64,000 nt of DNA from Streptomyces graminofaciens (GTDB taxonomy: Bacteria; Actinomycetota; Actinomycetes; Streptomycetales; Streptomycetaceae): NCBI RefSeq assembly GCF_030294945.1, contig NZ_AP018448.1, forward strand, positions 8,404,501-8,468,500, given 5' to 3'. Numbering within the stretch: the first letter of the stretch is position 1; each line of letters starts with the position of its first letter. Shown here piece after piece: positions 1 to 64,000 of this stretch. Both the position numbers and the translations under genes were made by a program. Under the pieces are notes generated by a model, which was given only the letters and a program-made list of their open reading frames with translations, was not told where the DNA came from and did not search any database.

Positions 1-94
1 AGTCGAACTCGTCCAGTACGGACTGCACTCGGCGAACGGAGAGACGTTCGGCCCGTGTCAGCAGATGGAGCAGTTCCTGGGGCCGCCTTGCCAT
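1..94 (-). CDS. Partial gene, N-terminus of unknown protein
   Basis: An ATG on the minus strand at 94 is preceded by a good ribosome binding site (GGAGG about 7 bases upstream) and stays open to the window edge, giving 31 residues that begin MARRPQELLHLL. The visible part is helical and basic (R-A-E-R-L-S-V-R-R-V motif), which would fit the N-terminus of a DNA-binding regulator, but this is only a guess. It is divergent from urtA across a 405-bp intergenic region, so it could share regulation with the urea transporter. Too little is present to name it. Confidence 0.55.
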   Translation of the reverse strand, partial: MARRPQELLHLLTRAERLSVRRVQSVLDEFD

Positions 95-290
95 CGCACT
101 CCTCCGCTCGAAGCCCTGGTCCCCGGTGAGGGGTTGAACGGAGCCTACCGTCGAGCACCTCACGCCTGACAAGAGGTATGGGAAAACAGATCCTTTCCGC
201 AGGAAGCGTTAATTGCCGTCGGTGAGATGCCGTCTGCTGTGCATCATCGGCGATAGTCATTTCTCCTTGACCGCATTTTTACTTCCACTG

Positions 291-328
291 GAAACTGTTC
301 CTAAATTACGCCGAAACGCAGCGGAAAC
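291..328 (+). promoter_or_regulatory. Candidate GlnR-type operator upstream of urtA
   Basis: GAAAC half-sites sit at 291-295, 313-317 and 324-328, with a degenerate TAAAT at 302-306. All are spaced exactly 11 bp apart, i.e. separated by 6 bases. That is the spacing of the Streptomyces GlnR box (gTnAC-n6-GaAAC repeats). The same stretch also contains two near-identical 12-mers, GGAAACTGTTCC at 290-301 and GGAAACAGTTCC at 323-334, 33 bp apart. Nitrogen control of a urea uptake operon makes biological sense, but binding is inferred. The rest of the 95-499 gap shows no gene. Confidence 0.5.
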
Positions 329-499
329 AGTTCCGCCGCAGGCTGTGGACGCACTTCAGCGACCAGCCCGGACGGCACCCCGATACGGCTGGGGGATCCG
401 CGCGCCAAAGCCGCCGTTTCTGAAGCGTGCTCCGTCGATTCCCTCCCCAGAGTTTTTCCGCTCTCTTCGCACCGCCCCTTCGGGGCATGGAGGTTTTGT

Positions 500-1753
500 A
501 TGTCCGGGCTCAGCATCAGCAGACGTGGCCTGTTGGCCGGTATCTCGGCGGCCGGCGCGGCAGCGGCCCTCAGCGCCTGTGGCGCGAAGACCGGCAGCGA
601 CGCGTCGTCGGACTCCGCCGCCAAGGCCGACACCTCCGGCAGCACGGTCAAGGTGGGTCTGCTCAACTCGCTGTCGGGCACGATGGCGATCAGCGAGGTC
701 ACCGTCCACAACTCGCTGCTGCTGGCCGTCAAGGAGATCAACGCGGCCGGCGGTGTGCTGGGCAAGAAGCTGAACCCCATCAGCCAGGACGGCGCCTCCG
801 ACTGGCCGACCTTCGCGGAGAAGGCGGAGGCGCTGATCAAGGATGACAAGGTCGTGGCCACCTTCGGCTGCTGGACCTCGTCCAGCCGCAAGGCGGTCAA
901 GCCGGTCTTCGAGCGGTACAAGTCGCTGCTCTTCTACCCCGTGCAGTACGAGGGCCTTGAGGAGTCGCCGTACATCTTCTACACCGGCGCGACCACCAAC
1001 CAGCAGATCGTCCCGGCCCTCGACTACCTGAAGAAGCAGGGCCTGACCAAGCTCTACCTGGTCGGCAGCGACTACGTCTTCCCGCGCACCGCCAACAAGA
1101 TCATCAAGGCGTACGCGAAGGCCAAGGGCATGACGGTGGTCGGCGAGGACTACGCCCCGCTGGGCTCCACGGAGTTCGGCACGATCGTCAACAAGGTCAA
1201 GGACTCCGGCGCGGACGCCGTGTTCAACACCCTCAACGGTGACAGCAACGTGGCCTTCTTCAAGGAGTACAAGTCCTCCGGACTGACCGCGAAGAGCATG
1301 CCGGTCCTGTCGGTCTCCATCGCCGAGGAGGAGGTGAAGAGCATCGGTACCCAGTACCTGGAGGACCAGCTCACCGCGTGGAACTACTACGAGACCACGC
1401 CCGGCGCGGCCAACACCAAGTTCGTGGCGGCCTACCAGGCCGAGTACGGCAAGGACAAGCCGACCTCCGACCCGATGGAGGCCGCCTACATCTCCGTCTA
1501 CCTGTGGAAGGAGATGGTCGAGAAGGCGGGCTCGTTCGACGTGGCGAAGGTGAAGGCCGCCTCGGACGGCATCGAGCTCGACGCCCCCGAGGGCAAGGTC
1601 ACCGTCGACGGTGCCACCCAGCACGTCTACAAGACGGCCCGGATAGGCAAGGTCGGCGCGGACGGACTCATCACCGAGGTGTGGAACTCGGGCAAGCCGA
1701 TCAAGCCGGACCCGTACCTCAAGGGCTACGACTGGGCCTCCGGCCTGTCCTGA
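500..1753 (+). CDS. urtA: Urea ABC transporter substrate-binding lipoprotein UrtA
   Basis: 417-aa extracytoplasmic solute-binding protein that captures urea (or short amides) for the UrtBCDE importer. The N-terminus carries a twin-arginine-like SRRGLL motif (residues 7-12) and a lipobox LSAC with the lipidated Cys at 27. The mature part is a periplasmic-binding-protein type 1 fold of the Liv/amide class ([17 protein letters not shown], then the [17 protein letters not shown] helix, and a [14 protein letters not shown] segment typical of UrtA/FmdD). The start at 500 is supported by GGAGG at 489-493. It is the first gene of a five-gene operon. Family assignment is strong; urea as substrate is inferred from the full urtABCDE order. 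Confidence 0.93.
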
Positions 1754-1843
1754 CCTCCGGCCCCACCCGTGGCGCGACCCGGCCTCCGCACAGGCCGGGT
1801 CCGCCCCGCGCCCGCACGCCCGTCCCCGACCCGGAGCCGCTTC

Positions 1844-2731
1844 ATGACGGTCATCCTCAACCAGTCCTTCACCGGCATCAGTATCGGTGCCGTGCTCCTG
1901 CTGATCGCGCTCGGCCTGACCCTGACCTTTGGTCAGATGGGCGTGATCAACATGGCGCACGGCGAGTTCATCATGGCCGGCGCCTACACCACCTATGTCC
2001 TGCAGAAGTCCATCAGCAGCGCGGGTGCCTCCCTCCTCGTCGCCCTGCCCGTCGCCTTCCTCGTCGCCGGCGCCATGGGCGTGCTCCTGGAGTGGCTGCT
2101 CATCCGCCGCCTCTACACCCGGCCGCTGGACACCCTGCTGGTCACCTGGGGCGTCTCCCTGATGCTCCAGCAGCTCGCCCGCGACATCTTCGGCGCCCCC
2201 AACGTGCAGACCCGCGCCCCGGATCTGCTCACCGGCAACATCTCGGTCGGCGGCGGCATCACCCTCGCCAACAGCCGGCTGTTCATCCTCGGCCTCGCCC
2301 TGCTGAGCGTCCTCGCCCTCACACTGATCCTGCGGACCACCCCACTCGGCCGGCGCATCCGGGCCGTCGTGCAGAACCGGGACCTCGCCGAGGTGTCCGG
2401 CATCGCCACCGGGCAGGTCGACCGGATCACCTTCTTCATCGGCTCGGGCCTCGCGGGCGTGGCGGGCGTCGCGCTCACGCTCGTCGGTCCGATCGGCCCG
2501 ACGATGGGCACCAACTACATCGTCGACGCCTTCCTCGTCGTCGTGGTCGGAGGCATCGGGCAGCTCAAGGGCAGCGTGATCACGGCCTTCGCGCTCGGCG
2601 TGCTGCAGTCGGTCCTCGAATACTCGACGACCGTCAGCGTCGCGAAGGTCATGGTGCTCGTGGCGATCGTCGCCTTCCTGCAGTGGCGACCCCAGGGCCT
2701 GTACACACTGCGCACCCGGAGCCTGGCATGA
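1844..2731 (+). CDS. urtB: Urea ABC transporter permease UrtB
   Basis: 295-aa inner-membrane permease of the LivH/UrtB class with about eight hydrophobic segments; the early motif FGQMGVINMAHGEF is diagnostic of this family. The ATG at 1844 is preferred over an in-frame GTG at 1769: GGAG lies at 1833-1836, and the added N-terminus would be a Pro/Arg-rich stretch unlike any family member. The gene lies 90 bp downstream of urtA and overlaps urtC by 4 bp (ATGA), so it is translationally coupled to it. Confidence 0.93.
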   Translation: MTVILNQSFTGISIGAVLLLIALGLTLTFGQMGVINMAHGEFIMAGAYTTYVLQKSISSAGASLLVALPVAFLVAGAMGVLLEWLLIRRLYTRPLDTLLVTWGVSLMLQQLARDIFGAPNVQTRAPDLLTGNISVGGGITLANSRLFILGLALLSVLALTLILRTTPLGRRIRAVVQNRDLAEVSGIATGQVDRITFFIGSGLAGVAGVALTLVGPIGPTMGTNYIVDAFLVVVVGGIGQLKGSVITAFALGVLQSVLEYSTTVSVAKVMVLVAIVAFLQWRPQGLYTLRTRSLA

Positions 2732-3872
2732 CGACGCCAACGACGACAACGACGCCAACGACCACTTCCACGGCGCCCCCCGTAGCCCTGCTGGAACGCT
2801 TCCGCGTCCCCGCCGGCTTCGCGCTGGGCGCTGTCCTCCTCCTCGGCATCGCCCCCCTCGCCCTCTCCGACTTCCGCCTCTCACTGCTCGCGAAGTACCT
2901 GTGCTACGCGATCGTGGCAGTCGGCGTGAGCCTCGCCTGGGGCCGGGGCGGGCTCATGGTGCTCGGCCAGGGCGTCTTCTTCGGCCTCGGCGGCTATGCC
3001 ATGGCCATGCACCTCAAGCTCGCCGACGCCGCCGCGACCGGCGAGACACTCCCCGACTTCATGCAGCTCTACGGCACCGGCGACGGCCTGCCCTGGTGGT
3101 GGGCGCCGTTCGCCAACCCGGCCTTCGCGCTCGCGATGACCGTCCTGCTTCCCATGGCGGTCGCCGCGCTGCTCGGCTTCTTCGTCTTCCAACGCCGGGT
3201 GAAGGGCGCCTACTTCGCGATCCTGAGCCAGGCACTGGCCGCCGCGCTCGCCATCTGGCTGGTCGGCCAGCAGGCCACCACCGGCGGCACCAACGGCCTC
3301 ACCGACATGCAGGGCTTCTTCGGCTACTCGCTGGACGACCCGGTCAACCAGCGGATGGTGTACTTCATCATCGCCGCCGTCCTGCTCCTCCTGATGGCCC
3401 TCGCCCGCCAGCTGTTCGTCAGCCGCTACGGCGAACTCCTCATCGCCGTACGGGACTCGGAGGAGCGTGTCCGCTTCCTCGGCTACAACCCGGCCAACGT
3501 CAAGCTCGTCGCGTACGTCGTCGCCGCGGGCATGGCGGGACTGGCGGGCGCCCTGTTCGTCCCGGCGGTCGGGATCATCTCCCCGGCCCTGATCGGGATC
3601 GTGCCGTCGATCGGCTTCGTCATCGGCGCCGCGGTCGGCGGGCGGGCCTCGCTGGTGGGCGCGGTGCTCGGAGCGATCGCTGTGGCCTGGGCACAGAGCA
3701 CCCTCTCGGACGCCTTTCCCGCCGCGTGGACCTACCTCCAGGGCCTGCTGTTCGTCGTGGCGGTCGGGTTCCTGCCCGGGGGGCTCGCTTCCCTGGGCGT
3801 CGTCCTGCGCAAGCGCCGTACCGGCACTGCTACCGGTACCGCCACCGGTACTCGTACGACTGGAGAGACAGC

Positions 3873-3876
<4 letters not shown>
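2728..3876 (+). CDS. urtC: Urea ABC transporter permease UrtC
   Basis: 382-aa LivM/UrtC-class permease, partner of UrtB in the membrane channel. A Thr/Pro-rich N-terminus (residues 2-20) precedes multiple membrane spans. The motif SLAWGRGGLMVLGQGVFFGLG and the VRDSEERVRFLGYNPANVKL cytoplasmic loop, which contacts the ATPases, are family hallmarks. The ATG at 2728 overlaps the urtB stop (ATGA), and its own stop overlaps the start of urtD in the same way. The C-terminal tail is a simple Thr/Gly/Ala run. Confidence 0.93.
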
Positions 3877-4670
<794 letters not shown>

Positions 4671-4675
4671 CACCC

Positions 4676-5368
4676 ATGCTGGAGATCAACACCGTTCGGG
4701 CGGGGTACGACCGCACCACCGTGCTGCACGGCGTGACCGTCAAGGTCCCGAAGGACGGCGTCGCGGCGGTCCTCGGCCACAACGGCGCGGGCAAGAGCAC
4801 CCTCCTGCGTGCCGCCATGGGCCTGATCAGGCCGACCGGCGGGACGATGCTGCTGGACGGCGAGGACATCACCCGCCTCGCCCCGCACCAGCGGGTCGCC
4901 CGGGGCATGGCCTACGTCCCGCAGGGCCAGCAGTCCTTCCCGCATCTGACCACGGCCGAGAACCTCCAACTTGTTGCCGACGGACGGGCGGACGGCAAGG
5001 AGGCGATCGCCGAGGCCCTGGACCTCTTCCCCGTCCTGCGCGAGCTGTCGGCGCGCCGGGCCGGTCTCCTCTCCGGCGGCCAGCGCCAGCAACTCGCCAT
5101 CGCCCGTGCTCTGGTCACTCGTCCGCGGCTGCTCCTGCTGGACGAACCGACCGAGGGCATCCAGCCGTCGGTGGTCGCCGAGATCGAGGAGACGATCCTG
5201 GCCCTCGCCCGGCGCGGCGGTCTCTCCGTCCTCCTCGTCGAACAGCACGTCGGCTTCGCCATGCGGGCCGCCCAGCACTACTACGTCCTGGAGGCGGGCC
5301 GCGTGACCTCCTCGGGCGAGGGCGGAACGGGCGCCGAGCAGAGCGTGCGGGCAGCGCTCAGCGTCTGA
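4676..5368 (+). CDS. urtE: Urea ABC transporter ATP-binding protein UrtE
   Basis: 230-aa ATPase of the LivF/UrtE class, the last gene of the operon. Walker A is GHNGAGKST near residues 35-43, the signature is LLSGGQRQQLAIARAL, Walker B is LLLLDEPTEGIQPS, and the H-loop is LLVEQHVGFA. TEGIQPSVV is characteristic of UrtE. The ATG at 4676 lies 5 bp after the urtD stop with GGAG at 4661-4664. Downstream the strand switches to the convergent metallophosphoesterase. Confidence 0.93.
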   Translation: MLEINTVRAGYDRTTVLHGVTVKVPKDGVAAVLGHNGAGKSTLLRAAMGLIRPTGGTMLLDGEDITRLAPHQRVARGMAYVPQGQQSFPHLTTAENLQLVADGRADGKEAIAEALDLFPVLRELSARRAGLLSGGQRQQLAIARALVTRPRLLLLDEPTEGIQPSVVAEIEETILALARRGGLSVLLVEQHVGFAMRAAQHYYVLEAGRVTSSGEGGTGAEQSVRAALSV

Positions 5369-5424
5369 GGCGGCGCTCAGCGTCTACGGGTGATGGGTGG
5401 CGCTCAGCGCGCCACCGGTTGCCG

Positions 5425-6183
5425 TCAGAGGACGACGCGGGTGTGGGAGACGAGCCGTTCGCCGTCGAAGACGTGCAGGACGAAGGCGGGCGGCCGCTCG
5501 AAGTCCAGCGCGTCGTCCTCGGACCACTCCTCGGGAAGCACCAGCTCACTGGGCATCATCAGCGTTGAGACGACACCCGGGGCGACCACCAGCGGCAGCC
5601 CCGCGAAAACCGCCGAAGCGGCCGTGTGGGCATGCCCCACCAGCACGGCCTTCACCTGGTCGTGGCGGCGCAGAACCCGCTCCAGCCGCTCCGGGTGGTT
5701 CAACCTGATCGCGTCGACGGACGGCAGGCCCAGCGCGATCGGCGGGTGATGCATACCGACGAACACCGGCCCTTGTGCGCGGGCGAGTTCCGACTCCAGC
5801 CAGTCGATCGTCGCGTCGTCCAGGTGGCCGTCGTGGCGTCCGGGGATGCTGGAGTCGCACAGCAGGATCGTGAGCCCGTCGATGCGCAGCGTCTGGTTGA
5901 CCGGCCCGGCTCCGTCCCTCCCCACGTGATCCAGGAGCACCTTGCGGAACTCCGGCCGGGAGTCGTGGTTGCCGGGGCAGACGAGGGTGGGCGCGGCGTA
6001 CCGCATCGCCTCACGGGCGATCTCGTACTCCTCCACCAGGCCGTGATCGGCGATGTCCCCGGTGACGACGACGGCGTCGACGGGGGTGGGGAGCCCGTTG
6101 AGGTAGTCCCGTACCCGCATGGCCCGTTCCACGCTCTGCTTGCTGCCGCCGATGTGGATGTCGCTCACGTGGGCCACGAGCAC
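5425..6183 (-). CDS. Metallophosphoesterase, Icc/CpdA-like
   Basis: 252-aa calcineurin-like phosphoesterase. All metal-binding blocks are present in order: SDIHIG (DxH), TGDIADHG (GD), CPGNHDSR (GNHD), GMHHPP and VGHAHTAA (GHxH). This is the layout of class III cyclic-nucleotide phosphodiesterases and related phosphoesterases; the substrate cannot be read from the sequence. The start is a GTG at 6183 with GGGAGG 5 bases upstream. It is convergent with urtE and divergent from the nickel operon, with an inverted repeat and a Nur box in the shared gap. Confidence 0.85.
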   Translation of the reverse strand: MLVAHVSDIHIGGSKQSVERAMRVRDYLNGLPTPVDAVVVTGDIADHGLVEEYEIAREAMRYAAPTLVCPGNHDSRPEFRKVLLDHVGRDGAGPVNQTLRIDGLTILLCDSSIPGRHDGHLDDATIDWLESELARAQGPVFVGMHHPPIALGLPSVDAIRLNHPERLERVLRRHDQVKAVLVGHAHTAASAVFAGLPLVVAPGVVSTLMMPSELVLPEEWSEDDALDFERPPAFVLHVFDGERLVSHTRVVL

Positions 6184-6216
6184 GGTGCCTCCCAGGGCAG
6201 GACTGCCGAATTGCGT

Positions 6217-6238
6217 AGATCAGTCTATGGACTGATCT
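6217..6238. repeat. Perfect 9-bp inverted repeat in divergent promoter region
   Basis: AGATCAGTC at 6217-6225 is repeated in inverted form as GACTGATCT at 6230-6238, with a 4-base spacer. It lies 34 bp upstream of the phosphoesterase start and just before the Nur box of nikA. An operator or a small hairpin in the phosphoesterase leader are both possible. Confidence 0.6.
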
Positions 6239-6261
6239 GCGACTGTCGTGGGTAATCCCAA

Positions 6262-6278
6262 TTGCAACTAGTATGCAA
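6262..6278 (+). promoter_or_regulatory. Nur box (nickel-responsive operator) upstream of nikA
   Basis: The sequence TTGCAA-CTAGT-ATGCAA matches the published Streptomyces Nur box tTGCaa-N5-ttGCAA at 11 of 12 half-site positions. It sits 32 bp before the nikA start, and a TAGTAT at 6269-6274 that could serve as a -10 element lies inside it, so Nur binding would block transcription. Nur is a Fur-family repressor that uses nickel as co-repressor. Binding is inferred from the motif match and the gene context. Confidence 0.75.
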
Positions 6279-6309
6279 AAACATTTTGGCTGCAATAAGG
6301 GGTGGACGC

Positions 6310-7908
6310 ATGACGACCCGTTGGATACGAGGCGCCGCCGTGGCCGCGGCGATGGCCGGCGGGGTCGCCGCATGCTCGGCGCCCGGCGGTGGTACCGGCG
6401 GCGGTTCCGGTGGTGGCACGTCCGCCGACTCGGTGGTGATCGGAGTGGCCTCGGAGCCGGACACGCTCAGCCCTCTGCTCGGCTACGGCAAGGACGGCAA
6501 CTCCAAGCTCTTCGACGGTCTGCTCGCCCGGGACGCCGACCTGAAGCTCACACCCGCCCTGGCGAAAGCGCTGCCCGAGGTCGCCGACGACGGCCTGACC
6601 TACACCTACACCCTGCGCGACGGGGTCGAGTTCAGCGACGGTGAGCCGCTCACGGCCGCCGACGTGGTCTTCACCTACGAGACCGTCCTCGACGAGAAGA
6701 CCAACAACACCTCCCGCACCGAACTCGACGCCATCAAGGAAGTGAAGGCGGACGGCGACGACAAGGTCACCTTCACCCTCAAGTACCCCTACGCGCCCTT
6801 CGCCGGCCGCACGGTCCTGCCCATCGTCCCCGAACACATCGCGGGGAAGCAGGACCCCAACACCGGCTCCTTCAACACCGAGCCGATCGGCACCGGCCCC
6901 TACGTCCTGTCCGCCTGGAGCAAGGGCGAGAAGCTCACCTTCAAGGCCAACCCCCACTACTGGGGCGGCGCGCCGAAGGTGAAGACGCTCACCATGGCGA
7001 TCATCGAGGACGACGACGTACGCGCCACCCGGCTGCGCTCCGGCGACCTGGACGGCGCGATCCTCCCGCCCAACCTCGCCGCCGCCTTCAAGAACGACAG
7101 CGACAGGAAGACCTACGACGCCAAGTCCTACGACTTCCGCACCGTCACCCTCCCCACCACGAACAAGGTCACCGGCGACCGGGCGATCCGCCAGGCACTG
7201 GACGCAGCCGTGGACCGCGAGGCCATGGCGGACAAGATCCTCGACGGGGCCGGCCGCCCGGCCTACGGGCCGCTGCCCGTCGACGACCCCTGGTTCACGA
7301 AGGGCATCGAACGCCCCCAGGACCTGGACAAGGCCAAGCAGATCCTGGACCGGGCGGGCTGGAAGGCCGGCGCCGACGGCGTCCGCGCCAAGAGCGGCCA
7401 ACGAGCCGCCTTCACCCTCCTCTACCCCTCGGGCGACAAGGTCCGCCAGGACCATGCCCTCGCCTACGCCTCCGACGCCAAGAAGGCCGGCATCGACGTG
7501 AAGGTGGAGAGCGCCACCTGGGAGGTCATCGAGCCGCGCATGAAGGACGACGCGGTCCTGGCAGGCGGCGGCAGCACCGGCGACCCCGACTTCGCCCTCT
7601 ACACCCTCCTGCACTCCTCCCTCGCCGGTGACGGCTTCAACAACATGGGCCGCTACGACAACCCGGCCGTCGACAAGGCCCTCGACACCGGCCGCCGCAG
7701 CCAGGACGAAGCGACACGCAGGGCGGCGTACGACACGATCCAGCGCGAACTGGTGAAGGACCCCGGCTACACCTTCCTCACCCACATCGACCACGTCTAC
7801 GTCCTCGCCGACCGCTGGACCGGCCTGACCACCCAACTGGAGCCGCACGAGCACGGATTTGCCAGCGGCCCCTGGTGGAACCTTGAGGACTGGCAGCCCA
7901 AGCAGTGA
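6310..7908 (+). CDS. nikA: Nickel-type ABC transporter substrate-binding lipoprotein
   Basis: 532-aa family 5 (peptide/nickel) solute-binding lipoprotein. The signal peptide ends with a lipobox VAAC (Cys22), followed by a Gly/Ser/Thr-rich linker and the SBP_bac_5 fold (VIGVASEPDTLSPLLGY; RDGVEFSDGEPLTAADVVFTYE; GTGPYVLSAW). ATG 6310 is chosen because AAGGGGTGG lies just upstream; upstream in-frame starts lie in or beside the Nur box. The five-gene order and the Nur box point to nickel uptake, like the Nur-controlled nik operon of S. coelicolor. On protein sequence alone it could be an oligopeptide binder. Confidence 0.8.
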   Translation: MTTRWIRGAAVAAAMAGGVAACSAPGGGTGGGSGGGTSADSVVIGVASEPDTLSPLLGYGKDGNSKLFDGLLARDADLKLTPALAKALPEVADDGLTYTYTLRDGVEFSDGEPLTAADVVFTYETVLDEKTNNTSRTELDAIKEVKADGDDKVTFTLKYPYAPFAGRTVLPIVPEHIAGKQDPNTGSFNTEPIGTGPYVLSAWSKGEKLTFKANPHYWGGAPKVKTLTMAIIEDDDVRATRLRSGDLDGAILPPNLAAAFKNDSDRKTYDAKSYDFRTVTLPTTNKVTGDRAIRQALDAAVDREAMADKILDGAGRPAYGPLPVDDPWFTKGIERPQDLDKAKQILDRAGWKAGADGVRAKSGQRAAFTLLYPSGDKVRQDHALAYASDAKKAGIDVKVESATWEVIEPRMKDDAVLAGGGSTGDPDFALYTLLHSSLAGDGFNNMGRYDNPAVDKALDTGRRSQDEATRRAAYDTIQRELVKDPGYTFLTHIDHVYVLADRWTGLTTQLEPHEHGFASGPWWNLEDWQPKQ

Positions 7909-8897
7909 GCCCACTGCCCTGGGGGCCCATGGCCCGGCTGGCCGGGCGGCGGACCCTGTTCGCCGCCCCGGTCCTGCTCGTCGTCACCTTCGGCATGTTC
8001 GCGATCGCCGCCGCCTCCCCCTTCGACCCGGTACGGGCGTACGCCGGGACCGCCGCCCTCGGCGCCGACCGGGCCACCCTGGACCGGCTGCGCGCCAACC
8101 TCGGCGTGGACCAGCCCTTCGCCGAGCGCTGGTGGCACTGGCTGACCTCGGCCCTCACCGGCGACCTCGGCCAGTCCAGCGTGATGCGCCAGCCGGTGGC
8201 CGAGGTGCTCGGCGAACGCCTCGTCTGGTCCACGCTGTTGTGCGCGGTCGCGTTCGTGGCGGCTGTACTGACGGGCACGGCGCTAGGTGTGCTGGCCGCC
8301 CGCCGGCAGGGCGGATGGCTCGACCGGACGGTCACTTCGCTCGCCTACACCCTCTCCGCCGCCCCGGTGTTCTGGACCGCGCTGCTCGCCATCTGGCTGT
8401 TCGCCCTCCGCCTGGACCTCCTGCCGGCGGGCGGCCTGACCGACACCGCCAGCGAACAGGTCACCGCCGGCCAGGTGGCAAGTCACCTCGTACTGCCCGC
8501 CGGAGTCCTCGCCGTCTCCCAACTCCCGTGGTTCACCCTGTACGTCCGCCAGGGCGTCGCCGACGCCCTGGCCGAGGACCCGGTACGCGGCGCCCGGGCA
8601 AGGGGCCTGAGCGAGAGCACCGTCCTGCTCGGCCATGCCCTGCGCTCCGGCCTGCTCCCCGTCCTCACCCTGATCGGCTCCCGCGTGCCCGAACTCATCA
8701 CCGGTGCCCTGCTGGTGGAGAGCGTCTTCAGCTGGCCCGGCATCGCGGCGGCCACGGTGGAGGCGGCCACCGCCGTCGACTTCCCGCTGCTGGCCGCCCT
8801 CACCGCGCTGGCCACCGTCGCCGTCCTGGCCGGCAACCTGCTCGCGGACCTGCTCTACGGCCTCTTCGACCCGAGGGTGAAGCTCAGTGACATGTGA
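7905..8897 (+). CDS. nikB: Nickel/peptide ABC transporter permease, DppB/NikB type
   Basis: 330-aa inner-membrane permease with about six hydrophobic segments and the binding-protein-dependent transport motif (DALAEDPVRGARARGLSEST, the EAA loop). The N-terminal span is followed by a large extracytoplasmic loop containing LGVDQPFAERWWHWL, as in DppB/NikB. The GTG start at 7905 overlaps the nikA stop (GTGA). It pairs with NikC. Confidence 0.85.
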   Translation: MSPLPWGPMARLAGRRTLFAAPVLLVVTFGMFAIAAASPFDPVRAYAGTAALGADRATLDRLRANLGVDQPFAERWWHWLTSALTGDLGQSSVMRQPVAEVLGERLVWSTLLCAVAFVAAVLTGTALGVLAARRQGGWLDRTVTSLAYTLSAAPVFWTALLAIWLFALRLDLLPAGGLTDTASEQVTAGQVASHLVLPAGVLAVSQLPWFTLYVRQGVADALAEDPVRGARARGLSESTVLLGHALRSGLLPVLTLIGSRVPELITGALLVESVFSWPGIAAATVEAATAVDFPLLAALTALATVAVLAGNLLADLLYGLFDPRVKLSDM

Positions 8898-9790
8898 CTC
8901 TGGTGGCTCCCATGACTGAGGCCGCAGTTGAGCCGAAGTGGCGGTCGTACGGCACCCGCCGCCGCTCCACCCGCACCGTCCGGGTGCGCACCTCCGTCAC
9001 CCTGGTCGCGGTGACGGTCCTCGCGGTCCTGCTCGTCCCGCCACTGGTCCAACTCGACCAACAGGCGGTCGACTTGGCCGCCAAACTCCAACCACCCTCC
9101 TGGGCCCACCCGTTCGGCACCGACGACGTCGGCCGCGACCTGCTGCTGCGCTGCGTCTACGGCCTGCGGGTGTCCCTGTTCGTCGGTGTCGTGGCGGCGC
9201 TGACGGCGACGGTGATCGGCACGGCCGTCGGCGCCACGGCCGGAGCACTCGGCGGCTGGGCCGACCGGGGCATCATGCGGCTGGTCGACACCTTCTCCTC
9301 CGTCCCGCACCTGCTGCTGGGCATCTTCATCGTCGCCATGTTCCGCCCCGGCGTCTGGCCGGTGGTGGTCTCGGTCGGGCTCACCCACTGGCTGTCCACC
9401 GCCCGGATCGTCCGCGCCGAAGTGCTGTCCCTGCGCTCCCGCCCGTACATCGACGCCGCCATCTCGGGAGGCGCGTCGAGGTGGCGGGTGACGGTACGAC
9501 ATCTGCTGCCCGCCGTACTGCCGCAGGCCGCGCTGGCCGCCGTACTGATGGTGCCGCACGCCATGTGGCACGAGTCGGCCCTGTCCTTCCTCGGCCTGGG
9601 CCTGCCCGCGCACATGGCCAGCCTCGGCAACCTCATCCAGAACGCCCGCGGTTCGCTGCTCGCCGGGCAGTGGTGGCCGACCCTTTTCCCCGGCCTGTTC
9701 CTGATCGTCCCCACCCTCGCCATCGCCGGCCTCGCCGGAGCCTGGCGGGAGCGGATCAACCCACGCCGCCGATCGGAGCTGATGCTGTGA
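8894..9790 (+). CDS. nikC: Nickel/peptide ABC transporter permease, DppC/NikC type
   Basis: 298-aa permease of the DppC/NikC class. HPFGTDDVGRDLLLRCVYGLR near residues 74-94 is the conserved block after the first span, and AAISGGASRWRVTVRHLLPA is the EAA loop that contacts the ATPases. GTG 8894 overlaps the nikB stop by 4 bp; an alternative ATG at 8912 would remove six residues. It is coupled to nikD by another 4-bp overlap. Confidence 0.85.
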   Translation: MTLVAPMTEAAVEPKWRSYGTRRRSTRTVRVRTSVTLVAVTVLAVLLVPPLVQLDQQAVDLAAKLQPPSWAHPFGTDDVGRDLLLRCVYGLRVSLFVGVVAALTATVIGTAVGATAGALGGWADRGIMRLVDTFSSVPHLLLGIFIVAMFRPGVWPVVVSVGLTHWLSTARIVRAEVLSLRSRPYIDAAISGGASRWRVTVRHLLPAVLPQAALAAVLMVPHAMWHESALSFLGLGLPAHMASLGNLIQNARGSLLAGQWWPTLFPGLFLIVPTLAIAGLAGAWRERINPRRRSELML

Positions 9791-10746
9791 AAGCCGCTGT
9801 CCTGTCCGTGCGCCGACTGTCGGTGCGCTTCCTGATGCCCGGCGGGCGCCGTGTCGCCGCCGTCACCGACGCGCACTTCGACGTGGCGGCGGGGGAGTGC
9901 CTGGCCCTGATCGGCGAGAGCGGCTGCGGCAAGTCCGTCCTCGCCTCCGCCCTCCTCGGTCTGCTCCCCGCCAACGCCCAGACCGCCGGTGAGGCCCGCC
10001 TCGGAGACCTCGACCTCCTCGCGGCCGACGAACGCACCCTGGCCCGCACGGTCCGTGGCCGCCGTATCGGCCTCATCCCGCAGAGCCCCGCCGCCCACCT
10101 GACCCCCGTCCGCACCATCCGCTCCCAACTACAGGAAACAGTCGCAGAGTTGACCGGGATACGGGGCCGCGCGGCCGTCCGTACCGCCGCCGAGGCGGCA
10201 GCCGAACGGGCGGCGTTCCCGTCCGACCACCTCGACCGCCACCCGCACGAACTCTCCGGCGGCCTCGCCCAACGCGCCGCCACAGCCCTCGCCCTCGTCG
10301 GCGACGCGCCCCTGCTCCTCGCCGACGAACCGACCACCGGACTCGACCGCGACCTCGTGGACCACACCGTCGACGAACTGCGCCGCCACGTGGACACCGC
10401 AGACCGAGCCCTCCTGGTGATCACCCACGACCTGGCGGCAGCCGAGCGCATCGCCGACCGCGTGGCGGTCATGTACGCGGGCCGCATCGTCGAACTCACC
10501 GACGCGGCCACCTTCTTCGGCACCCCTGGCCCCCGCCACCCCTACAGCCGCGGCCTCCTGCAAGCCCTGCCCGACCGCGACTTCACCCCCATCCCAGGCA
10601 TGCCCCCCGAACTCGGCGACCTTCCCGACGGCTGCGCCTTCACCGCCCGCTGCCACCTGTCCACCGCGGCCTGTGCCGCCGTACCGCAACTGACGGACAC
10701 GGTCGCCTGCCACCACCCGTACGTGCCGGAGGACATCCGTGCTTGA
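9787..10746 (+). CDS. nikD: Nickel/peptide ABC transporter ATP-binding protein, DppD/NikD type
   Basis: 319-aa ATPase. Walker A is GESGCGKS (near residues 44-51), the signature is ELSGGLAQRAATAL, Walker B is LLLADEPTTGLD, and the H-loop is VITHDLAAAE. The C-terminus has the Cys-containing tail of the OppD/DppD/NikD group (CAFTARCHLSTAACAA). The GTG start at 9787 overlaps the nikC stop by 4 bp. Its last 8 bp overlap nikE. Confidence 0.85.
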   Translation: MKAAVLSVRRLSVRFLMPGGRRVAAVTDAHFDVAAGECLALIGESGCGKSVLASALLGLLPANAQTAGEARLGDLDLLAADERTLARTVRGRRIGLIPQSPAAHLTPVRTIRSQLQETVAELTGIRGRAAVRTAAEAAAERAAFPSDHLDRHPHELSGGLAQRAATALALVGDAPLLLADEPTTGLDRDLVDHTVDELRRHVDTADRALLVITHDLAAAERIADRVAVMYAGRIVELTDAATFFGTPGPRHPYSRGLLQALPDRDFTPIPGMPPELGDLPDGCAFTARCHLSTAACAAVPQLTDTVACHHPYVPEDIRA

Positions 10747-11401
10747 ACTGCGCGCCATCACCGCCGGATACGACCGACACGCCCCCGTCGTCCGGGACGT
10801 CTCCCTCACCATCGAGCCCGGCGAGGCCGTCGGACTCCTCGGCCCCAGCGGCTGCGGCAAATCCACCCTCGCCCGCGTCGCGGCCCTCCTCCACCGCCCC
10901 GACACCGGCACCCTGTTCCTGGACGGCGAGCCGGTACACCACTGGCGCCACCGAGCCCCACGTGCCCAACGCACCACGATCGGCGTCGTCTTCCAACAGC
11001 CCAGACTCTCCGCCGACCCCCGACTGCCACTCACCGACCTCATCACCGAGCCACTGCGCGCGAACGGCCGCCGGGACGAAGCGCCCGACCGGGTCGCCGA
11101 ACTCGCCCCCACCGTGGGCCTGACCCCCGACCTGCTGACCCGACGCCCCCACGAGGTCAGCGACGGCCAGCTCCAACGCGCCTGCCTCGCCCGCGCCCTC
11201 GTCCTACGCCCCCGCTGGCTGATCTGCGACGAGATGACCGCCATGCTCGACGCCTCCACGAGCGCCGCGCTCGTCACGGCCGTCGAGGACTACCGCGCCG
11301 CGACCGGCGCCGGCCTGCTCGCCGTCGGCCACGACCACGTACTCCTCGGCCGCTGGTGCGGACGGACGGTCCACTGGGACGCCCTGAAGCGGTCTGGTTG
11401 A
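10739..11401 (+). CDS. nikE: Nickel/peptide ABC transporter ATP-binding protein, DppF/NikE type
   Basis: 220-aa second ATPase of the importer. Walker A is GPSGCGKST, the signature is EVSDGQLQRACLARAL (SDGQ in place of SGGQ), and the Walker B aspartate lies in WLICDEMTAMLDAST. It lacks the Cys-rich C-terminal extension of longer DppF proteins and stops soon after the H-loop (GHDHVLLG). GTG 10739 lies inside nikD. It ends the operon. Confidence 0.82.
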   Translation: MLELRAITAGYDRHAPVVRDVSLTIEPGEAVGLLGPSGCGKSTLARVAALLHRPDTGTLFLDGEPVHHWRHRAPRAQRTTIGVVFQQPRLSADPRLPLTDLITEPLRANGRRDEAPDRVAELAPTVGLTPDLLTRRPHEVSDGQLQRACLARALVLRPRWLICDEMTAMLDASTSAALVTAVEDYRAATGAGLLAVGHDHVLLGRWCGRTVHWDALKRSG

Positions 11402-11430
11402 GCGTCTCGGCCTGGCGAGCGGATCCGTAA

Positions 11431-11610
11431 CCGGCTGCGCGTCCCCTGTCCCTGGCCCACACCGGCGACATCGCCCCCGACTGGCTCATTGGCCTCGCCT
11501 GCGGCCTGGGCGGCCTCATCGGCGGCTACCTCGGCGCACACCTCCAGCCGCACCTGCCCGAGACCTTCCTCCGCGTCCTCCTCGGCACCCTGGCCACTGC
11601 CCAGGCGGTG
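11431..11610 (+). pseudogene. C-terminal remnant of a TauE/SafE-type permease
   Basis: Translation in the frame of 11452 gives LAHTGDIAPDWLIGLACGLG, a Gly-rich hydrophobic segment (GGLIGGYLGAHLQPHLPET), then FLRVLLGTLATAQAV. This is the typical C-terminus of TauE/SafE sulfite-exporter-family permeases. An in-frame TAA at 11428-11430 precedes it and no start or upstream domain is present. Beyond about 11610 the frame runs antisense into the dapF fragment. It is therefore a decayed fragment left by a rearrangement downstream of nikE. Confidence 0.7.
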
Positions 11611-11849
11611 CACCGCAGGGCGTTCCCGCACATCGTTGAGACCGAGCCGTCGGCGTTGAAGCAACCGACTTCGAGGACGAACGGGCTGATGCTGATCAGG
11701 CTGCTGATGACAAGGCCGTCCGCGCCTACGCCGGTGCGCCTGGCACAGAGGCGCTCGGCCTCCTTCGACCAGTCCTTCTCGCCGTCCGGCGCGGGATCGG
11801 ATAACAGGACGAAGTCGTTCCCCGCTCCGTGAATCTTGCGGAAGCGCAT
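11526..11849 (-). pseudogene. dapF: Truncated diaminopimelate epimerase-like gene
   Basis: The N-terminal part matches DapF: MRFRKIHGAGNDFVLL, then RTGVGADGLV, GCFNADGSVSTMCGNALRC with the first catalytic cysteine (MCGN), then TAWAVAR. Similarity stops there after about 86 residues. The remaining 21 codons are simply the reverse strand of the TauE/SafE remnant. A complete epimerase is about 280 residues with a second catalytic cysteine, which is missing, so activity is unlikely. ATG 11849 has GAGGAG upstream. It is probably a second, non-housekeeping dapF copy broken by recombination. Confidence 0.75.
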
Positions 11850-11909
11850 GGCAAAGCTCCTCGCTGGGGTGAGGTGACGGTTCTCGTGATGGCCCAATAG
11901 GGCCCGGGG

Positions 11910-12155
11910 TCACAGGAGTTCGATGGGCCGATATGTGGTCGTCGGCTTGTTCATGACCCACGGGGCGTGCCCGTCGAAGATCAGCACCCGGTGCCCCGAG
12001 GTGCCGGCGGACCGCATGTCGCGGACCGGCAGGTACAGCCCGTCGAGGCACACGAAGTCGCCTATGCGGACGTCACTGGGCTGCCTCTGACCGGCGATGG
12101 TGCCGAGTGGGGGAGGGGGCGTAGAGGTTGGTTCGGTGGTGCGGCGCTCGTACAT
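11910..12155 (-). CDS. Small protein of unknown function (81 aa)
   Basis: 81-aa soluble protein, not recognised. A Thr/Pro-rich N-terminus (residues 5-18) is followed by a compact beta-rich part, VRIGDFVCLDGLYLPVRDM, then HRVLIFDGHAPWVM. ATG 12155 directly follows the stop codon of the upstream 28-aa gene (TGA-ATG with no gap), and GGAGAGG lies 6 bases before it. It is the last intact gene of a tightly coupled minus-strand operon. Confidence 0.6.
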   Translation of the reverse strand: MYERRTTEPTSTPPPPLGTIAGQRQPSDVRIGDFVCLDGLYLPVRDMRSAGTSGHRVLIFDGHAPWVMNKPTTTYRPIELL

Positions 12156-12242
12156 TCAGCCTCTCCAGATGGCCAGGAGGATCGAGCCGCCGAGCGCCAA
12201 GAGGCATGCCAGGTAGGCGAGTTGCTGGTTCCGGGGGCTCAC
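12156..12242 (-). CDS. 28-aa single-span membrane peptide
   Basis: Very short gene (29 codons) whose GTG start at 12242 overlaps the stop of the NUDIX-like gene in a GTGA junction and whose TGA abuts the next ATG. The product starts VSPRNQQ, has one hydrophobic helix (LAYLACLLALGGSILLAIW, about 19 residues) and ends RG. Its exact coupling on both sides argues that it is translated. The function is unknown; a membrane anchor or a small toxin-like peptide are possibilities that the sequence cannot separate. Confidence 0.55.
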   Translation of the reverse strand: MSPRNQQLAYLACLLALGGSILLAIWRG

Positions 12243-12781
12243 GGAACACCGACGAGGTGGCCGTGAAGGCGGTCGCGGACTGACGGGATACCGATCTCCC
12301 CAAGGGGCGTCCAGGCCGCCGCGCCGGCTTCGATCACCAGCGGAGCGATGGCGCCGGAGTGGGCCCGGAAGAGGTATCGGAAGCCGATCCGGAGGCGGGG
12401 GCCATACCTGTGTTGCCCGGCCCTGGTCACGTCGATCAGGAAGGGGCCTGCACTGTCGGGTTCCGTCCACACATCCCGAATGCCGACTGCCTCGGCCAAC
12501 AGGCGCAGGGCGGCCCCGCTGAGCGAGTCGTCCTGCGCATCCGGCTCCGCTTCGGCAAGGGCGAAGGCTCCTTCGTGCCGTAGGGACAGGACGCGATTGC
12601 GTTCATCGACGACGACCGCGCCCGTTGTCACGAGGGGGCAGCGCCGGCTGTGGGCGCAGGTCCCGCGCTGTGCGTGGTCGCGGGCGGCGTCGTACACCGG
12701 CATCAGCGCCATCTTCTCGTCAGGGTGCTCATGGATGTAGTGGGACAGCTCCCGGATGATCTGGTCCTCCCGGACACTCAC
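12239..12781 (-). CDS. NUDIX-like protein with degenerate Nudix box
   Basis: 180-aa protein. The central region CPLVTTGAVVVDERNRVLSLRH resembles the first strands of a Nudix fold, and the C-terminal half has the matching strand pattern (RLRIGFRYLFRA; AAAWTPLGEIG). The expected Nudix box GX5EX7REUXEEXGU is replaced by DSLSGAALRLLAEAVGI, so the metal-binding REXXEE residues are lost and hydrolase activity is doubtful. GTG 12781 overlaps the upstream stop by 4 bp. A CAHSRRCPL motif could be half of a metal site. Confidence 0.6.
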   Translation of the reverse strand: MSVREDQIIRELSHYIHEHPDEKMALMPVYDAARDHAQRGTCAHSRRCPLVTTGAVVVDERNRVLSLRHEGAFALAEAEPDAQDDSLSGAALRLLAEAVGIRDVWTEPDSAGPFLIDVTRAGQHRYGPRLRIGFRYLFRAHSGAIAPLVIEAGAAAWTPLGEIGIPSVRDRLHGHLVGVP

Positions 12782-13167
12782 GGGGCACCGAGCCCGTGGC
12801 GCTGGGTATAGATCCACAGGAGCCTTCGCGTGATGTCGGCGGCATCCCGGAGGTAGATGAAGGCGCCGAACGACGGGGTCTCTGCGGTCGGACGGTTCTG
12901 CAGGTCGAGGAGCCGGTACCCCGTGCGGAACAGTTCCCGCACGTCCTCGTCCTCGTCTGCCCCCAGATCCTCACCGAGGAGAAGGTTGAGGTGCCCGATG
13001 ATCTCGGGCAGGGACCTGTCCATGTCCTTGCGGGTGGAGGTGGCCATCTGCATGGCGAGGACCGCGTCGGTGCTTTCGGAGATTGTCTCGACGTCGACTG
13101 GGAGAACTTCGTTTCCCGCGCTGTCGGTTGCTCTCGATGCCTTGCCACTACTTGCCACAGTGATCAC
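12778..13167 (-). CDS. Hypothetical protein, possibly DUF6415-like
   Basis: 129-aa helical, acidic protein. The segment DMDRSLPEIIGHLNLLLGE followed by VRELFRTGYRLLDL and YLRDAADITRRLLWIY resembles small Streptomyces proteins of the DUF6415 type, but this is from memory of the pattern only. The start is a GTG at 13167 (a second GTG lies at 13158). It is first in the operon that runs through the NUDIX-like gene to the 81-aa gene. No enzyme motif is visible. Confidence 0.5.
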   Translation of the reverse strand: MITVASSGKASRATDSAGNEVLPVDVETISESTDAVLAMQMATSTRKDMDRSLPEIIGHLNLLLGEDLGADEDEDVRELFRTGYRLLDLQNRPTAETPSFGAFIYLRDAADITRRLLWIYTQRHGLGAP

Positions 13168-13264
13168 CGCTTCGCCCCTTCAGCGCACGTGTTCCAGCCG
13201 TGCCGGTAACGCTAGGAAGAGAGACGGGAGGGGCTCTATGAGTGTGCCGGAACTTGCCCGGCGT

Positions 13265-14110
13265 TCACCCCAGGGATTCGATGGCTGCCGTGATGAGTTC
13301 GCGTGCTGCCGGGCCGTAGACGGCAAGTTCGGCGAGATCCGTGAACGTCTGGGCATACATGGCAAGTTCGTGCTTCTGCGTCACGGCGAGGTGGGCCGAG
13401 ACGAGTTCGACGTGGACCGTGTGGTCGTCGTACAGGAAGAAGCCCTCGACAGGCCAGAGGCTGGAGCGGTCGGCGTCTTCAGGGATGATGCCGAGGCTCA
13501 CCGAGGGAAGCGCCATGACGCTGAGCAGGTAGCCGAGTTGACCGGCCATCACCTCAGTGCTGCCTATGCGCTTTCGGAGCGCTCCTTCTTCCAGGAGGAT
13601 CGCGAACGTGTGGTTGCCGTACACGATCTGCTGCTTCTCCACACGCACCCTGACGGCCGCCGGCACGTCATCGATGAGGCCGCGACGGTCGCGAATGGAG
13701 GTGAGCAGCGCGGTGATGTACGAGCCTGTCTGCACCGGGCCGGGAATCAGCCACGGTGAGTAGATGCGGAAGCGCTGAGTGCGTTCCCACAGCGGGAGGA
13801 CGGACTCCTGGGCCTGCTTCAGGCCGGTGCGCTCCATCCGGCGCCACTCGACGTACATGCCCTCGATGCCTCGGGCCGTCGAGATGAGATCCTCGGCCGC
13901 GCTCTGTGCGCCGCAAGCGGCGGCCCACGCACGCAGGTCGCGCTCCGAGGGTGGCCGGGTGCCGCTCTCGAAGCGCGAACACTTCGACTCGTGCCAGCCG
14001 AGGCTGGTGGCCAAGGCTCGCTTGGTGAGCCCGGCTTCGAGCCGGATTTCGCTCAGGCGTTTCCCCAGGGCCCTGCGGGCTTCCTGAACGCTCGAAGATG
14101 GCGATGTCAT
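13265..14110 (-). CDS. XRE-family regulator with DUF5753 domain
   Basis: 281-aa regulator. Residues about 10-70 form an XRE helix-turn-helix (LGKRLSEIRLEAGLTKRALA, then GWHESKCSRFESGTRPPSE). The rest is the DUF5753 ligand or partner-binding domain (IEGMYVEWRRMERTGLKQAQ; YSPWLIPGPVQTGSYITALL; WPVEGFFLYDDHTVHVELVS). Such proteins are abundant in Streptomyces and are usually paired with a DUF397 or DUF6879 gene. ATG 14110 has only a weak ribosome site and follows the DUF6879 gene by 27 bp. Confidence 0.85.
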   Translation of the reverse strand: MTSPSSSVQEARRALGKRLSEIRLEAGLTKRALATSLGWHESKCSRFESGTRPPSERDLRAWAAACGAQSAAEDLISTARGIEGMYVEWRRMERTGLKQAQESVLPLWERTQRFRIYSPWLIPGPVQTGSYITALLTSIRDRRGLIDDVPAAVRVRVEKQQIVYGNHTFAILLEEGALRKRIGSTEVMAGQLGYLLSVMALPSVSLGIIPEDADRSSLWPVEGFFLYDDHTVHVELVSAHLAVTQKHELAMYAQTFTDLAELAVYGPAARELITAAIESLG

Positions 14111-14137
14111 GTCGCTGCGGTGATGTTGTTCGAGCTG

Positions 14138-14647
14138 TCAGGCCGGCTGGAACTCTGCGTGGGGTGTTGCCCGCGTCCACACGGCTTCGAAGGCCGACTC
14201 GCAGAGCTTCGCGGCCTCAGGATCATCGGTGAGTTCCATCTCCATGTTCTCGCCTTCGCCGTCGAAGTGGTTGACGAGGACGAGGCTGGAGTCGAAGAGC
14301 CAGAAGTCGTTGCCCGGAAGCGCGAGGCCCGTTGCGTTGCGGCGGGAGAGCCAGCGCACGTCTTCGCCGGCGGCGATGTTGAGCCCGTCGGTCACGTCGT
14401 ACTCGAAGCGGATGTACTCGCTGACGGGCGTCGAGACGACCCGGGCCCGGCGGACCTCGACGCCTCGCGAGGTCGCCTGCGTGACGAGGCTGAGCCAGTC
14501 GGACCAGCGCTCGGCCGGGTCGAGCGTCGCGCCGGCCTTCCAGTCGATGAAGGCCGGGTCCGACTTCATGTAGGCGTCGCGCATCTCCAGATGGACGGCC
14601 GTCCGCTGGCAGTCGCGGAACAGTTCCTCAAACGTGGGGGTCCTCAT
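14138..14647 (-). CDS. DUF6879 family protein
   Basis: 169-aa protein with the hallmarks of the DUF6879 family: FEELFRDCQRTAVHLEMRDAY at the start, WSDWLSLVTQATSRGVEVRRARVVS, YIRFEYDVTDGLNIAAGEDVRWLSR, NDFWLFDSSLVLVNHF. These proteins accompany XRE/DUF5753 regulators, in an arrangement that looks like toxin-antitoxin or regulator-effector pairs, though the activity is not known. ATG 14647 lies within the 3' end of the upstream small gene (20-bp overlap). Confidence 0.8.
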   Translation of the reverse strand: MRTPTFEELFRDCQRTAVHLEMRDAYMKSDPAFIDWKAGATLDPAERWSDWLSLVTQATSRGVEVRRARVVSTPVSEYIRFEYDVTDGLNIAAGEDVRWLSRRNATGLALPGNDFWLFDSSLVLVNHFDGEGENMEMELTDDPEAAKLCESAFEAVWTRATPHAEFQPA

Positions 14648-14858
14648 CGGCCTTCTTCACCTCCAGGAAAAACTGCACCATGCGCCGGGGGATCTCCACC
14701 ACCGACTCATGGCCGGGGATGTCCATCTGCCCGAGGCGCTCGATGTCCTCCACCTTCAGCCCCTGCACGAGGTAACTGTCCTTCTCTTCGTCGAGGTAGA
14801 TGGTGGGGGAACCGCCACTGGGACTCTCCGGGTCCTTACCGAGCTTACGCAGGGCCAT
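14628..14858 (-). CDS. Small conserved partner of the DUF6879 protein (76 aa)
   Basis: 76-aa protein with the pattern PTIYLDEEKDSYLVQGLKV, then IPGHESVVEIPRRMVQFFLE. I recall similar small proteins upstream of DUF6879 genes in Streptomyces. ATG 14858 has GAGGAGG 6 bases upstream. It is the first gene of the trio with DUF6879 and XRE/DUF5753. The role is unknown. Confidence 0.7.
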   Translation of the reverse strand: MALRKLGKDPESPSGGSPTIYLDEEKDSYLVQGLKVEDIERLGQMDIPGHESVVEIPRRMVQFFLEVKKADEDPHV

Positions 14859-15104
14859 GATGTCCTCCTCGGATGCCGGTAACGATCTCTGTGCCAGAGC
14901 TTGCCCGCGACGGTGCCGTGAAACGAGGAACTTGCCGAAACTTGCCAGGAGTACGGAAGTTGACCCTGCGCGGCCGGGGGGGGTAGAGCGACGGGCCGTA
15001 GGCCAGCCGGGGACTCTGGGGATGGTCGGATTCGATTGCTGTCTGCCCCTCTCCGCTGGGAAACCGTGGTCAGTGCAGGTGGGCGCGGGTCCCTTCGACG
15101 ATTC

Positions 15105-15184
15105 GCCAGTTGTCCTTTGACAGCCAAGTTAGTCCGGTGCGATGCCCTGACCTGGGGCGACTAGGTTGGATGTCAAAGGACAGT
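15105..15184. repeat. Imperfect long inverted repeat with GTCCTTTGACA arms
   Basis: GTCCTTTGACA near 15112-15122 is repeated in inverted form as TGTCAAAGGAC near 15171-15181; the arms extend imperfectly to about 27 bp with a loop of roughly 24 bases. It lies in the 365-bp gap 14859-15223, upstream of the 76-aa gene and downstream of the AraC gene. A third diverged copy lies near 17091-17107. No gene is seen in the gap. Confidence 0.55.
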
Positions 15185-15223
15185 TGTCGGTCGGGAGCAA
15201 TGTGAGGGCCGCGGCTGGGCGGT

Positions 15224-16105
15224 TCAGCGCCGGCCGGAACCGCGTGCGCCACCTGACACGGGCCTCCCTGCCCGCCAGGAGTTCGGCCACGCGACGTCGT
15301 CGATCGCCAGCCACGGCGCGGCGGCGACGGCAGTCGGCGTGAGCCCCGTAAACGCCTTCACTTCGCGGTGCAGATGGGACTGGTCGACGTAACTGCTCTC
15401 GGCCGCGACACCGGCGGGAGGGACACCCGCCGCGAGCAGATGGGCCGCATGGTCGAACCGCACCAGCTGGGCGGCCCGCTTGGGGGTGACGCCGAGCTGC
15501 GCCCGGAAACGCGCCCACAGGCGCTTGCGGCTCCAGCCGACCTCGTCCGCCAGGCCGTCGATACGCATCCGGCCCCTGCCGGCGACCGTCCGCCTCCAGA
15601 TGTGGGCGACCTCCGGATCGACCCGCGGGCCGTCCCCGATCCGCCGGCGGACGGCGTCCGCCGCCATCGCGAACCGCTCGTCCCACGATCCGGCTGTACG
15701 CAGCCGCTCCTCCAAGCGCCCGGCGCCGCGGCCCCAGACGTCCGCCAAGGACTCCACGCTCCCGCTGACCCCGGCCGACGAGCCGAGCACTGCGGCCGCC
15801 GCACCCGGCTGCAGCCGGATCTGCAGGCACTCGCCCACCAGGCCGGACGCCCGCAGCTCCCCGGGGGCCAGGCCGATCACGACACTGCCGCGTCCGTGCC
15901 GCCCCTGCGTGTCGTAAGCCAGGCCGTCATCGTCGCTCAGATCGATCAGCAAGGTGACGGACGGATGCGCGACCATCGCGATGTCGACGGGGGCGGGGAC
16001 ACGGTGGCGGAATCCGGCCATGCTGATGCCCGGCAGCCGGTCCGAGGGCTCCGGTACTGCGATGTCAACGCCCGACCACGCGGGAGGCACGCCCTGCGAC
16101 AACAC
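15224..16105 (-). CDS. AraC-family transcriptional regulator
   Basis: 293-aa regulator. The C-terminal third holds the two AraC helix-turn-helix units: MRIDGLADEVGWSRKRLWAR, then FDHAAHLLAAGVPPAGVAAE and SSYVDQSHLHREVKAFTGLTP. The N-terminal half is a cupin-like sensor (VTLLIDLSDDDGLAY; ECLQIRLQPGAAAAVLG). The start is GTG 16105, 9 bp after the hydrolase stop, so the two are an operon. No clear ribosome site is visible. It probably controls the adjacent hydrolase; the ligand is unknown. Confidence 0.85.
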   Translation of the reverse strand: MLSQGVPPAWSGVDIAVPEPSDRLPGISMAGFRHRVPAPVDIAMVAHPSVTLLIDLSDDDGLAYDTQGRHGRGSVVIGLAPGELRASGLVGECLQIRLQPGAAAAVLGSSAGVSGSVESLADVWGRGAGRLEERLRTAGSWDERFAMAADAVRRRIGDGPRVDPEVAHIWRRTVAGRGRMRIDGLADEVGWSRKRLWARFRAQLGVTPKRAAQLVRFDHAAHLLAAGVPPAGVAAESSYVDQSHLHREVKAFTGLTPTAVAAAPWLAIDDVAWPNSWRAGRPVSGGARGSGRR

Positions 16106-16114
16106 GGCGCCAGT

Positions 16115-16948
16115 CTAGGCCGGGCCTGCCGGCGGGGTTCCGGCGCTCAGGGTCGCGAAGTCCAGCAGCAGCCGGCCCACCGGCTCGGGCGCTTCCAGCA
16201 TGGGCATGTGCCCAACGCCCGGCAGCATCTCGACCCGCACGTCCGGCACGACGTCGTACTGGCGTGCCGACGTCGGATCCCACCGGGGATCGGCGGCGCC
16301 GAAGACCACGAGCACCGGGAGCCCGAGGGCGGCGAGCCGCTCGGGCACGGACTGCTCGGCGAGGTACGCGGTGTTCTCGCGCAGCACCTTGCGGAACGCG
16401 CGGTACGTGGTGCTCCGCACGTCGGCGACCATGCCGGGCGGAATGGGCGCAGGCCCGGCGAGCGTGGCGCCGATGCCTTTGCGGATCATCGCATCCGAAC
16501 GCCGCCACCACAGCAGCGGCCCGAAGGGCGGTGCCAGCAGCACGCGAAGGATGGCTGGCTGCGGCAGGAGCGCGTCGAGGTGCGGGCCGGTGCTGATCAT
16601 CGCCAGCGAACTCACCAGGTCGGGGCGCTGCTCCGCGAGCGCGGTGGCGACGTATCCGCCGCTGGAGTGGCCGGCCACGGTGACGGCGCGCAGCCCGAGT
16701 TCGTCGAGCAGCGCCGCCACGCGGCCCGCCTGCGCCGGAACGTTGTAGGACCTGGCGCGCGGGGACTGGCCGCAGCCCGGGAGGTCTATCCGGACGACAT
16801 GATGACGGGCGGCGAGGGCCGGGACCACCGGCCCCCAGGAGGCGCCCGAGGCTCCAGACCCGTGGATGAGCAGCAGTGGCGGCGCGTCCCGCGGTCCGTC
16901 ACGGTCCACATGCATCGGCTGCGCGTGCTGTGCGTCGTGGGCGTTCAT
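16115..16948 (-). CDS. Alpha/beta hydrolase
   Basis: 277-aa alpha/beta hydrolase fold enzyme. Oxyanion motif HGSGASGASW, nucleophile elbow VAGHSSGGYVA (Ser), acid in FGAADPRWD (Asp), and catalytic His in GVGHMPMLEAPE. The substrate is not predictable. The start is set at ATG 16948 (MNAHDAQH); upstream in-frame starts to 17026 add an Arg-rich stretch. No ribosome site is seen, so a leaderless transcript is possible. It is followed by the AraC gene. Confidence 0.82.
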   Translation of the reverse strand: MNAHDAQHAQPMHVDRDGPRDAPPLLLIHGSGASGASWGPVVPALAARHHVVRIDLPGCGQSPRARSYNVPAQAGRVAALLDELGLRAVTVAGHSSGGYVATALAEQRPDLVSSLAMISTGPHLDALLPQPAILRVLLAPPFGPLLWWRRSDAMIRKGIGATLAGPAPIPPGMVADVRSTTYRAFRKVLRENTAYLAEQSVPERLAALGLPVLVVFGAADPRWDPTSARQYDVVPDVRVEMLPGVGHMPMLEAPEPVGRLLLDFATLSAGTPPAGPA

Positions 16949-17090
16949 AGAGCGATAGTGCGGGGGGCGGCGGCTGCCGGTCTTGTACGAATGTCGCCAA
17001 CGGCCCGCGGCAGGCGCGCCCCGCATCTGGATGTCAACGATTCTGCTCGTGCTGGCGCTGTCGGGACTGGGTTCGTAGTCAAACGCCTCG

Positions 17091-17112
17091 ATTGGATGAC
17101 AAAGGACACCAG
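17091..17112. repeat. Third copy of the TTGGATG(T/A)CAAAGGACA motif
   Basis: TTGGATGACAAAGGACACC here matches TTGGATGTCAAAGGACAG near 15166 in the same orientation. It lies upstream of the hydrolase-AraC operon, in the 295-bp gap between the hydrolase and the DUF317 gene. It may be an operator, or a short repeat left by mobile DNA. Confidence 0.45.
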
Positions 17113-17243
17113 TTCGCCGACGGCAGACAGGGAAGATCTGGAAACTACTGGTGCTCCGCAGATGGGCATGTCAACGTGGACGACCTCATGAAACCGCAGG
17201 TCAACGACCGTCAGTAACCCGTCTCGACCGCACGGAGGCGCCC

Positions 17244-17981
17244 CTGCACCCGCACCACTCCAGCGATCCTTCCCGTCCCGACTTGCCGGTCCCCGTGTAC
17301 TGGGTCACCCCGCGTCACCTCGCCGGTGATGACGGCGTTCTCGCCGAGCGGATCGGCGACACCCTGACCGGCCTTGGCTGGCGCATGTGGCCCACCTCGC
17401 GCCACAGCCTGCTGTACGTGAGCCCGGATGGGCTGCGTGGCGCCGAGTGGATCCTCGCGGCCCACCCGTTCGAGCTGGGCGGATTGCCCGTTGCCTGGCA
17501 GTTGAGCGCCCGCCCGCATGCTGCCTCCGCGCTGGCGGAGTGGAATGCGTACTTCACCACCGGCGTTCCGTACGAGGCGCTCGCCGATATCCTCCTGGCG
17601 ATCGACGCCCGTGAGGCACCCGACGCGGGCTTCGACGGGCCTGAGACGGTCATCAACGCGCTCAGTGCCTGGGGCTGGATCCGCGATGTGGACCGCCCCC
17701 GCACCACCGCCATGGACCCCGGGTTGTCCTCCAGCGTCTCCCTGGAGATGGTGCCGCCGCTCATTGAGGACGCCGACCCGCGCCCTGACCTGGTGGGTTG
17801 GCAGGCGTGGGCGGAACCCGTGCTCGGCGCCTCGTATCTGTGGTGTGCCAGCTTCAGCGCCAGCGTTCCGAACGACTTGGTGGCTGTGTTCGCGTCATCG
17901 CTTGCCTCACCGGTCCCGGTTCCCCGCCGCACCGTGCCCAAGAGCGGCGAGGGCCGGCTCACCGTCGTCCGCCGCAGCTGA
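17244..17981 (+). CDS. DUF317 domain-containing protein
   Basis: About 245-aa protein with two DUF317-like units: VYWVTPRHLAGDD then WPTSRHSLLYVSPDGLRGAE with WILAAHPFELGGLPVAWQLS, and a second unit PVLGASYLWCASFSASVPND with LVAVFASSLASPVP. DUF317 proteins are a Streptomyces family often carried on plasmids and integrative elements; the function is unknown. The frame is open from 17151 (GTG), but the only good ribosome site (GGAGG at 17234-17238) is 5 bases before an in-frame CTG at 17244, so a CTG start is proposed; GTG 17296 is another option. Confidence 0.7.
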   Translation: MHPHHSSDPSRPDLPVPVYWVTPRHLAGDDGVLAERIGDTLTGLGWRMWPTSRHSLLYVSPDGLRGAEWILAAHPFELGGLPVAWQLSARPHAASALAEWNAYFTTGVPYEALADILLAIDAREAPDAGFDGPETVINALSAWGWIRDVDRPRTTAMDPGLSSSVSLEMVPPLIEDADPRPDLVGWQAWAEPVLGASYLWCASFSASVPNDLVAVFASSLASPVPVPRRTVPKSGEGRLTVVRRS

Positions 17982-18058
17982 CGAACCGCGCCCTGACGGA
18001 GCCGCAGGTGTGATGGCGCTGGCTAGGGACCGGGTCGCTCACCCACCTCCCTTACTCA

Positions 18059-18097
18059 CCGGTGCCCCTCTGCCTGTCCTTGGCAGAGGGGCACCGG
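18059..18097. terminator. Bidirectional terminator between DUF317 and relaxase genes
   Basis: A perfect 16-bp stem (18059-18074 pairing with 18082-18097, starting CCGGTGCCCCTCTGCC) with a 7-base loop, placed between two convergent genes. No U-run follows, as is common in Streptomyces. Confidence 0.85.
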
Positions 18098-18110
18098 CGT
18101 ATGTGCTGCA

Positions 18111-19841
18111 TCACCGCGTCTTGCGGGGCTGGCCGTCTTGGCTCGGGGCGGGCGAGGCTACGCGCCCGCTGCCCTTGGCCGCAGCGGGGGTGAGGTCGGG
18201 CATCGCGGTGGCGTCGGCGGGCAGGTCGGCCAGGCGGCGCAGCCGCCACACCAGCACGTCGCTAATCGAACCGGCGCTGCCCAACTCCCGCCGTCCGGCA
18301 GCCTCCATCAGCAGAGTGGCCGGGTCGTGGCCGGCGCTCTCGGTATCGGCGAGGGTGGCCGCCAGGGCGTGCCAGCCTGGCTCGGCCAGGATCTGCTCGG
18401 CCAGCTCCGGCACGGCCGCCCGCAGATGGGCGGCCTGCTTCTGGCGCAGGGGCTGGGACAGGCGATGCCCCCGCTGGTACAGCATGCCCAACGGGACGTT
18501 GGCGGCGGCTTGGTAGGCGATGCGTAGGTGTTCGGCGGCCTCGCGGGCTGCGGCGGCCTGCTGGGCATGGTCCTTCTTCGCATGCCAGTGGGCGGCGGCG
18601 GTGACGAGGAAGAACAGCATGTCGATCGCCATCGCGGTGGTCGCGCCGTCTTCCCCGCGGCCGAGCGCCGGCCCGCTGTAGATCAGGTCGCGGGCGGCCT
18701 TGCGCAGGGCCCGGTCGTGTCCGCGCTCGGCCTGGATGTGGGAGCGGGTTGCCCGCTCGAACGTGAAGGCTGCCGCGCGTAGTTGCTCGCGGGTGTGGGC
18801 GGCTGAGGTCTTGGCGAGCGCGTCCAGGACCTCTCCGGCTGCCGCGATGTGCGCGGCCACCTGGCTGTCCTCACCGTGGTCGATGATCAGCAGAGCTTGC
18901 CATGCTGCGGTGGCAGCACCGCGTCGCACGGCGGCCGGACCGGTCGGCGCTGGGCCGGAGGACTGAGGGGACGGTCCGTTGTCGCTTTGGCCGGAGGGGG
19001 AACTGCCACCGGAGAAGCGTTTGCGGATGCGGGGCAGGGACAGGTCGGGGGAGAGGGTGGAGCCGGCGTAGAACACGGGCTCCTTCTCGCCGTTGCGGTT
19101 GTCCGGGAGGGCGACCTTGTAGCCGAGCAGGTCGCCGGAGGGTGCGACGCGCTTGCGGATCAGTAGGCCGGAGGCGGCCAGCCGGTCGAAAAGCTCCTCC
19201 TCACTCATGACTCCCGCCACAGCCCGCCGTACGGCTTCCCGCAGCTCCTCGCGTGCCGCCTGCTCCCTGCCCTCGCGCTGGGCCTTGTGGCGTTCGGCGC
19301 TGGTGGGGGGCTTGGCGGCGGTGCCGTCCCCGGGCGGCACGCGGCGCAGCCCGTAGTCGACTTCGATACGGCGGCATTCAGCCTGGGCCCGGCGAGCCTC
19401 GTTGTGACGGCGGGGCCGGCGGCCGTCGTCGCGGACCAGGGTGGCGATGATGTGGATGTGGTCGTCGGCGTGGCGGACGGCTGCCCACCGGCAGGCTTGC
19501 TCGTCGCCGTCGGGGGCGATGCCGGTGGCGGCGACCATGCGGCGGGCGATGGCCGCCCAGTCCTCGTCGGACAGGATCGGGTCTTCGGGGGCGGCCCGCA
19601 CCGACAGGTGCCACACGTGCTTCTCGGGGCGCTTGCTGGCGGGCAGGGCGTTGACGGGCTGGTCGAGCAGATGCTCAAGCTGCTCGTAGGTGGCCTTCGG
19701 ATTGCGGCCGGGGTCGGGGGTGAGCGGGTCGAAGGCGGCGACCAGGTGCGGGTCGATGTGCACCTCGTCGGTGCCGGGGCCGTAGAGGTACTTGATGAGC
19801 CCGATCGTCTCGCTGCCGCGCTTGTGGATGCTGGGGATCAC
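18111..19841 (-). CDS. Relaxase (mobilization protein)
   Basis: 576-aa HUH relaxase that would nick oriT and pilot the strand during mobilization. The N-terminus has GLIKYLYGPG (candidate catalytic Tyr), the RPEKHVWHLSVR strand, and the metal-binding HADDHIHIIATLVRDDG (HxxDxH-IH) near residues 120-136. The middle and C-terminal parts are helical, with a Ser/Pro-rich linker near residue 280. GTG 19841 overlaps the mobC stop (GTGA); the frame is open further upstream but that is antisense to or inside mobC. The strong terminator at 18059-18097 follows. Confidence 0.88.
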   Translation of the reverse strand: MIPSIHKRGSETIGLIKYLYGPGTDEVHIDPHLVAAFDPLTPDPGRNPKATYEQLEHLLDQPVNALPASKRPEKHVWHLSVRAAPEDPILSDEDWAAIARRMVAATGIAPDGDEQACRWAAVRHADDHIHIIATLVRDDGRRPRRHNEARRAQAECRRIEVDYGLRRVPPGDGTAAKPPTSAERHKAQREGREQAAREELREAVRRAVAGVMSEEELFDRLAASGLLIRKRVAPSGDLLGYKVALPDNRNGEKEPVFYAGSTLSPDLSLPRIRKRFSGGSSPSGQSDNGPSPQSSGPAPTGPAAVRRGAATAAWQALLIIDHGEDSQVAAHIAAAGEVLDALAKTSAAHTREQLRAAAFTFERATRSHIQAERGHDRALRKAARDLIYSGPALGRGEDGATTAMAIDMLFFLVTAAAHWHAKKDHAQQAAAAREAAEHLRIAYQAAANVPLGMLYQRGHRLSQPLRQKQAAHLRAAVPELAEQILAEPGWHALAATLADTESAGHDPATLLMEAAGRRELGSAGSISDVLVWRLRRLADLPADATAMPDLTPAAAKGSGRVASPAPSQDGQPRKTR

Positions 19842-20458
19842 GCAGGGACACCGCCGTCGCGGTGGGCGAGCAGGGCATCGGCGGCGGCCTCCATACGGCG
19901 GGCGGCGCTGCGGACGGCCTCGGCCGAGGCGTCCAGGTGGGGTGCGTCGGCGCCGGAGTTGAGGGCCTTGGCGACCTGGTTGAACAGGCCGTGGATGCGG
20001 CCCAGGTGGCGGCGGGCGGCGAACAGCTCGTCGATGACCTCGCGTTCGGTGGCGATCTCGGCGGCGGTGCGGGTCAGGTCGCGGGCGGCCTTGTCGACGG
20101 CGTAGGCGAGGAAGGCGGCGTTGGACATCTGGCAGTGGGCGGCGGCATCGGCGAAACGCTTGAACTCGGCGTCGTTCATACGGCAGCTGGGCTGGTGCAG
20201 ACGCTTGCGCGACTTCGGCTGACGCGGGCGCTGACGTCTCTTCGCGAGGGACTCGGCCCGCCAGTCTCCTCCTGGCTGCGGTCCGCCCTCGGTCGCTGCC
20301 TGACGGTCCGGTGCCCCCTGGCGCCGGGCTGTTCCCGCCACCCCTGGGGCGGGAATCCCGGGAGCATTGCTCCCGGTACAACTTGCTGGCGCTGTGGGAC
20401 TGGTGGGCTTCTCGTGCCGCTCGTGGCGGGTGGGGTCCTCGTGGTGCCGGTCGTGCAT
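19838..20458 (-). CDS. MobC-like relaxosome accessory protein
   Basis: 206-aa protein with a basic, low-complexity N-terminal half (to about residue 90) and a C-terminal MobC-like domain: RLHQPSCRMNDAEFKRFADA, SNAAFLAYAVDKAARDL, then a long helix with RRHLGRIHGLFNQVAKALN. The RHH-plus-coiled-coil pattern is that of plasmid MobC proteins, which help relaxases open oriT. ATG 20458 has GGAGAA 8 bases upstream. The palindrome array lies directly upstream and is the natural oriT candidate. Confidence 0.8.
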   Translation of the reverse strand: MHDRHHEDPTRHERHEKPTSPTAPASCTGSNAPGIPAPGVAGTARRQGAPDRQAATEGGPQPGGDWRAESLAKRRQRPRQPKSRKRLHQPSCRMNDAEFKRFADAAAHCQMSNAAFLAYAVDKAARDLTRTAAEIATEREVIDELFAARRHLGRIHGLFNQVAKALNSGADAPHLDASAEAVRSAARRMEAAADALLAHRDGGVPA

Positions 20459-20554
20459 GTAGTGGTTCTCCGTCGGGTTGGCGGTGGTGGGGGTGGCTGT
20501 GCTGTGGCGTCAGGACGAGGTGTCGCTTCTGGCTTGGCTGGGCGGGGACGATTC

Positions 20555-20924
20555 GGGGACCGTGCCAGGTTGGGGACCAGAGCGGTTCGTGGTCCTCAAC
20601 CCGCAGCTCAGTAGCCGGGCCCTGCCCGGTCCCCGGCCTTGTGGTTCCGAACCGACTGGGGACCGGTCCCCAGAGAGATCAAGGTGCGGACCGACGGGTC
20701 GTCGAGACGTTCAGGCCGCTGACCTGCGTACAAACTGATCCGGGGACCGGGCCATTGGGACCGGTCCCCGGAATGCGAGACCAGGCGGTGCTGTGGGTGG
20801 GGACGGTCCCCCTGACACCTCGTCAAGGGGACGGTCCCCCTGACGAGCTGTCACGGGGACCGTCCCGCCGAGTTGCGCGGGGACCGTCCCTCAGTCTCCG
20901 AGGTCCCTTGCGGGACCGGTCCCC
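20555..20924. repeat. Array of GGGGAC(C)GGTCCCC palindromes; candidate oriT or control region
   Basis: The 576-bp gap between mobC and the zinc-finger gene holds seven palindromes of one type at 20657-20672, 20757-20769, 20799-20811, 20827-20839, 20855-20866, 20879-20890 and 20912-20924, plus half-sites near 20555, 20572, 20626 and 20741. Core forms are GGGGACCGGTCCCC and GGGGACGGTCCCC. The copy at 20827 lies in a longer inverted repeat (20821-20845, arms beginning CGTCAAGGGGAC). No gene is seen in the gap. Confidence 0.85.
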
Positions 20925-21034
20925 GTCGGCGTACGGTTCCCGGCCGGTCTCGGAGACCGAAGGTGTCGGAGATGCGGCCCCCATGGGCTCCCTCGTCGCG
21001 GAGTGACAGCGGGAGACAGAGCGCCGAAGGAAGG

Positions 21035-21724
21035 TCACGCAGCCTTCTGCCGGGTGAGTTCCGCAGCGGCAAGGTCTACGCGGGTCGGGTGGGGCGTGGC
21101 GCGGGGTGCGTTGCCCCTGGCGCGGCCGTCGAGACTCACGCGCCGGGCGCGGCAGGGCTCGCCCTCGGCGGCGTGGCACCACTGGCACGGAACGCTGAGG
21201 GCGTCGGGGCGTCCCTCGGCGACGGCGGTCTCGCGGGCGGCTCGGGTCGGCCGGTACTGGGCGAGCTCGGCGCGGGCGGCAGGTGGGATGCACGTACCGA
21301 GGGCGCGCAGGCGGTTTTCGAGGTCGGGACTCGGGCCGCCGCTGGTGATCTGCCGGTGGGTCGACGGCGCGGCCGTGCCAGTGGCGACCGAGTGCCGGGC
21401 GGCGAGGAGTTCTGCACGCCAGGCAGCTTCGTCGTCCGGACTGGCGGACGGAGTGGGGTCGGTGTGCCGATCCAGGCGGTCGCGGCGATAGGCCCGCCAT
21501 TTGCGGACGACGTCCACTGGCAGGATCGGGTACGGGGAGTCGAGGACGTGGGTCCGTATCGCCTCGCGGACATCCCAGCCGTGGGCAGTGGTCAGGGGCA
21601 CGTCGCTGAGCAGTTCGTGCCACTGGGCGATCTGGTCGCGGGCCTCGCCGGTGGCGGTCCGGATCGTGCGGGGGTCGAGGCGGCCGATGTAGGCGAGGAC
21701 AGCGGCGGTTTCGCGGGGGTCCAG
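21035..21724 (-). CDS. Zinc-finger protein of the mobile element
   Basis: 229-aa protein. The N-terminal region is helical (DPRETAAVLAYIGRLDPRTI; QWHELLSDVPL; DSPYPILPVDVVRKWRAYR) and the C-terminus has a zinc-knuckle CQWCHAAEGEPCRARR, like the phage and plasmid CPxC-x8-C zinc fingers. A GTG exists at 21601, but coding continues upstream in frame to a TAA at 21733-21731. A CTG at 21724 follows the ribosome-like GGAACGGAG at the 3' end of the previous gene, so a CTG start is proposed. Such proteins sit next to replication genes on Streptomyces integrative elements. Confidence 0.7.
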   Translation of the reverse strand: MDPRETAAVLAYIGRLDPRTIRTATGEARDQIAQWHELLSDVPLTTAHGWDVREAIRTHVLDSPYPILPVDVVRKWRAYRRDRLDRHTDPTPSASPDDEAAWRAELLAARHSVATGTAAPSTHRQITSGGPSPDLENRLRALGTCIPPAARAELAQYRPTRAARETAVAEGRPDALSVPCQWCHAAEGEPCRARRVSLDGRARGNAPRATPHPTRVDLAAAELTRQKAA

Positions 21725-21730
21725 GGTGGG

Positions 21731-22573
21731 TTACTCCGTTCCGTTCGGTTCGTCGAGGGCGGCGAGCAAGGCGGCCATGTGCTCCTCGGAGCGCGTCATG
21801 CCGGGGGCCCTGGTCGGCGTGCCTCCGCCGGGTATGCCGCGCAGATGTCGGCGGCCATGGTCGGCTGGGCGTTCGTTGGTGATCCAGGCGCGCCAGTCAG
21901 CAGCCCAGGCGGCGGCTGGGCGGGGCGGCCATGTGGCCCGGTAGGCACGCCACTTCTCGTCGGCGGCCCGCAGCCCGTGCTCACCGAGCCGGGCCAGATG
22001 CCCCTGTTGCCCCAACCAGGCGTGGGCTTCGTCGTCGACCTGCCACTCGGTGGCTGGGGTGAGGAGTGAGCTGCTGCTCTTACCGTTCACCTTTGGTTCT
22101 CTACTGTTCTGGGGGCCGGAATCCGTGCCTCCTCCGGGCCGGAATCCGCTCCCGCCGGGGGTCGAAATCCGGCCCCGGGGACTGGTATCCGGCCCCCTTT
22201 CGAGCGGGTCGGCAGGGTCGGATTCCGGTCCGGGGGGTGTCGGTATCCGGTCCCCCTGCGGGGTCGGATTCCGGTCCTCGTCGGTGGCTCGTTCGGCGAG
22301 GAACCGGGCGGCGGCCGGGAGTTGGTAGTACGTCTCCCCGCGAGGTCCCTTGCGGCCGTCGAGCTGCACCAGTTCGCCGCTGGCGATCAGCTTGTCGATG
22401 GCGTCCCGTACCGCGGTACGAGACGCGTTCGCCCGCTTCATGAGGGTGGGGACGGATGCGTACGCGACGCAGCGGAGGTCGAGGCACCGGTCGGCGATCA
22501 GGGTGAGGACCATGCGGGCGGTGCCCTTGCTTCGGCTGTGGTCCCACACCCATGCGCGGGCGTCGTGGCTCAT
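21731..22573 (-). CDS. Winged-helix replication-like protein with internal DNA repeats
   Basis: 280-aa protein. The N-terminal domain is a winged helix of the plasmid or phage replication-initiator type: MSHDARAWVWDHSRSKGTAR, MVLTLIADRCLDLRCVAYAS, VPTLMKRANASRTAVRDAID, KLIASGELVQLDG. A Gly/Pro/Asp-rich linker (about residues 100-155) separates it from a C-terminal part with DDEAHAWLGQQGHLARLG and a Trp-rich ADEKWRAYRATWPPRP segment. The linker DNA encodes the CCGGAATCCGG-type repeats. ATG 22573 has GGAG upstream; the frame is open to 22708 without a better start. Likely role: replication or control of the element. Confidence 0.7.
   Translation of the reverse strand: MSHDARAWVWDHSRSKGTARMVLTLIADRCLDLRCVAYASVPTLMKRANASRTAVRDAIDKLIASGELVQLDGRKGPRGETYYQLPAAARFLAERATDEDRNPTPQGDRIPTPPGPESDPADPLERGPDTSPRGRISTPGGSGFRPGGGTDSGPQNSREPKVNGKSSSSLLTPATEWQVDDEAHAWLGQQGHLARLGEHGLRAADEKWRAYRATWPPRPAAAWAADWRAWITNERPADHGRRHLRGIPGGGTPTRAPGMTRSEEHMAALLAALDEPNGTE
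22116..22274. repeat. Seven iteron-like CCGGAATCCGG motifs inside the replication-like gene
   Basis: Copies: CCGGAATCCG 22116-22125 and 22139-22148, CGAAATCCGG 22163-22172, GGTATCCGG 22184-22192, GGATTCCGG 22220-22228, GGTATCCGG 22242-22250, GGATTCCGG 22266-22274. On the coding strand they are read as RNP, RIP, PES, PDT, RIS, GFR and DSG, i.e. in all three codon phases and both orientations, so the DNA word rather than the peptide is conserved. Further copies lie in the hairpin at 22734-22777 and at 22899-22909. Confidence 0.85.
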
Positions 22574-22733
22574 CGGGTTGCGGCTCCTGGGTTCGGGGTG
22601 GGGAGGGGGCGGCACCAGCCCGCTTCGGGGTGGTGCAGGGAAGGGTGCGGCGTGGCGTTCCCGGTCTGGTGGCGCCGACGAGGGCCGCAGGCGGGTGCAC
22701 GAGGGCATCCGGTCCAGGCCATCGATTACCGAG

Positions 22734-22777
22734 CTTGCTCAGGCGCCCGGAATCAGGATTCCGGGCGCCTGAGCAAG
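22734..22777. repeat. Perfect 21-bp inverted repeat with 2-base loop
   Basis: The arms 22734-22754 and 22757-22777 are perfectly complementary around AG. The inner part reads CCGGAATC-AG-GATTCCGG, so it contains the same word as the iterons. It lies in the 751-bp non-coding gap 22574-23324 upstream of the replication-like gene. It could be a cruciform at an origin, a single-strand initiation site or a terminator. Confidence 0.85.
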
Positions 22778-22898
22778 ACAGCCACACCCACCCCGGACAA
22801 GTCCAGCATTCCGTGGAGAAAGCAAGCAGCCCACGGCGAACACATCATGAGTGGGGTTCAAAAACAGTAAGCCCGGATTGGCGGTTGACGAAATAGTG

Positions 22899-22909
22899 CC
22901 GGAATCCGG
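22899..22909. promoter_or_regulatory. CCGGAATCCGG site in a possible promoter
   Basis: An isolated copy of the iteron word, CCGGAATCCGG, lies between TTGACG (22885-22890) and TAGGTC (22910-22915), a possible but long-spaced promoter pointing towards xis-int. If real, the protein that binds the iterons would repress this promoter. This is inference only. Confidence 0.35.
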
Positions 22910-23153
22910 TAGGTCGAACCGGGACAACTCGTAACCCTTCGGTACTCGCGCTGTGGCGCCCCGTCCGCATTGTGGAACACCGTCTCTGGGCAGGTCAGGA
23001 GGCTCGGCAGTGCTGGCGCGTTCACCGGTGTAGCTGACCTGAAGTGCCGCTGTCGTCAATCCGGGATTCCGTGCTGCGTTCAGCTGCGTCCCGTTACTTT
23101 CGTGACGACAAGCCCGGCAAATCGAACAATAGGGGCAGGGAATATAGCATCAC

Positions 23154-23178
23154 ATCGCCGGTTTGCGAAACCGGCGAT
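23154..23178. repeat. 11-bp inverted repeat upstream of xis
   Basis: ATCGCCGGTTT-GCG-AAACCGGCGAT: perfect 11-bp arms with a 3-base spacer, 147 bp upstream of the excisionase-like gene. It is suited to be an operator for xis-int expression or a short hairpin. Confidence 0.65.
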
Positions 23179-23324
23179 TCTCCGGAGAGTTGTGGTGCCA
23201 ATTGAGGCTGATCCCACCCGCGGATCTACGTCGCTATTGGCTTGCAGCTCCGCAATTCCGCCTGCCTTTCGCACCGTCCCGGAGCAAGCGCAGGACTCCC
23301 CGCTCCCTGCCCAAGGAACATCGC

Positions 23325-23525
23325 TTGACGTCCCAGTCCCGCCGTCCCACCGACAAGCTCACGGTCGACGAGTTCTGCGCCGACCTCCGCATCTCCCGCT
23401 CCACGTTCTATGACTGGCGCAAGAAGGGCCGCGCCCCGCGCTGCATACGCATCCCCAACGGCGCCCTGCGCATCCGCCGCAGTGACTACGAGAACTGGCT
23501 CACCGACTGCGAGGCCAACGTGTGA
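23325..23525 (+). CDS. xis: Excisionase-like helix-turn-helix protein
   Basis: 66-aa basic MerR/AlpA-type DNA-binding protein: DKLTVDEFCADLRISRSTFY (helix-turn-helix), DWRKKGRAPRCIRIPNGALR (wing), IRRSDYENWL (last helix). Such proteins next to integrases act as excisionases. The start is taken as TTG 23325 with AAGGAAC upstream; an in-frame GTG at 23163 would add 54 residues that look non-coding. It overlaps the integrase start by 4 bp (GTGA). Confidence 0.82.
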   Translation: MTSQSRRPTDKLTVDEFCADLRISRSTFYDWRKKGRAPRCIRIPNGALRIRRSDYENWLTDCEANV

Positions 23526-25048
23526 GCAGCCGGTCCTTCAAGGTCCGCTTCTACGACACGGAGGTCTACAAGGGAAAGCGCAAGACCACCTACACCGTCC
23601 GCTGGTCGGTCAACGGCAACCGCCGAGGCCGAAGCTTCGAGACGAGCGCACTCGCGGAATCGTTTCGCGCGACACTGCGCGTCGCTGCCAATAACGGCGA
23701 ACCGTTCGACGTGGACACCGGACTACCGGTCTCCCAGGTCGCGCCGGCGGCCGAACTCACCTGGTACGAGTTCGCCCTCCAATACATCGACGCGAAGTGG
23801 CCCCGTATCTCGGCGAACAACCGCAAGAACACGGCCAAGGCCCTCACCAAGGCCACACTCGCTCTCCTGCGCGCCGAACTCCCCGGCCGCTTCGACCCGG
23901 TCGACGTGCGCCGGGCCTTGCGCGAGTACGCCTTCAACAATCTGAGGCGCGACGAGGCCCCACCCGAGGTCCGCACGATCCTGTCCTGGATCGGCCGCAA
24001 CTCCCTTCCCATGACGGCTTGGGAGGACACGAGGCACCTCGACGCGGTCCTGCGAGCGCTCGACACCCTCCTGGACGGCACCCCGGCCGCCGCCAGCTCG
24101 GTCAGACGTGAGCGGCGGATCCTGAACGTGGCGATCAAGTACGCCGTCCGCCAGAAGAACCTCACCGACAACCCGTTGCCCACGGGCAAGGACGAGGACG
24201 CGGCGCCCAGGGTCGCCGAGGCCGTCGACAAGCGCTCCCTGCTCAACCCCGGCCAAGTCGCCGCAGTTCTTGCCTGGATCTACGCCCGCCCCCGCACCGG
24301 CCACCGACTCCACGCGTTCTTCGCCACCCTCTACTACGCAGGTCTGCGCCCCGAGGAGGCCGTCGCGCTGCGGGTCGGCGATGCCACGCTGCCCGCCGAG
24401 GGCTGGGGCCAGCTGCTCGTCCACACCGCCGAACCCGAGGTCGGCAGCCAGTGGACCGACGACGGCCAGGTCCATGAGACCCGCCACCTCAAGGGCCGCG
24501 CCGAAGGCGACACCCGCCCCGTCCCCGTCCACCCCGCCCTGGTCGCCACCCTGCGAGACCTGATCGAGGCGGACGGCCTGAAGCCCGGCGGCCTCCTCTT
24601 CCCCGGGGAGAAGGGCGGACTGCTGGCCGGGTCGGTCTTCCGGCGCGCCTGGAACAAGGCCCGTGCAGCGGTCCTGCCCGAGCACGAGTACAACTCGCCG
24701 ACCGGCAAGCGCGTGTACGACCTGCGGCACACCTGCCTGACCACCTGGCTGAACAACGGCGTCCCGCCGGCCCAGGTCGCCGAGTGGGCCGGCAACAGCG
24801 TGCCGGTCCTGCTTGCCACGTATGCCCGCTGCGTCACAGGCCAGCTGGCCGCGCTCCAGGAGCGCATCGAAGGTCCTCAGCGGCTCCCGCCGGTATCTCC
24901 TGAGCAGAGAGACCGAACCCAGAACTTCGGGAGGTTTTCGGGAAGAACATCCGCCAAGAGCCGTGTTGAACCGGTCCCAACCGGACTGCCACCCTCGACA
25001 CCAGGGAGTCGGCCCGGCCTTGGGGTACCGCGAAATCGCACCCGCTGA
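23522..25048 (+). CDS. int: Tyrosine recombinase / integrase
   Basis: 508-aa phage-type integrase. The N-terminal part has an arm-binding domain (KTTYTVRWSVNGNRRGRSFE) and a SAM-like core-binding domain. The catalytic domain shows the first Arg in YYAGLRPEEAVALRVGD, HxxR in YDLRHTCLTTWL, AGNSVPVLLATYARC with the nucleophile Tyr, and an Asn where many homologues have a second His. GTG 23522 overlaps xis. The last 36 codons include the 109-bp stretch duplicated near the tRNA-Arg gene. It should insert the element at an attachment site, probably the tRNA. Confidence 0.92.
   Translation: MSSRSFKVRFYDTEVYKGKRKTTYTVRWSVNGNRRGRSFETSALAESFRATLRVAANNGEPFDVDTGLPVSQVAPAAELTWYEFALQYIDAKWPRISANNRKNTAKALTKATLALLRAELPGRFDPVDVRRALREYAFNNLRRDEAPPEVRTILSWIGRNSLPMTAWEDTRHLDAVLRALDTLLDGTPAAASSVRRERRILNVAIKYAVRQKNLTDNPLPTGKDEDAAPRVAEAVDKRSLLNPGQVAAVLAWIYARPRTGHRLHAFFATLYYAGLRPEEAVALRVGDATLPAEGWGQLLVHTAEPEVGSQWTDDGQVHETRHLKGRAEGDTRPVPVHPALVATLRDLIEADGLKPGGLLFPGEKGGLLAGSVFRRAWNKARAAVLPEHEYNSPTGKRVYDLRHTCLTTWLNNGVPPAQVAEWAGNSVPVLLATYARCVTGQLAALQERIEGPQRLPPVSPEQRDRTQNFGRFSGRTSAKSRVEPVPTGLPPSTPGSRPGLGVPRNRTR
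24904..25012 (+). repeat. Direct repeat copy A (integrase 3' end)
   Basis: A 109-bp stretch in the 3' end of int. It matches 31375-31482 at about 85% by eye with one 1-base gap; shared blocks include GTTTTCGGGAAGAACA, CAACCGGACTGCC and CAGGGAGTCGG. It probably reflects conserved attachment-site flanks of related elements. Confidence 0.8.
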
Positions 25049-25049
25049 C

Positions 25050-25305
25050 ATGCCCGTGCCCACCATCATCCCGCCGTCCGCCCAGGCCCTGCGAGCCCAG
25101 CGGCGAGTTCCCGCCGACGGCGTCGTCATGGTGGCCGGCCAGCGATTGCGGGTGGGCCGCAGCTACGCCGGGAAGACCCTGACCATCGTGATCGAGGGAC
25201 ACCGTCTTCCGAGTCCAAGATGGCGACGTCGAGTTGTCCACACACGCACGGACCAGCGACAAGCCAGTCACGCAGTTCAGGGCGGCAGCTCGCACCTGGA
25301 ACTGA
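25050..25305 (+). pseudogene. IS481-family transposase, C-terminal relic with frameshift
   Basis: The frame through 25070-25200 reads VVMVAGQRLRVGRSYAGKTL then TIVIEG, the typical C-terminal strands of IS481-type transposases. The continuation (FRVQDGDVELSTHARTSDKP, VTQFRAAARTWN, stop at 25303-25305) is in another frame because of one extra G near 25194-25200. The DDE domain and the inverted repeats are absent. The relic abuts the integrase gene and marks a rearranged junction. Confidence 0.75.
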
Positions 25306-25435
25306 CGGCGGTTGTCCAACAGCTCTTCTCCAACTGGCCGTGGCGTGGAAGTCTTCCTCGCCGCAAGCCGCTGGAAGCCGCCGCGCATACCCACGACGAC
25401 ATCCCTGAGGACGGCCACAGGTGGGTGGTCCTGGC

Positions 25436-25444
25436 GCTCTTCCA
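25436..25444. repeat. Target-site duplication, left copy
   Basis: GCTCTTCCA immediately precedes the left end of the insertion sequence and is repeated exactly at 27258-27266 after its right end. A 9-bp duplication suits IS256-family transposition. Confidence 0.92.
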
Positions 25445-25566
25445 GAGCAATGCTCGGAACCTGTGGATCGGTGCGGGGAGGGACGCGGAGGGCGTACCTT
25501 CCCGAATGATCCTTTGATGGTCTCCGAGTAGGCCCGCGTTGCAGCGCGGGTCGGGAAGGCACGCAC

Positions 25567-26819
25567 GTGCTCAGCGTAGTCACCGACGACGGCTCCACCG
25601 ACTCCGGATCCTTGATCGACGAGATCGTCCGGGAGGGTGCCCGGCGCATGCTCGCCGCCGCGCTGGAGGCGGAAGTCAACCAGTACATAGCTGAGTTGGC
25701 GGCCGAGACCGACGAGACGGGCCGGCGACTGGTCGTGCGCAACGGCCGCCACCGTCCCCGGACCGTGGTCACGGCGGCCGGGCCGGTCGAGGTCACCGCG
25801 CCGCGGTGAACGACCGGCGCGTCGACGAGGCCACCGGGGAGCGCAAGCGGTTCTCCTCGAAGATCCTCGCGCCTTGGTGCCGCAAGTCCCCGAAGATCTC
25901 CGAGGTCCTGCCGCTGCTCTATCTCCACGGGCTGTCCTCCGGGGACTTCGTGCCCGCGCTCGAGCAGTTCCTCGGCGGCACGGCCGGACTGTCCCCGGCC
26001 ACGGTGACCCGGCTGACACGCCAGTGGCAGGACGACCACGCCGCCTTCCAGACCCGCGACCTGTCCGACCGCGACTTCGTCTACGTGTGGGCCGACGGCG
26101 TCCACCCCAAGGTCCGGCTCGGCCAGGCACACTCCTGCGTCCTGGTCCTGCTCGGCGTCCGGCTGGACGGCACCAAGGAGCTGATCGCGCTGGCCGAGGG
26201 GCTGCGGGAGTCCACGGAGTCGTGGGCCGACCTGCTGCGCGACTGCCGCCGACGCGGCATGCGCGACCCCGAACTCGTCGTCGGGGACGGCGCGATGGGA
26301 TTGTGGAGGGCACTGGCCGAGGTGTTCCCCGCCGCCCGGCACCAGAGGTGCTGGGTCCACAAAAGCAAAAATGTCATGAACACGCTGCCTAAGTCCGCGC
26401 AACCCGGCGCACTCAAGGCCCTCCAGGAGATCTACAACGCCGAGGACCGCGACCACGCGGACAAGGCGATCGAGGCGTTCGCCAAGGCCTACGGCGCGAA
26501 GTGGCCGAAGGCCGTCGCGAAGATCACCGACGACCGCGACGAACTACTCGCCTTCTACGCGTTTCCCGCGGAGCACTGGATCCATCTGCGCACGACCAAC
26601 CCCATCGAGTCGACCTTCTCCACGGTCAAGCTCCGGACCAAGGTCACCCGCGGCGCCGGCAGCCCGGCCGCGGCGCTCGCCATGGTGTTCAAGCTCGTCG
26701 AGTCCGCCCAGGAACGCTGGCGCGCGATCACCGGCGCCCACCTCGTCGCCCTGGTCCGAGCGGGTGCGAGCTTCACGAACGGACAACTCAGCGAGGGGGA
26801 GGGGGAACAGGCCGCATGA
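25567..26819 (+). pseudogene. IS256-family transposase, split by a -1 frameshift
   Basis: Two overlapping frames together make a full-size transposase of about 417 residues. Part one, 25567-25809 (GTG start, GGAAGG upstream), holds the N-terminal region (SLIDEIVREGARRMLAAALE, AEVNQYIAELA) and stops after VEVTAPR. Part two, 25806-26819, starts GTG in a GTGA overlap and holds the DDE domain: VYVWADGVHPKVR, LVVGDGAMGLWRAL, HQRCWVHKSKNVMNTLP, NPIESTFSTVKLRTKVTRGA. Loss of one G in the CGCGG(G)TGAAC run explains the split. Coupled translation of two parts is possible, but most likely it is inactive. Confidence 0.85.
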
Positions 26820-27205
26820 GTACGCCCACCCCTTCCGCCGCTGACGGGCGGCGGTGGCCCACGGACAAGCTGACCGCGCTGCGTCTCGGCCAGCGCCTGG
26901 TCACCGAGGTCCCCTCCGTCGGCCCTGGTCGCAGAGCGTTCGTCGACGTCACACCCGTCACCACGCAGGCCGACATTCAAGCCCGCCAGCAGGGCTGGAA
27001 GCGAACCGATCTCGCTCGCCGGTTCCGGATGCGGCACTGGGACTACGACGCCGCCCGCATCCTCGATTTCGACTACGACATCGGAGCCGTCCTGGTCAGA
27101 GAAGCAACCGCCGCTGACGAGTCGGAGCTCGCCACCGTTCTTGAAGCCTGGGATCTGCGTCCCGACCAGTTCCTCTACCCCTGGCAAACCGACGACCCGA
27201 GGTAG
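26816..27205 (+). CDS. Passenger protein inside the IS256-type element
   Basis: 129-aa protein of unknown function. ATG 26816 overlaps the transposase stop (ATGA), and the whole gene lies between the terminal inverted repeats, so it travels with the element. Visible features: RRWPTDKLTALRLGQRLVTE, AFVDVTPVTTQADIQARQQG, a basic helix WKRTDLARRFRMRHWDYDA, and an acidic C-terminus EATAADESELATVLEAWDL. IS256 elements normally carry only a transposase, so this is an accessory gene, perhaps a transposition regulator. Confidence 0.75.
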   Translation: MSTPTPSAADGRRWPTDKLTALRLGQRLVTEVPSVGPGRRAFVDVTPVTTQADIQARQQGWKRTDLARRFRMRHWDYDAARILDFDYDIGAVLVREATAADESELATVLEAWDLRPDQFLYPWQTDDPR

Positions 27206-27257
27206 CCGCATCGGACGGAATCCACGAACGTCCATCCACAGGTCTTGACGATTGCTC

Positions 27258-27266
27258 GCTCTTCCA
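27258..27266. repeat. Target-site duplication, right copy
   Basis: GCTCTTCCA follows the right inverted repeat and matches 25436-25444. Confidence 0.92.
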
Positions 27267-27302
27267 AGCAGAGTCCGCGTTGCTTGTACAACCCTGGGTC
27301 GC

Positions 27303-28439
27303 TCATTGATCCGAACCGAGCGAGGGATCGGGTCCGAAGTCGTCTACCTCCATCGTGGCGTGCCCGCCGGGTGGGCTGGTGAGTCTGCCTTGGACGCGGA
27401 CGGGAATGCCGTCGTCGTGGCAGCGGACGGCCGTGTGGTAATTGCTGTCGGGCAGGTCCATCCAGACGGTCCTGCCGCGTCGCTTGATCACTGTTTGGAC
27501 CCCTACCCGGCCGGTTTCGTCCTCTGGATGGCGGCTGAGATCGGTGACGATGCCGTAGATCAGGTGTTGGCTTGTGTAGATGCGGGTCTTCAACTGCGCG
27601 GACACCCGGTCCACGATGTCGATGGCTGCCTGGTTGAACTCCACTTGCGGAGGAGTGCCTGGCGGCGGCGCGGCTACCCGGGACCAGTTGAAGGAGACGT
27701 CGAGGGAACCGACGGAGTCTGTGTTAACCACTTTGCTGAGAGCTTGGCACAATTCGTACGAGACGCCTTCGCCGATCGAATCGGTGATCTCGCTGGGGGT
27801 GGGCTCCCGCTCCGCGCTCGCCATGTCTTCGAGTACGCCGAGAGCGCGGGACATTGTGGCAGTGACGCGTCGGTCGAAGAGCGTCTCCTCCACCCCGACC
27901 TCGATGTACTCCTGACCGGGGGAGTACACGTCCTCGGGGGAGCGCGCCTGGCTGATGATGGGAACGATGTACGACCCTCGACGGGTCTGTCCCAGCCGGA
28001 CCTCTCGTGCCTGTTCCCGTGCGCGGGTAGGAAAGTTACGGAAGTGGCCCTGGCGTCGGATGGTGGCGGCTGCGGACGCTACACGCAAACGCTTGGCGGA
28101 GATGAACAATTCGTAGCCGGCCTCCAACGGGATTGATCCGTCGCTGAGCGAGGGGTGGGAGGCCCTGAGGTCTGTGACGTCGTTGAAGACGGTGGCGACG
28201 GCGTCGTGGACGGTTCGTGCGTCCTGGGACTCGATGCGTGCGAGATCTGCGAGGAGGATTTGGGTTCGCTTGGCGAAGTCCGGGGCTCCTGGCTTCATGG
28301 GCACCAGGACAACCTCTTCGGATGGTCCGGGCAGACTCCACAGCTCCGCAACGGTGCCGCCGGAAACCGGAGTCCAGCCGGTGACCTTGAGGTAGCTGCG
28401 GATTTCCTCGGGACCGAAGTCGGGCTCGCTGTGCACCAC
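27303..28439 (-). CDS. Unknown 378-aa partner of the DUF4365 protein
   Basis: 378-aa soluble protein, not recognised. Visible parts: an N-terminal alpha/beta unit (EEIRSYLKVTGWTPVSGGTV, EVVLVPMKPGAPDFAKRT), a helical region with ARIESQDARTVHDAVATVFN, a basic segment (SAKRLRVASAAATIRRQGHF, RAREQAREVRLGQTRRGSYI), and a C-terminal beta-rich module (VGVQTVIKRRGRTVWMDLPD, IPVRVQGRLTSPPGGHATME) that could be OB-like. GTG 28439 starts one base after the DUF4365 stop, so the two are one operon. No catalytic motif is evident. Confidence 0.75.
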   Translation of the reverse strand: MVHSEPDFGPEEIRSYLKVTGWTPVSGGTVAELWSLPGPSEEVVLVPMKPGAPDFAKRTQILLADLARIESQDARTVHDAVATVFNDVTDLRASHPSLSDGSIPLEAGYELFISAKRLRVASAAATIRRQGHFRNFPTRAREQAREVRLGQTRRGSYIVPIISQARSPEDVYSPGQEYIEVGVEETLFDRRVTATMSRALGVLEDMASAEREPTPSEITDSIGEGVSYELCQALSKVVNTDSVGSLDVSFNWSRVAAPPPGTPPQVEFNQAAIDIVDRVSAQLKTRIYTSQHLIYGIVTDLSRHPEDETGRVGVQTVIKRRGRTVWMDLPDSNYHTAVRCHDDGIPVRVQGRLTSPPGGHATMEVDDFGPDPSLGSDQ

Positions 28440-28440
28440 C

Positions 28441-28944
28441 TCAGTCCACCTCCCGACCGATGGCGTTGGTCAGCCGACGCGCCGCGTCGAACATGGCGCC
28501 CATGGCCTTCACTGTGAGCGTCTGATGCTCGGGGAGGCTGATCGCGGTTGTGACGCTGCCATTGGCCTTCCCCCTGCCCTGTAAGGACGCCCAGTACCCA
28601 TGACAGGCCAGGACGATCGACTCCGGCTGATGAGTCACCCAACGACCGATGTCCGGAGGGACTATCAGTAAGGCAAGGTGGCCAGGGGCCGAGCGTTCCG
28701 GGTTTCGCAGCTTGTCGTACGTCTCGACGTCGAGGTCGAAGCTGTAGCCACCTCGAACGATGCGCGGGCTCTGTGTGCATTTGAGCTGAATGTCGACCAT
28801 GAGACCGTGCGAACGCAAGGTGACGTCGACACCGTCTTTGTCGACGTTCCAGTCGCAGATCGTGTAACCGCCCTGGGTGGCAAGGACATGTACGTAAGCA
28901 CGGCTGACTTGCTCCTTCTGCCAGCTCGTCGCCTCTGCAGCCAC
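28441..28944 (-). CDS. DUF4365 (PD-(D/E)XK nuclease-like) protein
   Basis: 167-aa protein. TQGGYTICDWNVDKDGVDVT followed by GLMVDIQLKCTQSPRI gives the D-x(n)-(E/Q)xK layout of DUF4365, a restriction-nuclease-like fold (here D...QLK). The later strands include HLALLIVPPDIGRWV and SIVLACHGYWASLQG, also usual in DUF4365. GTG 28944 has a strong GGGGAGG upstream. DUF4365 proteins are frequent in defence islands and on mobile elements. Nuclease activity is inferred from fold resemblance only. Confidence 0.75.
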   Translation of the reverse strand: MAAEATSWQKEQVSRAYVHVLATQGGYTICDWNVDKDGVDVTLRSHGLMVDIQLKCTQSPRIVRGGYSFDLDVETYDKLRNPERSAPGHLALLIVPPDIGRWVTHQPESIVLACHGYWASLQGRGKANGSVTTAISLPEHQTLTVKAMGAMFDAARRLTNAIGREVD

Positions 28945-29367
28945 TGGTCCCCCTCCCCTTGGCGTGATCGCGAGGATAGGCGGATGGGGTCTTCGGGGGA
29001 ATAGGGCCTCACGACTGCTTGCGCAGGTCTACGGGTCTACGGGCGGGCGAGTGCGCGGCCGGCACGTCCTCTCCGCGCTTCTCCGCAGTGGCTGGCGTCG
29101 TCGCGGCCCTCCAAAGCCGCGTGGAAGGACTCGGCAGGGCTGGCGACGGTCACGCAAGAGCGGAAGCGGGGGCTCCAGCGTCTTTGGGAGTTGCGAACGC
29201 CCGGTCAGTCGTCGGCAGGCATGCTCCAGCAGCGCATCGACTGCCCCCAGCAACTGCCCGCTGGGCCGTCCCCAAGCCTGCGGATTCCTACGCCTGATTT
29301 CTCACCCACACCGCGTCGCCGTTCCTGATCCAGGGGACGGACAGACCTCCGCCTCCAACCCCCTCGT
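28945..29367. other. 423-bp stretch without a convincing gene
   Basis: All six frames are short or have arginine/proline-rich translations of the kind made by antisense high-GC DNA. No start with a ribosome site, no strong hairpin and no repeats were seen. It contains the promoter of the DUF4365 operon at its left end and is probably decayed DNA. Confidence 0.5.
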
Positions 29368-31287
29368 TCAGTCGGCGATGTCGACCCCGTATCCCCGTGC
29401 GAGGGCATCGAGGCCGTGGTCGTAGCCCTGCCCGACGGCGCGCAGGCGCCACGCCGGGCCCCTGCGGTAGATCTCCGCGAGGAGCATGGTGCGTTCGGTT
29501 GTCGCGGCGTCCAGGGTGGCCCGGGTGAGGGGTGATCCGCTGTTGCCGGGAGCCGCACTGATCTGGATCGCGCCGACCGTCCCGAAGGTGGCCGGGCCGT
29601 CGATGGCCGCGGCGACGACGACCTTGCGGGTAGCGGGCGGCAGGGACGCGAGATCGAGGGCGATGGTCTGTTCGGCGGGACCGCCGGTGAGGAGCCGCAC
29701 GGTGCCGGCGGGGCTTTCAGGGGCGCCGTAGAAGATGAAGTCCTCGTCGAAGGTCACCTGCTCGTCATCGTCGAGGATGAAGGCGACGACGTCGATCTCA
29801 CAGTCTGCCTGCGGAGCCCAACTGGCGGTGACGTACCACTCGGGCGAGGGTCTGACGTAGGGGATGGGCAGGTCGATGACGCCGCCCCTCGGCATCACGT
29901 GCGGCTCCTTCGGCCGGACAGCCGCCGCCGCAGCAGGGTCGGTGGCAGTCGGAGAAATGAGCCAGTCCGCGTCGTGCAGGGGGAGCTCAAGGGCGGTGAT
30001 ACGGCTCATGCGGTGGTCGTTCTCACCGCCGGCGAGAAGGATGACGTCGGTGACACTGGCGGACAGGTTGACCGCTGCGGATCCGCCCAGCTCGACGACG
30101 CGCGTACGAGCCGCGGCGGCATCGGCATGAGTACCGCCAAGCACCAGCACCCGGCGGCTCACCAGCGGCTTGGCCAAGGTGCCTGTCGAGTCGCCCGGTG
30201 GGTGCGGAGCGGGGACGGTTGCGCCGCGGGAGGGTGGCGGCAGGACAGGCACTTCCGGGACAGGCGCTGGGGTGGATTCGGGTTCGGGGGCCCGAGCTGT
30301 TGCCATTGTCGGCTCGCTCACCGGCTCTTTCACCGGTGCGATCGCGGCGGAAGTGGTCGTCGCCTCATGTACTGTCCCGGCCCGCACGTCGGCCAGCAGC
30401 CGCAGAAAGGTGTGCTCGTCGATGACCGGCACGCCCTCGGCGGCTGCGCGCCGGGCCTTCGCGGACCGGGACGCCGACTCGTTGGTGACGAGCACGCTGG
30501 TGTGCCGGCTCACGGAGGTCATCATGTTCAGCCCGGCGGCAACGGCCCGCCCGACCAGCTCCGCCCGCGCGTGTGCGGTCTCACCGGTAATCGCGATCTT
30601 CATCCCCTGCAACAGAGGCCCGCCGGGAGCCATGCGCCCCGGATTGCGGTAGGCGCACGGGGTCTTGGGCGGCTTCGGCGTGAACTGCGATTCCGCCCGC
30701 GGTGGGCAACTCACCAGAGGCAAGGGCAGATCGAGCCGCGCCGCCTCGCGCAGCGAAGCCCGCAGGATCCCGGCAAGCACCCGGGTGTCGTCCAGCGCAT
30801 CGTGCGCGCGCTGCTGCGGTACGCCGTAGTGGGCGGCGAGCGTGCCCAGTTTCATGTCGTCCGTCGGCGGATCCACCTGACGATTTAAAGCCAAGGTGCA
30901 GAGCCGCTGGGACACCGGCAGCCACATCCGGGCACGGGCGAACTCGTAGGCCAGGAAGTCGTAGTCGAACTGAGCGTTGTGAGCGACCAGGACCCGGTCC
31001 TGGAGCATCGCTCCGATCCGCCCGGCAACCTGGTCGAAGGTTGGCGCACCCTGCAGTCGCTCGACGGTCAGTCCGTGCACCTCCACCGGTCCCGGATCGC
31101 ATCCCGGGTCGAGCAGGGTGGAGAACTCCCCGGTCTGCTCGCCGTCCGGTCCGATTGTCACCACCGCGACGGACAGCACCCTGTCCCGCCTGGCCACGAG
31201 CCCGGAAGTCTCCACGTCGACCAGCGCCCAGTCGCGGGCGTAGTCGCCCATGGCGGGCAGGTCTAAGGAGGCGGAGGCGAGACTCAT
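29368..31287 (-). CDS. DnaQ-like exonuclease fused to BRCT and TerD domains
   Basis: 639-aa multidomain protein. Residues about 18-185: DEDDh 3'-5' exonuclease (WALVDVETSGL, VAHNAQFDYDFLAYEF, RAHDALDDTRVLAGIL), all catalytic acidic residues and His present. Residues about 225-305: BRCT-like domain (LLQGMKIAITGETAHARAEL, ASRSAKARRAAAEGVPVIDE). A Pro/Glu-rich linker follows, then a second BRCT-like unit (SRRVLVLGGTHADAAAARTR) and a C-terminal TerD-type domain (ADCEIDVVAFILDDDEQVTF, MLLAEIYRRGPAWRLRAVGQ). It likely links DNA-end processing to a Ter stress system. ATG 31287 lacks an obvious ribosome site; ATG 31251 is possible. Confidence 0.85.
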   Translation of the reverse strand: MSLASASLDLPAMGDYARDWALVDVETSGLVARRDRVLSVAVVTIGPDGEQTGEFSTLLDPGCDPGPVEVHGLTVERLQGAPTFDQVAGRIGAMLQDRVLVAHNAQFDYDFLAYEFARARMWLPVSQRLCTLALNRQVDPPTDDMKLGTLAAHYGVPQQRAHDALDDTRVLAGILRASLREAARLDLPLPLVSCPPRAESQFTPKPPKTPCAYRNPGRMAPGGPLLQGMKIAITGETAHARAELVGRAVAAGLNMMTSVSRHTSVLVTNESASRSAKARRAAAEGVPVIDEHTFLRLLADVRAGTVHEATTTSAAIAPVKEPVSEPTMATARAPEPESTPAPVPEVPVLPPPSRGATVPAPHPPGDSTGTLAKPLVSRRVLVLGGTHADAAAARTRVVELGGSAAVNLSASVTDVILLAGGENDHRMSRITALELPLHDADWLISPTATDPAAAAAVRPKEPHVMPRGGVIDLPIPYVRPSPEWYVTASWAPQADCEIDVVAFILDDDEQVTFDEDFIFYGAPESPAGTVRLLTGGPAEQTIALDLASLPPATRKVVVAAAIDGPATFGTVGAIQISAAPGNSGSPLTRATLDAATTERTMLLAEIYRRGPAWRLRAVGQGYDHGLDALARGYGVDIAD

Positions 31288-31374
31288 GGCGCCAAGGATG
31301 ATCCGATATGCGGCCCTCCTTCAACCTGTATGCCGAATTGCCCTGCTCTGGAATGACGTACTGCCCTGCCGACC

Positions 31375-31482
31375 GCAGAGAGACCGCACCAAAACTTCGG
31401 GAAGTTTTCGGGAAGAACACCCGCCAAAAGCCGTGCGGAACCGCTCTCAACCGGACTGCCGCACTCTCCGTCAGGGAGTCGG
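31375..31482 (+). repeat. Direct repeat copy B: integrase 3'-end relic next to tRNA-Arg
   Basis: A 108-bp stretch matching the 3' end of int (24904-25012) in the same orientation at about 85% identity by eye, with a 1-base deletion that breaks the frame. It lies 99 bp from the tRNA 3' end. It is best read as the remnant of a second, related integrase gene or of a conserved attachment-site flank. Confidence 0.8.
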
Positions 31483-31580
31483 TCCGATCTCGCGCCGCTG
31501 TGATGTCGTGTCCACCAAAATGCCGCTGACCAGCAAAAACGCCCTCCCAGGGGGAGGGTGGAAGCGATGTGTGTGCAGAG

Positions 31581-31653
31581 CGCCCCCGGCAGGACTCGAA
31601 CCTGCGGCCAAGCGCTTAGAAGGCGCCTGCTCTATCCACTGAGCTACGGGGGC
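31581..31653 (-). tRNA. tRNA-Arg (anticodon UCU)
   Basis: 73-nt cloverleaf on the minus strand. The 7-bp acceptor stem GCCCCCG/CGGGGGC is perfect, the D-arm is GCTCAGTGGATAGAGC, the anticodon loop CTTCTAA gives anticodon TCT (Arg, AGA codons), and the T-arm is GCAGGTTCGAGTCCTGC. CCA is not encoded. The 3' end faces the accessory region, as expected for a tRNA used as an integration site. Confidence 0.95.
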
Positions 31654-31924
31654 CGGGTGTGGTGGCCTGTGTCGTGGTGCCCGGGTGTGGGCTGATCCGT
31701 GACGTTGCCGGGGACAAGGATAGGGCTCCCGAGTCCATGTCCCTGTTGCTTCGCCTCCGTGGCTCAATGTGGAGGTTCGGTGAAGCGGTCCTGATAATCG
31801 CAGGCAGGTACGAATCGTGCACCTCTTTTGCCGTCTCGCGCCCCGGGTGTTGTGCACTCGTTATGCCTGCGCCCCAGTCGTCCCCTCCGTCCCGTGTGTC
31901 CTCTCGGCGCGCAGGCGTACTTAT

Positions 31925-33574
31925 ATGCTTCAGAAAGTCCACAAAATTGGGCATTCTTCGCATGTGGTGACCTTGGACGTACGGCCTCAGCTGCTCGACG
32001 CACTCTCCGCCCTGCGCGACCGTGTCGCCGCCGCGCGCTTCCCACTGCCCCTGGCAGGGGCTCCACGCGCGCGTGCCAACCGCGACGAACTGCTCGCACA
32101 GCTCGACGACTACTTGGTGCCCCGGTTGCGGGAACCCGAAGCGCCGTTGCTCGCCGTCGTCGGCGGTTCCACCGGCGCCGGCAAGTCGACCCTCGTCAAC
32201 TCTCTGGTGGGCACGAGGGTGAGCGAGGCCGGCGTGCTGCGGCCGACCACTCGTACGCCGGTGCTGGTGTGCCATCCCGAGGACCATCACTGGTTCAGCG
32301 GGATGCGTGTGCTACCCAACCTCACGCGCGTGTGGATGCCTCAGCGGGAGCCGGGGAAAGAGTCGTTCCCGTCGGGCGGGGTGGGTGGCGAGCGCGTACT
32401 GCGCATCGAGATCGCCGAGTCGCTGCCGCGCGGGCTCGCTCTCCTCGACGCCCCGGACATCGACTCCCTGGTCGCCGAGAACCGCGTGGTCGCCGCCGAG
32501 CTCATCTGCGCGGCCGACATCTGGGTGATGGTCACCACGGCCGCCCGCTACGCGGACGCCGTGCCCTGGCATCTGCTGCGTACCGCCAAGGAGCAACGGG
32601 TGACCCTGATCACCGTGCTCGACCGGGTGCCCCACCAGATGGTGTCCGAGGTGTCACGGCAGTACGGGGCGCTGCTCGCCAAGGCCGGACTCGGGGACGT
32701 GCCCCGGTTCACCGTGCCCGAGCTGCCCGAGTCGGCCTGGGGCGGCGGGCTGCTGCCGGCCTCCGCGGTCGCGCCGCTGCGGACCTGGCTCGTCCACCAG
32801 GTGACCGATCCGGGGGCCCGGTACCAGGCCGTGGCCCGTACCGCCCAAGGGGTGCTCGACTCGCTCAAGGCCCGGATGCCCGAGCTGGCCGGCGCGGTGG
32901 CCCAGCAGCACTCCGCCGCCCTGCGGCTCACCGCCGCCGTCGACACGGCGTATGACAGCGAGCACGCGCGCGTGAAGGGGCGTCTGCAGGCCGGGGCCGT
33001 ACTCGCCGGGGACGCCCTCAAACGGTGGCGCAGCTACCCCCTCGACTGCACCGCCCGTGAGCTCCTCGACGCCCTCGTGGAGAGCCTCGGCACGCTGCTG
33101 TTGTGCGCCGTCACCGCCGCCGACGAGCGGATCGACGAGGCCTGGCGGCGCGAACCGGCCGCCGCCGGACTCGGGCTGACGGGCCGTGACCCGACCGCGA
33201 ACAGCGCCGAGCACCGGATCGGCATGGCCGTACGGCGCTGGCGGCGGGTCCTGGAGGAGTACGCCGAGGAGGAGGTGCGAGACCTCGAGAAGGGCGCCGC
33301 ACCGGACGCCGAGGTGGTGGCCGCGCTGGTCGCCACCGCCCTGCTCGGCGGGCGACGGGCCCGCTCCGCCGGTGAGAGGCTCGCCGAGCGTATCGGTGCC
33401 CATGGCGCGCTGCGGCTGCGCGACCGGGGCGGACGGCTGCTCACCGAGTACCTCGACAAGGCCCTCAGCACCGAACGCGAGCGCCGTCTCGCCCCCCTCG
33501 ACGCACTGGACGTACGCCCGGAGCCGCAGGCCGAGCTCATCGCCGCGCTGTCCGTACTGCAGAAGGAGAGGTGA
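31925..33574 (+). CDS. dynA: Dynamin-like GTPase DynA
   Basis: 549-aa dynamin-superfamily GTPase. P-loop [20 protein letters not shown], switch region [18 protein letters not shown]3 [11 protein letters not shown], and G4-like region [12 protein letters not shown]. The rest is a long helical region with no clear membrane span. Streptomyces DynA and DynB form a membrane-associated pair that stabilises FtsZ during sporulation septation. The start is uncertain: ATG 31925 has no ribosome site, and GTG 31964 or 31967 ([14 protein letters not shown]) is plausible. It overlaps dynB by 4 bp. Confidence 0.82.
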
Positions 33575-35622
33575 CCGCGGTGACTGCCCTCACCAACCAC
33601 GCGGATCACGCCGACGACACCGATCACACCGAGCACGCCGACGACACCGAGCACACCGATCACGCCAGTCACGCCAGTCACGCTGGTCACGGGGGAGGGG
33701 GCGACACCCAGGGGGACGATTGCGAGAACGGCTCCCCTGAAGACGGCCCTTCTGAGAACGGCCTCCCCGGAGAGGGCACATTCGACGGCGTACGAGCGGA
33801 CGGGGACGACTCCGGAAGCGGCGACAGCGACGATGCCGAGGCTGCCGACGAGTCCGAGAACGGCGCCCACGCGCGCGTGGCCGACGACGGCGTCTCCGCG
33901 GGCGAGGAATCCGGCGGCGACGCCTGGCACGACGGGCTGATCGCCCGGCGTGTGTCCGAGGTGGACGATGCCGCCGCCGGGCAGGCCGTGGTCGTGGAGA
34001 GCCGGGCTTCCCAAACGCAGCCCGCCGTTCCCCTCGCGTACGACATGGCCCTGCGGTCGCGGCTCGAAGCGTTGCGGGAGCTCGTGGGGCTTTCCCGTAC
34101 CCGGCTCGACAGCGGGACGCTCGCCGAGGCGGGGCGAGTGCTGGACGAGGCGGCGGCCCGGCGCAAGCTGTCGGGGCAGCACACCGTCGTCGCCATCGCG
34201 GGTGCCACCGGCAGCGGCAAGTCCACGCTCTTCAACGCCCTCGCCGGGGTCGCGATCTCGGAGACCGGGATGCGCAGGCCCACCACCGCGGCGCCCATCG
34301 TGTGCAGTTGGAGCGACGGCGCGTCGAGCCTCATCGACCGGCTCGGCGTTCCCGGGCGGCTGCGACGGCGGCCGTTGCAGAGCCCGGAGGCGGAGTCGCG
34401 GATGCGCGGGCTCGTCCTGGTGGACCTGCCCGACCACGACTCGGCGGCGGTGCAGCACCGGGAGCAGGTGGACCGGGTCCTCGCGCTCGTGGACGCGGTC
34501 GTCTGGGTCGTCGACCCGGAGAAGTACGCCGACGCCGTCCTCCACGAGCGCTATCTGCGGCCCATGGCGGGCCACGCGGAGGTCATGTTCGTCGTCCTCA
34601 ACCAGGTGGACCGGCTGCCCGGGGAGGCCGCCCACCAGGTCCTCGACGACCTGCGGCGACTGCTCGACGAGGACGGCATCCCGCTCCGGGAGTACGGCGA
34701 ACCGGGCGCCACCGTGCTCGCGCTGTCCGCGCTCACGGGGGACGGGGTGGGCGAACTGCGCGAGATGCTCGGGCAGTTCGTGGCCGAACGAGGCGCCCCG
34801 GCCCGCCGCGTCTCGGCCGACCTGGACGCGGCCGCGGCGCGGCTGTGGCCCGTGTACGCGACCCGGCGACGGACCGGGCTCAGCGAGCGGGCCCGCGACG
34901 AGTTCGCCGCCCGGCTCGCGGACGCCGTCGGCGCCACCGCGGCCGGCGAGGCCGCCGAACGCGCGTGGCTGCGCAATGCCAACCGCGCGTGCGGCACGCC
35001 CTGGCTACGGCTGTGGCGGTGGTACCAGGACCGGACCGAACCCCCGACCGGGCGGCTCGCGGTGCCGGCGCCCGTGGACGAGGAGGCCACCGCGCGTCAG
35101 CGCGTCGAACACGCCGTACGCACGCTGTCGGAGCGGGCCGTGGCGGGGCTGCCCGCGCCCTGGGCCCTGGCGGTGCGCGAGGCCGCCGTGCGCGGGGCCC
35201 AGGGGCTGCCGGAGGCGCTGGACGAGCTGGCGGTGCGGGCCGGTACGCCGGCCGGACGGCCGCCGCGGCCCGGCTGGTGGCCGGTCGCGGTGCTCGCGCA
35301 GGCGTCCATGACGATCCTCCAAGTCGTCGGCGGACTGTGGCTGTTGGGGCAGATCATCGGTGTCATGGCACCGAACCTCGGGGTGCCGGTGCTGCTGATG
35401 GCGATCGGCATCGTCGGCGGCCCGACCGTCGAGTGGAGCTGCAGAATGGCGGCACGGGGGCCGGCGCGGCGCTACGGCCTCGAAGCGGAACGGCGGCTGC
35501 GGGGAGCGGCGGCCTCGTGCGGCCGGGCCCGCGTGCTGGACCCGGTGGCGGCGGAGCTGCTGCGCTACCGGGAGGTCCGGGAGCAGTACGGGCGGGTGCT
35601 GGGGGCGGCGCCGGTGGGATGA
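33571..35622 (+). CDS. dynB: Dynamin-like GTPase DynB with His/Asp-rich N-terminus
   Basis: 683-aa partner of DynA. The first about 40 residues contain a repeated His/Asp tract ([20 protein letters not shown]), followed by an acidic region to about residue 130. The GTPase domain has [44 protein letters not shown] and [15 protein letters not shown]. The C-terminal part has two hydrophobic segments ([38 protein letters not shown]) that would anchor it in the membrane. GTG 33571 overlaps the dynA stop. Confidence 0.85.
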
Positions 35623-35874
35623 GAGGCCCTCGCCGGATGAGGAGTTCACCCGGTCGGGTGACGGAGTTGTCCACAACTGGCGAGTAGCACACAGCGCTCA
35701 GCGGGCTCGGCCCGACGGCGGCAGTCTGAACCCGCGGCGATCGCACCGCAACGGAACACACCACATGGCGTGGCCGACGCGATCACCGCGAGCAGACGCA
35801 GCCGTACGGGACGGGCCCGTACGCGTATCCGGCCGGTGCCGACTGCGGCGCCGGCCCGAAGGAGGGGTTCGCGC

Positions 35875-36366
35875 ATGAACGAGACGATGGTGTGCGTGGT
35901 GGGGAACGTGGCGACGCAGCCGGTCTGCCGGGAGTCGTCGACGGGCTCGTCGGCCCGGTTCCGGCTGGCGGTGACCTCGCGGTACTGGGACCGGGAGAAG
36001 AACGAGTGGGCGGACGGCCACACCAACTTCTTCACGGTGTGGGCGAGGCGCACGCTCGCCGCCAACGTCGGCTCGTCCGTGTCACTGGGCGATCCGGTGG
36101 TGGTGCACGGCCGGTTGAAGGTGCGCACCGAGCAGCGGGACGGACAGAGCTGGGCCTCGGCGGACGTCGACGCGGTGGCGATCGGCCACGATCTGTCGCG
36201 AGGTACGTCGGCGTTCCGGCGGACGCCCAGGGGTGAGGGCACGCTGACGGCATCTCAGACGCAGTCCCAGTCCGAGCCGAACTGGGAGACGTCCCCGACG
36301 TCCCCGACGTCACCGGAGCGCGAGGAGGCGGCTCAACTGCGGCGACAGACAGCCGGAGTGACGTGA
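35875..36366 (+). CDS. ssb: Single-stranded DNA-binding protein (SsbB-type)
   Basis: 163-aa OB-fold SSB: MNETMVCVVGNVATQPVCRE, SARFRLAVTSRYWDREKNEW, FFTVWARRTLAANVGSSVSL, GDPVVVHGRLKVRTEQRDGQ. The C-terminal tail is Ser/Thr/Pro-rich and lacks the acidic DDDIPF-type tip that recruits repair proteins, as in the paralogous SsbB of Streptomyces used in sporulation. ATG 35875 is set by a strong GAAGGAGG at 35858-35865. It lies downstream of dynAB. Confidence 0.9.
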   Translation: MNETMVCVVGNVATQPVCRESSTGSSARFRLAVTSRYWDREKNEWADGHTNFFTVWARRTLAANVGSSVSLGDPVVVHGRLKVRTEQRDGQSWASADVDAVAIGHDLSRGTSAFRRTPRGEGTLTASQTQSQSEPNWETSPTSPTSPEREEAAQLRRQTAGVT

Positions 36367-36653
36367 CATCAGCTCTGATGACCGCCATCAGCGACTGAAC
36401 TACGGTTTATCGACACATGCGTTGCGAGAGTTCCGGTACGGACCCATGTCGGCCCCATCGATTTGTCGATAAGTGTTGTCCGCCGGCTGTGCGCGCGATA
36501 ACGATTCCGAGTCGGATCGGTTGTCCGACCATACGACTGGGAAGAGGGGTGCGCCGCTTCCCTAGGATGCCGGGCATAGCTCACGGGGCTTCTGATTCTG
36601 CTGGTGGGACCACAACCCCCCACGTCAACGGGTCCTGCTCGAAGGGAATTTCT

Positions 36654-38072
36654 GTGGTTTCTTCGTTCTCGGCGTCGTTCTTCAGGTGGTCTTCGTGCAG
36701 GCGAGGGGCGGTCCGCGTTGCTGCTGTGACGGTTGCCTCCGGGCTCGTCGTCGCGGGCTCGATCGCCACCGCGACGACGGCCGCCGCCGATGACACGGCG
36801 CAGAGACCGGGCGGGGCGACGGCCACGATAGGCGGCCTGACGACGTACGGCGGGGCCGTGATCCACGACGGGGACGGGGAACAGCAGCTCCCCGCAGGCC
36901 TGTTCGAGATGTTCGTCGACGGCGGTGGCACCCTCCAGACCTACTGCGTCGACGTCCTGAACCCCACGCAGAAGGAAGCCAAGTACCAGGAGACCCCCTG
37001 GAGCGGCACCTCGCTGGACGGCAACAAGGACGCGGGCAGGATTCGCTGGATCCTGCAGAACTCCTACCCGCAGGTGAACGACCTCGCCGCGCTCGCCGCG
37101 AAGGCTGGGGCGAAGAGCCTCACCGAGCAGGACGCGGCGGCGGGCACGCAGGTGGCGATCTGGCGCTACTCGGACGGCGTCGATGTGACGGCGGTGGACC
37201 CGGAGGCGGAGAAGCTCGCCGACTATCTGCAGAAGAGCGCGCGGAATGTGGCGGAGCCGGCGGCCTCGCTGACCCTCGCCCCGTCGGCGGTCTCCGGCCG
37301 GCCCGGGGAGCGGCTCGGCCCGGTCACGGTGCACACCGACGCGGACGGGGTGACCCTGACTCCGCCCTCGGAGGCGACGGAGGCCGGTGTGAAGGTCGTC
37401 GACGCGGACGGCAAGCCCGTGACCTCGGCCACTGATGGCGGCGAGCTGTACTTCCAGGTGCCCGAGGACATGGCGGACGGCTCGGCCGAGCTGACCGTGC
37501 AGGCCTCCACCACCGTGCCGGTCGGCCGTGCCTTCACCTCCGAGACCCACAGCCAGACCCAGATCCTCGCGGGGTCCAGCGAGTCCACGGTCTCGGCGAC
37601 GGCGACCGCGAGCTGGGCGGAGGAGGGTGCGATACCGGCACTGTCCGCCGAGAAGAACTGCGCCGATGGGGGCCTGGACATCACGGCCGCCAACAAGGGG
37701 GACGAGACCTTCACCTTCGCGTTGATGGGGATCGAGTACGCCATCGACGCGGGCGAGACCCACACGGTGACGATCCCGCTCCAGGAGGATCAGGCGTACG
37801 ACTTCACGATCAAGGGGTCGAGCGGCTTCGCGCGGCAGTTCAAGGGCGTCCTGGACTGCCGGACGGAGACCGAGGCGAGTGCGGGCGGCGAGTCCGTGCA
37901 GACGCTCAGCGAGCCGAGCCCGGCGACCGTGGGCGGCAACGCCACCTCCGTGTCCACCGATCTCGCCGAGACCGGCAGCTCCGGCGCGACCCCGGTGATC
38001 GGGGGCATCGCCATCGCCCTGGTCGTGGTCGGCGGCGCGGTGATGGTCCTCCTGCGCAAGCGGAACCAGTGA
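36654..38072 (+). CDS. Thioester-domain cell-wall protein with LAxTG sorting signal
   Basis: 472-aa secreted surface protein. The signal peptide (to about residue 40) ends ATTAAADD. The TQXA thioester domain has the Cys in LQTYCVDVLNPTQ and the Gln in AAGTQVAIWRYSDG, which form an internal Cys-Gln thioester bond. The C-terminus has LAETGSSG, a hydrophobic span and RKRNQ, a class E-type sortase signal. GTG 36654 has GAAGGGA at 36641-36647. Such proteins probably attach covalently to surfaces; the target is unknown. The 287-bp gap upstream shows only a promoter-sized region. Confidence 0.88.
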   Translation: MVSSFSASFFRWSSCRRGAVRVAAVTVASGLVVAGSIATATTAAADDTAQRPGGATATIGGLTTYGGAVIHDGDGEQQLPAGLFEMFVDGGGTLQTYCVDVLNPTQKEAKYQETPWSGTSLDGNKDAGRIRWILQNSYPQVNDLAALAAKAGAKSLTEQDAAAGTQVAIWRYSDGVDVTAVDPEAEKLADYLQKSARNVAEPAASLTLAPSAVSGRPGERLGPVTVHTDADGVTLTPPSEATEAGVKVVDADGKPVTSATDGGELYFQVPEDMADGSAELTVQASTTVPVGRAFTSETHSQTQILAGSSESTVSATATASWAEEGAIPALSAEKNCADGGLDITAANKGDETFTFALMGIEYAIDAGETHTVTIPLQEDQAYDFTIKGSSGFARQFKGVLDCRTETEASAGGESVQTLSEPSPATVGGNATSVSTDLAETGSSGATPVIGGIAIALVVVGGAVMVLLRKRNQ

Positions 38073-38126
38073 TGACCGAACCTTGGTAATTCAACAGCGA
38101 GTGACCGCGTAGTGACCCTCGCGTGA

Positions 38127-38164
38127 CGTGGCCCCGGTACGCCTCCCCAGGCGCCGGGGCCACG
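38127..38164. terminator. Terminator hairpin after the thioester-protein gene
   Basis: CGTGGCCCCGG at 38127-38137 pairs with CCGGGGCCACG at 38154-38164 (11 bp); the 16-base loop can form an inner GCC/GGC pair. Confidence 0.8.
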
Positions 38165-38276
38165 TTCGTCCCGGCCTGAACGGGGCCTCACCTTCCGGTT
38201 TCCGTCGAGGGCTGGCCGTGCGGCAAGATGGGTGGTACTGCCCACTGCCAGATCTCAAGCTGCCGGACGGTTTCTC

Positions 38277-39941
<1,665 letters not shown>

Positions 39942-39947
39942 TCGATC

Positions 39948-40358
39948 TTGCGGCACATCTACCGCTGCCCGCTGCGCTGGGCGGACATGGACGCGTACGG
40001 CCACGTCAACAACGTGGTCTTCCTCCGGTACCTGGAGGAAGCCCGTATCGACTTCCTGTTCCGCCCGGAGAAGGACTTCAAGCAGGGGTCCGTGGTGGCA
40101 CGCCATGAGATCGACTACAAGCGGCAGCTGGTCCACCGCCACCAGCCGGTGGACATCGAGCTGTGGGTCACCCAGATAAGGGCGGCGTCGTTCACGATCG
40201 CCTACGAGGTCAAGGACCCGGACCAGGTCTACGTCCGGGCCTCGACGGTGATAGTGCCGTTCGACTTCGCGACCCAGCGGCCCCGCCGGATCACCTCCGA
40301 GGAACGCCAGTTCCTGGAGGAGTACAGGGATGACGAGGCGGAGGCCGTCGCCGCATGA
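39948..40358 (+). CDS. Acyl-CoA thioesterase, 4HBT hotdog family
   Basis: 136-aa hotdog thioesterase: RCPLRWADMDAYGHVNNVVF with the Asp/Asn pattern of 4-hydroxybenzoyl-CoA thioesterases, then FLRYLEEARIDFLF and VVARHEIDYKRQLVHRHQPV. It would hydrolyse an acyl-CoA; the acyl group is unknown. The start is TTG 39948, 6 bp after ettA. The last 4 bp overlap the next gene. Confidence 0.87.
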   Translation: MRHIYRCPLRWADMDAYGHVNNVVFLRYLEEARIDFLFRPEKDFKQGSVVARHEIDYKRQLVHRHQPVDIELWVTQIRAASFTIAYEVKDPDQVYVRASTVIVPFDFATQRPRRITSEERQFLEEYRDDEAEAVAA

Positions 40359-41050
40359 CGGTGCTCCACCTCGCCGACGAGGGGGAGGCGGCGGACTTCG
40401 CGGCCTTCCTCTCCCGGCTGCTCCACTACGACCGTGGAGCAGCGGTCCGCCTCCAGGCGGCCGGCACCGCACTCGCCGTCTTCGGCCGACCACCGTCCTT
40501 CGAGGTCCTGGCGATCCGCGCGGTCCGGCTCGCCAAGCCGTACGAACACGGGCTCGACGTCACGCTCGACGTGACCGTGTCGGCCGGTGAGATCCTGGAG
40601 TCCATCGACGAGTCGGCGGCCACGGTCGTCGTGCCTTCCGCCGTCACCGGGCCGCCGTGGGCCGGGGTACTGCCCCCGCGTGGCGGCTGGCGGCCCCAGG
40701 CCGGGCTGCCCGCGCCCGACGGGCTGCGGGCGATGGTCGCGGCGGCGGTGACCGAATTCCGGTCCCGTACGGAGGAGCTGGCGCCCGAGCGGCGTACGCG
40801 GGCCGAACTCGACCGGATCGGACGGGAGATCTGGTCCCGGACGGTCGGGGACACGCATCTGCCGGTACGGGCCGTGCACGCGGCCCAGTCGCTCGGCTTC
40901 CTCCGCCCCGCGACGCGGACGGTCGGCGCGCCCGACGAGACGCCGCTCGCACTGGTCGCGTCGGGAGCATGGCTCAGACTGCGCACGCCGTACGGGTCGA
41001 TCGCCGTGCGCAGGGCGGGACTCGGGGCGTTGGACGTCAGCGTCCGCTGA
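40355..41050 (+). CDS. Conserved actinobacterial protein of unknown function
   Basis: 231-aa cytoplasmic protein with no motif that I recognise. ATG 40355 overlaps the thioesterase stop (ATGA). Notable segments: FLSRLLHYDRGAAVRLQAAG, TALAVFGRPPSFEVLAIRAV, the Arg-rich helix RTRAELDRIGREIWSRTVGD, and AVHAAQSLGFLRPATRTVGA. Coupling to ettA and the thioesterase suggests a housekeeping role. Confidence 0.75.
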   Translation: MTVLHLADEGEAADFAAFLSRLLHYDRGAAVRLQAAGTALAVFGRPPSFEVLAIRAVRLAKPYEHGLDVTLDVTVSAGEILESIDESAATVVVPSAVTGPPWAGVLPPRGGWRPQAGLPAPDGLRAMVAAAVTEFRSRTEELAPERRTRAELDRIGREIWSRTVGDTHLPVRAVHAAQSLGFLRPATRTVGAPDETPLALVASGAWLRLRTPYGSIAVRRAGLGALDVSVR

Positions 41051-41066
41051 GGTCCGCCGGGCCCGG

Positions 41067-41480
41067 TCAGCCCGGGGCGTTCACCATCGACGCCGCGGCG
41101 TAGGTCATGTAGTTCCACAGCGTGCGCTCGTGCTCCTCGGAGAGGGCGAGCTCGTCCACGGCGTCCCGCATGTGCTTCAGCCAGGCGTCGTGCGCCGCGC
41201 GGTCGACGACGAACGGGGCGTGCCGCATCCGGAGGCGGGGGTGGCCGCGGTTCTCGCTGTACGTGGTGGGGCCGCCCCAGTACTGGATGAGGAAGAGCGT
41301 CAGACGGTCCTCGGCGGGGCCCAGGTCCTCCTCGGGGTACATGGGCCGCAGGATCGGGTCCTCGGCGACACCCTCGTAGAAGCGGCGCACGAGACGCCGG
41401 AAGGTCTCCTCGCCACCGACCTGCTCGTAGAAGGTCTGCTCCTGAAGCGTGCCCCGCCGAATCTCATTCACGTACCCCAT
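41067..41480 (-). CDS. glbO: Truncated haemoglobin, group II
   Basis: 137-aa globin of the 2-on-2 type. TFYEQVGGEETFRRLVRRFY carries the N-terminal helices with the group II QVGG motif, ILRPMYPEEDLGPAEDRL the EF region, GHPRLRMRHAPFVVD the proximal-His helix (LRMRHAPF), and AHDAWLKHMRDAVDELAL the G helix with Trp. It binds haem and O2 or NO. ATG 41480 (MGYVNEIRRGTLQ) gives the usual length. It is convergent with the upstream operon. Confidence 0.9.
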   Translation of the reverse strand: MGYVNEIRRGTLQEQTFYEQVGGEETFRRLVRRFYEGVAEDPILRPMYPEEDLGPAEDRLTLFLIQYWGGPTTYSENRGHPRLRMRHAPFVVDRAAHDAWLKHMRDAVDELALSEEHERTLWNYMTYAAASMVNAPG

Positions 41481-41589
41481 GGTCTCAGACGCGGTGACCG
41501 AGGACTCAAGGCCTAGGACCAGAGCTCTCCCGGAACACCGATGCGCTCCGGCACTCGCCTCGGCGGGCGACTCGCAGCACAGTGGAGGT

Positions 41590-42570
41590 ATGGGCACGCA
41601 CGCTGTGGACCACGGCTTGGAGCGCGTCGCCGCCGAGGCCCGGGCGGCGCTGGTGCGCGAGATCGAGGCGAGCGGGGCCTGGGAGGCCGACCCGGTGTGG
41701 CGGGAGGCGTTCGAGGCGGTGCCGCGTCACCTCTTCGTGCCGTACTACTACGTCGGCGCCCTGGGCGGCTTCGAGCGGCTCTGGGGCGAGGAGCGCGACC
41801 CCCGGCGGCGCGAGCGCTGGCTGCGGGGCGCTTACGCCGATACCCCGCTGGCCACCCGCGTACGCGACGGGGAGCTGATCTCCTCCAGCAGCCAGCCCTC
41901 GCTGATGGCGAAGATGCTGGTCGAGCTGGAGGTGACGGACGGCGACCGGGTGCTGGAGATCGGCGCGGGGACGGGGTACAACGCGGCTCTGCTCGCGCAC
42001 CGCCTGGGCGACGAACTCGTCACCACCGTCGACCTGGACATCGACATCACGGAGTCGGCGCGGCAGCATCTGGCCGCCGCCGGGTACCACCCGAGCGTCG
42101 TCACCGGGGACGGGGCGCGCGGGGTGCCCGAGCGCGCCCCGTACGACCGGATCATCGCGACCTGCACGCTGCACTCGATCCCGCGCCCCTGGCTCGCCCA
42201 GTGCACCCCCGGCGCGCGCATCCTGGCGCCGATGGCCACGGGGCTGATCCGGCTGCGGGTGCGGGACGGCGGGCACGCCGAGGGGCGGTTCCTGCACACA
42301 CCGGCGTACTTCGTACCGCTGCGCGGCGGCAGCGAGCCCGAAGCGGCCCATCCGCACCTGGGCGGGCTGCCGCGCCGGGCCAGGGACCATGAACTCTTCC
42401 GGTTCCTGATCTCCCTGACCGCGGGCAGCCTCGACCCCCGCGAGGCGCTCGCGCTCTGGGAGCGCGAGCGCATGCCGTCGCGCGAGCGGTACGGGATCAC
42501 GGTCAGCGGCGAAACTGCCTGGGCATGGCTGGACGACCCGGAGGGGCCGTATTCCTGGCCCCTCCCGTGA
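41590..42570 (+). CDS. SAM-dependent methyltransferase, isoaspartate methyltransferase-like
   Basis: 326-aa class I methyltransferase of the PCMT-like group. Motifs: PRHLFVPYYY, ISSSSQPSLMAKMLVELE (PCMT-type S-x-P-x-x-x motif), SAM-binding VLEIGAGTGYNAALLAHRLG, VDLDIDI, and YDRIIATCTLHSIPRPWL. The C-terminal part is longer than in true PCMT and has a WERERMPSRERYGITVSG segment, as in actinobacterial homologues linked to peptide modification. ATG 41590 has GTGGAGGT directly upstream. The substrate is unknown. Confidence 0.85.
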   Translation: MGTHAVDHGLERVAAEARAALVREIEASGAWEADPVWREAFEAVPRHLFVPYYYVGALGGFERLWGEERDPRRRERWLRGAYADTPLATRVRDGELISSSSQPSLMAKMLVELEVTDGDRVLEIGAGTGYNAALLAHRLGDELVTTVDLDIDITESARQHLAAAGYHPSVVTGDGARGVPERAPYDRIIATCTLHSIPRPWLAQCTPGARILAPMATGLIRLRVRDGGHAEGRFLHTPAYFVPLRGGSEPEAAHPHLGGLPRRARDHELFRFLISLTAGSLDPREALALWERERMPSRERYGITVSGETAWAWLDDPEGPYSWPLP

Positions 42571-42594
42571 CCCCGGCCGTGTGGGGCTGCTCGC

Positions 42595-44154
42595 TCAGCC
42601 CCGCCGGATCGTGATCGTCGTCCACGCCCCCACGTGCACCCGGTCCCCATCGCGGAGCGGGACCGGCACGAAGGGCTGGATCGGTTCCTCGGCGCCGTTG
42701 ACCGTGGTCCCGTTGGTGGAGTTCTGGTCGACGACCGCCCAGCTGCCGTCCGGCTGCTGCACCAGCACCGCGTGCTGGTGCGAGACACCCGGGTCCTCCG
42801 GCGGCACCGACAGATCGATGTCGGGGGTGTCGCCGGTGGAGTGCCGGCGGCGGCCGATGGTGATCTGGTTGCCGGTGAGGGGGCGCTGCTGCTCGGGGGA
42901 GTACGCGGGCAGGTTCAGCCCCGCGGCCTCGGGACCCGAGCGCTGCATCATCGCCATGAAGTAGTCGCGGTCCGGGCCGATCGTCATGGTCCATGTCGTC
43001 GGCGCCTGCGGATACGCCTGGTTGGGCGGGGCCTGGGTGACACCGGGCTGCGGGTAGCCGTAACCACCGGAGCGCGGTCCCGGACCACCGGGTCCGCCAT
43101 GCCCGCCGGGTCCACCATGCCCACCGGGTCCACCGGGACCGTTCGACGGCGGAGAGATCACCCAGTCGTCGTCCCCGCCCCCGAAGGACGGACCACCCGA
43201 CTGCGGGCCCGCGCCGGGACCACCAGGGCCGCCGCGCCCACCCGGGCCACCCGGCCCAGGCGACGTCGGCTGCGGCTGAGGCCGCCCCGGAGCCTGCGGG
43301 AACGCGGGCGGAGCCGCCGCCCCCGCCTGCTGGAACGCCTGCGGAGCGCCACCACCGGGCCCCTGAGCGCCGGGGCCACCAGGTCCACCGGGAGCGCTGA
43401 GACCCGGACCACCAGGCCCACCCGGCATCCCGGGCGTGGGCCCGGGCGGAGGCGGAACCGGTCGGGACGGATCGGCGCCGAAGCCCGAGGGCCCCGGCCC
43501 CGACGGAGGCGGACCCCCGGCCCCGGGCCGCGGCGGCTCGCCGAACAGCGAAGGACCACCGGGGCCAGGACCCTGTCCGGCTCCCGGGCCCGACGGAATC
43601 GGTTCCGCGGGCCGGTTCATCTGCGACGGACGCGAGCTCTGGTAGTCGTACCCGTCACCGCCCCCGAAGGACGGCGGAGGCGGCTGCTGGTACCGGGGCG
43701 CCGGGTTCCCGCCCGGACCCGCGCCGGGACCAGGACCGACACCCGGGCCGGGGCCGGGCCCCGGCCCGGGCGCGCCGCCGGGACCACCCGAGGGCGCCGA
43801 AGGCCGGGGCGCGGCCGGTGTGTACGTCGTCGCCGTGTTCGTCAGGAAGTTCCACCGGCACTCCTCGCAGAACGGCGTACTGCCCTCGCGGGGCGTACGG
43901 CACTGCGGGCACAGCTCGGGCTCGGCTGCGAAATGAGGTCGCCCACCGGGGCCACCGAAGCCAGGGCCACCGGGCCCACCGGGTCCGCCCGCGCCCGGAG
44001 GCGGGGGAGGCGAGCCGGGCGGCGGATAGCCGTAACCGGCACCCGGAGGCGGCGGCGGTGGAGGCGGCGGGGGTACGGCACCGGCCATACGGTGACCGCA
44101 GACCTCGCACCAGTCGTCGGAACCCGACTGGTGTCCGTTCGGGCAGGTCGGCAT
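42595..44154 (-). CDS. FHA-domain protein with zinc ribbons and Pro/Gly-rich linker
   Basis: 519-aa protein. An N-terminal zinc ribbon (CPNGHQSGSDDWCEVCG) and a second one (CPQCRTPREGSTPFCEEC, about residues 84-101) flank a Pro/Gly run. A very long Pro/Gly-rich disordered part (about 110-375) follows. The C-terminal FHA domain (ITIGRRRHSTGDTPDIDLSV, GVSHQHAVLVQQPDG, QNSTNGTTVNGAEEPI) has the Arg, Ser-His and Asn residues that bind phosphothreonine. It is the likely output protein of the PknG-type kinase encoded nearby, comparable in role to mycobacterial GarA. Confidence 0.87.
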   Translation of the reverse strand: MPTCPNGHQSGSDDWCEVCGHRMAGAVPPPPPPPPPPGAGYGYPPPGSPPPPPGAGGPGGPGGPGFGGPGGRPHFAAEPELCPQCRTPREGSTPFCEECRWNFLTNTATTYTPAAPRPSAPSGGPGGAPGPGPGPGPGVGPGPGAGPGGNPAPRYQQPPPPSFGGGDGYDYQSSRPSQMNRPAEPIPSGPGAGQGPGPGGPSLFGEPPRPGAGGPPPSGPGPSGFGADPSRPVPPPPGPTPGMPGGPGGPGLSAPGGPGGPGAQGPGGGAPQAFQQAGAAAPPAFPQAPGRPQPQPTSPGPGGPGGRGGPGGPGAGPQSGGPSFGGGDDDWVISPPSNGPGGPGGHGGPGGHGGPGGPGPRSGGYGYPQPGVTQAPPNQAYPQAPTTWTMTIGPDRDYFMAMMQRSGPEAAGLNLPAYSPEQQRPLTGNQITIGRRRHSTGDTPDIDLSVPPEDPGVSHQHAVLVQQPDGSWAVVDQNSTNGTTVNGAEEPIQPFVPVPLRDGDRVHVGAWTTITIRRG

Positions 44155-44227
44155 GTCGGCGCTTCCCCCTCTCCTTTCCGGCCTCTCGGCCGGGTCCTGT
44201 GGCCCACCGTCGGGCCGTGGCGGCCAC

Positions 44228-44267
44228 TTCGGGCCGGTGTAGCCGTTTTCGGGCCGGTGTGGCCGTT
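44228..44267. repeat. Tandem 20-bp direct repeat upstream of the FHA gene
   Basis: TTCGGGCCGGTGT(A/G)GCCGTT occurs twice head-to-tail (44228-44247, 44248-44267) in the 142-bp gap before the FHA gene. It is possibly a regulator site or simple slippage. Confidence 0.55.
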
Positions 44268-44296
44268 TCTGTCAGGATCCCCAGCTGGGGGAGCCG

Positions 44297-45643
44297 TTAC
44301 TTCTTTACACGAACAGTCTTTGTGGACCGCGTCTCGAGAGTCATCTCGTCCGCCTCCGTGACCTTCGCTTTCAGTCGCACAGTACCTGCCGCCGCGTCGA
44401 CCACGTCCACCACCTTCGCAAGCAGTTTCGCAGTATCCGCGTTCCCCGAGGCGCTGGCGAGCTGAACGGCCCGCCCCAGCTTGGCCGTTGCGCCGTCGAT
44501 ATCGCCCACTTTGCGAGCGTCGAGACCTTGTTGGATGGCTTGTGCCAGTTCCGCCTGACCTGTGTAGTGCGCGACCTGGGGGTTGATCGATGTGGACGCG
44601 GCCATGTCATCGGTCCACACGGCCTTCACGAGGCCCTGCGCGCCGAGGTTCTGCGTGGTGCCGTCGGGCTGGGGTATGACGAGCGAGACCCGGGCGGCCA
44701 GCATCTCCTGGCCGAGGTTCGCGGCCGGGACCTCGACGCACACGTGGTAGTCACGAGACTCGTCTCCCCACGAACCGGTCGGATAGTCCCCGGCACGCGG
44801 TCCGGCCTCGGTGCGGCGGCCGGTCAACTCCGCGACCGTGGGCGCGACTTGCTTCACGAACTTGATCTCGGTGCCGACCGGGGTCCACAGCCGCAGCGCG
44901 ACGTCCGCGACCTCCTTGCCCATGGCGGTCTCCATCATCTGCGTGAAGTCGGCGGACAGGGCCGCCGGGTCGGCGACGATGTCGGCGGTGCCGAGCAGCG
45001 CGGAGGCGATGCCGGTGACCTCCTTGACCTCCCAGTCCGTGCCCACTCCACGCGCGTCACAGGTGAACCGTCCGGCACACGCGTCCAGCGCGGCCCGCAG
45101 GTCCTCCGGCGCCTCGTGTTCGTTGCGGCCGTCGGTGAGCAGGATGCCGTGCCGGATGGCGACGTCGTCCGAGGACAGCAGCCGGTCGGCGAGCCGCAGC
45201 CAGGTGCCGATGGCCGTGCCGCCGCCGGCGCTCAGCTTGCGCAGCGCCTGCTTGGCCTGGTCACGGGTCGTGGCGTCGGCCACCGCCAGCCGCCCGTTGC
45301 CCGGATAGACCTCCTTGGCCACATGCGTGCCGCCGATCACCGCGAAGTGCACGCCGTCGCGCAGTGAGTCGATCGCGGCGGCCGTGGCGTCCCGCGCGCC
45401 GCGCATCTTGGTCGGCGGGTAGTCCATCGAGCCCGAGCAGTCGACCATGATCGCGACGGCGGCGGACGGCCCCTGGCCGGGCGAGTAGAGGTGCGGCGCG
45501 GCGAGCGCGCTGCCGATGGTGCCACCGCCGGTCGCCGTGACCGTCACGATGGCGTTGACCTCGCGGCCGCCCTCCGGCAGGTACTCGTTCTGGTACACGT
45601 CCACCGAGAACTGCGGCACGTTCGACTTCGAGAAATTGGCCAT
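44297..45643 (-). CDS. VWA-domain protein
   Basis: 448-aa protein. An N-terminal beta region (SVDVYQNEYLPEGGREVNAI) leads into a von Willebrand A domain with a perfect MIDAS: IMVDCSGSMDYPP (DxSxS), AGGGTAIGTWL (Thr) and LLTDGRNEHEAPEDLRA (Asp). The C-terminal part has strands and a helical region (ELAQAIQQGLDARKVGDIDG) like TerY- or YfbK-type proteins. Cytoplasmic, no signal peptide. It probably acts as a scaffold between the FHA and kinase/phosphatase proteins of the cluster. Confidence 0.87.
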   Translation of the reverse strand: MANFSKSNVPQFSVDVYQNEYLPEGGREVNAIVTVTATGGGTIGSALAAPHLYSPGQGPSAAVAIMVDCSGSMDYPPTKMRGARDATAAAIDSLRDGVHFAVIGGTHVAKEVYPGNGRLAVADATTRDQAKQALRKLSAGGGTAIGTWLRLADRLLSSDDVAIRHGILLTDGRNEHEAPEDLRAALDACAGRFTCDARGVGTDWEVKEVTGIASALLGTADIVADPAALSADFTQMMETAMGKEVADVALRLWTPVGTEIKFVKQVAPTVAELTGRRTEAGPRAGDYPTGSWGDESRDYHVCVEVPAANLGQEMLAARVSLVIPQPDGTTQNLGAQGLVKAVWTDDMAASTSINPQVAHYTGQAELAQAIQQGLDARKVGDIDGATAKLGRAVQLASASGNADTAKLLAKVVDVVDAAAGTVRLKAKVTEADEMTLETRSTKTVRVKK

Positions 45644-45770
45644 GCCTACTCTGATCCCCCTAGCGGCCCCACAACCCGTGGGGTGACGACTGTGCGTGCC
45701 CGTACCCGGACCGTTCCCCTCCGGTCCGTCGGCCGTTCCCGTCCGGCCACGGGGGTGCCCGCGAGCACCC

Positions 45771-47090
45771 TCAGGCCGATCCTGCCCCCTGGGGCGGGGC
45801 CGGGAACGGCAGGACGGCCACTGTTACGTTGTCGTGGCCACCACCGTCGAGGGCGCGGCCCACCAGAACCTGGGCGCAGTGCAACGGACGCTCGGCCGCG
45901 TCGAGCGGCACGACCTCGGCCATCTCCTGAGCCGCCTCCGCGTAGTTCCACAGTCCGTCGGTGCATACCACCACTACACCCGGCCGGTCCGGTTTGAAGG
46001 AAGCGGTGTGCGGCTCCAGTTCGTACGCGTCCGCGCCGAGCCAGCCGGTGATCGCGTGGGCGCGCTCGTCGGCGTACGCCTCGGCCTCGTTCATCAGTCC
46101 CGCGGCCACCATCTGCGCGGCCCACGAGTCGTCCTCCGTCAGCCGGGCCGGGGGCGCGCTGCGGTCGAGCGGCACCCAGTAGGCGCGGCTGTCGCCGACC
46201 CACCCGACGATCAGCAGGGCCGGGGTGACGACGGAGCCGACGATGGTGCACGCCGGCGCGTTCTGGTGCGGGGCGTGCTGCGCGGCCGTCTCCGGTTCGT
46301 CCGCCAGGGCGTTGACGGCGTTCGAGGCGGCGATGATCGCGTCGTGCATGGCCTGCTGCGGGTGGGTGCCGCGCGGCAGTGACTCAAGGAGCGTCTCGTT
46401 GGCGGCGCGGGCCGCGGCGAGCGAGGCGTCGTCGGGGCGGGTCGCGGACGACACGCCGTCGCAGACGATCGCGACGACCGCGGGCTGGCCGTCCGGCAGC
46501 GCGGTCGAGGACACGGCGAACGCGTCCTCGTTGCGGTGGTGGCGCAGCCCGCGGTCGCTGACGGCCGCGACCGCGCCCAACTCCTGCTCCATGTGGTCGC
46601 GTTCCCGTGGCTGGGCGTGCCCGCAGTTCTCGCAGTAGCCGTCGTGGTCCACATGCCCCGCGCGGCACGCCACGCACAGCTTCGTGCCCGCGGGGGGCGT
46701 GGCCAGGTCGGTGGTGCGCGGGTCCGGCGGCAGGGGCGCGGCCAGCGGGTACTCGTCGGGCTCACTGGGCCGGTCGAACCGTACGCCCCGGCCGGGGCCG
46801 GGCAGTTCGCCGCCACCGGAGTCGGTGCCCTGGATGTCGGTGGGCACATGCGCCGGCGCGTGCGGCTGGGCGCTGCCCGACTCTCTGGCGCCGGGCCAGT
46901 CCACGGCGGCGGCCTCCGGCGGGGTGTCACCCGCCGCGCCGTTCATGGTGAGGGTCGGGTGGTCGGGCCGCGGCGCGGGCGCGAGCGACAGGTCATGGCC
47001 GCACGCACCGCAGAAGCGGTCGTCCGAGGCGAGGGGCCACTCGCAGATCGGGCACTTCGTCAGCGCGGTCGGCTGGGGCATCTGCGACAT
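45771..47090 (-). CDS. PP2C-family serine/threonine phosphatase
   Basis: 439-aa protein. N-terminal zinc ribbon (CPICEWPLASDDRFCGACG), a Pro-rich linker with a further zinc-knuckle (CVACRAGHVDHDGYCENCG, about residues 139-157), then a PP2C domain: SDRGLRHHRNEDAFAV, VAIVCDGVSSATRPDDAS, IVGWVGDSRAYWV, and VVVVCTDGLWNY with GHDNVTVAVL. Metal-binding Asp residues are all present. It presumably reverses phosphorylation by the PknG-like kinase, 3 bp upstream in the operon. Confidence 0.9.
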   Translation of the reverse strand: MSQMPQPTALTKCPICEWPLASDDRFCGACGHDLSLAPAPRPDHPTLTMNGAAGDTPPEAAAVDWPGARESGSAQPHAPAHVPTDIQGTDSGGGELPGPGRGVRFDRPSEPDEYPLAAPLPPDPRTTDLATPPAGTKLCVACRAGHVDHDGYCENCGHAQPRERDHMEQELGAVAAVSDRGLRHHRNEDAFAVSSTALPDGQPAVVAIVCDGVSSATRPDDASLAAARAANETLLESLPRGTHPQQAMHDAIIAASNAVNALADEPETAAQHAPHQNAPACTIVGSVVTPALLIVGWVGDSRAYWVPLDRSAPPARLTEDDSWAAQMVAAGLMNEAEAYADERAHAITGWLGADAYELEPHTASFKPDRPGVVVVCTDGLWNYAEAAQEMAEVVPLDAAERPLHCAQVLVGRALDGGGHDNVTVAVLPFPAPPQGAGSA

Positions 47091-47093
47091 GAA

Positions 47094-49760
47094 CTACACC
47101 CACGTCCGGGGGCGGTAACGGTTGGCACGTTCCACCAGGTCGATCCTCTCCTCGCCGCCCTGCGCCAGCCGGGCCAGCGTGCGGTACGAGCGCTCCAGTC
47201 CGAAGCGCAGGCCGCGCTCGTCCAGGGCGCTGCCGAGCAGCAAGGGTCCGCCGCCCGCCGGGGGCGCGGCGCCCTGGCTACCGGAGATTACCCAGTCCAG
47301 GGCGGAGCCGAGGACCTCTGTGGACAACTGCTCGCGGCGCACGGCGTCCAGACCGTACCCGTCGAGCGCCTCGACCTGGCCCGCGGCGGCGGTCAGGTCG
47401 TCCAGGAACGGTGTGTCGGGCGCGGCGGCGGCCGCTGGTGGTACGGCCGTACGGTGTCTGAGCCGCGCCCGTACGGCGGCGACGCGGGCCGCGGTGTAGT
47501 GGATGGACGCCTCCGGCACGGACTCCAGGGTCTCCACGGCGCTGCGCCGGTCCTCGGCGGTCAGCCGCACCCGGGCGAGGCCGAACGCGGCGCTGACGAA
47601 GCTGGGGTCGGTCGTCCACACCAGGCGGTAGTACTCGGCGGCGTTGTCCAGCTGACCGAGCACCTCGGCGCACAGGCCGAGCGCCAGCTTGGGGGCCGGC
47701 TCGCCCGGGAAGGCGTCGTAGATCGCGTCGAAGGACAGGGCGGCGTTCTCGTGGTCGCCGGTGGCGAGCGCGGCCACGCCGCGGTACCAGACGACCCGCC
47801 AGTCGTCGGGGTGGTCCCGCTCCAGGGCGTCCAGCGTGCCGAGCGCGATCGGGAACTCGGCCATCTCCAGCCGGGCCCGCAGCTCCCGCAGCCGCAGCTC
47901 CAGCGAGCCGGAGGGGGCCGCGTGCAGCGCGGTGATCAGCTCGCCGGGCGCGGAGGCGATGAGCCCCGCCAGGAACCCGGCGTTCGGGTCACCCGGCTCC
48001 ACGCGGGGGACGGGCAGCGCGAGGGCCGCGGCGGCGGTGTCCAGGGACTTGGTGAGCCGGGCCGGGGAGGCGGCGGCCGCCCCGCCGGTCAGCAGGGCGG
48101 GCGTACCGGAAGGTGAAAATCCGTTCCCGGCCGGCGAAGACGCGTTCCCGGAAGGTGAAGCTCCGTTCCCGGCAGCCGGCGCGGAGGCCGAACCGGAAGG
48201 CGAACCACCGTTCTTGCCACCGTTCCTGCCACCACCCTTCGCGGCCGGCTTGTCGCGGCGCGCCCCCAGCCGGGACACCTCCCCGTCGAGCTCCGCGAAC
48301 AACTCCGTGTCCGTGACCTTCACCTCGGGCCCGAACAGCGTGGACAGCGCGGGCCGCGCCCGCCCCGTCTGGAGCGACACGACCTCCCGCAGCACACCCG
48401 TCAGCTGCTCCGCCATCTCCTGCGCGGACGCGAACCGACGCGCCGGATCGGGGTCGGTCGCCCGCACCAGCAGCCGGTAGAACGACTCGTACTGCCGGAA
48501 GACCTCGATGTTGTCGGGGTCGGGCAGGGAGTCCACGAAGACGTTCGTGTAGCCCTGGAAGTCGAAGGTCAGCACCGCGAGCGTACGCGCGACCGTGTAC
48601 AGGTCGGACGCCACCGACGGGCCGACGTCGGCGACCTCCGGCGCCTGGTACCCGACCGTGCCGTAGATGGCCGACTCCTCGTCGTCCATCCTGCGCACCG
48701 CGCCCATGTCGATCAGCTTGAGCTGGTCCTCGGTCTGTATCGCGTTGTCGACCTTGAAGTCGCAGTACAGCAGATTGCGGCTGTGCAGATGCCCGAGCGC
48801 CTCGAGTGCCTCGATGCCGTACGCGCACGCCTGCTCGACCGGCAGCGGATCGCGCCGCCCGTCCGCCGTACGACGGCCGTTGGCGATCTCCTTCAGGGAC
48901 TTGCCGCCGACGTACTCCATGACGATGTACCCGTCCAGCGAGCCGGTGCGCTGGTCGAGGTGCTCGACGAAGTTGTAGATGCGGACGATGTTGGAGTGCT
49001 CGATCTCGGCGAGGAAGCGGCGCTCGGAGATCGCGGCGGCCATCGCGTCCTGGTCGCCGGTGTCGAGGAGGCCCTTCAGCACGACCCAGCGGTCCGACAC
49101 CGCCCGGTCGATGGCCAGATAGATCCAGCCCAGACCGCCGTGCGCGAGACAGCCCACGACCTCGTACTGGCCGCGCACGATGTCGCCCGCGTGCAGCTTC
49201 GGCACGAACGAGTACGGGTGGCCGCACTTGGTGCAGAAGCCCTCCGTGCGCCCCGGCCGCTCGCCGCGCGCCCGGCCCACCGGGGCCCCGCAGTCGGAGC
49301 GCGAGCAGAACCGCTTCCGCTCGGGCACCTCGGCGGTCTCCAGGACCATCGAACGCGGGTCCGGGCGCGGTACGTCCGGGACCTGGACGAGCCCGACACC
49401 GAGCCGGGCGCGCCCGGACGTGCCGGCAGTCTTGCCGGAGCTGCGCACCGACACCGAACGGCCCGTCGTCGTGCCCGACAGGGCGCGCGAGAGCCGCCCC
49501 GAGACCGAGCGCCGGGACTGCGAGGAGCGCCCGGACGACCGCGCGGAGCGCGAGCTGCTGCTCGAGCCGGAGCCGCGTGAGCCTCTGTTGCCGGTGATAC
49601 CGGTGGGCGGGGAGGTGACCATGCCGTCCGGCGAGACGACCGGCGCCAGACCGCAGGTGTCGCAGTACAGCTCGCCGCCGCCCATGTCCTCGTACGAGCC
49701 CTCACAACCGGGCCGCTGGCACGACCCCTGCGGGCCCTGCCCCTCTTCCTCTGGACTCAT
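47094..49760 (-). CDS. pknG: Serine/threonine protein kinase, PknG type
   Basis: 888-aa soluble kinase. N-terminal metal-binding ribbons: CEGSYEDMGGGELYCDTCG and CSRSDCGAPVGRARGERPGR then CTKCGHPYSF, comparable to the rubredoxin domain of mycobacterial PknG. Kinase domain: YEVVGCLAHGGLGWIYLAID, catalytic Lys in WVVLKGLLD, NLLYCDFKVDNAI in place of HRDLKPxN, DMG for DFG (LIDMGAVRRMDDE), GTVGYQAPEV. A Gly/Ser-rich repeat linker (GNGASPSGNASSPAGNGF) leads to a TPR-like C-terminal domain. ATG 49760, with GGGAGGGGG upstream, overlaps the coiled-coil gene stop (ATGA). Confidence 0.92.
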   Translation of the reverse strand: MSPEEEGQGPQGSCQRPGCEGSYEDMGGGELYCDTCGLAPVVSPDGMVTSPPTGITGNRGSRGSGSSSSSRSARSSGRSSQSRRSVSGRLSRALSGTTTGRSVSVRSSGKTAGTSGRARLGVGLVQVPDVPRPDPRSMVLETAEVPERKRFCSRSDCGAPVGRARGERPGRTEGFCTKCGHPYSFVPKLHAGDIVRGQYEVVGCLAHGGLGWIYLAIDRAVSDRWVVLKGLLDTGDQDAMAAAISERRFLAEIEHSNIVRIYNFVEHLDQRTGSLDGYIVMEYVGGKSLKEIANGRRTADGRRDPLPVEQACAYGIEALEALGHLHSRNLLYCDFKVDNAIQTEDQLKLIDMGAVRRMDDEESAIYGTVGYQAPEVADVGPSVASDLYTVARTLAVLTFDFQGYTNVFVDSLPDPDNIEVFRQYESFYRLLVRATDPDPARRFASAQEMAEQLTGVLREVVSLQTGRARPALSTLFGPEVKVTDTELFAELDGEVSRLGARRDKPAAKGGGRNGGKNGGSPSGSASAPAAGNGASPSGNASSPAGNGFSPSGTPALLTGGAAAASPARLTKSLDTAAAALALPVPRVEPGDPNAGFLAGLIASAPGELITALHAAPSGSLELRLRELRARLEMAEFPIALGTLDALERDHPDDWRVVWYRGVAALATGDHENAALSFDAIYDAFPGEPAPKLALGLCAEVLGQLDNAAEYYRLVWTTDPSFVSAAFGLARVRLTAEDRRSAVETLESVPEASIHYTAARVAAVRARLRHRTAVPPAAAAAPDTPFLDDLTAAAGQVEALDGYGLDAVRREQLSTEVLGSALDWVISGSQGAAPPAGGGPLLLGSALDERGLRFGLERSYRTLARLAQGGEERIDLVERANRYRPRTWV

Positions 49761-51085
49761 GATTCCCCCTCCCGCCGGTCCTGGGGCCCGCCCTGGCCGG
49801 GCACCGACTGGCCCATCAACTCGGCCGCGGCCTGCTGATAGCGCAGCACCGCCTGTTCGGCGACGCGTAGATCGCACGGCGCGCTCCACAGCATGCGGCG
49901 CGCCCTCTCGTACCGCTCGACCAGCAGCGAGTCCTCCGCGAGGCCGTGCCGGGCGACCTTCGCCTTGTACGCGTCGAGCCGGCCGCGCAGCTCGGCGCGG
50001 ACCGCCAGCGGCGCGGTGACCGCCGTCAACGACTCACGCGCCCGCAGCAGTTCGTCGTCCGCCTTCTGCTCCAGGGACTCCAGGAGCGGCGACAGCCGGT
50101 GCCACTGCGCGTGTCTTCTGTACTCGGCAGCCATCGACAACTGCTCCTGCAACACCGTCGGCGGACCGCTCACCACCGGCACCTCGGTCGCCGCGATCTT
50201 CGCGAGGACCTCACCGCGGGCACTGCGCGCCTCGGCGAGCGTACGGTCCGCGCGGCTGAGCACGTCCCGCAGCCTGACCAGCCGCGCCTCGGCGTCCTGC
50301 CGGACCGTCAGCACGGCCTCGATCTCCCGCCGTACGTCGTCCAGCGCGCGTGCCTCACGGTCGTACGACGAGGTGTCGGGACGGCCGCCGCCCGGGGCCG
50401 AACTGCCCGGCGCGGGCGCCCAGAAGGCCAGCGGGTCGGAGACCACCTGCTCGCGCAGCCTGGTCAGGGTGCGCGTGATCCGCTCCAGGTCGTCGCCCGC
50501 CGGGTGCTCCCCGGGGCGTACGCCCACGGAGTGCGCCAGCTGGCGGGTGCGCTGGAGCTCGGCGGCCAGTAGATCGATGCGGGCGGGCAGCGCGGACCAC
50601 ACCGCGTCGGCGGCCACGACCATGTCCAGCGAGGACGCGTACAGGTCGTTCATCCGGTCCACCAGCGTGATCAGCGAGAACTGTTCGCTGAGCCGGCTCG
50701 CGCCCTGCAGCGACGGCGCGTTCGCCATGGCCGTGGCGGAGCCCGCGACGGTGACCGCCTCGCCGCGCAGCAGCTCGGTCAGCTCCACCAGGTCCTCACG
50801 GCTGGACCAGCGGCGCCGCGAACGGACCTCGCGGGCGGAGCGCAGCGCGTCCGAGTACGCGTCGAAGTACGCCCACAGCAGCGTGATCGACGCATCGGTG
50901 GACGTCCAGCGCTCCTTGGTGACGCCGGTCAGCTCGGCGCCTTCGAGGAGTCTGCGGCCCGCGTGGTCCTGCAGGGCGAGGAGCGAGGTCTCGATGGCCT
51001 CGTGCTCCGCGCCGAGCCGCGCCAGCGCACGGTCCACCTCGTCCCGGTCCATCACCGGCCCGGTGGATCCCGCGACGCCGCCCAT
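49757..51085 (-). CDS. Coiled-coil protein of the PknG cluster
   Basis: 442-aa almost all-helical cytoplasmic protein: MDRDEVDRALARLGAEHEAI, then long heptad-like regions (DDVRREIEAVLTVRQDAEAR, LSRADRTLAEARSARGEVLA) and a C-terminal basic helical part (RHGLAEDSLLVERYERARRM). There is a Pro/Gly break near residues 225-240. No catalytic motif. Because it is coupled to pknG by a 4-bp overlap, a scaffold or adaptor role is likely. An ATG 12 codons in (MDRDEV) is an alternative start. Confidence 0.75.
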   Translation of the reverse strand: MGGVAGSTGPVMDRDEVDRALARLGAEHEAIETSLLALQDHAGRRLLEGAELTGVTKERWTSTDASITLLWAYFDAYSDALRSAREVRSRRRWSSREDLVELTELLRGEAVTVAGSATAMANAPSLQGASRLSEQFSLITLVDRMNDLYASSLDMVVAADAVWSALPARIDLLAAELQRTRQLAHSVGVRPGEHPAGDDLERITRTLTRLREQVVSDPLAFWAPAPGSSAPGGGRPDTSSYDREARALDDVRREIEAVLTVRQDAEARLVRLRDVLSRADRTLAEARSARGEVLAKIAATEVPVVSGPPTVLQEQLSMAAEYRRHAQWHRLSPLLESLEQKADDELLRARESLTAVTAPLAVRAELRGRLDAYKAKVARHGLAEDSLLVERYERARRMLWSAPCDLRVAEQAVLRYQQAAAELMGQSVPGQGGPQDRREGES

Positions 51086-51148
51086 CGATCACCCCTCGCT
51101 GCTGTCGGTGTCCGTCATTGGAGTTCGGTTTCCTGCCTTCGGTCCCTG

Positions 51149-52174
51149 TCAGTCCTTGTACCGCGGGGTCGGCGGCCGGGATTGCCCCGAGTCGTCGCCG
51201 AGGGTCGGGGACAGCCACTTGTTGTACGAGGCCTGCCAGCCGTCCTTGAGATAGTCCTCCAGGACCTGGTTGACCCGGCGTACCAGGTCGTCCGACTTCA
51301 GCTTCATCGCCACGCCGTAGTACTCGGTGGTGAACGGCTCGCCCGTCAGCTTGACCGTGGGGTCCTGCGCCGCCTGGCTCGCGGCGAGCGCGCCGTCGGT
51401 GACCACGGCGTCGACCTCACCGAGCTGGAGCCGCACCAGACAGTCGAGTTGGTTGGGGACGTTGACGGACTTGATGTCGGCGGACGCGACGAGCTTGCCG
51501 TCCGTCTTGTCGGCCTTCAGGGTGTCCAGGGCGGTGGAGCCGGTCGCCGAGCAGATCTTCTTGTCGGCCAGCGTCTTGTCGTAGCCCTTGATGGACGACG
51601 ACTTGGGGGTGAGCAGCTGCTGGCCGGTCTTGAAGTACGGCTGGGAGAAGGCGACCTGGCCGAGGCGCTTGCAGCCGATCGTCATCGTGCGGACCACCAT
51701 GTCGACCTGCCCCGACTGGATCGCCGGGATGCGCTGGTTCGTGGGAATCGCCCGGAACCGCACCTTCGCCGGGTCGCCCAGTATCTCCTTGGCGATGCGG
51801 TGCGCCAGGTCGATGTCGAAACCTTCCAGCTCGGCGCCGTCCTGCGTGCTGTTCGGGTCGCGGTAGCCCCAGCGGTAGCTGTTCTGGTCGACGCCGATCC
51901 GGAGGTAGCCGCGCTCCTTGATCTTCGTGATCGTGTCGCCGGACTCGGACCCGGAGGGCCGCAGGCTCTGGTCCTGGGGATCCTCGCAGTCCTCCTCGGC
52001 CCGCACCTGGACGCCGCGGCCGGCCCCCTGGCCGCCGGTGGACACACCGTCGTCACGGGTCCCGCTCACCGGCAGCACCAGGGCGAAGACGGCGGCAAGG
52101 GCGCAGAGAACCGCCATGGCACCCACGCCGCCCCAGCCCCTGAGGCCTGACTTCAGGCGTCGTACCGCATTCAT
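51149..52174 (-). CDS. glnH: GlnH-like glutamate/amino-acid-binding protein
   Basis: 341-aa extracytoplasmic solute-binding protein family 3. The N-terminal hydrophobic segment (VGAMAVLCALAAVFALVLPV) lacks a lipobox, so it would be a signal-anchored protein. Mature motifs: YLRIGVDQNSYRWGYRDPNS, LEGFDIDLAHRIAKEILGD, VDMVVRTMTIGCKRLGQVAF, VDAVVTDGALAASQAAQDP. No permease or ATPase is nearby; instead it sits with a PknG-type kinase, like mycobacterial GlnH, which senses Asp/Glu for PknG. ATG 52174 has GGGGGAG upstream. Confidence 0.85.
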   Translation of the reverse strand: MNAVRRLKSGLRGWGGVGAMAVLCALAAVFALVLPVSGTRDDGVSTGGQGAGRGVQVRAEEDCEDPQDQSLRPSGSESGDTITKIKERGYLRIGVDQNSYRWGYRDPNSTQDGAELEGFDIDLAHRIAKEILGDPAKVRFRAIPTNQRIPAIQSGQVDMVVRTMTIGCKRLGQVAFSQPYFKTGQQLLTPKSSSIKGYDKTLADKKICSATGSTALDTLKADKTDGKLVASADIKSVNVPNQLDCLVRLQLGEVDAVVTDGALAASQAAQDPTVKLTGEPFTTEYYGVAMKLKSDDLVRRVNQVLEDYLKDGWQASYNKWLSPTLGDDSGQSRPPTPRYKD

Positions 52175-52209
52175 CGCTCCCCCTCTCACCGCGTCCCTTC
52201 CCGCCGCTG

Positions 52210-53718
52210 TCACCGGTACTCCGAAAGCCTGCGTCCGATGCCGAGCAGCGCGCCCGCCGCGCCCAGCACGGCCAGTACGGCGGTGCCCACCGGGAGCCCG
52301 CCCATCGCGTCCAGGCCGTCCCTGGCCGCCAGTTCGAACTCGGCCTCCTCGTGCTCGCGCGCGTCGTCCAGGTTGGTGTCGACGCCGTCGAAACACTCGC
52401 CGGTCGGCTTGTCGCCCTGCGGGCAGTCGGCCGTGGCCTTGCCGCCGATCACCTGGTTGAGGGCGCACTGGTAGTTGCCCTCGTCGTCGGCCTTGCGGGC
52501 GCTCTTGTGCCGCTCCAGCCACACTTCCATGTTGGCGGCGGCGGCCTTCACGGGCTTCTCGCCGGCCTGGTCGTCGGAGATCTTCTCGGCGGCGGCCAGC
52601 TTCTTCTTGAGCGTGCCCATGTCGCCCCTGAAGCTGTTGTCGAACTCGTCGACGTCCTTCTTCACGCCGTCGACCTCGACCTCGATGGTCTGCGCGCCCC
52701 GGCTGATCAGCGTCAGGTTCTCGTTGCCGCGGGCCTTGAGGGAGGCGATACGCGCGTCGTTCAGCACGTTCAGGGAGCGGACGCCGTGGTCGTAGGAGTC
52801 GTTGAGCCCCGAGCGGGCGACGGTGTGGCCGACGACCAGCCACAGCAGGACGATCGTGGAGGCGGCCGTCGCCGCGACCAGGCCGTGGTTCAACACCCGG
52901 TTCGTCCGCCGGTAGTTGCGGCGCTGGGCCCAGCCGAGGGCGGCGAGGGCCAGGACGCCGAGGCCGATCGCGGCCCAGGGGTAGGGGGTCGCGTCGGCGT
53001 AGTCGTCGCGCAGGTGCTTGTTCTCGTTGTTGTAGATGCGCTCCGCCTTGGGGAGCATCTGCTTCTGCATCTTCTGGTTGGCGTACCGCAGGTAGGCGCC
53101 GCCCAGGGGGTAGCCCTGCCGGTTGTTGGCGCGGGCCCGCTCGACGAGGCCCTTGTACTCCGGCAGCAGTTCGTTCAGCTGGGCGACCAGCTCCGCGGAG
53201 TCGGAGCCCGGCTCGGAGGCCGTGGCGGCGTCGGCCAGGCCCTCCGCGGCCTTCTTGATGTCGCGCTCGTATCTGTCGCGCGACTCCTTCGTCTCCTGGC
53301 CGCCGGCGAGGAAGCCGCTGGAGGCCGCGGTGTTGGCGTCGGCGAGGGAGCGGTAGATGCCCGCGGCGGCCGAGCTGAGGGGCTGGCTGCTGTTCAGCAC
53401 GTCGTCGGCGGCGGCCGAGCGGTCGTTCATCTGCCAGGCGGTGACCGAGCCGAACGCGACGACGAGGAAGGCGAGGACGGCGCCGATGATGCGCAGCCGG
53501 CCCGGTTCCGTCGTCGCGGCGGCCCGCAGTTGGTCGAGGCCCTCGGCGAAGGCGGTGCGGCGGGGGGCGGGGGCCGGGCCGTTCGGGGTGGGCCGGCCGG
53601 TCGCGCGGGTCGCCTGCGGCGGTACGGCCGCGCCCGGTACCGGCACCGGTCCTGGTCCCGGACCCTGGCCTGCGGCCGGTGTCGGTGGTGCCGGATTGCC
53701 CTTCGGTGTGTATGTCAC
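52210..53718 (-). CDS. Membrane sensor protein, GlnX-like
   Basis: 502-aa membrane protein. The cytoplasmic Pro-rich N-terminus (residues 1-50) precedes a first span (IIGAVLAFLVVAFGSVTAWQ), a large extracytoplasmic helical domain with a methyl-accepting-sensor look (RSAAADDVLNSSQPLSSAAA), central spans (PWAAIGLGVLALAALGWAQR; ASTIVLLWLVVGHTVARSGL), a second helical outer domain, and a last span (GGLPVGTAVLAVLGAAGALL). This duplicated outer-sensor layout beside a GlnH-like protein and PknG matches mycobacterial GlnX. It would pass the amino-acid signal to the kinase. Confidence 0.75.
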   Translation of the reverse strand: MTYTPKGNPAPPTPAAGQGPGPGPVPVPGAAVPPQATRATGRPTPNGPAPAPRRTAFAEGLDQLRAAATTEPGRLRIIGAVLAFLVVAFGSVTAWQMNDRSAAADDVLNSSQPLSSAAAGIYRSLADANTAASSGFLAGGQETKESRDRYERDIKKAAEGLADAATASEPGSDSAELVAQLNELLPEYKGLVERARANNRQGYPLGGAYLRYANQKMQKQMLPKAERIYNNENKHLRDDYADATPYPWAAIGLGVLALAALGWAQRRNYRRTNRVLNHGLVAATAASTIVLLWLVVGHTVARSGLNDSYDHGVRSLNVLNDARIASLKARGNENLTLISRGAQTIEVEVDGVKKDVDEFDNSFRGDMGTLKKKLAAAEKISDDQAGEKPVKAAAANMEVWLERHKSARKADDEGNYQCALNQVIGGKATADCPQGDKPTGECFDGVDTNLDDAREHEEAEFELAARDGLDAMGGLPVGTAVLAVLGAAGALLGIGRRLSEYR

Positions 53719-53983
53719 CTGACCTCCCCCATGGTCATCCGTCCGTCACTTCCGCCCGCTGTGCGGACAGAGGTGCACGGCCGCAAGTATCGCCGTCGGG
53801 ACTGACATCCGCACAGGGCTTGTCTCGATCTTGTTCCCCGATCGTGTCCGTAACCCGGCGCACTCGTCGTTTCCCGGCGCAACGCGAAGAGCTCCGCACC
53901 ACCCCCGCCCATGAATACGCGCCCTGATCGGGTTCGGTTCCCTGGGCGTTCGAACGTGTTCGGGGCGGGCGGATGGATGGCGA

Positions 53984-54029
53984 TCGCGCGGTTCCCCACA
54001 CCCCTGAAGGGGCGCGGGGAACCGCGCGA
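53984..54029. terminator. Hairpin downstream of csnK; Streptomyces REP-like sequence
   Basis: A 14-bp stem (TCGCGCGGTTCCCC at 53984-53997 with GGGGAACCGCGCGA at 54016-54029) encloses an inner CCCCT-GAA-GGGG hairpin. It lies 32 bp after the csnK stop in the 342-bp gap 53719-54060. The core resembles a motif seen repeatedly after Streptomyces genes; a related copy is at 59527-59573. Confidence 0.8.
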
Positions 54030-54060
54030 ACGGGATCCGGAGCGGCGGGGGCGAAGAAAG

Positions 54061-55032
54061 TCAGGCGGAGTCGAAATGCGCCCGCACGCGCGCGTGCACC
54101 ACCCCCTCCGCGCCCACCCGGTCCAGGCCCAGCAACACCGCCCCCAGCACCGGCGCCGCCGTCACCACCCGTGCTACCGCCTTGGGCGCCGACGCCGCCA
54201 GCAACTCCTGTACGCGGTTGTCGAGAAGGGCGTGCCGGGCGGCGAGGACGCTGCCGCCGAGCAGGACGGGTGTCTCCTCGCCGAGGAGGTCCAGGCGGGT
54301 CAGAGCGACCGTCGCCATGGCCACCACCTCCTCCGCCAGCCGCTCCACGAGCCCGCACGCCACCGCGTCGCCCTCCGCCGCGGTGTCGAAGAGCACCGGC
54401 GTCAGCTCGTGCCGCCGGACCACCGGGATCCGCTCCAGATGCAGCGCCTCGATCAGGGCGTACATCGAGTCCAGGCCGAAGTGCCCGGGCAGGGCGCGCG
54501 CGAGCGCCGTCGGGCCGCCCCGGCCGTCCTCCGCCCTGGCCGCGTGCCACAACGCCTCCTCCGCCAGCCCCCAACCTCCGCCCCAGTCGCCCGAGATACG
54601 CCCGAGCGCCGGGAAGCGGGCGGTGCGGCCGTCGGGGCGCATCCCCACACAGTTGATGCCCGCCCCGCACACCACGGCCACCCCCCGGGGCTCGGCCACC
54701 CCCGCCCGCAGAATCGCGAAGGTGTCGTTGCGGACCTCCACCGTCGTGCCCCACGCGCGCGCGTGCAGCGCGGCCGCCAGCTCCTCCTCCTCGACGGGAA
54801 AGTCGGCGTTCGCGAGACACGCGGACACATGGTCGACCGCGGAGACCCCCGCCGCCGCGAAGGCCTGCCGTACGGCCTCCGCCACGGCGTCCACCGCCGC
54901 CGTCACCCCCACCGCCGGGGGCCGGAACCCCCCGCCCCGCGCCTCGCCCACCACCTCCCCGTCCGGCGCGACCACCGCGACATCGGTCTTGCTGTTGCCC
55001 GCGTCGATCGCGAGGACGGCACCACGCGTCAC
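54061..55032 (-). CDS. csnK: Sugar kinase, BadF/N-acetylglucosamine kinase type (CsnK-like)
   Basis: 323-aa ASKHA-fold kinase of the BadF/NagK type: AVLAIDAGNSKTDVAVVAPD (phosphate 1), VSACLANADFPVEEEELAAA, VRNDTFAILRAG, VAVVCGAGINCVG, and GRISGDWGGGWGLAEEALWH (sugar-binding). The last part contains LLGGSVLAAR. It would phosphorylate glucosamine or GlcNAc released from imported oligosaccharides. GTG 55032 overlaps the csnH stop by 4 bp. Gene order R-E-F-G-H-K matches the csn operon of S. coelicolor. Confidence 0.82.
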   Translation of the reverse strand: MTRGAVLAIDAGNSKTDVAVVAPDGEVVGEARGGGFRPPAVGVTAAVDAVAEAVRQAFAAAGVSAVDHVSACLANADFPVEEEELAAALHARAWGTTVEVRNDTFAILRAGVAEPRGVAVVCGAGINCVGMRPDGRTARFPALGRISGDWGGGWGLAEEALWHAARAEDGRGGPTALARALPGHFGLDSMYALIEALHLERIPVVRRHELTPVLFDTAAEGDAVACGLVERLAEEVVAMATVALTRLDLLGEETPVLLGGSVLAARHALLDNRVQELLAASAPKAVARVVTAAPVLGAVLLGLDRVGAEGVVHARVRAHFDSA

Positions 55033-56294
55033 GCCCACGCCAGGTGCTCCCGGTTGTGCGCGATCAGCTGATCGGTGAGGGCGTCGGCGTACGCGTACTG
55101 CCCGATCAGGGGATGGGCCAGCAGCGTTCGGAAGACGCGGTTCCGGCCGCCCCGCAGCGCCGCGTCGAGCGCCAGGTCCTCGTACGCCGTCACGTTCGCC
55201 ATCAGGCCCGCGTACAGCGGATCCACGGCCGGCACCGGCAGCGGTGTCGCACCCTTGCGGCCCACCGCCGCCTGCACCTCGATCACCGCGTCGTCGGGGA
55301 GGAAGGGCAGCGTCCCGTTGTTGTACGTGTTGACCACCTGGTACGGGCTGCCCCCGTCGCCCAGCAGCGACGCAGCCAGGTCGACCGCCGCCTCCGAATA
55401 GAACGCCCCGCCCCGCCTGGCGAGCAGCGCAGGCTTCTCGTCGAGCGTCGGGTCGGCGTACATCTCCAGCAACTCCCGCTCCATCCGGGCCACTTCGGCC
55501 GCCCGCGACGGCTTCGTACGCAGCTCCCGTACGACCTCGTCGTGCGCGTAGTAGTAGCGGAGGTAGTAGGAGGGGACCACGCCCAGGCGGTCCAGGAGTG
55601 ACCCGGGCAGGCGCAGGTCGCCCGCGATCGTGTCGCCGTGCGAGGCGAGGAGACGCGGCAGTACGTCCTCGCCCTCCGGGCCGCCGAGCCGTACGCCCGT
55701 CTCCCAGGTCAGGTGGTTGAGGCCCACGTGGTCCAGGTGCACCTCGGCCGGGGCCACCCCCAGCAGGGCCGCGAACTTCCGTTGCAGTCCGATCGCCACA
55801 TTGCACAGTCCGACCGCTTTGTGACCGGCGTTGAGCAGGGCGCGGGTCACGATCCCCACCGGGTTGGTGAAGTCGATGATCCACGCGTCGGGGTTGGTAC
55901 GGCGGACCCGTTCGGCGATGTCCAGCACCACCGGGACCGTGCGCAGCGCCTTCGCCAGCCCGCCCGCGCCCGTGGTCTCCTGCCCGACGCAGCCGCACTC
56001 CAGGGGCCAGGTCTCGTCCTGCTCGCGGGCGGCCTGTCCGCCGATCCGCAGCTGCAGCAGGACCGCGTCGGCGCCGTCGACGGCCGCGTCCAGGTCGGAC
56101 GTCGTCACGATCCGGCCCGTGTGCCCCTGGCGGGCGAAGATACGGCGGGCCAGGCCGCCCACCAGCTCCAGCCGGTCGGCGGCCGGGTCGACGAGGACCA
56201 GCTCCTCGATCGGCAGGGTGTCCCGGAGCCGGGCGAACCCGTCCACGAGTTCGGGTGTGTAGGTCGAGCCTCCGCCGACCACGGTGAGCTTCAC
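55029..56294 (-). CDS. csnH: Family 4 glycoside hydrolase, 6-phospho-beta-glucosidase type (CsnH-like)
   Basis: 421-aa NAD- and metal-dependent GH4 enzyme. Rossmann motif LTVVGGGSTYTPELVDGFAR, ADAVLLQLRIGGQAAREQDE, WPLECGCVGQETTGAGGLAK, IIDFTNPVGIVTRAL, metal ligands in VGLCNVAIGLQRKFA and DHVGLNHLTWETG. It cleaves a phosphorylated or amino-disaccharide through an oxidised intermediate. The start is GTG 56294. In the csn operon this enzyme acts on glucosamine oligosaccharides; the exact substrate is inferred. Confidence 0.87.
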   Translation of the reverse strand: MKLTVVGGGSTYTPELVDGFARLRDTLPIEELVLVDPAADRLELVGGLARRIFARQGHTGRIVTTSDLDAAVDGADAVLLQLRIGGQAAREQDETWPLECGCVGQETTGAGGLAKALRTVPVVLDIAERVRRTNPDAWIIDFTNPVGIVTRALLNAGHKAVGLCNVAIGLQRKFAALLGVAPAEVHLDHVGLNHLTWETGVRLGGPEGEDVLPRLLASHGDTIAGDLRLPGSLLDRLGVVPSYYLRYYYAHDEVVRELRTKPSRAAEVARMERELLEMYADPTLDEKPALLARRGGAFYSEAAVDLAASLLGDGGSPYQVVNTYNNGTLPFLPDDAVIEVQAAVGRKGATPLPVPAVDPLYAGLMANVTAYEDLALDAALRGGRNRVFRTLLAHPLIGQYAYADALTDQLIAHNREHLAWA

Positions 56295-56301
56295 GGGTGT
56301 A

Positions 56302-57192
56302 TCAACCTTTCACTCCGGTCAATGTCACGCCCTCGACGAACGCCTTCTGGGCGAAGAAGAACACGACGATCACGGGGGCCATGACCAGCACCGTCGCCGC
56401 CATGGTCAGATTCCAGTCGGTGTGGTGCGCGCCCTTGAAGGACTCCAGGCCGTAGGAGAGCGTCCAGGCGGCGGGGTTCTCGGAGGCGTAGATCTGCGGG
56501 CCGAAGTAGTCGTTCCAGGCGTAGAAGAACTGGAAGAGGGCGACGGCGGCGATCCCGGGCTTCGCCATCGGCAGCACCACCCTGAGCAGGGTCCGCAGCT
56601 CACCACAGCCGTCCACCCGCGCCGCGTCCAGATACTCGTTCGGGATCGTCATCAGGAACTGCCGGAGCAGGAAGATCGAGAACGCGTCCCCGAAAGCCAT
56701 CGGGATGATCAGCGGCCACAGCGAACCCGACAGGTCCAGCTGCTTCGCCCAGAACAGGTACATCGGGATGACCACCACCTGCGGCGGCAGCATCATCATC
56801 GAGATGACCAGCATCAGCGACAGATTCCGGCCCCGGAAGCGGAACTTGGCGAGCGCGTACGCCACCGGGACGGACGACACGACCGTGAGCGCGGACCCGG
56901 CGACGGCGTACAGCAGGGTGTTGCGCCACCAGGTCAGAAAGCCCGGGGTGTCGAAGACCCTGGCGTAGTTCCCCCACTCCCAGGTGTCCGGGACCAGGTC
57001 CCGGGAGAGTGCCTGCTGATCACTCATCAGCGAGGTCAGGAACACGAAGACGAAGGGGAGGGTGAAGAAGAGGGCGGCGGCGACGCCGAGCGAGTGGACC
57101 GCGATCCACTCCAGCAGGGCCTTGCGGCGGGCGGTCCGGGCACTCGTGGACGACATGTCCACCAGCACCGGTTTGTCGAGCACTTGGGCCAT
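56302..57192 (-). CDS. csnG: Carbohydrate ABC transporter permease, MalG type (CsnG-like)
   Basis: 296-aa permease with six spans. Conserved EAA loop: EYLDAARVDGCGELRTLLRV with VLPMAKPGIAAVALFQF; early motif PFVFVFLTSLMSD. ATG 57192 shares one base with the csnF stop (TGATG). It forms the channel with CsnF for oligosaccharide import; the ATPase is probably a shared MsiK-type protein encoded elsewhere, as none is present here. Confidence 0.87.
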   Translation of the reverse strand: MAQVLDKPVLVDMSSTSARTARRKALLEWIAVHSLGVAAALFFTLPFVFVFLTSLMSDQQALSRDLVPDTWEWGNYARVFDTPGFLTWWRNTLLYAVAGSALTVVSSVPVAYALAKFRFRGRNLSLMLVISMMMLPPQVVVIPMYLFWAKQLDLSGSLWPLIIPMAFGDAFSIFLLRQFLMTIPNEYLDAARVDGCGELRTLLRVVLPMAKPGIAAVALFQFFYAWNDYFGPQIYASENPAAWTLSYGLESFKGAHHTDWNLTMAATVLVMAPVIVVFFFAQKAFVEGVTLTGVKG

Positions 57193-58133
57193 CAGTCAGC
57201 CGCTCCGATCAGTCCGCCCCGGCGCCGCATCAGCAGCGCCGTGAACACCATCGACAGGGCGAACAGCACCAGCGCGACCACACAGGCGGAGCCGTAGTCG
57301 AAGCGCTGGAAGCCGAGGTTGTAGACGAGTTGGGGGAGGGTCAGGGTGGATCGCTCCGGGTAGCCGGGCTCGAACTGCGTGCCCGCGCCCTGGATCACCC
57401 CCGAGGCGACCTTCCCGGCGACGAGCGGCTGTGTGTAGTACTGCATCGCCTGGATCACCCCGGTGACGACCGCGAACATCACGATCGGCGAGATGTTCGG
57501 CAGCGTCACGAACCGGAACCGCTGCCACGCCGAGGCACCGTCCAGCTCGGCGGCCTCGTACTGCTCCTTCGGTACGTCGAGCAGCGCCGCCATGAAGATG
57601 ACCATCAGGTCGCCGATGCCCCACAGGGCGAGCAGGGTCAGTGCCGGCTTGGACCAGGACGGGTCGTTGAACCAGCCGGGCGCCGGGAGCCCGAACTTCT
57701 CTAGGATCGAGTTGACCGGGCCCGTGCCGGGGTTGAGCAGGAAAGCGAAGGCCATGGTCGCGGCCACCGGCGGGGCCAGATAGGGCAGATAGAAGAGGGT
57801 GCGGAAAACCCCGGTGCCCGTCTTGATCTTCGTGATGAGGAGTCCGACGCCGAGCCCGAACAGGACCCGGAGGCTCACCATCACGATCACCAGCCACAGG
57901 GTGTTGCGCAGGGCGGGCCAGAAGAAGGGGTAACTCTCGAAGACGTAAGTCCAGTTCTTCGTCCCGCTCCAGGTCGGCGGCCGGAAGCCGTCGTAGTGCA
58001 TGAACGAGAAATAGACCGTCGAGATCAGCGGATACGCGAAGAAGACCGCGAAACCGATCAGCCAGGGCGACATGAAGGCCGCCGTGCGCAGCGCCGAGCG
58101 CCGGTGCTTCGCACGCAACGTGTAGGTGCTCAT
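57192..58133 (-). CDS. csnF: Carbohydrate ABC transporter permease, MalF type (CsnF-like)
   Basis: 313-aa permease: FMSPWLIGFAVFFAYPLIST at the N-terminus, LRNTLWLVIVMVSLRVLFGL, and the EAA loop VPKEQYEAAELDGASAWQRF. Six spans are visible. ATG 58133 lies 6 bp after the csnE stop. Partner of CsnG. Confidence 0.87.
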   Translation of the reverse strand: MSTYTLRAKHRRSALRTAAFMSPWLIGFAVFFAYPLISTVYFSFMHYDGFRPPTWSGTKNWTYVFESYPFFWPALRNTLWLVIVMVSLRVLFGLGVGLLITKIKTGTGVFRTLFYLPYLAPPVAATMAFAFLLNPGTGPVNSILEKFGLPAPGWFNDPSWSKPALTLLALWGIGDLMVIFMAALLDVPKEQYEAAELDGASAWQRFRFVTLPNISPIVMFAVVTGVIQAMQYYTQPLVAGKVASGVIQGAGTQFEPGYPERSTLTLPQLVYNLGFQRFDYGSACVVALVLFALSMVFTALLMRRRGGLIGAAD

Positions 58134-58139
58134 GGGCTC

Positions 58140-59477
58140 TTACTTCGCCTGCGCGATGTCCGTGTCGATCTGCTTCGCGGTGTCCTTGAGACCCGCCTTC
58201 AGATCGGTGGCCTTGCCGCTCTCGTAGTCGTATCCGAACTGCTGGATCGTCGTCAGATACACACCGCCGTTGACGGACGCGGGTGCCGTGGTCGAATCCG
58301 GGTTCGCCGCGATCTCCAGGAACGTCTTGAAACGCGGGTCGTACTTCAGCTTCGGCGACTTCAGCGCGGCCAGCGTGGAGGGCACGTTGTGGATGGCGTT
58401 GGAGAAACCGACCACCGCGTCCGTGTCCGTGGTGATGTACTTCACCAGCTCCCAGGCCGCGTTCTGCTTCTTGCTGGTGGCGGCGATCCCGGCGATGGTG
58501 CCGGTGATGTAGCCCTTGCCGTACTGGTCCGCCTGGTCGTCGGGCACGGGCAGCGGGGCGACCCCGATCTCGAAGTCCGGCTTGGCGTCCACCGCCATGC
58601 CGAGCCGCCATTCGCCGTCGAGCTGCATCGCGACCTGGCCGGTGTGGAAGGGGTGCTTGGGGCCCCATTCGTCGCCCAGCCCGGACCGGTAGGTCTCCAG
58701 CTTCTTGTAGCCGCCGAGTTCGTCGACCAGCTTCTTCTGGAGCTTGAAGGCGGACGCGAAAGCCGGGTCCTTGGCGATGTTCGACTTTCCGTCGCCGTCG
58801 AAGTACGTCGGCGAGAACTGGCCGAGGTAATGCTCGGTCGTCGTCTCCCAGCCGTGGTAGTTCGGCATGAATCCGAGCTGGGAGTAGCTGTCGCCCTTGG
58901 TGATGGTCAGCTTCTTGGCGTCGGCCTCGAATTGGGACCATGTCTTCGGCGGGCTCTTGATTCCCGCCTTCTCGAACGCGGTCTTGTTGTAGTAGAGCCC
59001 GTACGCGTCACCGAGCAGCGGTACGGCACACCGGTTCCCGTCGAACTGGGTGTACTCGTTCATGGCCTTCGGGAACGTCTTCTCCGGGTCGATGTCCGAC
59101 TTCTCGAAGAAGGGGTTCAGATCGACCAGCGCACCGGAGGTGCAGAACTTTCCGACGTTGTTCGTGGTGAACGACGAGATCACGTCCGGGGCCTTGTCGC
59201 CGCCGGCGCGCAGCGCCTGGTTGATCTTGTCGTCGGTCATATTGCCGACGACGTTGACGTGGATGTTCGGATGAGCCTTCTCGAAGCCGGCGACCAGCGC
59301 CTTCACGGCCTTCACCTCCGCCGGCGCGCTCCAGGCGTGCCAGAAGTTGATGGTCGTCTCCTTCGAGGCGTCATCGGCGGCCTCGGAACCGGACTGACCG
59401 GTACAGGCCGTGGAGAGAAGAGCGAGAGAGACGGTGGCGGCGAACGCGATCGCCGCGTTCTTGGATATTCCGGGCAT
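58140..59477 (-). CDS. csnE: Carbohydrate ABC transporter substrate-binding lipoprotein (CsnE-like)
   Basis: 445-aa family 1 solute-binding lipoprotein. The signal peptide has lipobox LSTAC (Cys25). Mature part: TTINFWHAWSAPAEVKAVKA, LVAGFEKAHPNIHVNVVGN, NQALRAGGDKAPDVISSFTT, GHPFHTGQVAMQLDGEWRLG-like segments. Binds oligosaccharide outside the cell. ATG 59477 has GGGAGG upstream. It is separated from csnR by 158 bp that hold a REP-like hairpin pair. Confidence 0.85.
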   Translation of the reverse strand: MPGISKNAAIAFAATVSLALLSTACTGQSGSEAADDASKETTINFWHAWSAPAEVKAVKALVAGFEKAHPNIHVNVVGNMTDDKINQALRAGGDKAPDVISSFTTNNVGKFCTSGALVDLNPFFEKSDIDPEKTFPKAMNEYTQFDGNRCAVPLLGDAYGLYYNKTAFEKAGIKSPPKTWSQFEADAKKLTITKGDSYSQLGFMPNYHGWETTTEHYLGQFSPTYFDGDGKSNIAKDPAFASAFKLQKKLVDELGGYKKLETYRSGLGDEWGPKHPFHTGQVAMQLDGEWRLGMAVDAKPDFEIGVAPLPVPDDQADQYGKGYITGTIAGIAATSKKQNAAWELVKYITTDTDAVVGFSNAIHNVPSTLAALKSPKLKYDPRFKTFLEIAANPDSTTAPASVNGGVYLTTIQQFGYDYESGKATDLKAGLKDTAKQIDTDIAQAK

Positions 59478-59526
59478 GGCGGGGCCTCCCTAGGCAGGGT
59501 GAGGTATGGAAGGGGGTGCGAAACCG

Positions 59527-59573
59527 TGCCCCGTAAGGGGCGCGGGGCAGTATCGACATGCGGCTCCGCCGCG
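59527..59573. repeat. REP-like double hairpin between csnR and csnE
   Basis: TGCCCC...GGGGCA (59527-59532 with 59544-59549) around GTAAGGGGCGC, then GCGGC-TCC-GCCGC (near 59560-59573). The sequence resembles the hairpin at 53984-54029. It may attenuate transcription from csnR into csnE. Confidence 0.6.
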
Positions 59574-59635
59574 TGGGCGCGACCAGCCACGAACGGCCCG
59601 CAGTATGAGGACGACCAGCGGTTACCCGGCGCTGC

Positions 59636-60835
59636 TCAGCGGAGCGCCAACGTGTCGAAGACTTCGTCGCGAGTAGCCGCAAGCGAACTCTCCAAAGCGC
59701 CGCGCAGAACGGGCTGTTCACGCACGTCACCGATGACCAGCCGCGGCCGGGACGCGGCCAGCTCGGCCAACTCGCTCTGGACGAGGGCACGCAGCCGCTC
59801 GCCCCCTGCGGTCAGCGCGCTGCCGGTGAGTACGACGAGTTCGGGGTCGAGCACGGAGACCAGCGAGGCGAGCCCGGTGGCCAGCCCCGTCGCATAGGTG
59901 GCCAGAAGTCGACGGTACGGATCGGTGTCGAGGTCGGCCGCCCGGCCGAGAAGAACCGCGGCGACCTCGGCGTACGGCCCGGAGGGGATGTCCGGCACCC
60001 CCAGTTCCCGGGCGAGCCCGGGGATGACCTGGGAACCGGCGAGCTCCTGGAAGCCGCCGCTGCCCGTTCTGGTCACCCGGCGGGCGAGCGGCACCCCCGG
60101 CACCGGCAGGAAGCCGACCTCGCCGGCGCCGCCGGTGAAGCCGCGGTGCAGCCGCCCGCCGAGGACGAGGGCCGCGCCGAGACCGCCCTCGTTCCACAGC
60201 AGGACGAAGTCGTCGTGGCCCCTGGCCGCGCCCAGCCGTTGTTCGGCGAGGGCGACGAGGTTGACGTCGTTCTCGTACTCGACCGGCATCGGCAGTGCGG
60301 CGGCCAGCTCCTCCAGGAGGGTGGGGGAGTGCCAGCCGGGCAGATGGGAGGCGTAGCGCAGCCGTCCGGTGCCGGGGTCGAAGGCGCCGGGTGTGCCGAT
60401 GACCAGGCGGCGCACGTCGGACCGGACGAGCCCCGCGGCCTTGACCGCCCCGTCGAGGGCGGCGGTGACCTGCCGTACGACGGGTTCGGCCGGGCGGCGG
60501 CCATGGGTGGGGACGGCGTGCTCGCCCACCGTGCGGCCGGTGATGTCGGCGACGGCGGCGAGGACGCGTTCGGGGGTGACGTCGAGGGCGGCGGCGTACG
60601 CGACGGTCGGGTTCACCGCGTACAGCTGGGCGTTGGGGCCGGGTCGGCCCTCCCCGCTTCCGCTCTCGACGACCAGCCCCGCCGCCTCCAGGCGGGCGAG
60701 GAGCTGTGACGCGGTCGGCTTCGACAGGCCGGTGAGCTTGCCGAGGCGGGTGCGTGAGAGCGGGCCGTGGGTCAGGAGGAGGTCGAGTGCGGCGCGGTCG
60801 TTCATGGCGCGCAGTACGCGCGGGGTTCCTGCCAT
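59636..60835 (-). CDS. csnR: ROK-family transcriptional regulator (CsnR-like)
   Basis: 399-aa regulator. N-terminal winged helix (LLTHGPLSRTRLGKLTGLSK then PTASQLLARLEAAGLVVES), then a ROK/ASKHA sugar-sensing domain (AALDVTPERVLAAVADITGR, YENDVNLVALAEQRLGAARG, LLWNEGGLGAALVLGGRLHR, GFTGGAGEVGFLPVPG). The CxCGxxGC zinc site of ROK kinases is absent. It presumably represses its own operon through the AGGAAA-G-TTTCCT site 25 bp upstream. ATG 60835 has GGGAGG 9 bases before it. Confidence 0.88.
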   Translation of the reverse strand: MAGTPRVLRAMNDRAALDLLLTHGPLSRTRLGKLTGLSKPTASQLLARLEAAGLVVESGSGEGRPGPNAQLYAVNPTVAYAAALDVTPERVLAAVADITGRTVGEHAVPTHGRRPAEPVVRQVTAALDGAVKAAGLVRSDVRRLVIGTPGAFDPGTGRLRYASHLPGWHSPTLLEELAAALPMPVEYENDVNLVALAEQRLGAARGHDDFVLLWNEGGLGAALVLGGRLHRGFTGGAGEVGFLPVPGVPLARRVTRTGSGGFQELAGSQVIPGLARELGVPDIPSGPYAEVAAVLLGRAADLDTDPYRRLLATYATGLATGLASLVSVLDPELVVLTGSALTAGGERLRALVQSELAELAASRPRLVIGDVREQPVLRGALESSLAATRDEVFDTLALR

Positions 60836-60859
60836 GGGTACGCGGCCTCCCGAACTGTT

Positions 60860-60872
60860 AGGAAAGTTTCCT
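60860..60872. promoter_or_regulatory. ROK/CsnR operator upstream of csnR
   Basis: AGGAAA-G-TTTCCT is a perfect palindrome around one base and matches the CsnR box (AGGAAANTTTCCT-like) described for chitosan-responsive ROK regulators in Streptomyces. It overlaps the leader or promoter of csnR, so the whole csn operon would be autoregulated. Confidence 0.75.
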
Positions 60873-60930
60873 GTCGGATGCCAGGAAGATAGGACTAGAC
60901 CAGAGAGGAGTCAATACAAGCCAAACGAAA

Positions 60931-60968
60931 ACCGCCCCCGGGCAACGAAGTCGTTAACCGGGGGCGGT
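60931..60968. terminator. Terminator after the 278-aa secreted-protein gene
   Basis: ACCGCCCCCGG at 60931-60941 pairs with CCGGGGGCGGT at 60958-60968; the loop can extend pairing with AACGA-AG-TCGTT. It lies 32 bp after the gene and shields csnR. Confidence 0.85.
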
Positions 60969-61000
60969 CTGTCGGCCGGCGGACCGGCGGCGTCACATCA

Positions 61001-61837
61001 CTACTTCACGTCGACGAAGTCCCCGACGGAGGTCTTGGCCGCGGTGCTGGACGTACCGGCGAACTTGAACCGGAACGAGCCGTCCTCCGACGCCTTCACG
61101 GTGGTGGACAGGGTCCCGGCCGTGCCGGAGGTCACCGTCTTGACGTCCGTGTAGGCGGTGGCGCCCTTGGCCTTGAACTGGAGGGTCACGGCCTGGCCCT
61201 GGTAGCCGGAGTACGCGCGGGTGCTCCAGTTGGCGCGGGTCAGCTGCCCCTTGACGGTCAGGGTCTTGCCCTTGGTGACCGGCTCCGGCGAGGCGTTGAC
61301 GGTCAGCTTCGCCGTGCGCTGCAGCTTGGTGGTGCCGAGGCCGCCCCAGAGGTCGTACCCGGTCTCGAAGCTGACGTGGTCGTCGGAGTCGTCGACGTCG
61401 ATGGCCCCGTGGCCGTAGAACGCGCCGATCTTCCAGGTGGTGGCGTCCGAGCCGCTGAACAACTGCGACCTCGGGCGCACGCTCAGCGTCGTCGTGCAGG
61501 ACTCGATCACCGTGATGTCCGAGTCCACGACCGGGGTGCAGACCGGTGCCTTGGTGGTCGGCTCCAGGGCGTTGTCGGGCTCGAGGAGACGGCCGCGGTA
61601 GGCGATGATGCCCAGGAAGTTGTTCTCGTAGTCGATGACCAGGTCGGCCGGACGGGTCAGCTTGTAGGTGACCGGAACGGTCACCTTCGTCTTGGTGCCG
61701 ACGACGATCGGCTTGCCGCTGTTGACCACGACGTCGCCGAACTTCAGGTTCGGCGAGTCGGCCGACGCGACGGGCGCGGCCAGGCCGGTCAGGGCCAGGG
61801 CGCCGGACACGGCGGCGCCTATGGCGAGCTTTCGCAT
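61001..61837 (-). CDS. Secreted protein of unknown function, Ig-like
   Basis: 278-aa exported protein. The Sec signal peptide MRKLAIGAAVSGALALTGLA ends with VASA-DSP. The mature part is all-beta with two Ig-like or filamin-like modules (VGTKTKVTVPVTYKLTRPAD; TKGKTLTVKGQLTRANWSTR, then SFRFKFAGTSSTAAKTSVG). Two cysteines in CTPVVDSDITVIESC probably form a disulfide. ATG 61837 has GGGGAA upstream; longer in-frame starts would bury the signal peptide. Function unknown. Confidence 0.82.
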   Translation of the reverse strand: MRKLAIGAAVSGALALTGLAAPVASADSPNLKFGDVVVNSGKPIVVGTKTKVTVPVTYKLTRPADLVIDYENNFLGIIAYRGRLLEPDNALEPTTKAPVCTPVVDSDITVIESCTTTLSVRPRSQLFSGSDATTWKIGAFYGHGAIDVDDSDDHVSFETGYDLWGGLGTTKLQRTAKLTVNASPEPVTKGKTLTVKGQLTRANWSTRAYSGYQGQAVTLQFKAKGATAYTDVKTVTSGTAGTLSTTVKASEDGSFRFKFAGTSSTAAKTSVGDFVDVK

Positions 61838-62082
61838 GAATTCCCCACATTCGAGCGGGCCCCCGGGCATTGCGCTCCAGAACAAGGGCCTGCCGTAGGC
61901 CTGACCCTAGGTGATCGGTCTTGTGTGGGGAACGGGGGGTACCTGTGAAGAAGGTAAAGAAGCGCAGGTCAAGCGGACGTTCGTGTTCCGGGCGACTCCC
62001 GAGCGGGCGATCCGGACGCCCGGTCGCGCGTGATCCGGACGCCCCCGAGTGAGGGCGCCCGGCTGTACAAAAGCCCGGACCG

Positions 62083-62619
62083 TCAGGCTGAGATGCCGTC
62101 GATCCGGGCCAACGCGTCGTCCGCGCCGTACGGCTGCAGGTAGGGCAGCCAACGCGGGTCCCTATGGCCCGTGCCGATGATGCGCCAGGCCAGGCCGGTC
62201 GGCGGGGCGGGTTTGTGACGGAGCCGCCAGCCGATCTCGAAGAGATGGCGGTCGGCCTTTACATGGTTGCAGCGGCGGCACGACGCCACCACGTTGTCCC
62301 AGACGTGCTTGCCCCCGCGGCTGCGCGGGATGACGTGGTCGACGCTGGTTGCGACGCCACCGCAGTACATGCACCGGCCCCCGTCACGGGCGAACAGCGC
62401 CCGACGGGTCAGAGGAACGGGCCCCCGATAGGGAACCCGGACGAATCGCTTGAGCCGGACCACGCTGGGTGCGGGGAGTGTGACGGTCGCGCTGTGCAGA
62501 TAGGCGCCGGATTCCTCGAGAGAGACGGCCTTGTTCTCAAGGACGAGGACGAGCGCGCGGCGGAGCGGTACGACGCCGAGCGGCTCGTACGACGCGTTGA
62601 GGACCAGGACATGCGGCAC
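62083..62619 (-). CDS. HNH endonuclease
   Basis: 178-aa HNH-family protein. FARDGGRCMYCGGVATSVDH gives the CxxC and DH, VIPRSRGGKHVWDNVVASCR the N, and CRRCNHVKADR the second CxxC of the zinc-bound beta-beta-alpha metal fold. The N-terminal half (HVLVLNASYEPLGVVPLRRA, LVLVLENKAVSLEE) is typical of the actinobacterial housekeeping version. GTG 62619 is preceded by AAGGAGG; the frame is open to 62826 but without signs of coding. Biological role not established. Confidence 0.87.
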   Translation of the reverse strand: MPHVLVLNASYEPLGVVPLRRALVLVLENKAVSLEESGAYLHSATVTLPAPSVVRLKRFVRVPYRGPVPLTRRALFARDGGRCMYCGGVATSVDHVIPRSRGGKHVWDNVVASCRRCNHVKADRHLFEIGWRLRHKPAPPTGLAWRIIGTGHRDPRWLPYLQPYGADDALARIDGISA

Positions 62620-62932
62620 GGATGCCTCCTTGGGCGTCGGCGGCGCGTGGCTCGCGCCGGGACGATCTGTGGCCAGTCTCCCCTCTTGCCTGGTGGGCGC
62701 GCCACCATGTCCCGGTAACGGGCTGGGAGTGTTTTCGACCACACCTGAATTCATCCCCCGCTTCGTGCCCCCTTCACTCCCAGGTGAGCGCCCTCTCTGC
62801 TTCGGACACCCGGCGAACCTCCACACAATGCCCCGTTAGTGTGGTGGGTCTGCCCGTTCGGTGACCTTTCCGTGATCCGACGGATCTTGACCGCCGTACC
62901 GGAGGGCAGATATCGCACCTGGAGGTACCGCA

Positions 62933-64000
62933 GTGTCGCCCGTGTCGTCGGCATCGTCCCTGTCCGCCCTGCTGGCCGCCGAGTCACCGTCGCCGTCGCC
63001 CTCTCCCTCGGAGACCTCGACGACCCCTGCGGTGCCCTCGCTCCAGGACGCCCAGGAGAGCGCGACCAACGCCGCCAGCTGGGTCGAGGAGAACTGGTCC
63101 ACGTGGCTGGCGATCGGACTGCGCGTCCTGCTGATCGTGGTCATCGCGGTGATCCTGAGAGTGATGGTCCGGCGGGCGATCACCAAGCTAATAGACCGCA
63201 TGAGCCGCACTCCCCAGGGCGAGGACAACACCACGCTCGGCGGTCTCCTCGTCAACGTCGAGCGCCGCCGCCAGCGCTCCCAGGCCATCGGCTCGGTGCT
63301 GCGCTCGGTGGCGTCGTTCGTCATCCTGGGCACCGCCGCCCTGATGGTCCTCGCCACCTTCGAGATCAACCTCGCCCCGCTGCTGGCCTCCGCCGGTGTC
63401 GCGGGCGTCGCCATCGGTTTCGGCGCCCGGAACCTGGTCACGGACTTCCTCTCCGGTGTCTTCATGATTTTGGAGGACCAGTACGGCGTCGGCGACACCG
63501 TGGACGCGGGCGTGGCCTCCGGCGAGGTCATCGAGGTCGGCCTGCGCGTCACCAAGCTCCGCGGCGACAACGGCGAGATCTGGTACGTCCGCAACGGCGA
63601 GGTCAAGCGCATCGGCAACCTCTCCCAGGGCTGGGCCATGGCCGGCGTGGACGTCACCGTCCGCGCCGACGAGGACCTGGACCACGTCCGCCGCATCCTG
63701 AACGAAGTCGGCGAGACGATGAGCAAGGAAGAGCCCTGGAACGAGCTGCTCTGGGGCCCGATCGAGGTCCTCGGCCTGGACAGTGTGGCGCTGGACTCGA
63801 TGGTGGTCCGTGTCTCCGCCAAGACCATGCCCGGCAAGGCCCTCACCATCGAGCGCGAGCTGCGCTGGCGGATCAAGAAGGCCTTCGACGCCGCCGACAT
63901 CCGAATCGTCGGCGGCCTCCCGGCCCAGTCCGACGGCGTCCCGGCCGACGACCCGACCGCCGCCGTGGCCGCCCCGTCGGTGTACGCCTCCACGTCGTCC
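62933..64000 (+). CDS. MscS-family mechanosensitive ion channel (partial)
   Basis: 356 codons to the window edge with no stop, so the 3' end is missing. A Ser/Pro-rich N-terminus (ESPSPSPSPSETSTTP), then spans WLAIGLRVLLIVVIAVILRV and SVASFVILGTAALMVLATFE, the pore helix LAPLLASAGVAGVAIGFGAR with NLVTDFLSGVFMILEDQY, and the beta domain GDTVDAGVASGEVIEVGLRV, TKLRGDNGEIWYVRNGEV, all MscS hallmarks. It would open under membrane tension to release solutes. GTG 62933 has GGAGG at 62921-62925. Confidence 0.92.
   Translation, partial: MSPVSSASSLSALLAAESPSPSPSPSETSTTPAVPSLQDAQESATNAASWVEENWSTWLAIGLRVLLIVVIAVILRVMVRRAITKLIDRMSRTPQGEDNTTLGGLLVNVERRRQRSQAIGSVLRSVASFVILGTAALMVLATFEINLAPLLASAGVAGVAIGFGARNLVTDFLSGVFMILEDQYGVGDTVDAGVASGEVIEVGLRVTKLRGDNGEIWYVRNGEVKRIGNLSQGWAMAGVDVTVRADEDLDHVRRILNEVGETMSKEEPWNELLWGPIEVLGLDSVALDSMVVRVSAKTMPGKALTIERELRWRIKKAFDAADIRIVGGLPAQSDGVPADDPTAAVAAPSVYASTSS

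Follow-up and report, generated by a model that had tools for sequence, protein, structure and literature searches.

The window analysed here, a stretch of 64,000 nucleotides, belongs to a Streptomyces genome of 11.6 Mb that is held on a single contig. Judged from its integrase, Xis-like and relaxase genes, the window probably carries an integrative mobilizable element (IME), within which a two-gene module lies between the mobilization genes and the integration genes:

18111..20381, minus strand, relaxase (MobA/VirD2-like) ORF (Relaxase 7.6e-10)
19838..20458, minus strand, MobC/NikA-like mobilization gene (NikA-like 0.00039, under the gathering score)
21035..21724, minus strand, P-like by its place as second gene of the module (match to phrog_8924 and, C-terminally, to a zinc finger; start codon uncertain)
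21731..22573, minus strand, O-like replication initiator gene, 280 aa (assigned from PHROG matches and the start positions of homologues)
22271..22573, minus strand, predicted winged-helix DNA-binding domain of the O-like gene, aa 1-101
23163..23525, plus strand, excisionase-like HTH gene (HTH_17, excisionase PHROG; the true start may be further in)
23522..25048, plus strand, tyrosine integrase (Phage_integrase 4.6e-07)

At the 29 loci where homologues lie in genomes of named species, the fetched DNA contained a relaxase in 25 cases and MobC in 21. The att repeats of the element were looked for and not found. An ORF that adjoins the integrase (25806-26819) we take, by eye, to be like an IS256-type transposase. 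Further along, a DUF4365 protein (28441-28944; 2.3e-12) lies beside a 378-aa protein with no Pfam match at 0.01, and the two are possibly cargo of the element.

The longest ORF of the O-like gene covers 21731-22708 on the minus strand. Its start codon is likely the ATG at 22573, which has AGGAG just 5' of it and was taken as the start because homologues begin at the same position. The protein matched the replication initiation families phrog_6643 (5.7e-26), phrog_1032 (5.3e-14) and, over its N-terminal part, the O-like phrog_391 (6.3e-11). The Pfam family Phage_rep_O (PF04492), with which lambda O scores 5.7e-36, gave no match to it at E values up to 1. In an AlphaFold2 model based on 25 sequences, residues 1-101 were predicted with confidence as a winged helix, followed by a disordered linker (residues 102-169), which is rich in Gly and Pro, and a helical part (residues 170 to 232, approximately). 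Structure comparison fitted a winged helix and nothing more specific. The gene product is probably a protein that starts replication of the mobile element.

The second gene accompanies the O-like gene closely. The two were adjacent in 56 of 61 loci after removal of repeats from the same place (60 of 65 with these repeats counted), and the second gene was missing beside the O-like gene in L012, L023, L032, L052 and L058. The same two-gene module is found in the phages SV1, Picard, ToastyFinz, SoJo and Eklok, and in one record, that of SoJo, the homologue of the second gene is annotated as a helicase loader. The second genes of the window and of the phages match phrog_8924, a family of unknown function, while lambda P matches phrog_109, and profile searches gave no match of the second gene to the lambda P-like loader family. 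From its position and the single annotation in SoJo, we infer a loader role for the second gene.

The original prediction, made from the letters of the window, was that a short word recurs within the coding DNA of the O-like gene and is read on the minus strand as RNP, RIP, PES, PDT, RIS, GFR and DSG, in all three codon phases. This reading was confirmed. With the word defined as CCGGAWTCCGG and up to 2 mismatches allowed, seven words lie within 22116-22274, four with 1 mismatch, three with 2, and none an exact copy:

22264..22274, minus strand, iteron word 1 (DRNPT), 1 mismatch
22240..22250, minus strand, iteron word 2 (DRIPT), 2 mismatches
22218..22228, minus strand, iteron word 3 (PESDP), 1 mismatch
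22182..22192, minus strand, iteron word 4 (PDTSP), 2 mismatches
22162..22172, minus strand, iteron word 5 (GRIST), 2 mismatches
22139..22149, minus strand, iteron word 6 (SGFRP), 1 mismatch
22116..22126, minus strand, iteron word 7 (TDSGP), 1 mismatch, adjoining the low-GC stretch described below

In the direction of transcription the words are spaced by 24, 22, 36, 20, 23 and 23 bp, and it is this spacing itself that shifts the codon phase and so produces three phases. Since the word is a near-palindrome, the orientation of the copies means little. Seven words in the gene far exceeded the expectation from synonymous shuffles (1.5), from codon draws (1.2) and from permutations of the linker codons (0.6); in each case none of 2000 randomisations reached 7. 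Over the whole 64 kb, CCGGAATCCGG with up to 2 mismatches was found 61 times against 46.5 expected, a number reached by 4 of 100 shuffles. This window-wide enrichment is weak, so it is the clustering of the words that counts. Exact words did not cluster when the whole genome was scanned: 24 copies are scattered over its 11.6 Mb, and the single one in the element is a site upstream of the gene, outside it. The cluster appears only when mismatches are allowed.

The words encode residues 100-153 and the low-GC stretch residues 155-169, which places both almost wholly inside the disordered segment of the protein. This position also suits another account, that the repeats are nothing more than a low-complexity peptide grown by slippage and encoded by DNA that has no function of its own. 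The linker is indeed disordered and Gly/Pro-rich, and in some distant members of the family, L032 and the SV1-like phages, one peptide recurs in a single phase.

Homologues were taken from 29 loci in the genomes of named species, from annotated records (phage and plasmid homologues) and from a search of 199 genomes, which gave 30 matches in 22 genomes, 3 of the 30 being in the host genome itself. In the 32 close homologues, the window gene included, words with at most 1 mismatch numbered 64, compared with 10.7 in synonymous shuffles (maximum of 200 shuffles, 19), and words with at most 2 mismatches numbered 169, compared with 47.9 (maximum of 200, 62). The excess does not depend on the gene in which the word was noticed: with that gene removed, the other 31 still gave 60 words at 1 mismatch or fewer, where 10.2 were expected from shuffling and the highest of 30 shuffles had 17. 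Genes shorter than 250 aa were left out of this 32-homologue count and of the codon-position analyses. Two genes with a broken frame (L028 and L029) were left out of the word counts, the codon-position analyses and the GC-minimum count given below.

A second test presupposes no word. It counts similar 15-mers that lie 16-60 bp apart and compares the count with that in synonymous shuffles. When codons were shuffled within the linker, at most 2 of 200 shuffles reached the observed value in all 60 genes, a set that includes the window gene as well as near relatives (seven pairs are more than 90% alike in the linker). With synonymous shuffles of the whole gene the same held for 58 of the 60, the exceptions being L051 (13/200) and L061 (5/200), and for 1 of 60 when residues 1-85 served as a control region. 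Lambda O, the positive control, behaved like the linkers, with 0 of 200 within-linker shuffles reaching the observed value. Left out of the pair tests and of the GC-minimum count were L009 (the same gene as L034), L066 (the same place as L042), L056 and L059 (the same places as L049 and L055), and L053 and L058 (weak, with no usable linker). A free search for 11-mers in each gene was dropped in favour of the pair test, being too weak in GC-rich DNA; it gave 0 of 60 shuffles in just 10 of 27 genes and failed clearly in L036 (51/60), L051 (57/60) and L065 (16/60).

The constraint can also be seen codon position by codon position. In the 32 close homologues the fraction of the majority base at positions 1, 2 and 3 was 0.86, 0.86 and 0.89 in the words, 0.89, 0.83 and 0.72 in the spacers and 0.91, 0.92 and 0.82 in the rest of the gene. 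The third position is therefore the best conserved inside the words and the least conserved in the spacers, as expected where it is the DNA, rather than the peptide, that is preserved. The comparison of words with the rest of the gene gave p = 0.0015, and that of words with spacers p = 0.16, which is not significant. A coarser scan of synonymous identity, assessed by circular shifts along the gene, was significant only for the low-GC stretch (0 of 269 shifts reached the observed value); linker and low-GC stretch together gave 10/269, and for the linker alone the synonymous excess was not unusual (35/269).

DNA-level selection acts on the linker-coding repeats. That selection would be found on the DNA had been proposed from the window alone, with an alignment of homologues as the suggested check; in the homologues the repeats exceed the synonymous expectation, both in the close relatives and in 60 of 60 linkers, and the third positions within words are constrained. 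The third-position constraint and the within-linker shuffle test largely refute slippage as the source of the repeats, the other synonymous-shuffle controls also speak against it, and the words of the two close clades occupy codon phases 0, 1 and 2 in the numbers 80/27/63 and 27/10/20 (L029 and L036 are absent from the clade-A list of this count). We consider a purely peptide-driven origin of the repeats very improbable.

The argument from three phases is not valid everywhere. A single phase accounts for 20 of 24 words in the SV1-like phages and for 4 of 4 in L032, and in these members peptide duplication may have helped. The words themselves also vary between clades. The second clade has words such as CCGGAAACCGG, set mostly 16, 20 and 23 bp apart; GTCAGAWTCTGAC is found in a group of three genes, B2, and longer palindromes occur in distant members. 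Words for the clades besides A were picked by eye from the same genes, so that these phase counts are descriptive. The B1 word is one base apart from the A word, and both are enriched in both clades. In the three B2 genes, the A word was found 0 times at 1 mismatch, while GTCAGAWTCTGAC with at most 2 mismatches was found 13 times against 3.0 expected. As GTCAGAWTCTGAC is enriched in clade A too (29 against 3.2, in 31 genes), the switch of word is evident one way but not the other. At least 2 of the 35 loci in the close clade, L028 and L029, show a break in the reading frame inside the array, either genuine or a sequencing error, yet retain words and low-GC stretch. In L035 the frame stays open up to 400 aa, and in some other loci the match ends at residue 263-306, so that further frame changes 3' of the array are possible.

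Directly beyond the array lies the stretch already mentioned:

22067..22111, minus strand, low-GC (49%), purine-rich, codon-constrained stretch CAGAAC...AGCAGC, a candidate DNA unwinding element (identified by GC minimum, AGA/GGT codon bias and synonymous identity)

This stretch (CAGAACAGTAGAGAACC...GGTAAGAGCAGCAGC) begins four bases 3' of the last word, and across the close homologues its synonymous codons are mostly fixed or nearly so. The choice of codons is striking in the 32 close homologues: Arg is encoded by AGA in 44 of 48 cases within the stretch, compared with 6 of 855 elsewhere in the gene, and Gly by GGT in 38 of 39 cases, compared with 63 of 744 elsewhere. In all 49 genes that carry the CAGAAC motif, the stretch is where GC, taken over 45 bp, falls to its lowest in the gene; the motif is absent from 9 of the 58 genes examined, among them all five homologues from phage records. 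The purine maximum fell on the stretch in 5 of 6 genes inspected, and in the window gene the stretch is 71% purine. In absolute terms the drop is mild, 49% GC in the window gene against 24% GC in the corresponding tract of lambda. As a candidate unwinding element, the low-GC stretch, which the original prediction had not mentioned, is the strongest addition to the evidence that favours an origin at this site.

An origin inside the initiator gene is an arrangement of a known kind. The ori of phage lambda lies inside gene O and contains iterons and an AT-rich tract, as described in passages of PMC7466680 and PMC3349717. The four annotated iterons of lambda O begin at offsets 348, 368, 392 and 415, with spacings of 20, 24 and 23 and in codon phases 0, 2, 2 and 1. 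With the very next base after the last iteron, offset 433, the GC minimum of lambda O begins, and purines make up 76% of this tract. In both lambda O and the window gene, near-palindromic words in three codon phases stand in the middle of the gene with a low-GC, purine-rich tract directly 3' of them, the order in the direction of transcription being words, then tract. The array occupies codons 116-144 of 299 in lambda and 100-153 of 280 in the window gene. The three-phase reading is therefore shared with lambda, and it follows from a spacing set by the helix. The next gene in lambda is the helicase-loader gene P; beside the window gene, its place is taken by the phrog_8924 gene. The differences are also clear. 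Lambda has four words, where the window gene has seven, of an unrelated sequence, and a tract far more AT-rich; the second gene of the window matches phrog_8924 and a zinc finger, not the lambda P family. The window initiator, unlike lambda O, lies on a probable mobilizable element and falls outside Phage_rep_O. Phrog_391 matches lambda O (2.7e-39) over the C-terminal part of that protein, whereas it matches the window protein over its N-terminal part.

Other systems resemble the window gene to different degrees. The Streptomyces phages SV1, Picard, ToastyFinz, SoJo and Eklok encode a homologous protein (32-38% identity over the N-terminal part), with the same next gene and with DNA repeats in the linker, as in the window; they differ in being phage genomes, in having words in one or two phases and in lacking the CAGAAC motif. 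In Bacillus phage SPP1, according to the passage of PMC6316719 on its origins, oriL lies within gene 38, so that direct repeats and an AT-rich unwinding element are found in the origin-binding protein's own gene, and the helicase loader gp39 acts with the gene 38 protein. According to the same source, SPP1 differs in having a further origin, oriR, and in encoding a DnaB-type helicase itself; the likeness considered here is one of layout. RepA of the mycobacteriophages Miko and Rachaly is likewise an initiator with an HTH, and its authors, with reference to lambda, suspect that an origin lies either within repA or upstream of it; in the region that they single out they saw no repeated motifs (PMC7157519), and the likeness here is one of description. 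Judging by title or the start of the abstract, none of the literature matches listed describes an origin in this Streptomyces family.

Copies of the word are also found upstream of the gene:

22734..22777, no strand assigned, 44-bp perfect inverted repeat containing two words, not found in the other 34 upstream regions of the close clade
22899..22909, no strand assigned, exact CCGGAATCCGG at -336, 5' of the gene, the only exact copy in the element

The inverted repeat has 21-bp arms, holds two words with 1 mismatch each and stands just after a conserved upstream block. It had been proposed that the word recurs upstream, in this hairpin and in a possible promoter; the copies are there, the exact one at 22899 and two in the hairpin, but their conservation was not supported. 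The hairpin was considered as a shared part of the system and rejected, as it occurs in 1 of 35 close-clade upstream regions, that of the window. In the other 34, a search of 700 bp each (arms of at least 11, loops up to 10) found, as the longest inverted repeats, six whose arms measured 11-13, and the word was in none of them. A copy of the word with 1 mismatch was found in 16 of 34 other loci, displaced to between -484 and -584 from the start codon and in different surroundings. Compared with the host genome, the hairpin segment hit its own opposite strand, and a portion of its flank hit the paralogous locus. A search for a terminator-like site at 22560-23350 found none. At about 23150-23180, near the divergent promoter region, lies a ATCGCCGGTTTGCGAAACCGGCGAT inverted repeat, and a similar repeat with 11-bp arms is found 388-559 bp 5' of the O-like gene in L006, L008, L016, L023 and L028.

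These upstream copies bear on the role of the words, which could be operator or titration sites, at which the protein blocks its own transcription or surplus initiator is soaked up, while the true origin lies elsewhere. The exact word at 22899 and the word-bearing hairpin both sit where such control might be exerted, and iteron titration and handcuffing are discussed for lambda in a passage of PMC3349717. Operators, however, are normally found at the promoter, and the hairpin is absent from the other 34 related upstream regions. Control of this kind would also leave two things unexplained: the conserved low-GC stretch of rare codons at the end of the array and the full match to lambda ori. We regard it as unlikely that the words are operator or titration sites and the origin lies elsewhere.

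A further array lies between the P-like gene and MobC. At 20555-20924, the near-palindrome GGGGACSGTCCCC has 8 non-overlapping matches with at most 2 mismatches, and repeats of this kind were seen in 5 of 5 regions examined. Of the 35 loci in the close clade, among which L009 and L034 are the same gene, 20 had at least 4 non-overlapping matches within 600 bp. So dense an array might itself be the origin, with the intragenic words an older remnant or a secondary site. Fewer than 4 matches within 600 bp were present in the remaining 15 of the 35, however, and even 2 within 600 bp were found in none of the 31 other loci (second clade, distant members and phages), where flanks are mostly short and most second-clade loci extend to only 3-4 kb. 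Intragenic repeats, on the other hand, are present in 60 of 60 O-like genes. With MobC and the relaxase as neighbours, the array is well placed for an oriT or for binding of MobC, both of them possible roles, and it may serve transfer. We judge it slightly less likely to be the origin than the intragenic words are to be operators.

The reading we prefer is that the O-like gene encodes the replication initiator of the integrative mobilizable element and that the origin of the element lies inside this gene, to which we assign a probability of roughly 0.8. An intragenic origin was one of two possibilities raised by the original prediction, and it is now supported by the matches to phage initiator profiles, the DNA-level selection on repeats placed in the linker, the conserved low-GC stretch, a module shared by phages and the match to the layout of lambda ori. 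Self-titration, the other possibility, may occur but found no support here. What the comparison supports is a lambda-type intragenic origin, of a known kind, carried by Streptomyces mobile elements whose initiator belongs to a different family.

Replication from such an origin might proceed as follows. After excision of the element, the winged-helix domain would bind the near-palindromic words, probably as a dimer; these recur in the linker-coding DNA roughly every two helical turns. The complex so formed would melt the adjoining low-GC, purine-rich stretch. Host helicase would be loaded at the melted stretch, aided by the product of the P-like next gene, and the excised element would then replicate from the intragenic origin. 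The words would fall in all three codon phases because they are spaced by the turns of the DNA helix (20-24 bp) rather than by codons, and the disordered linker peptide would tolerate whatever the DNA dictates.

To our knowledge, few cases of IME replication are known. In the part of a 2017 review that concerns it, the replication of excised IMEs is said never to have been studied (PMC5704250), and a 2020 paper addresses, by its title, SGI1 replication (PMC7433901). The O-like gene offers a concrete, testable candidate for the origin of the Streptomyces mobile elements and phages in this family. If high-GC Gram-positive elements, whose initiators belong to another family, do share the lambda arrangement, the intragenic origin would be either ancient or repeatedly favoured. 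The gene would also be a clean natural case, as is lambda itself, of a DNA-level function that dictates a disordered peptide in three codon phases. More tentatively, and with the odds somewhat against it, origin and initiator may co-evolve in one coding sequence across the actinobacterial family, the spacing and layout staying fixed while the word is exchanged (CCGGAWTCCGG, GTCAGAWTCTGAC or longer palindromes) and the linker being the translation of the word. If this is true, co-evolution of origin and initiator would make separate incompatibility groups, and the specificity of an initiator for its iterons could be read from sequence alone.
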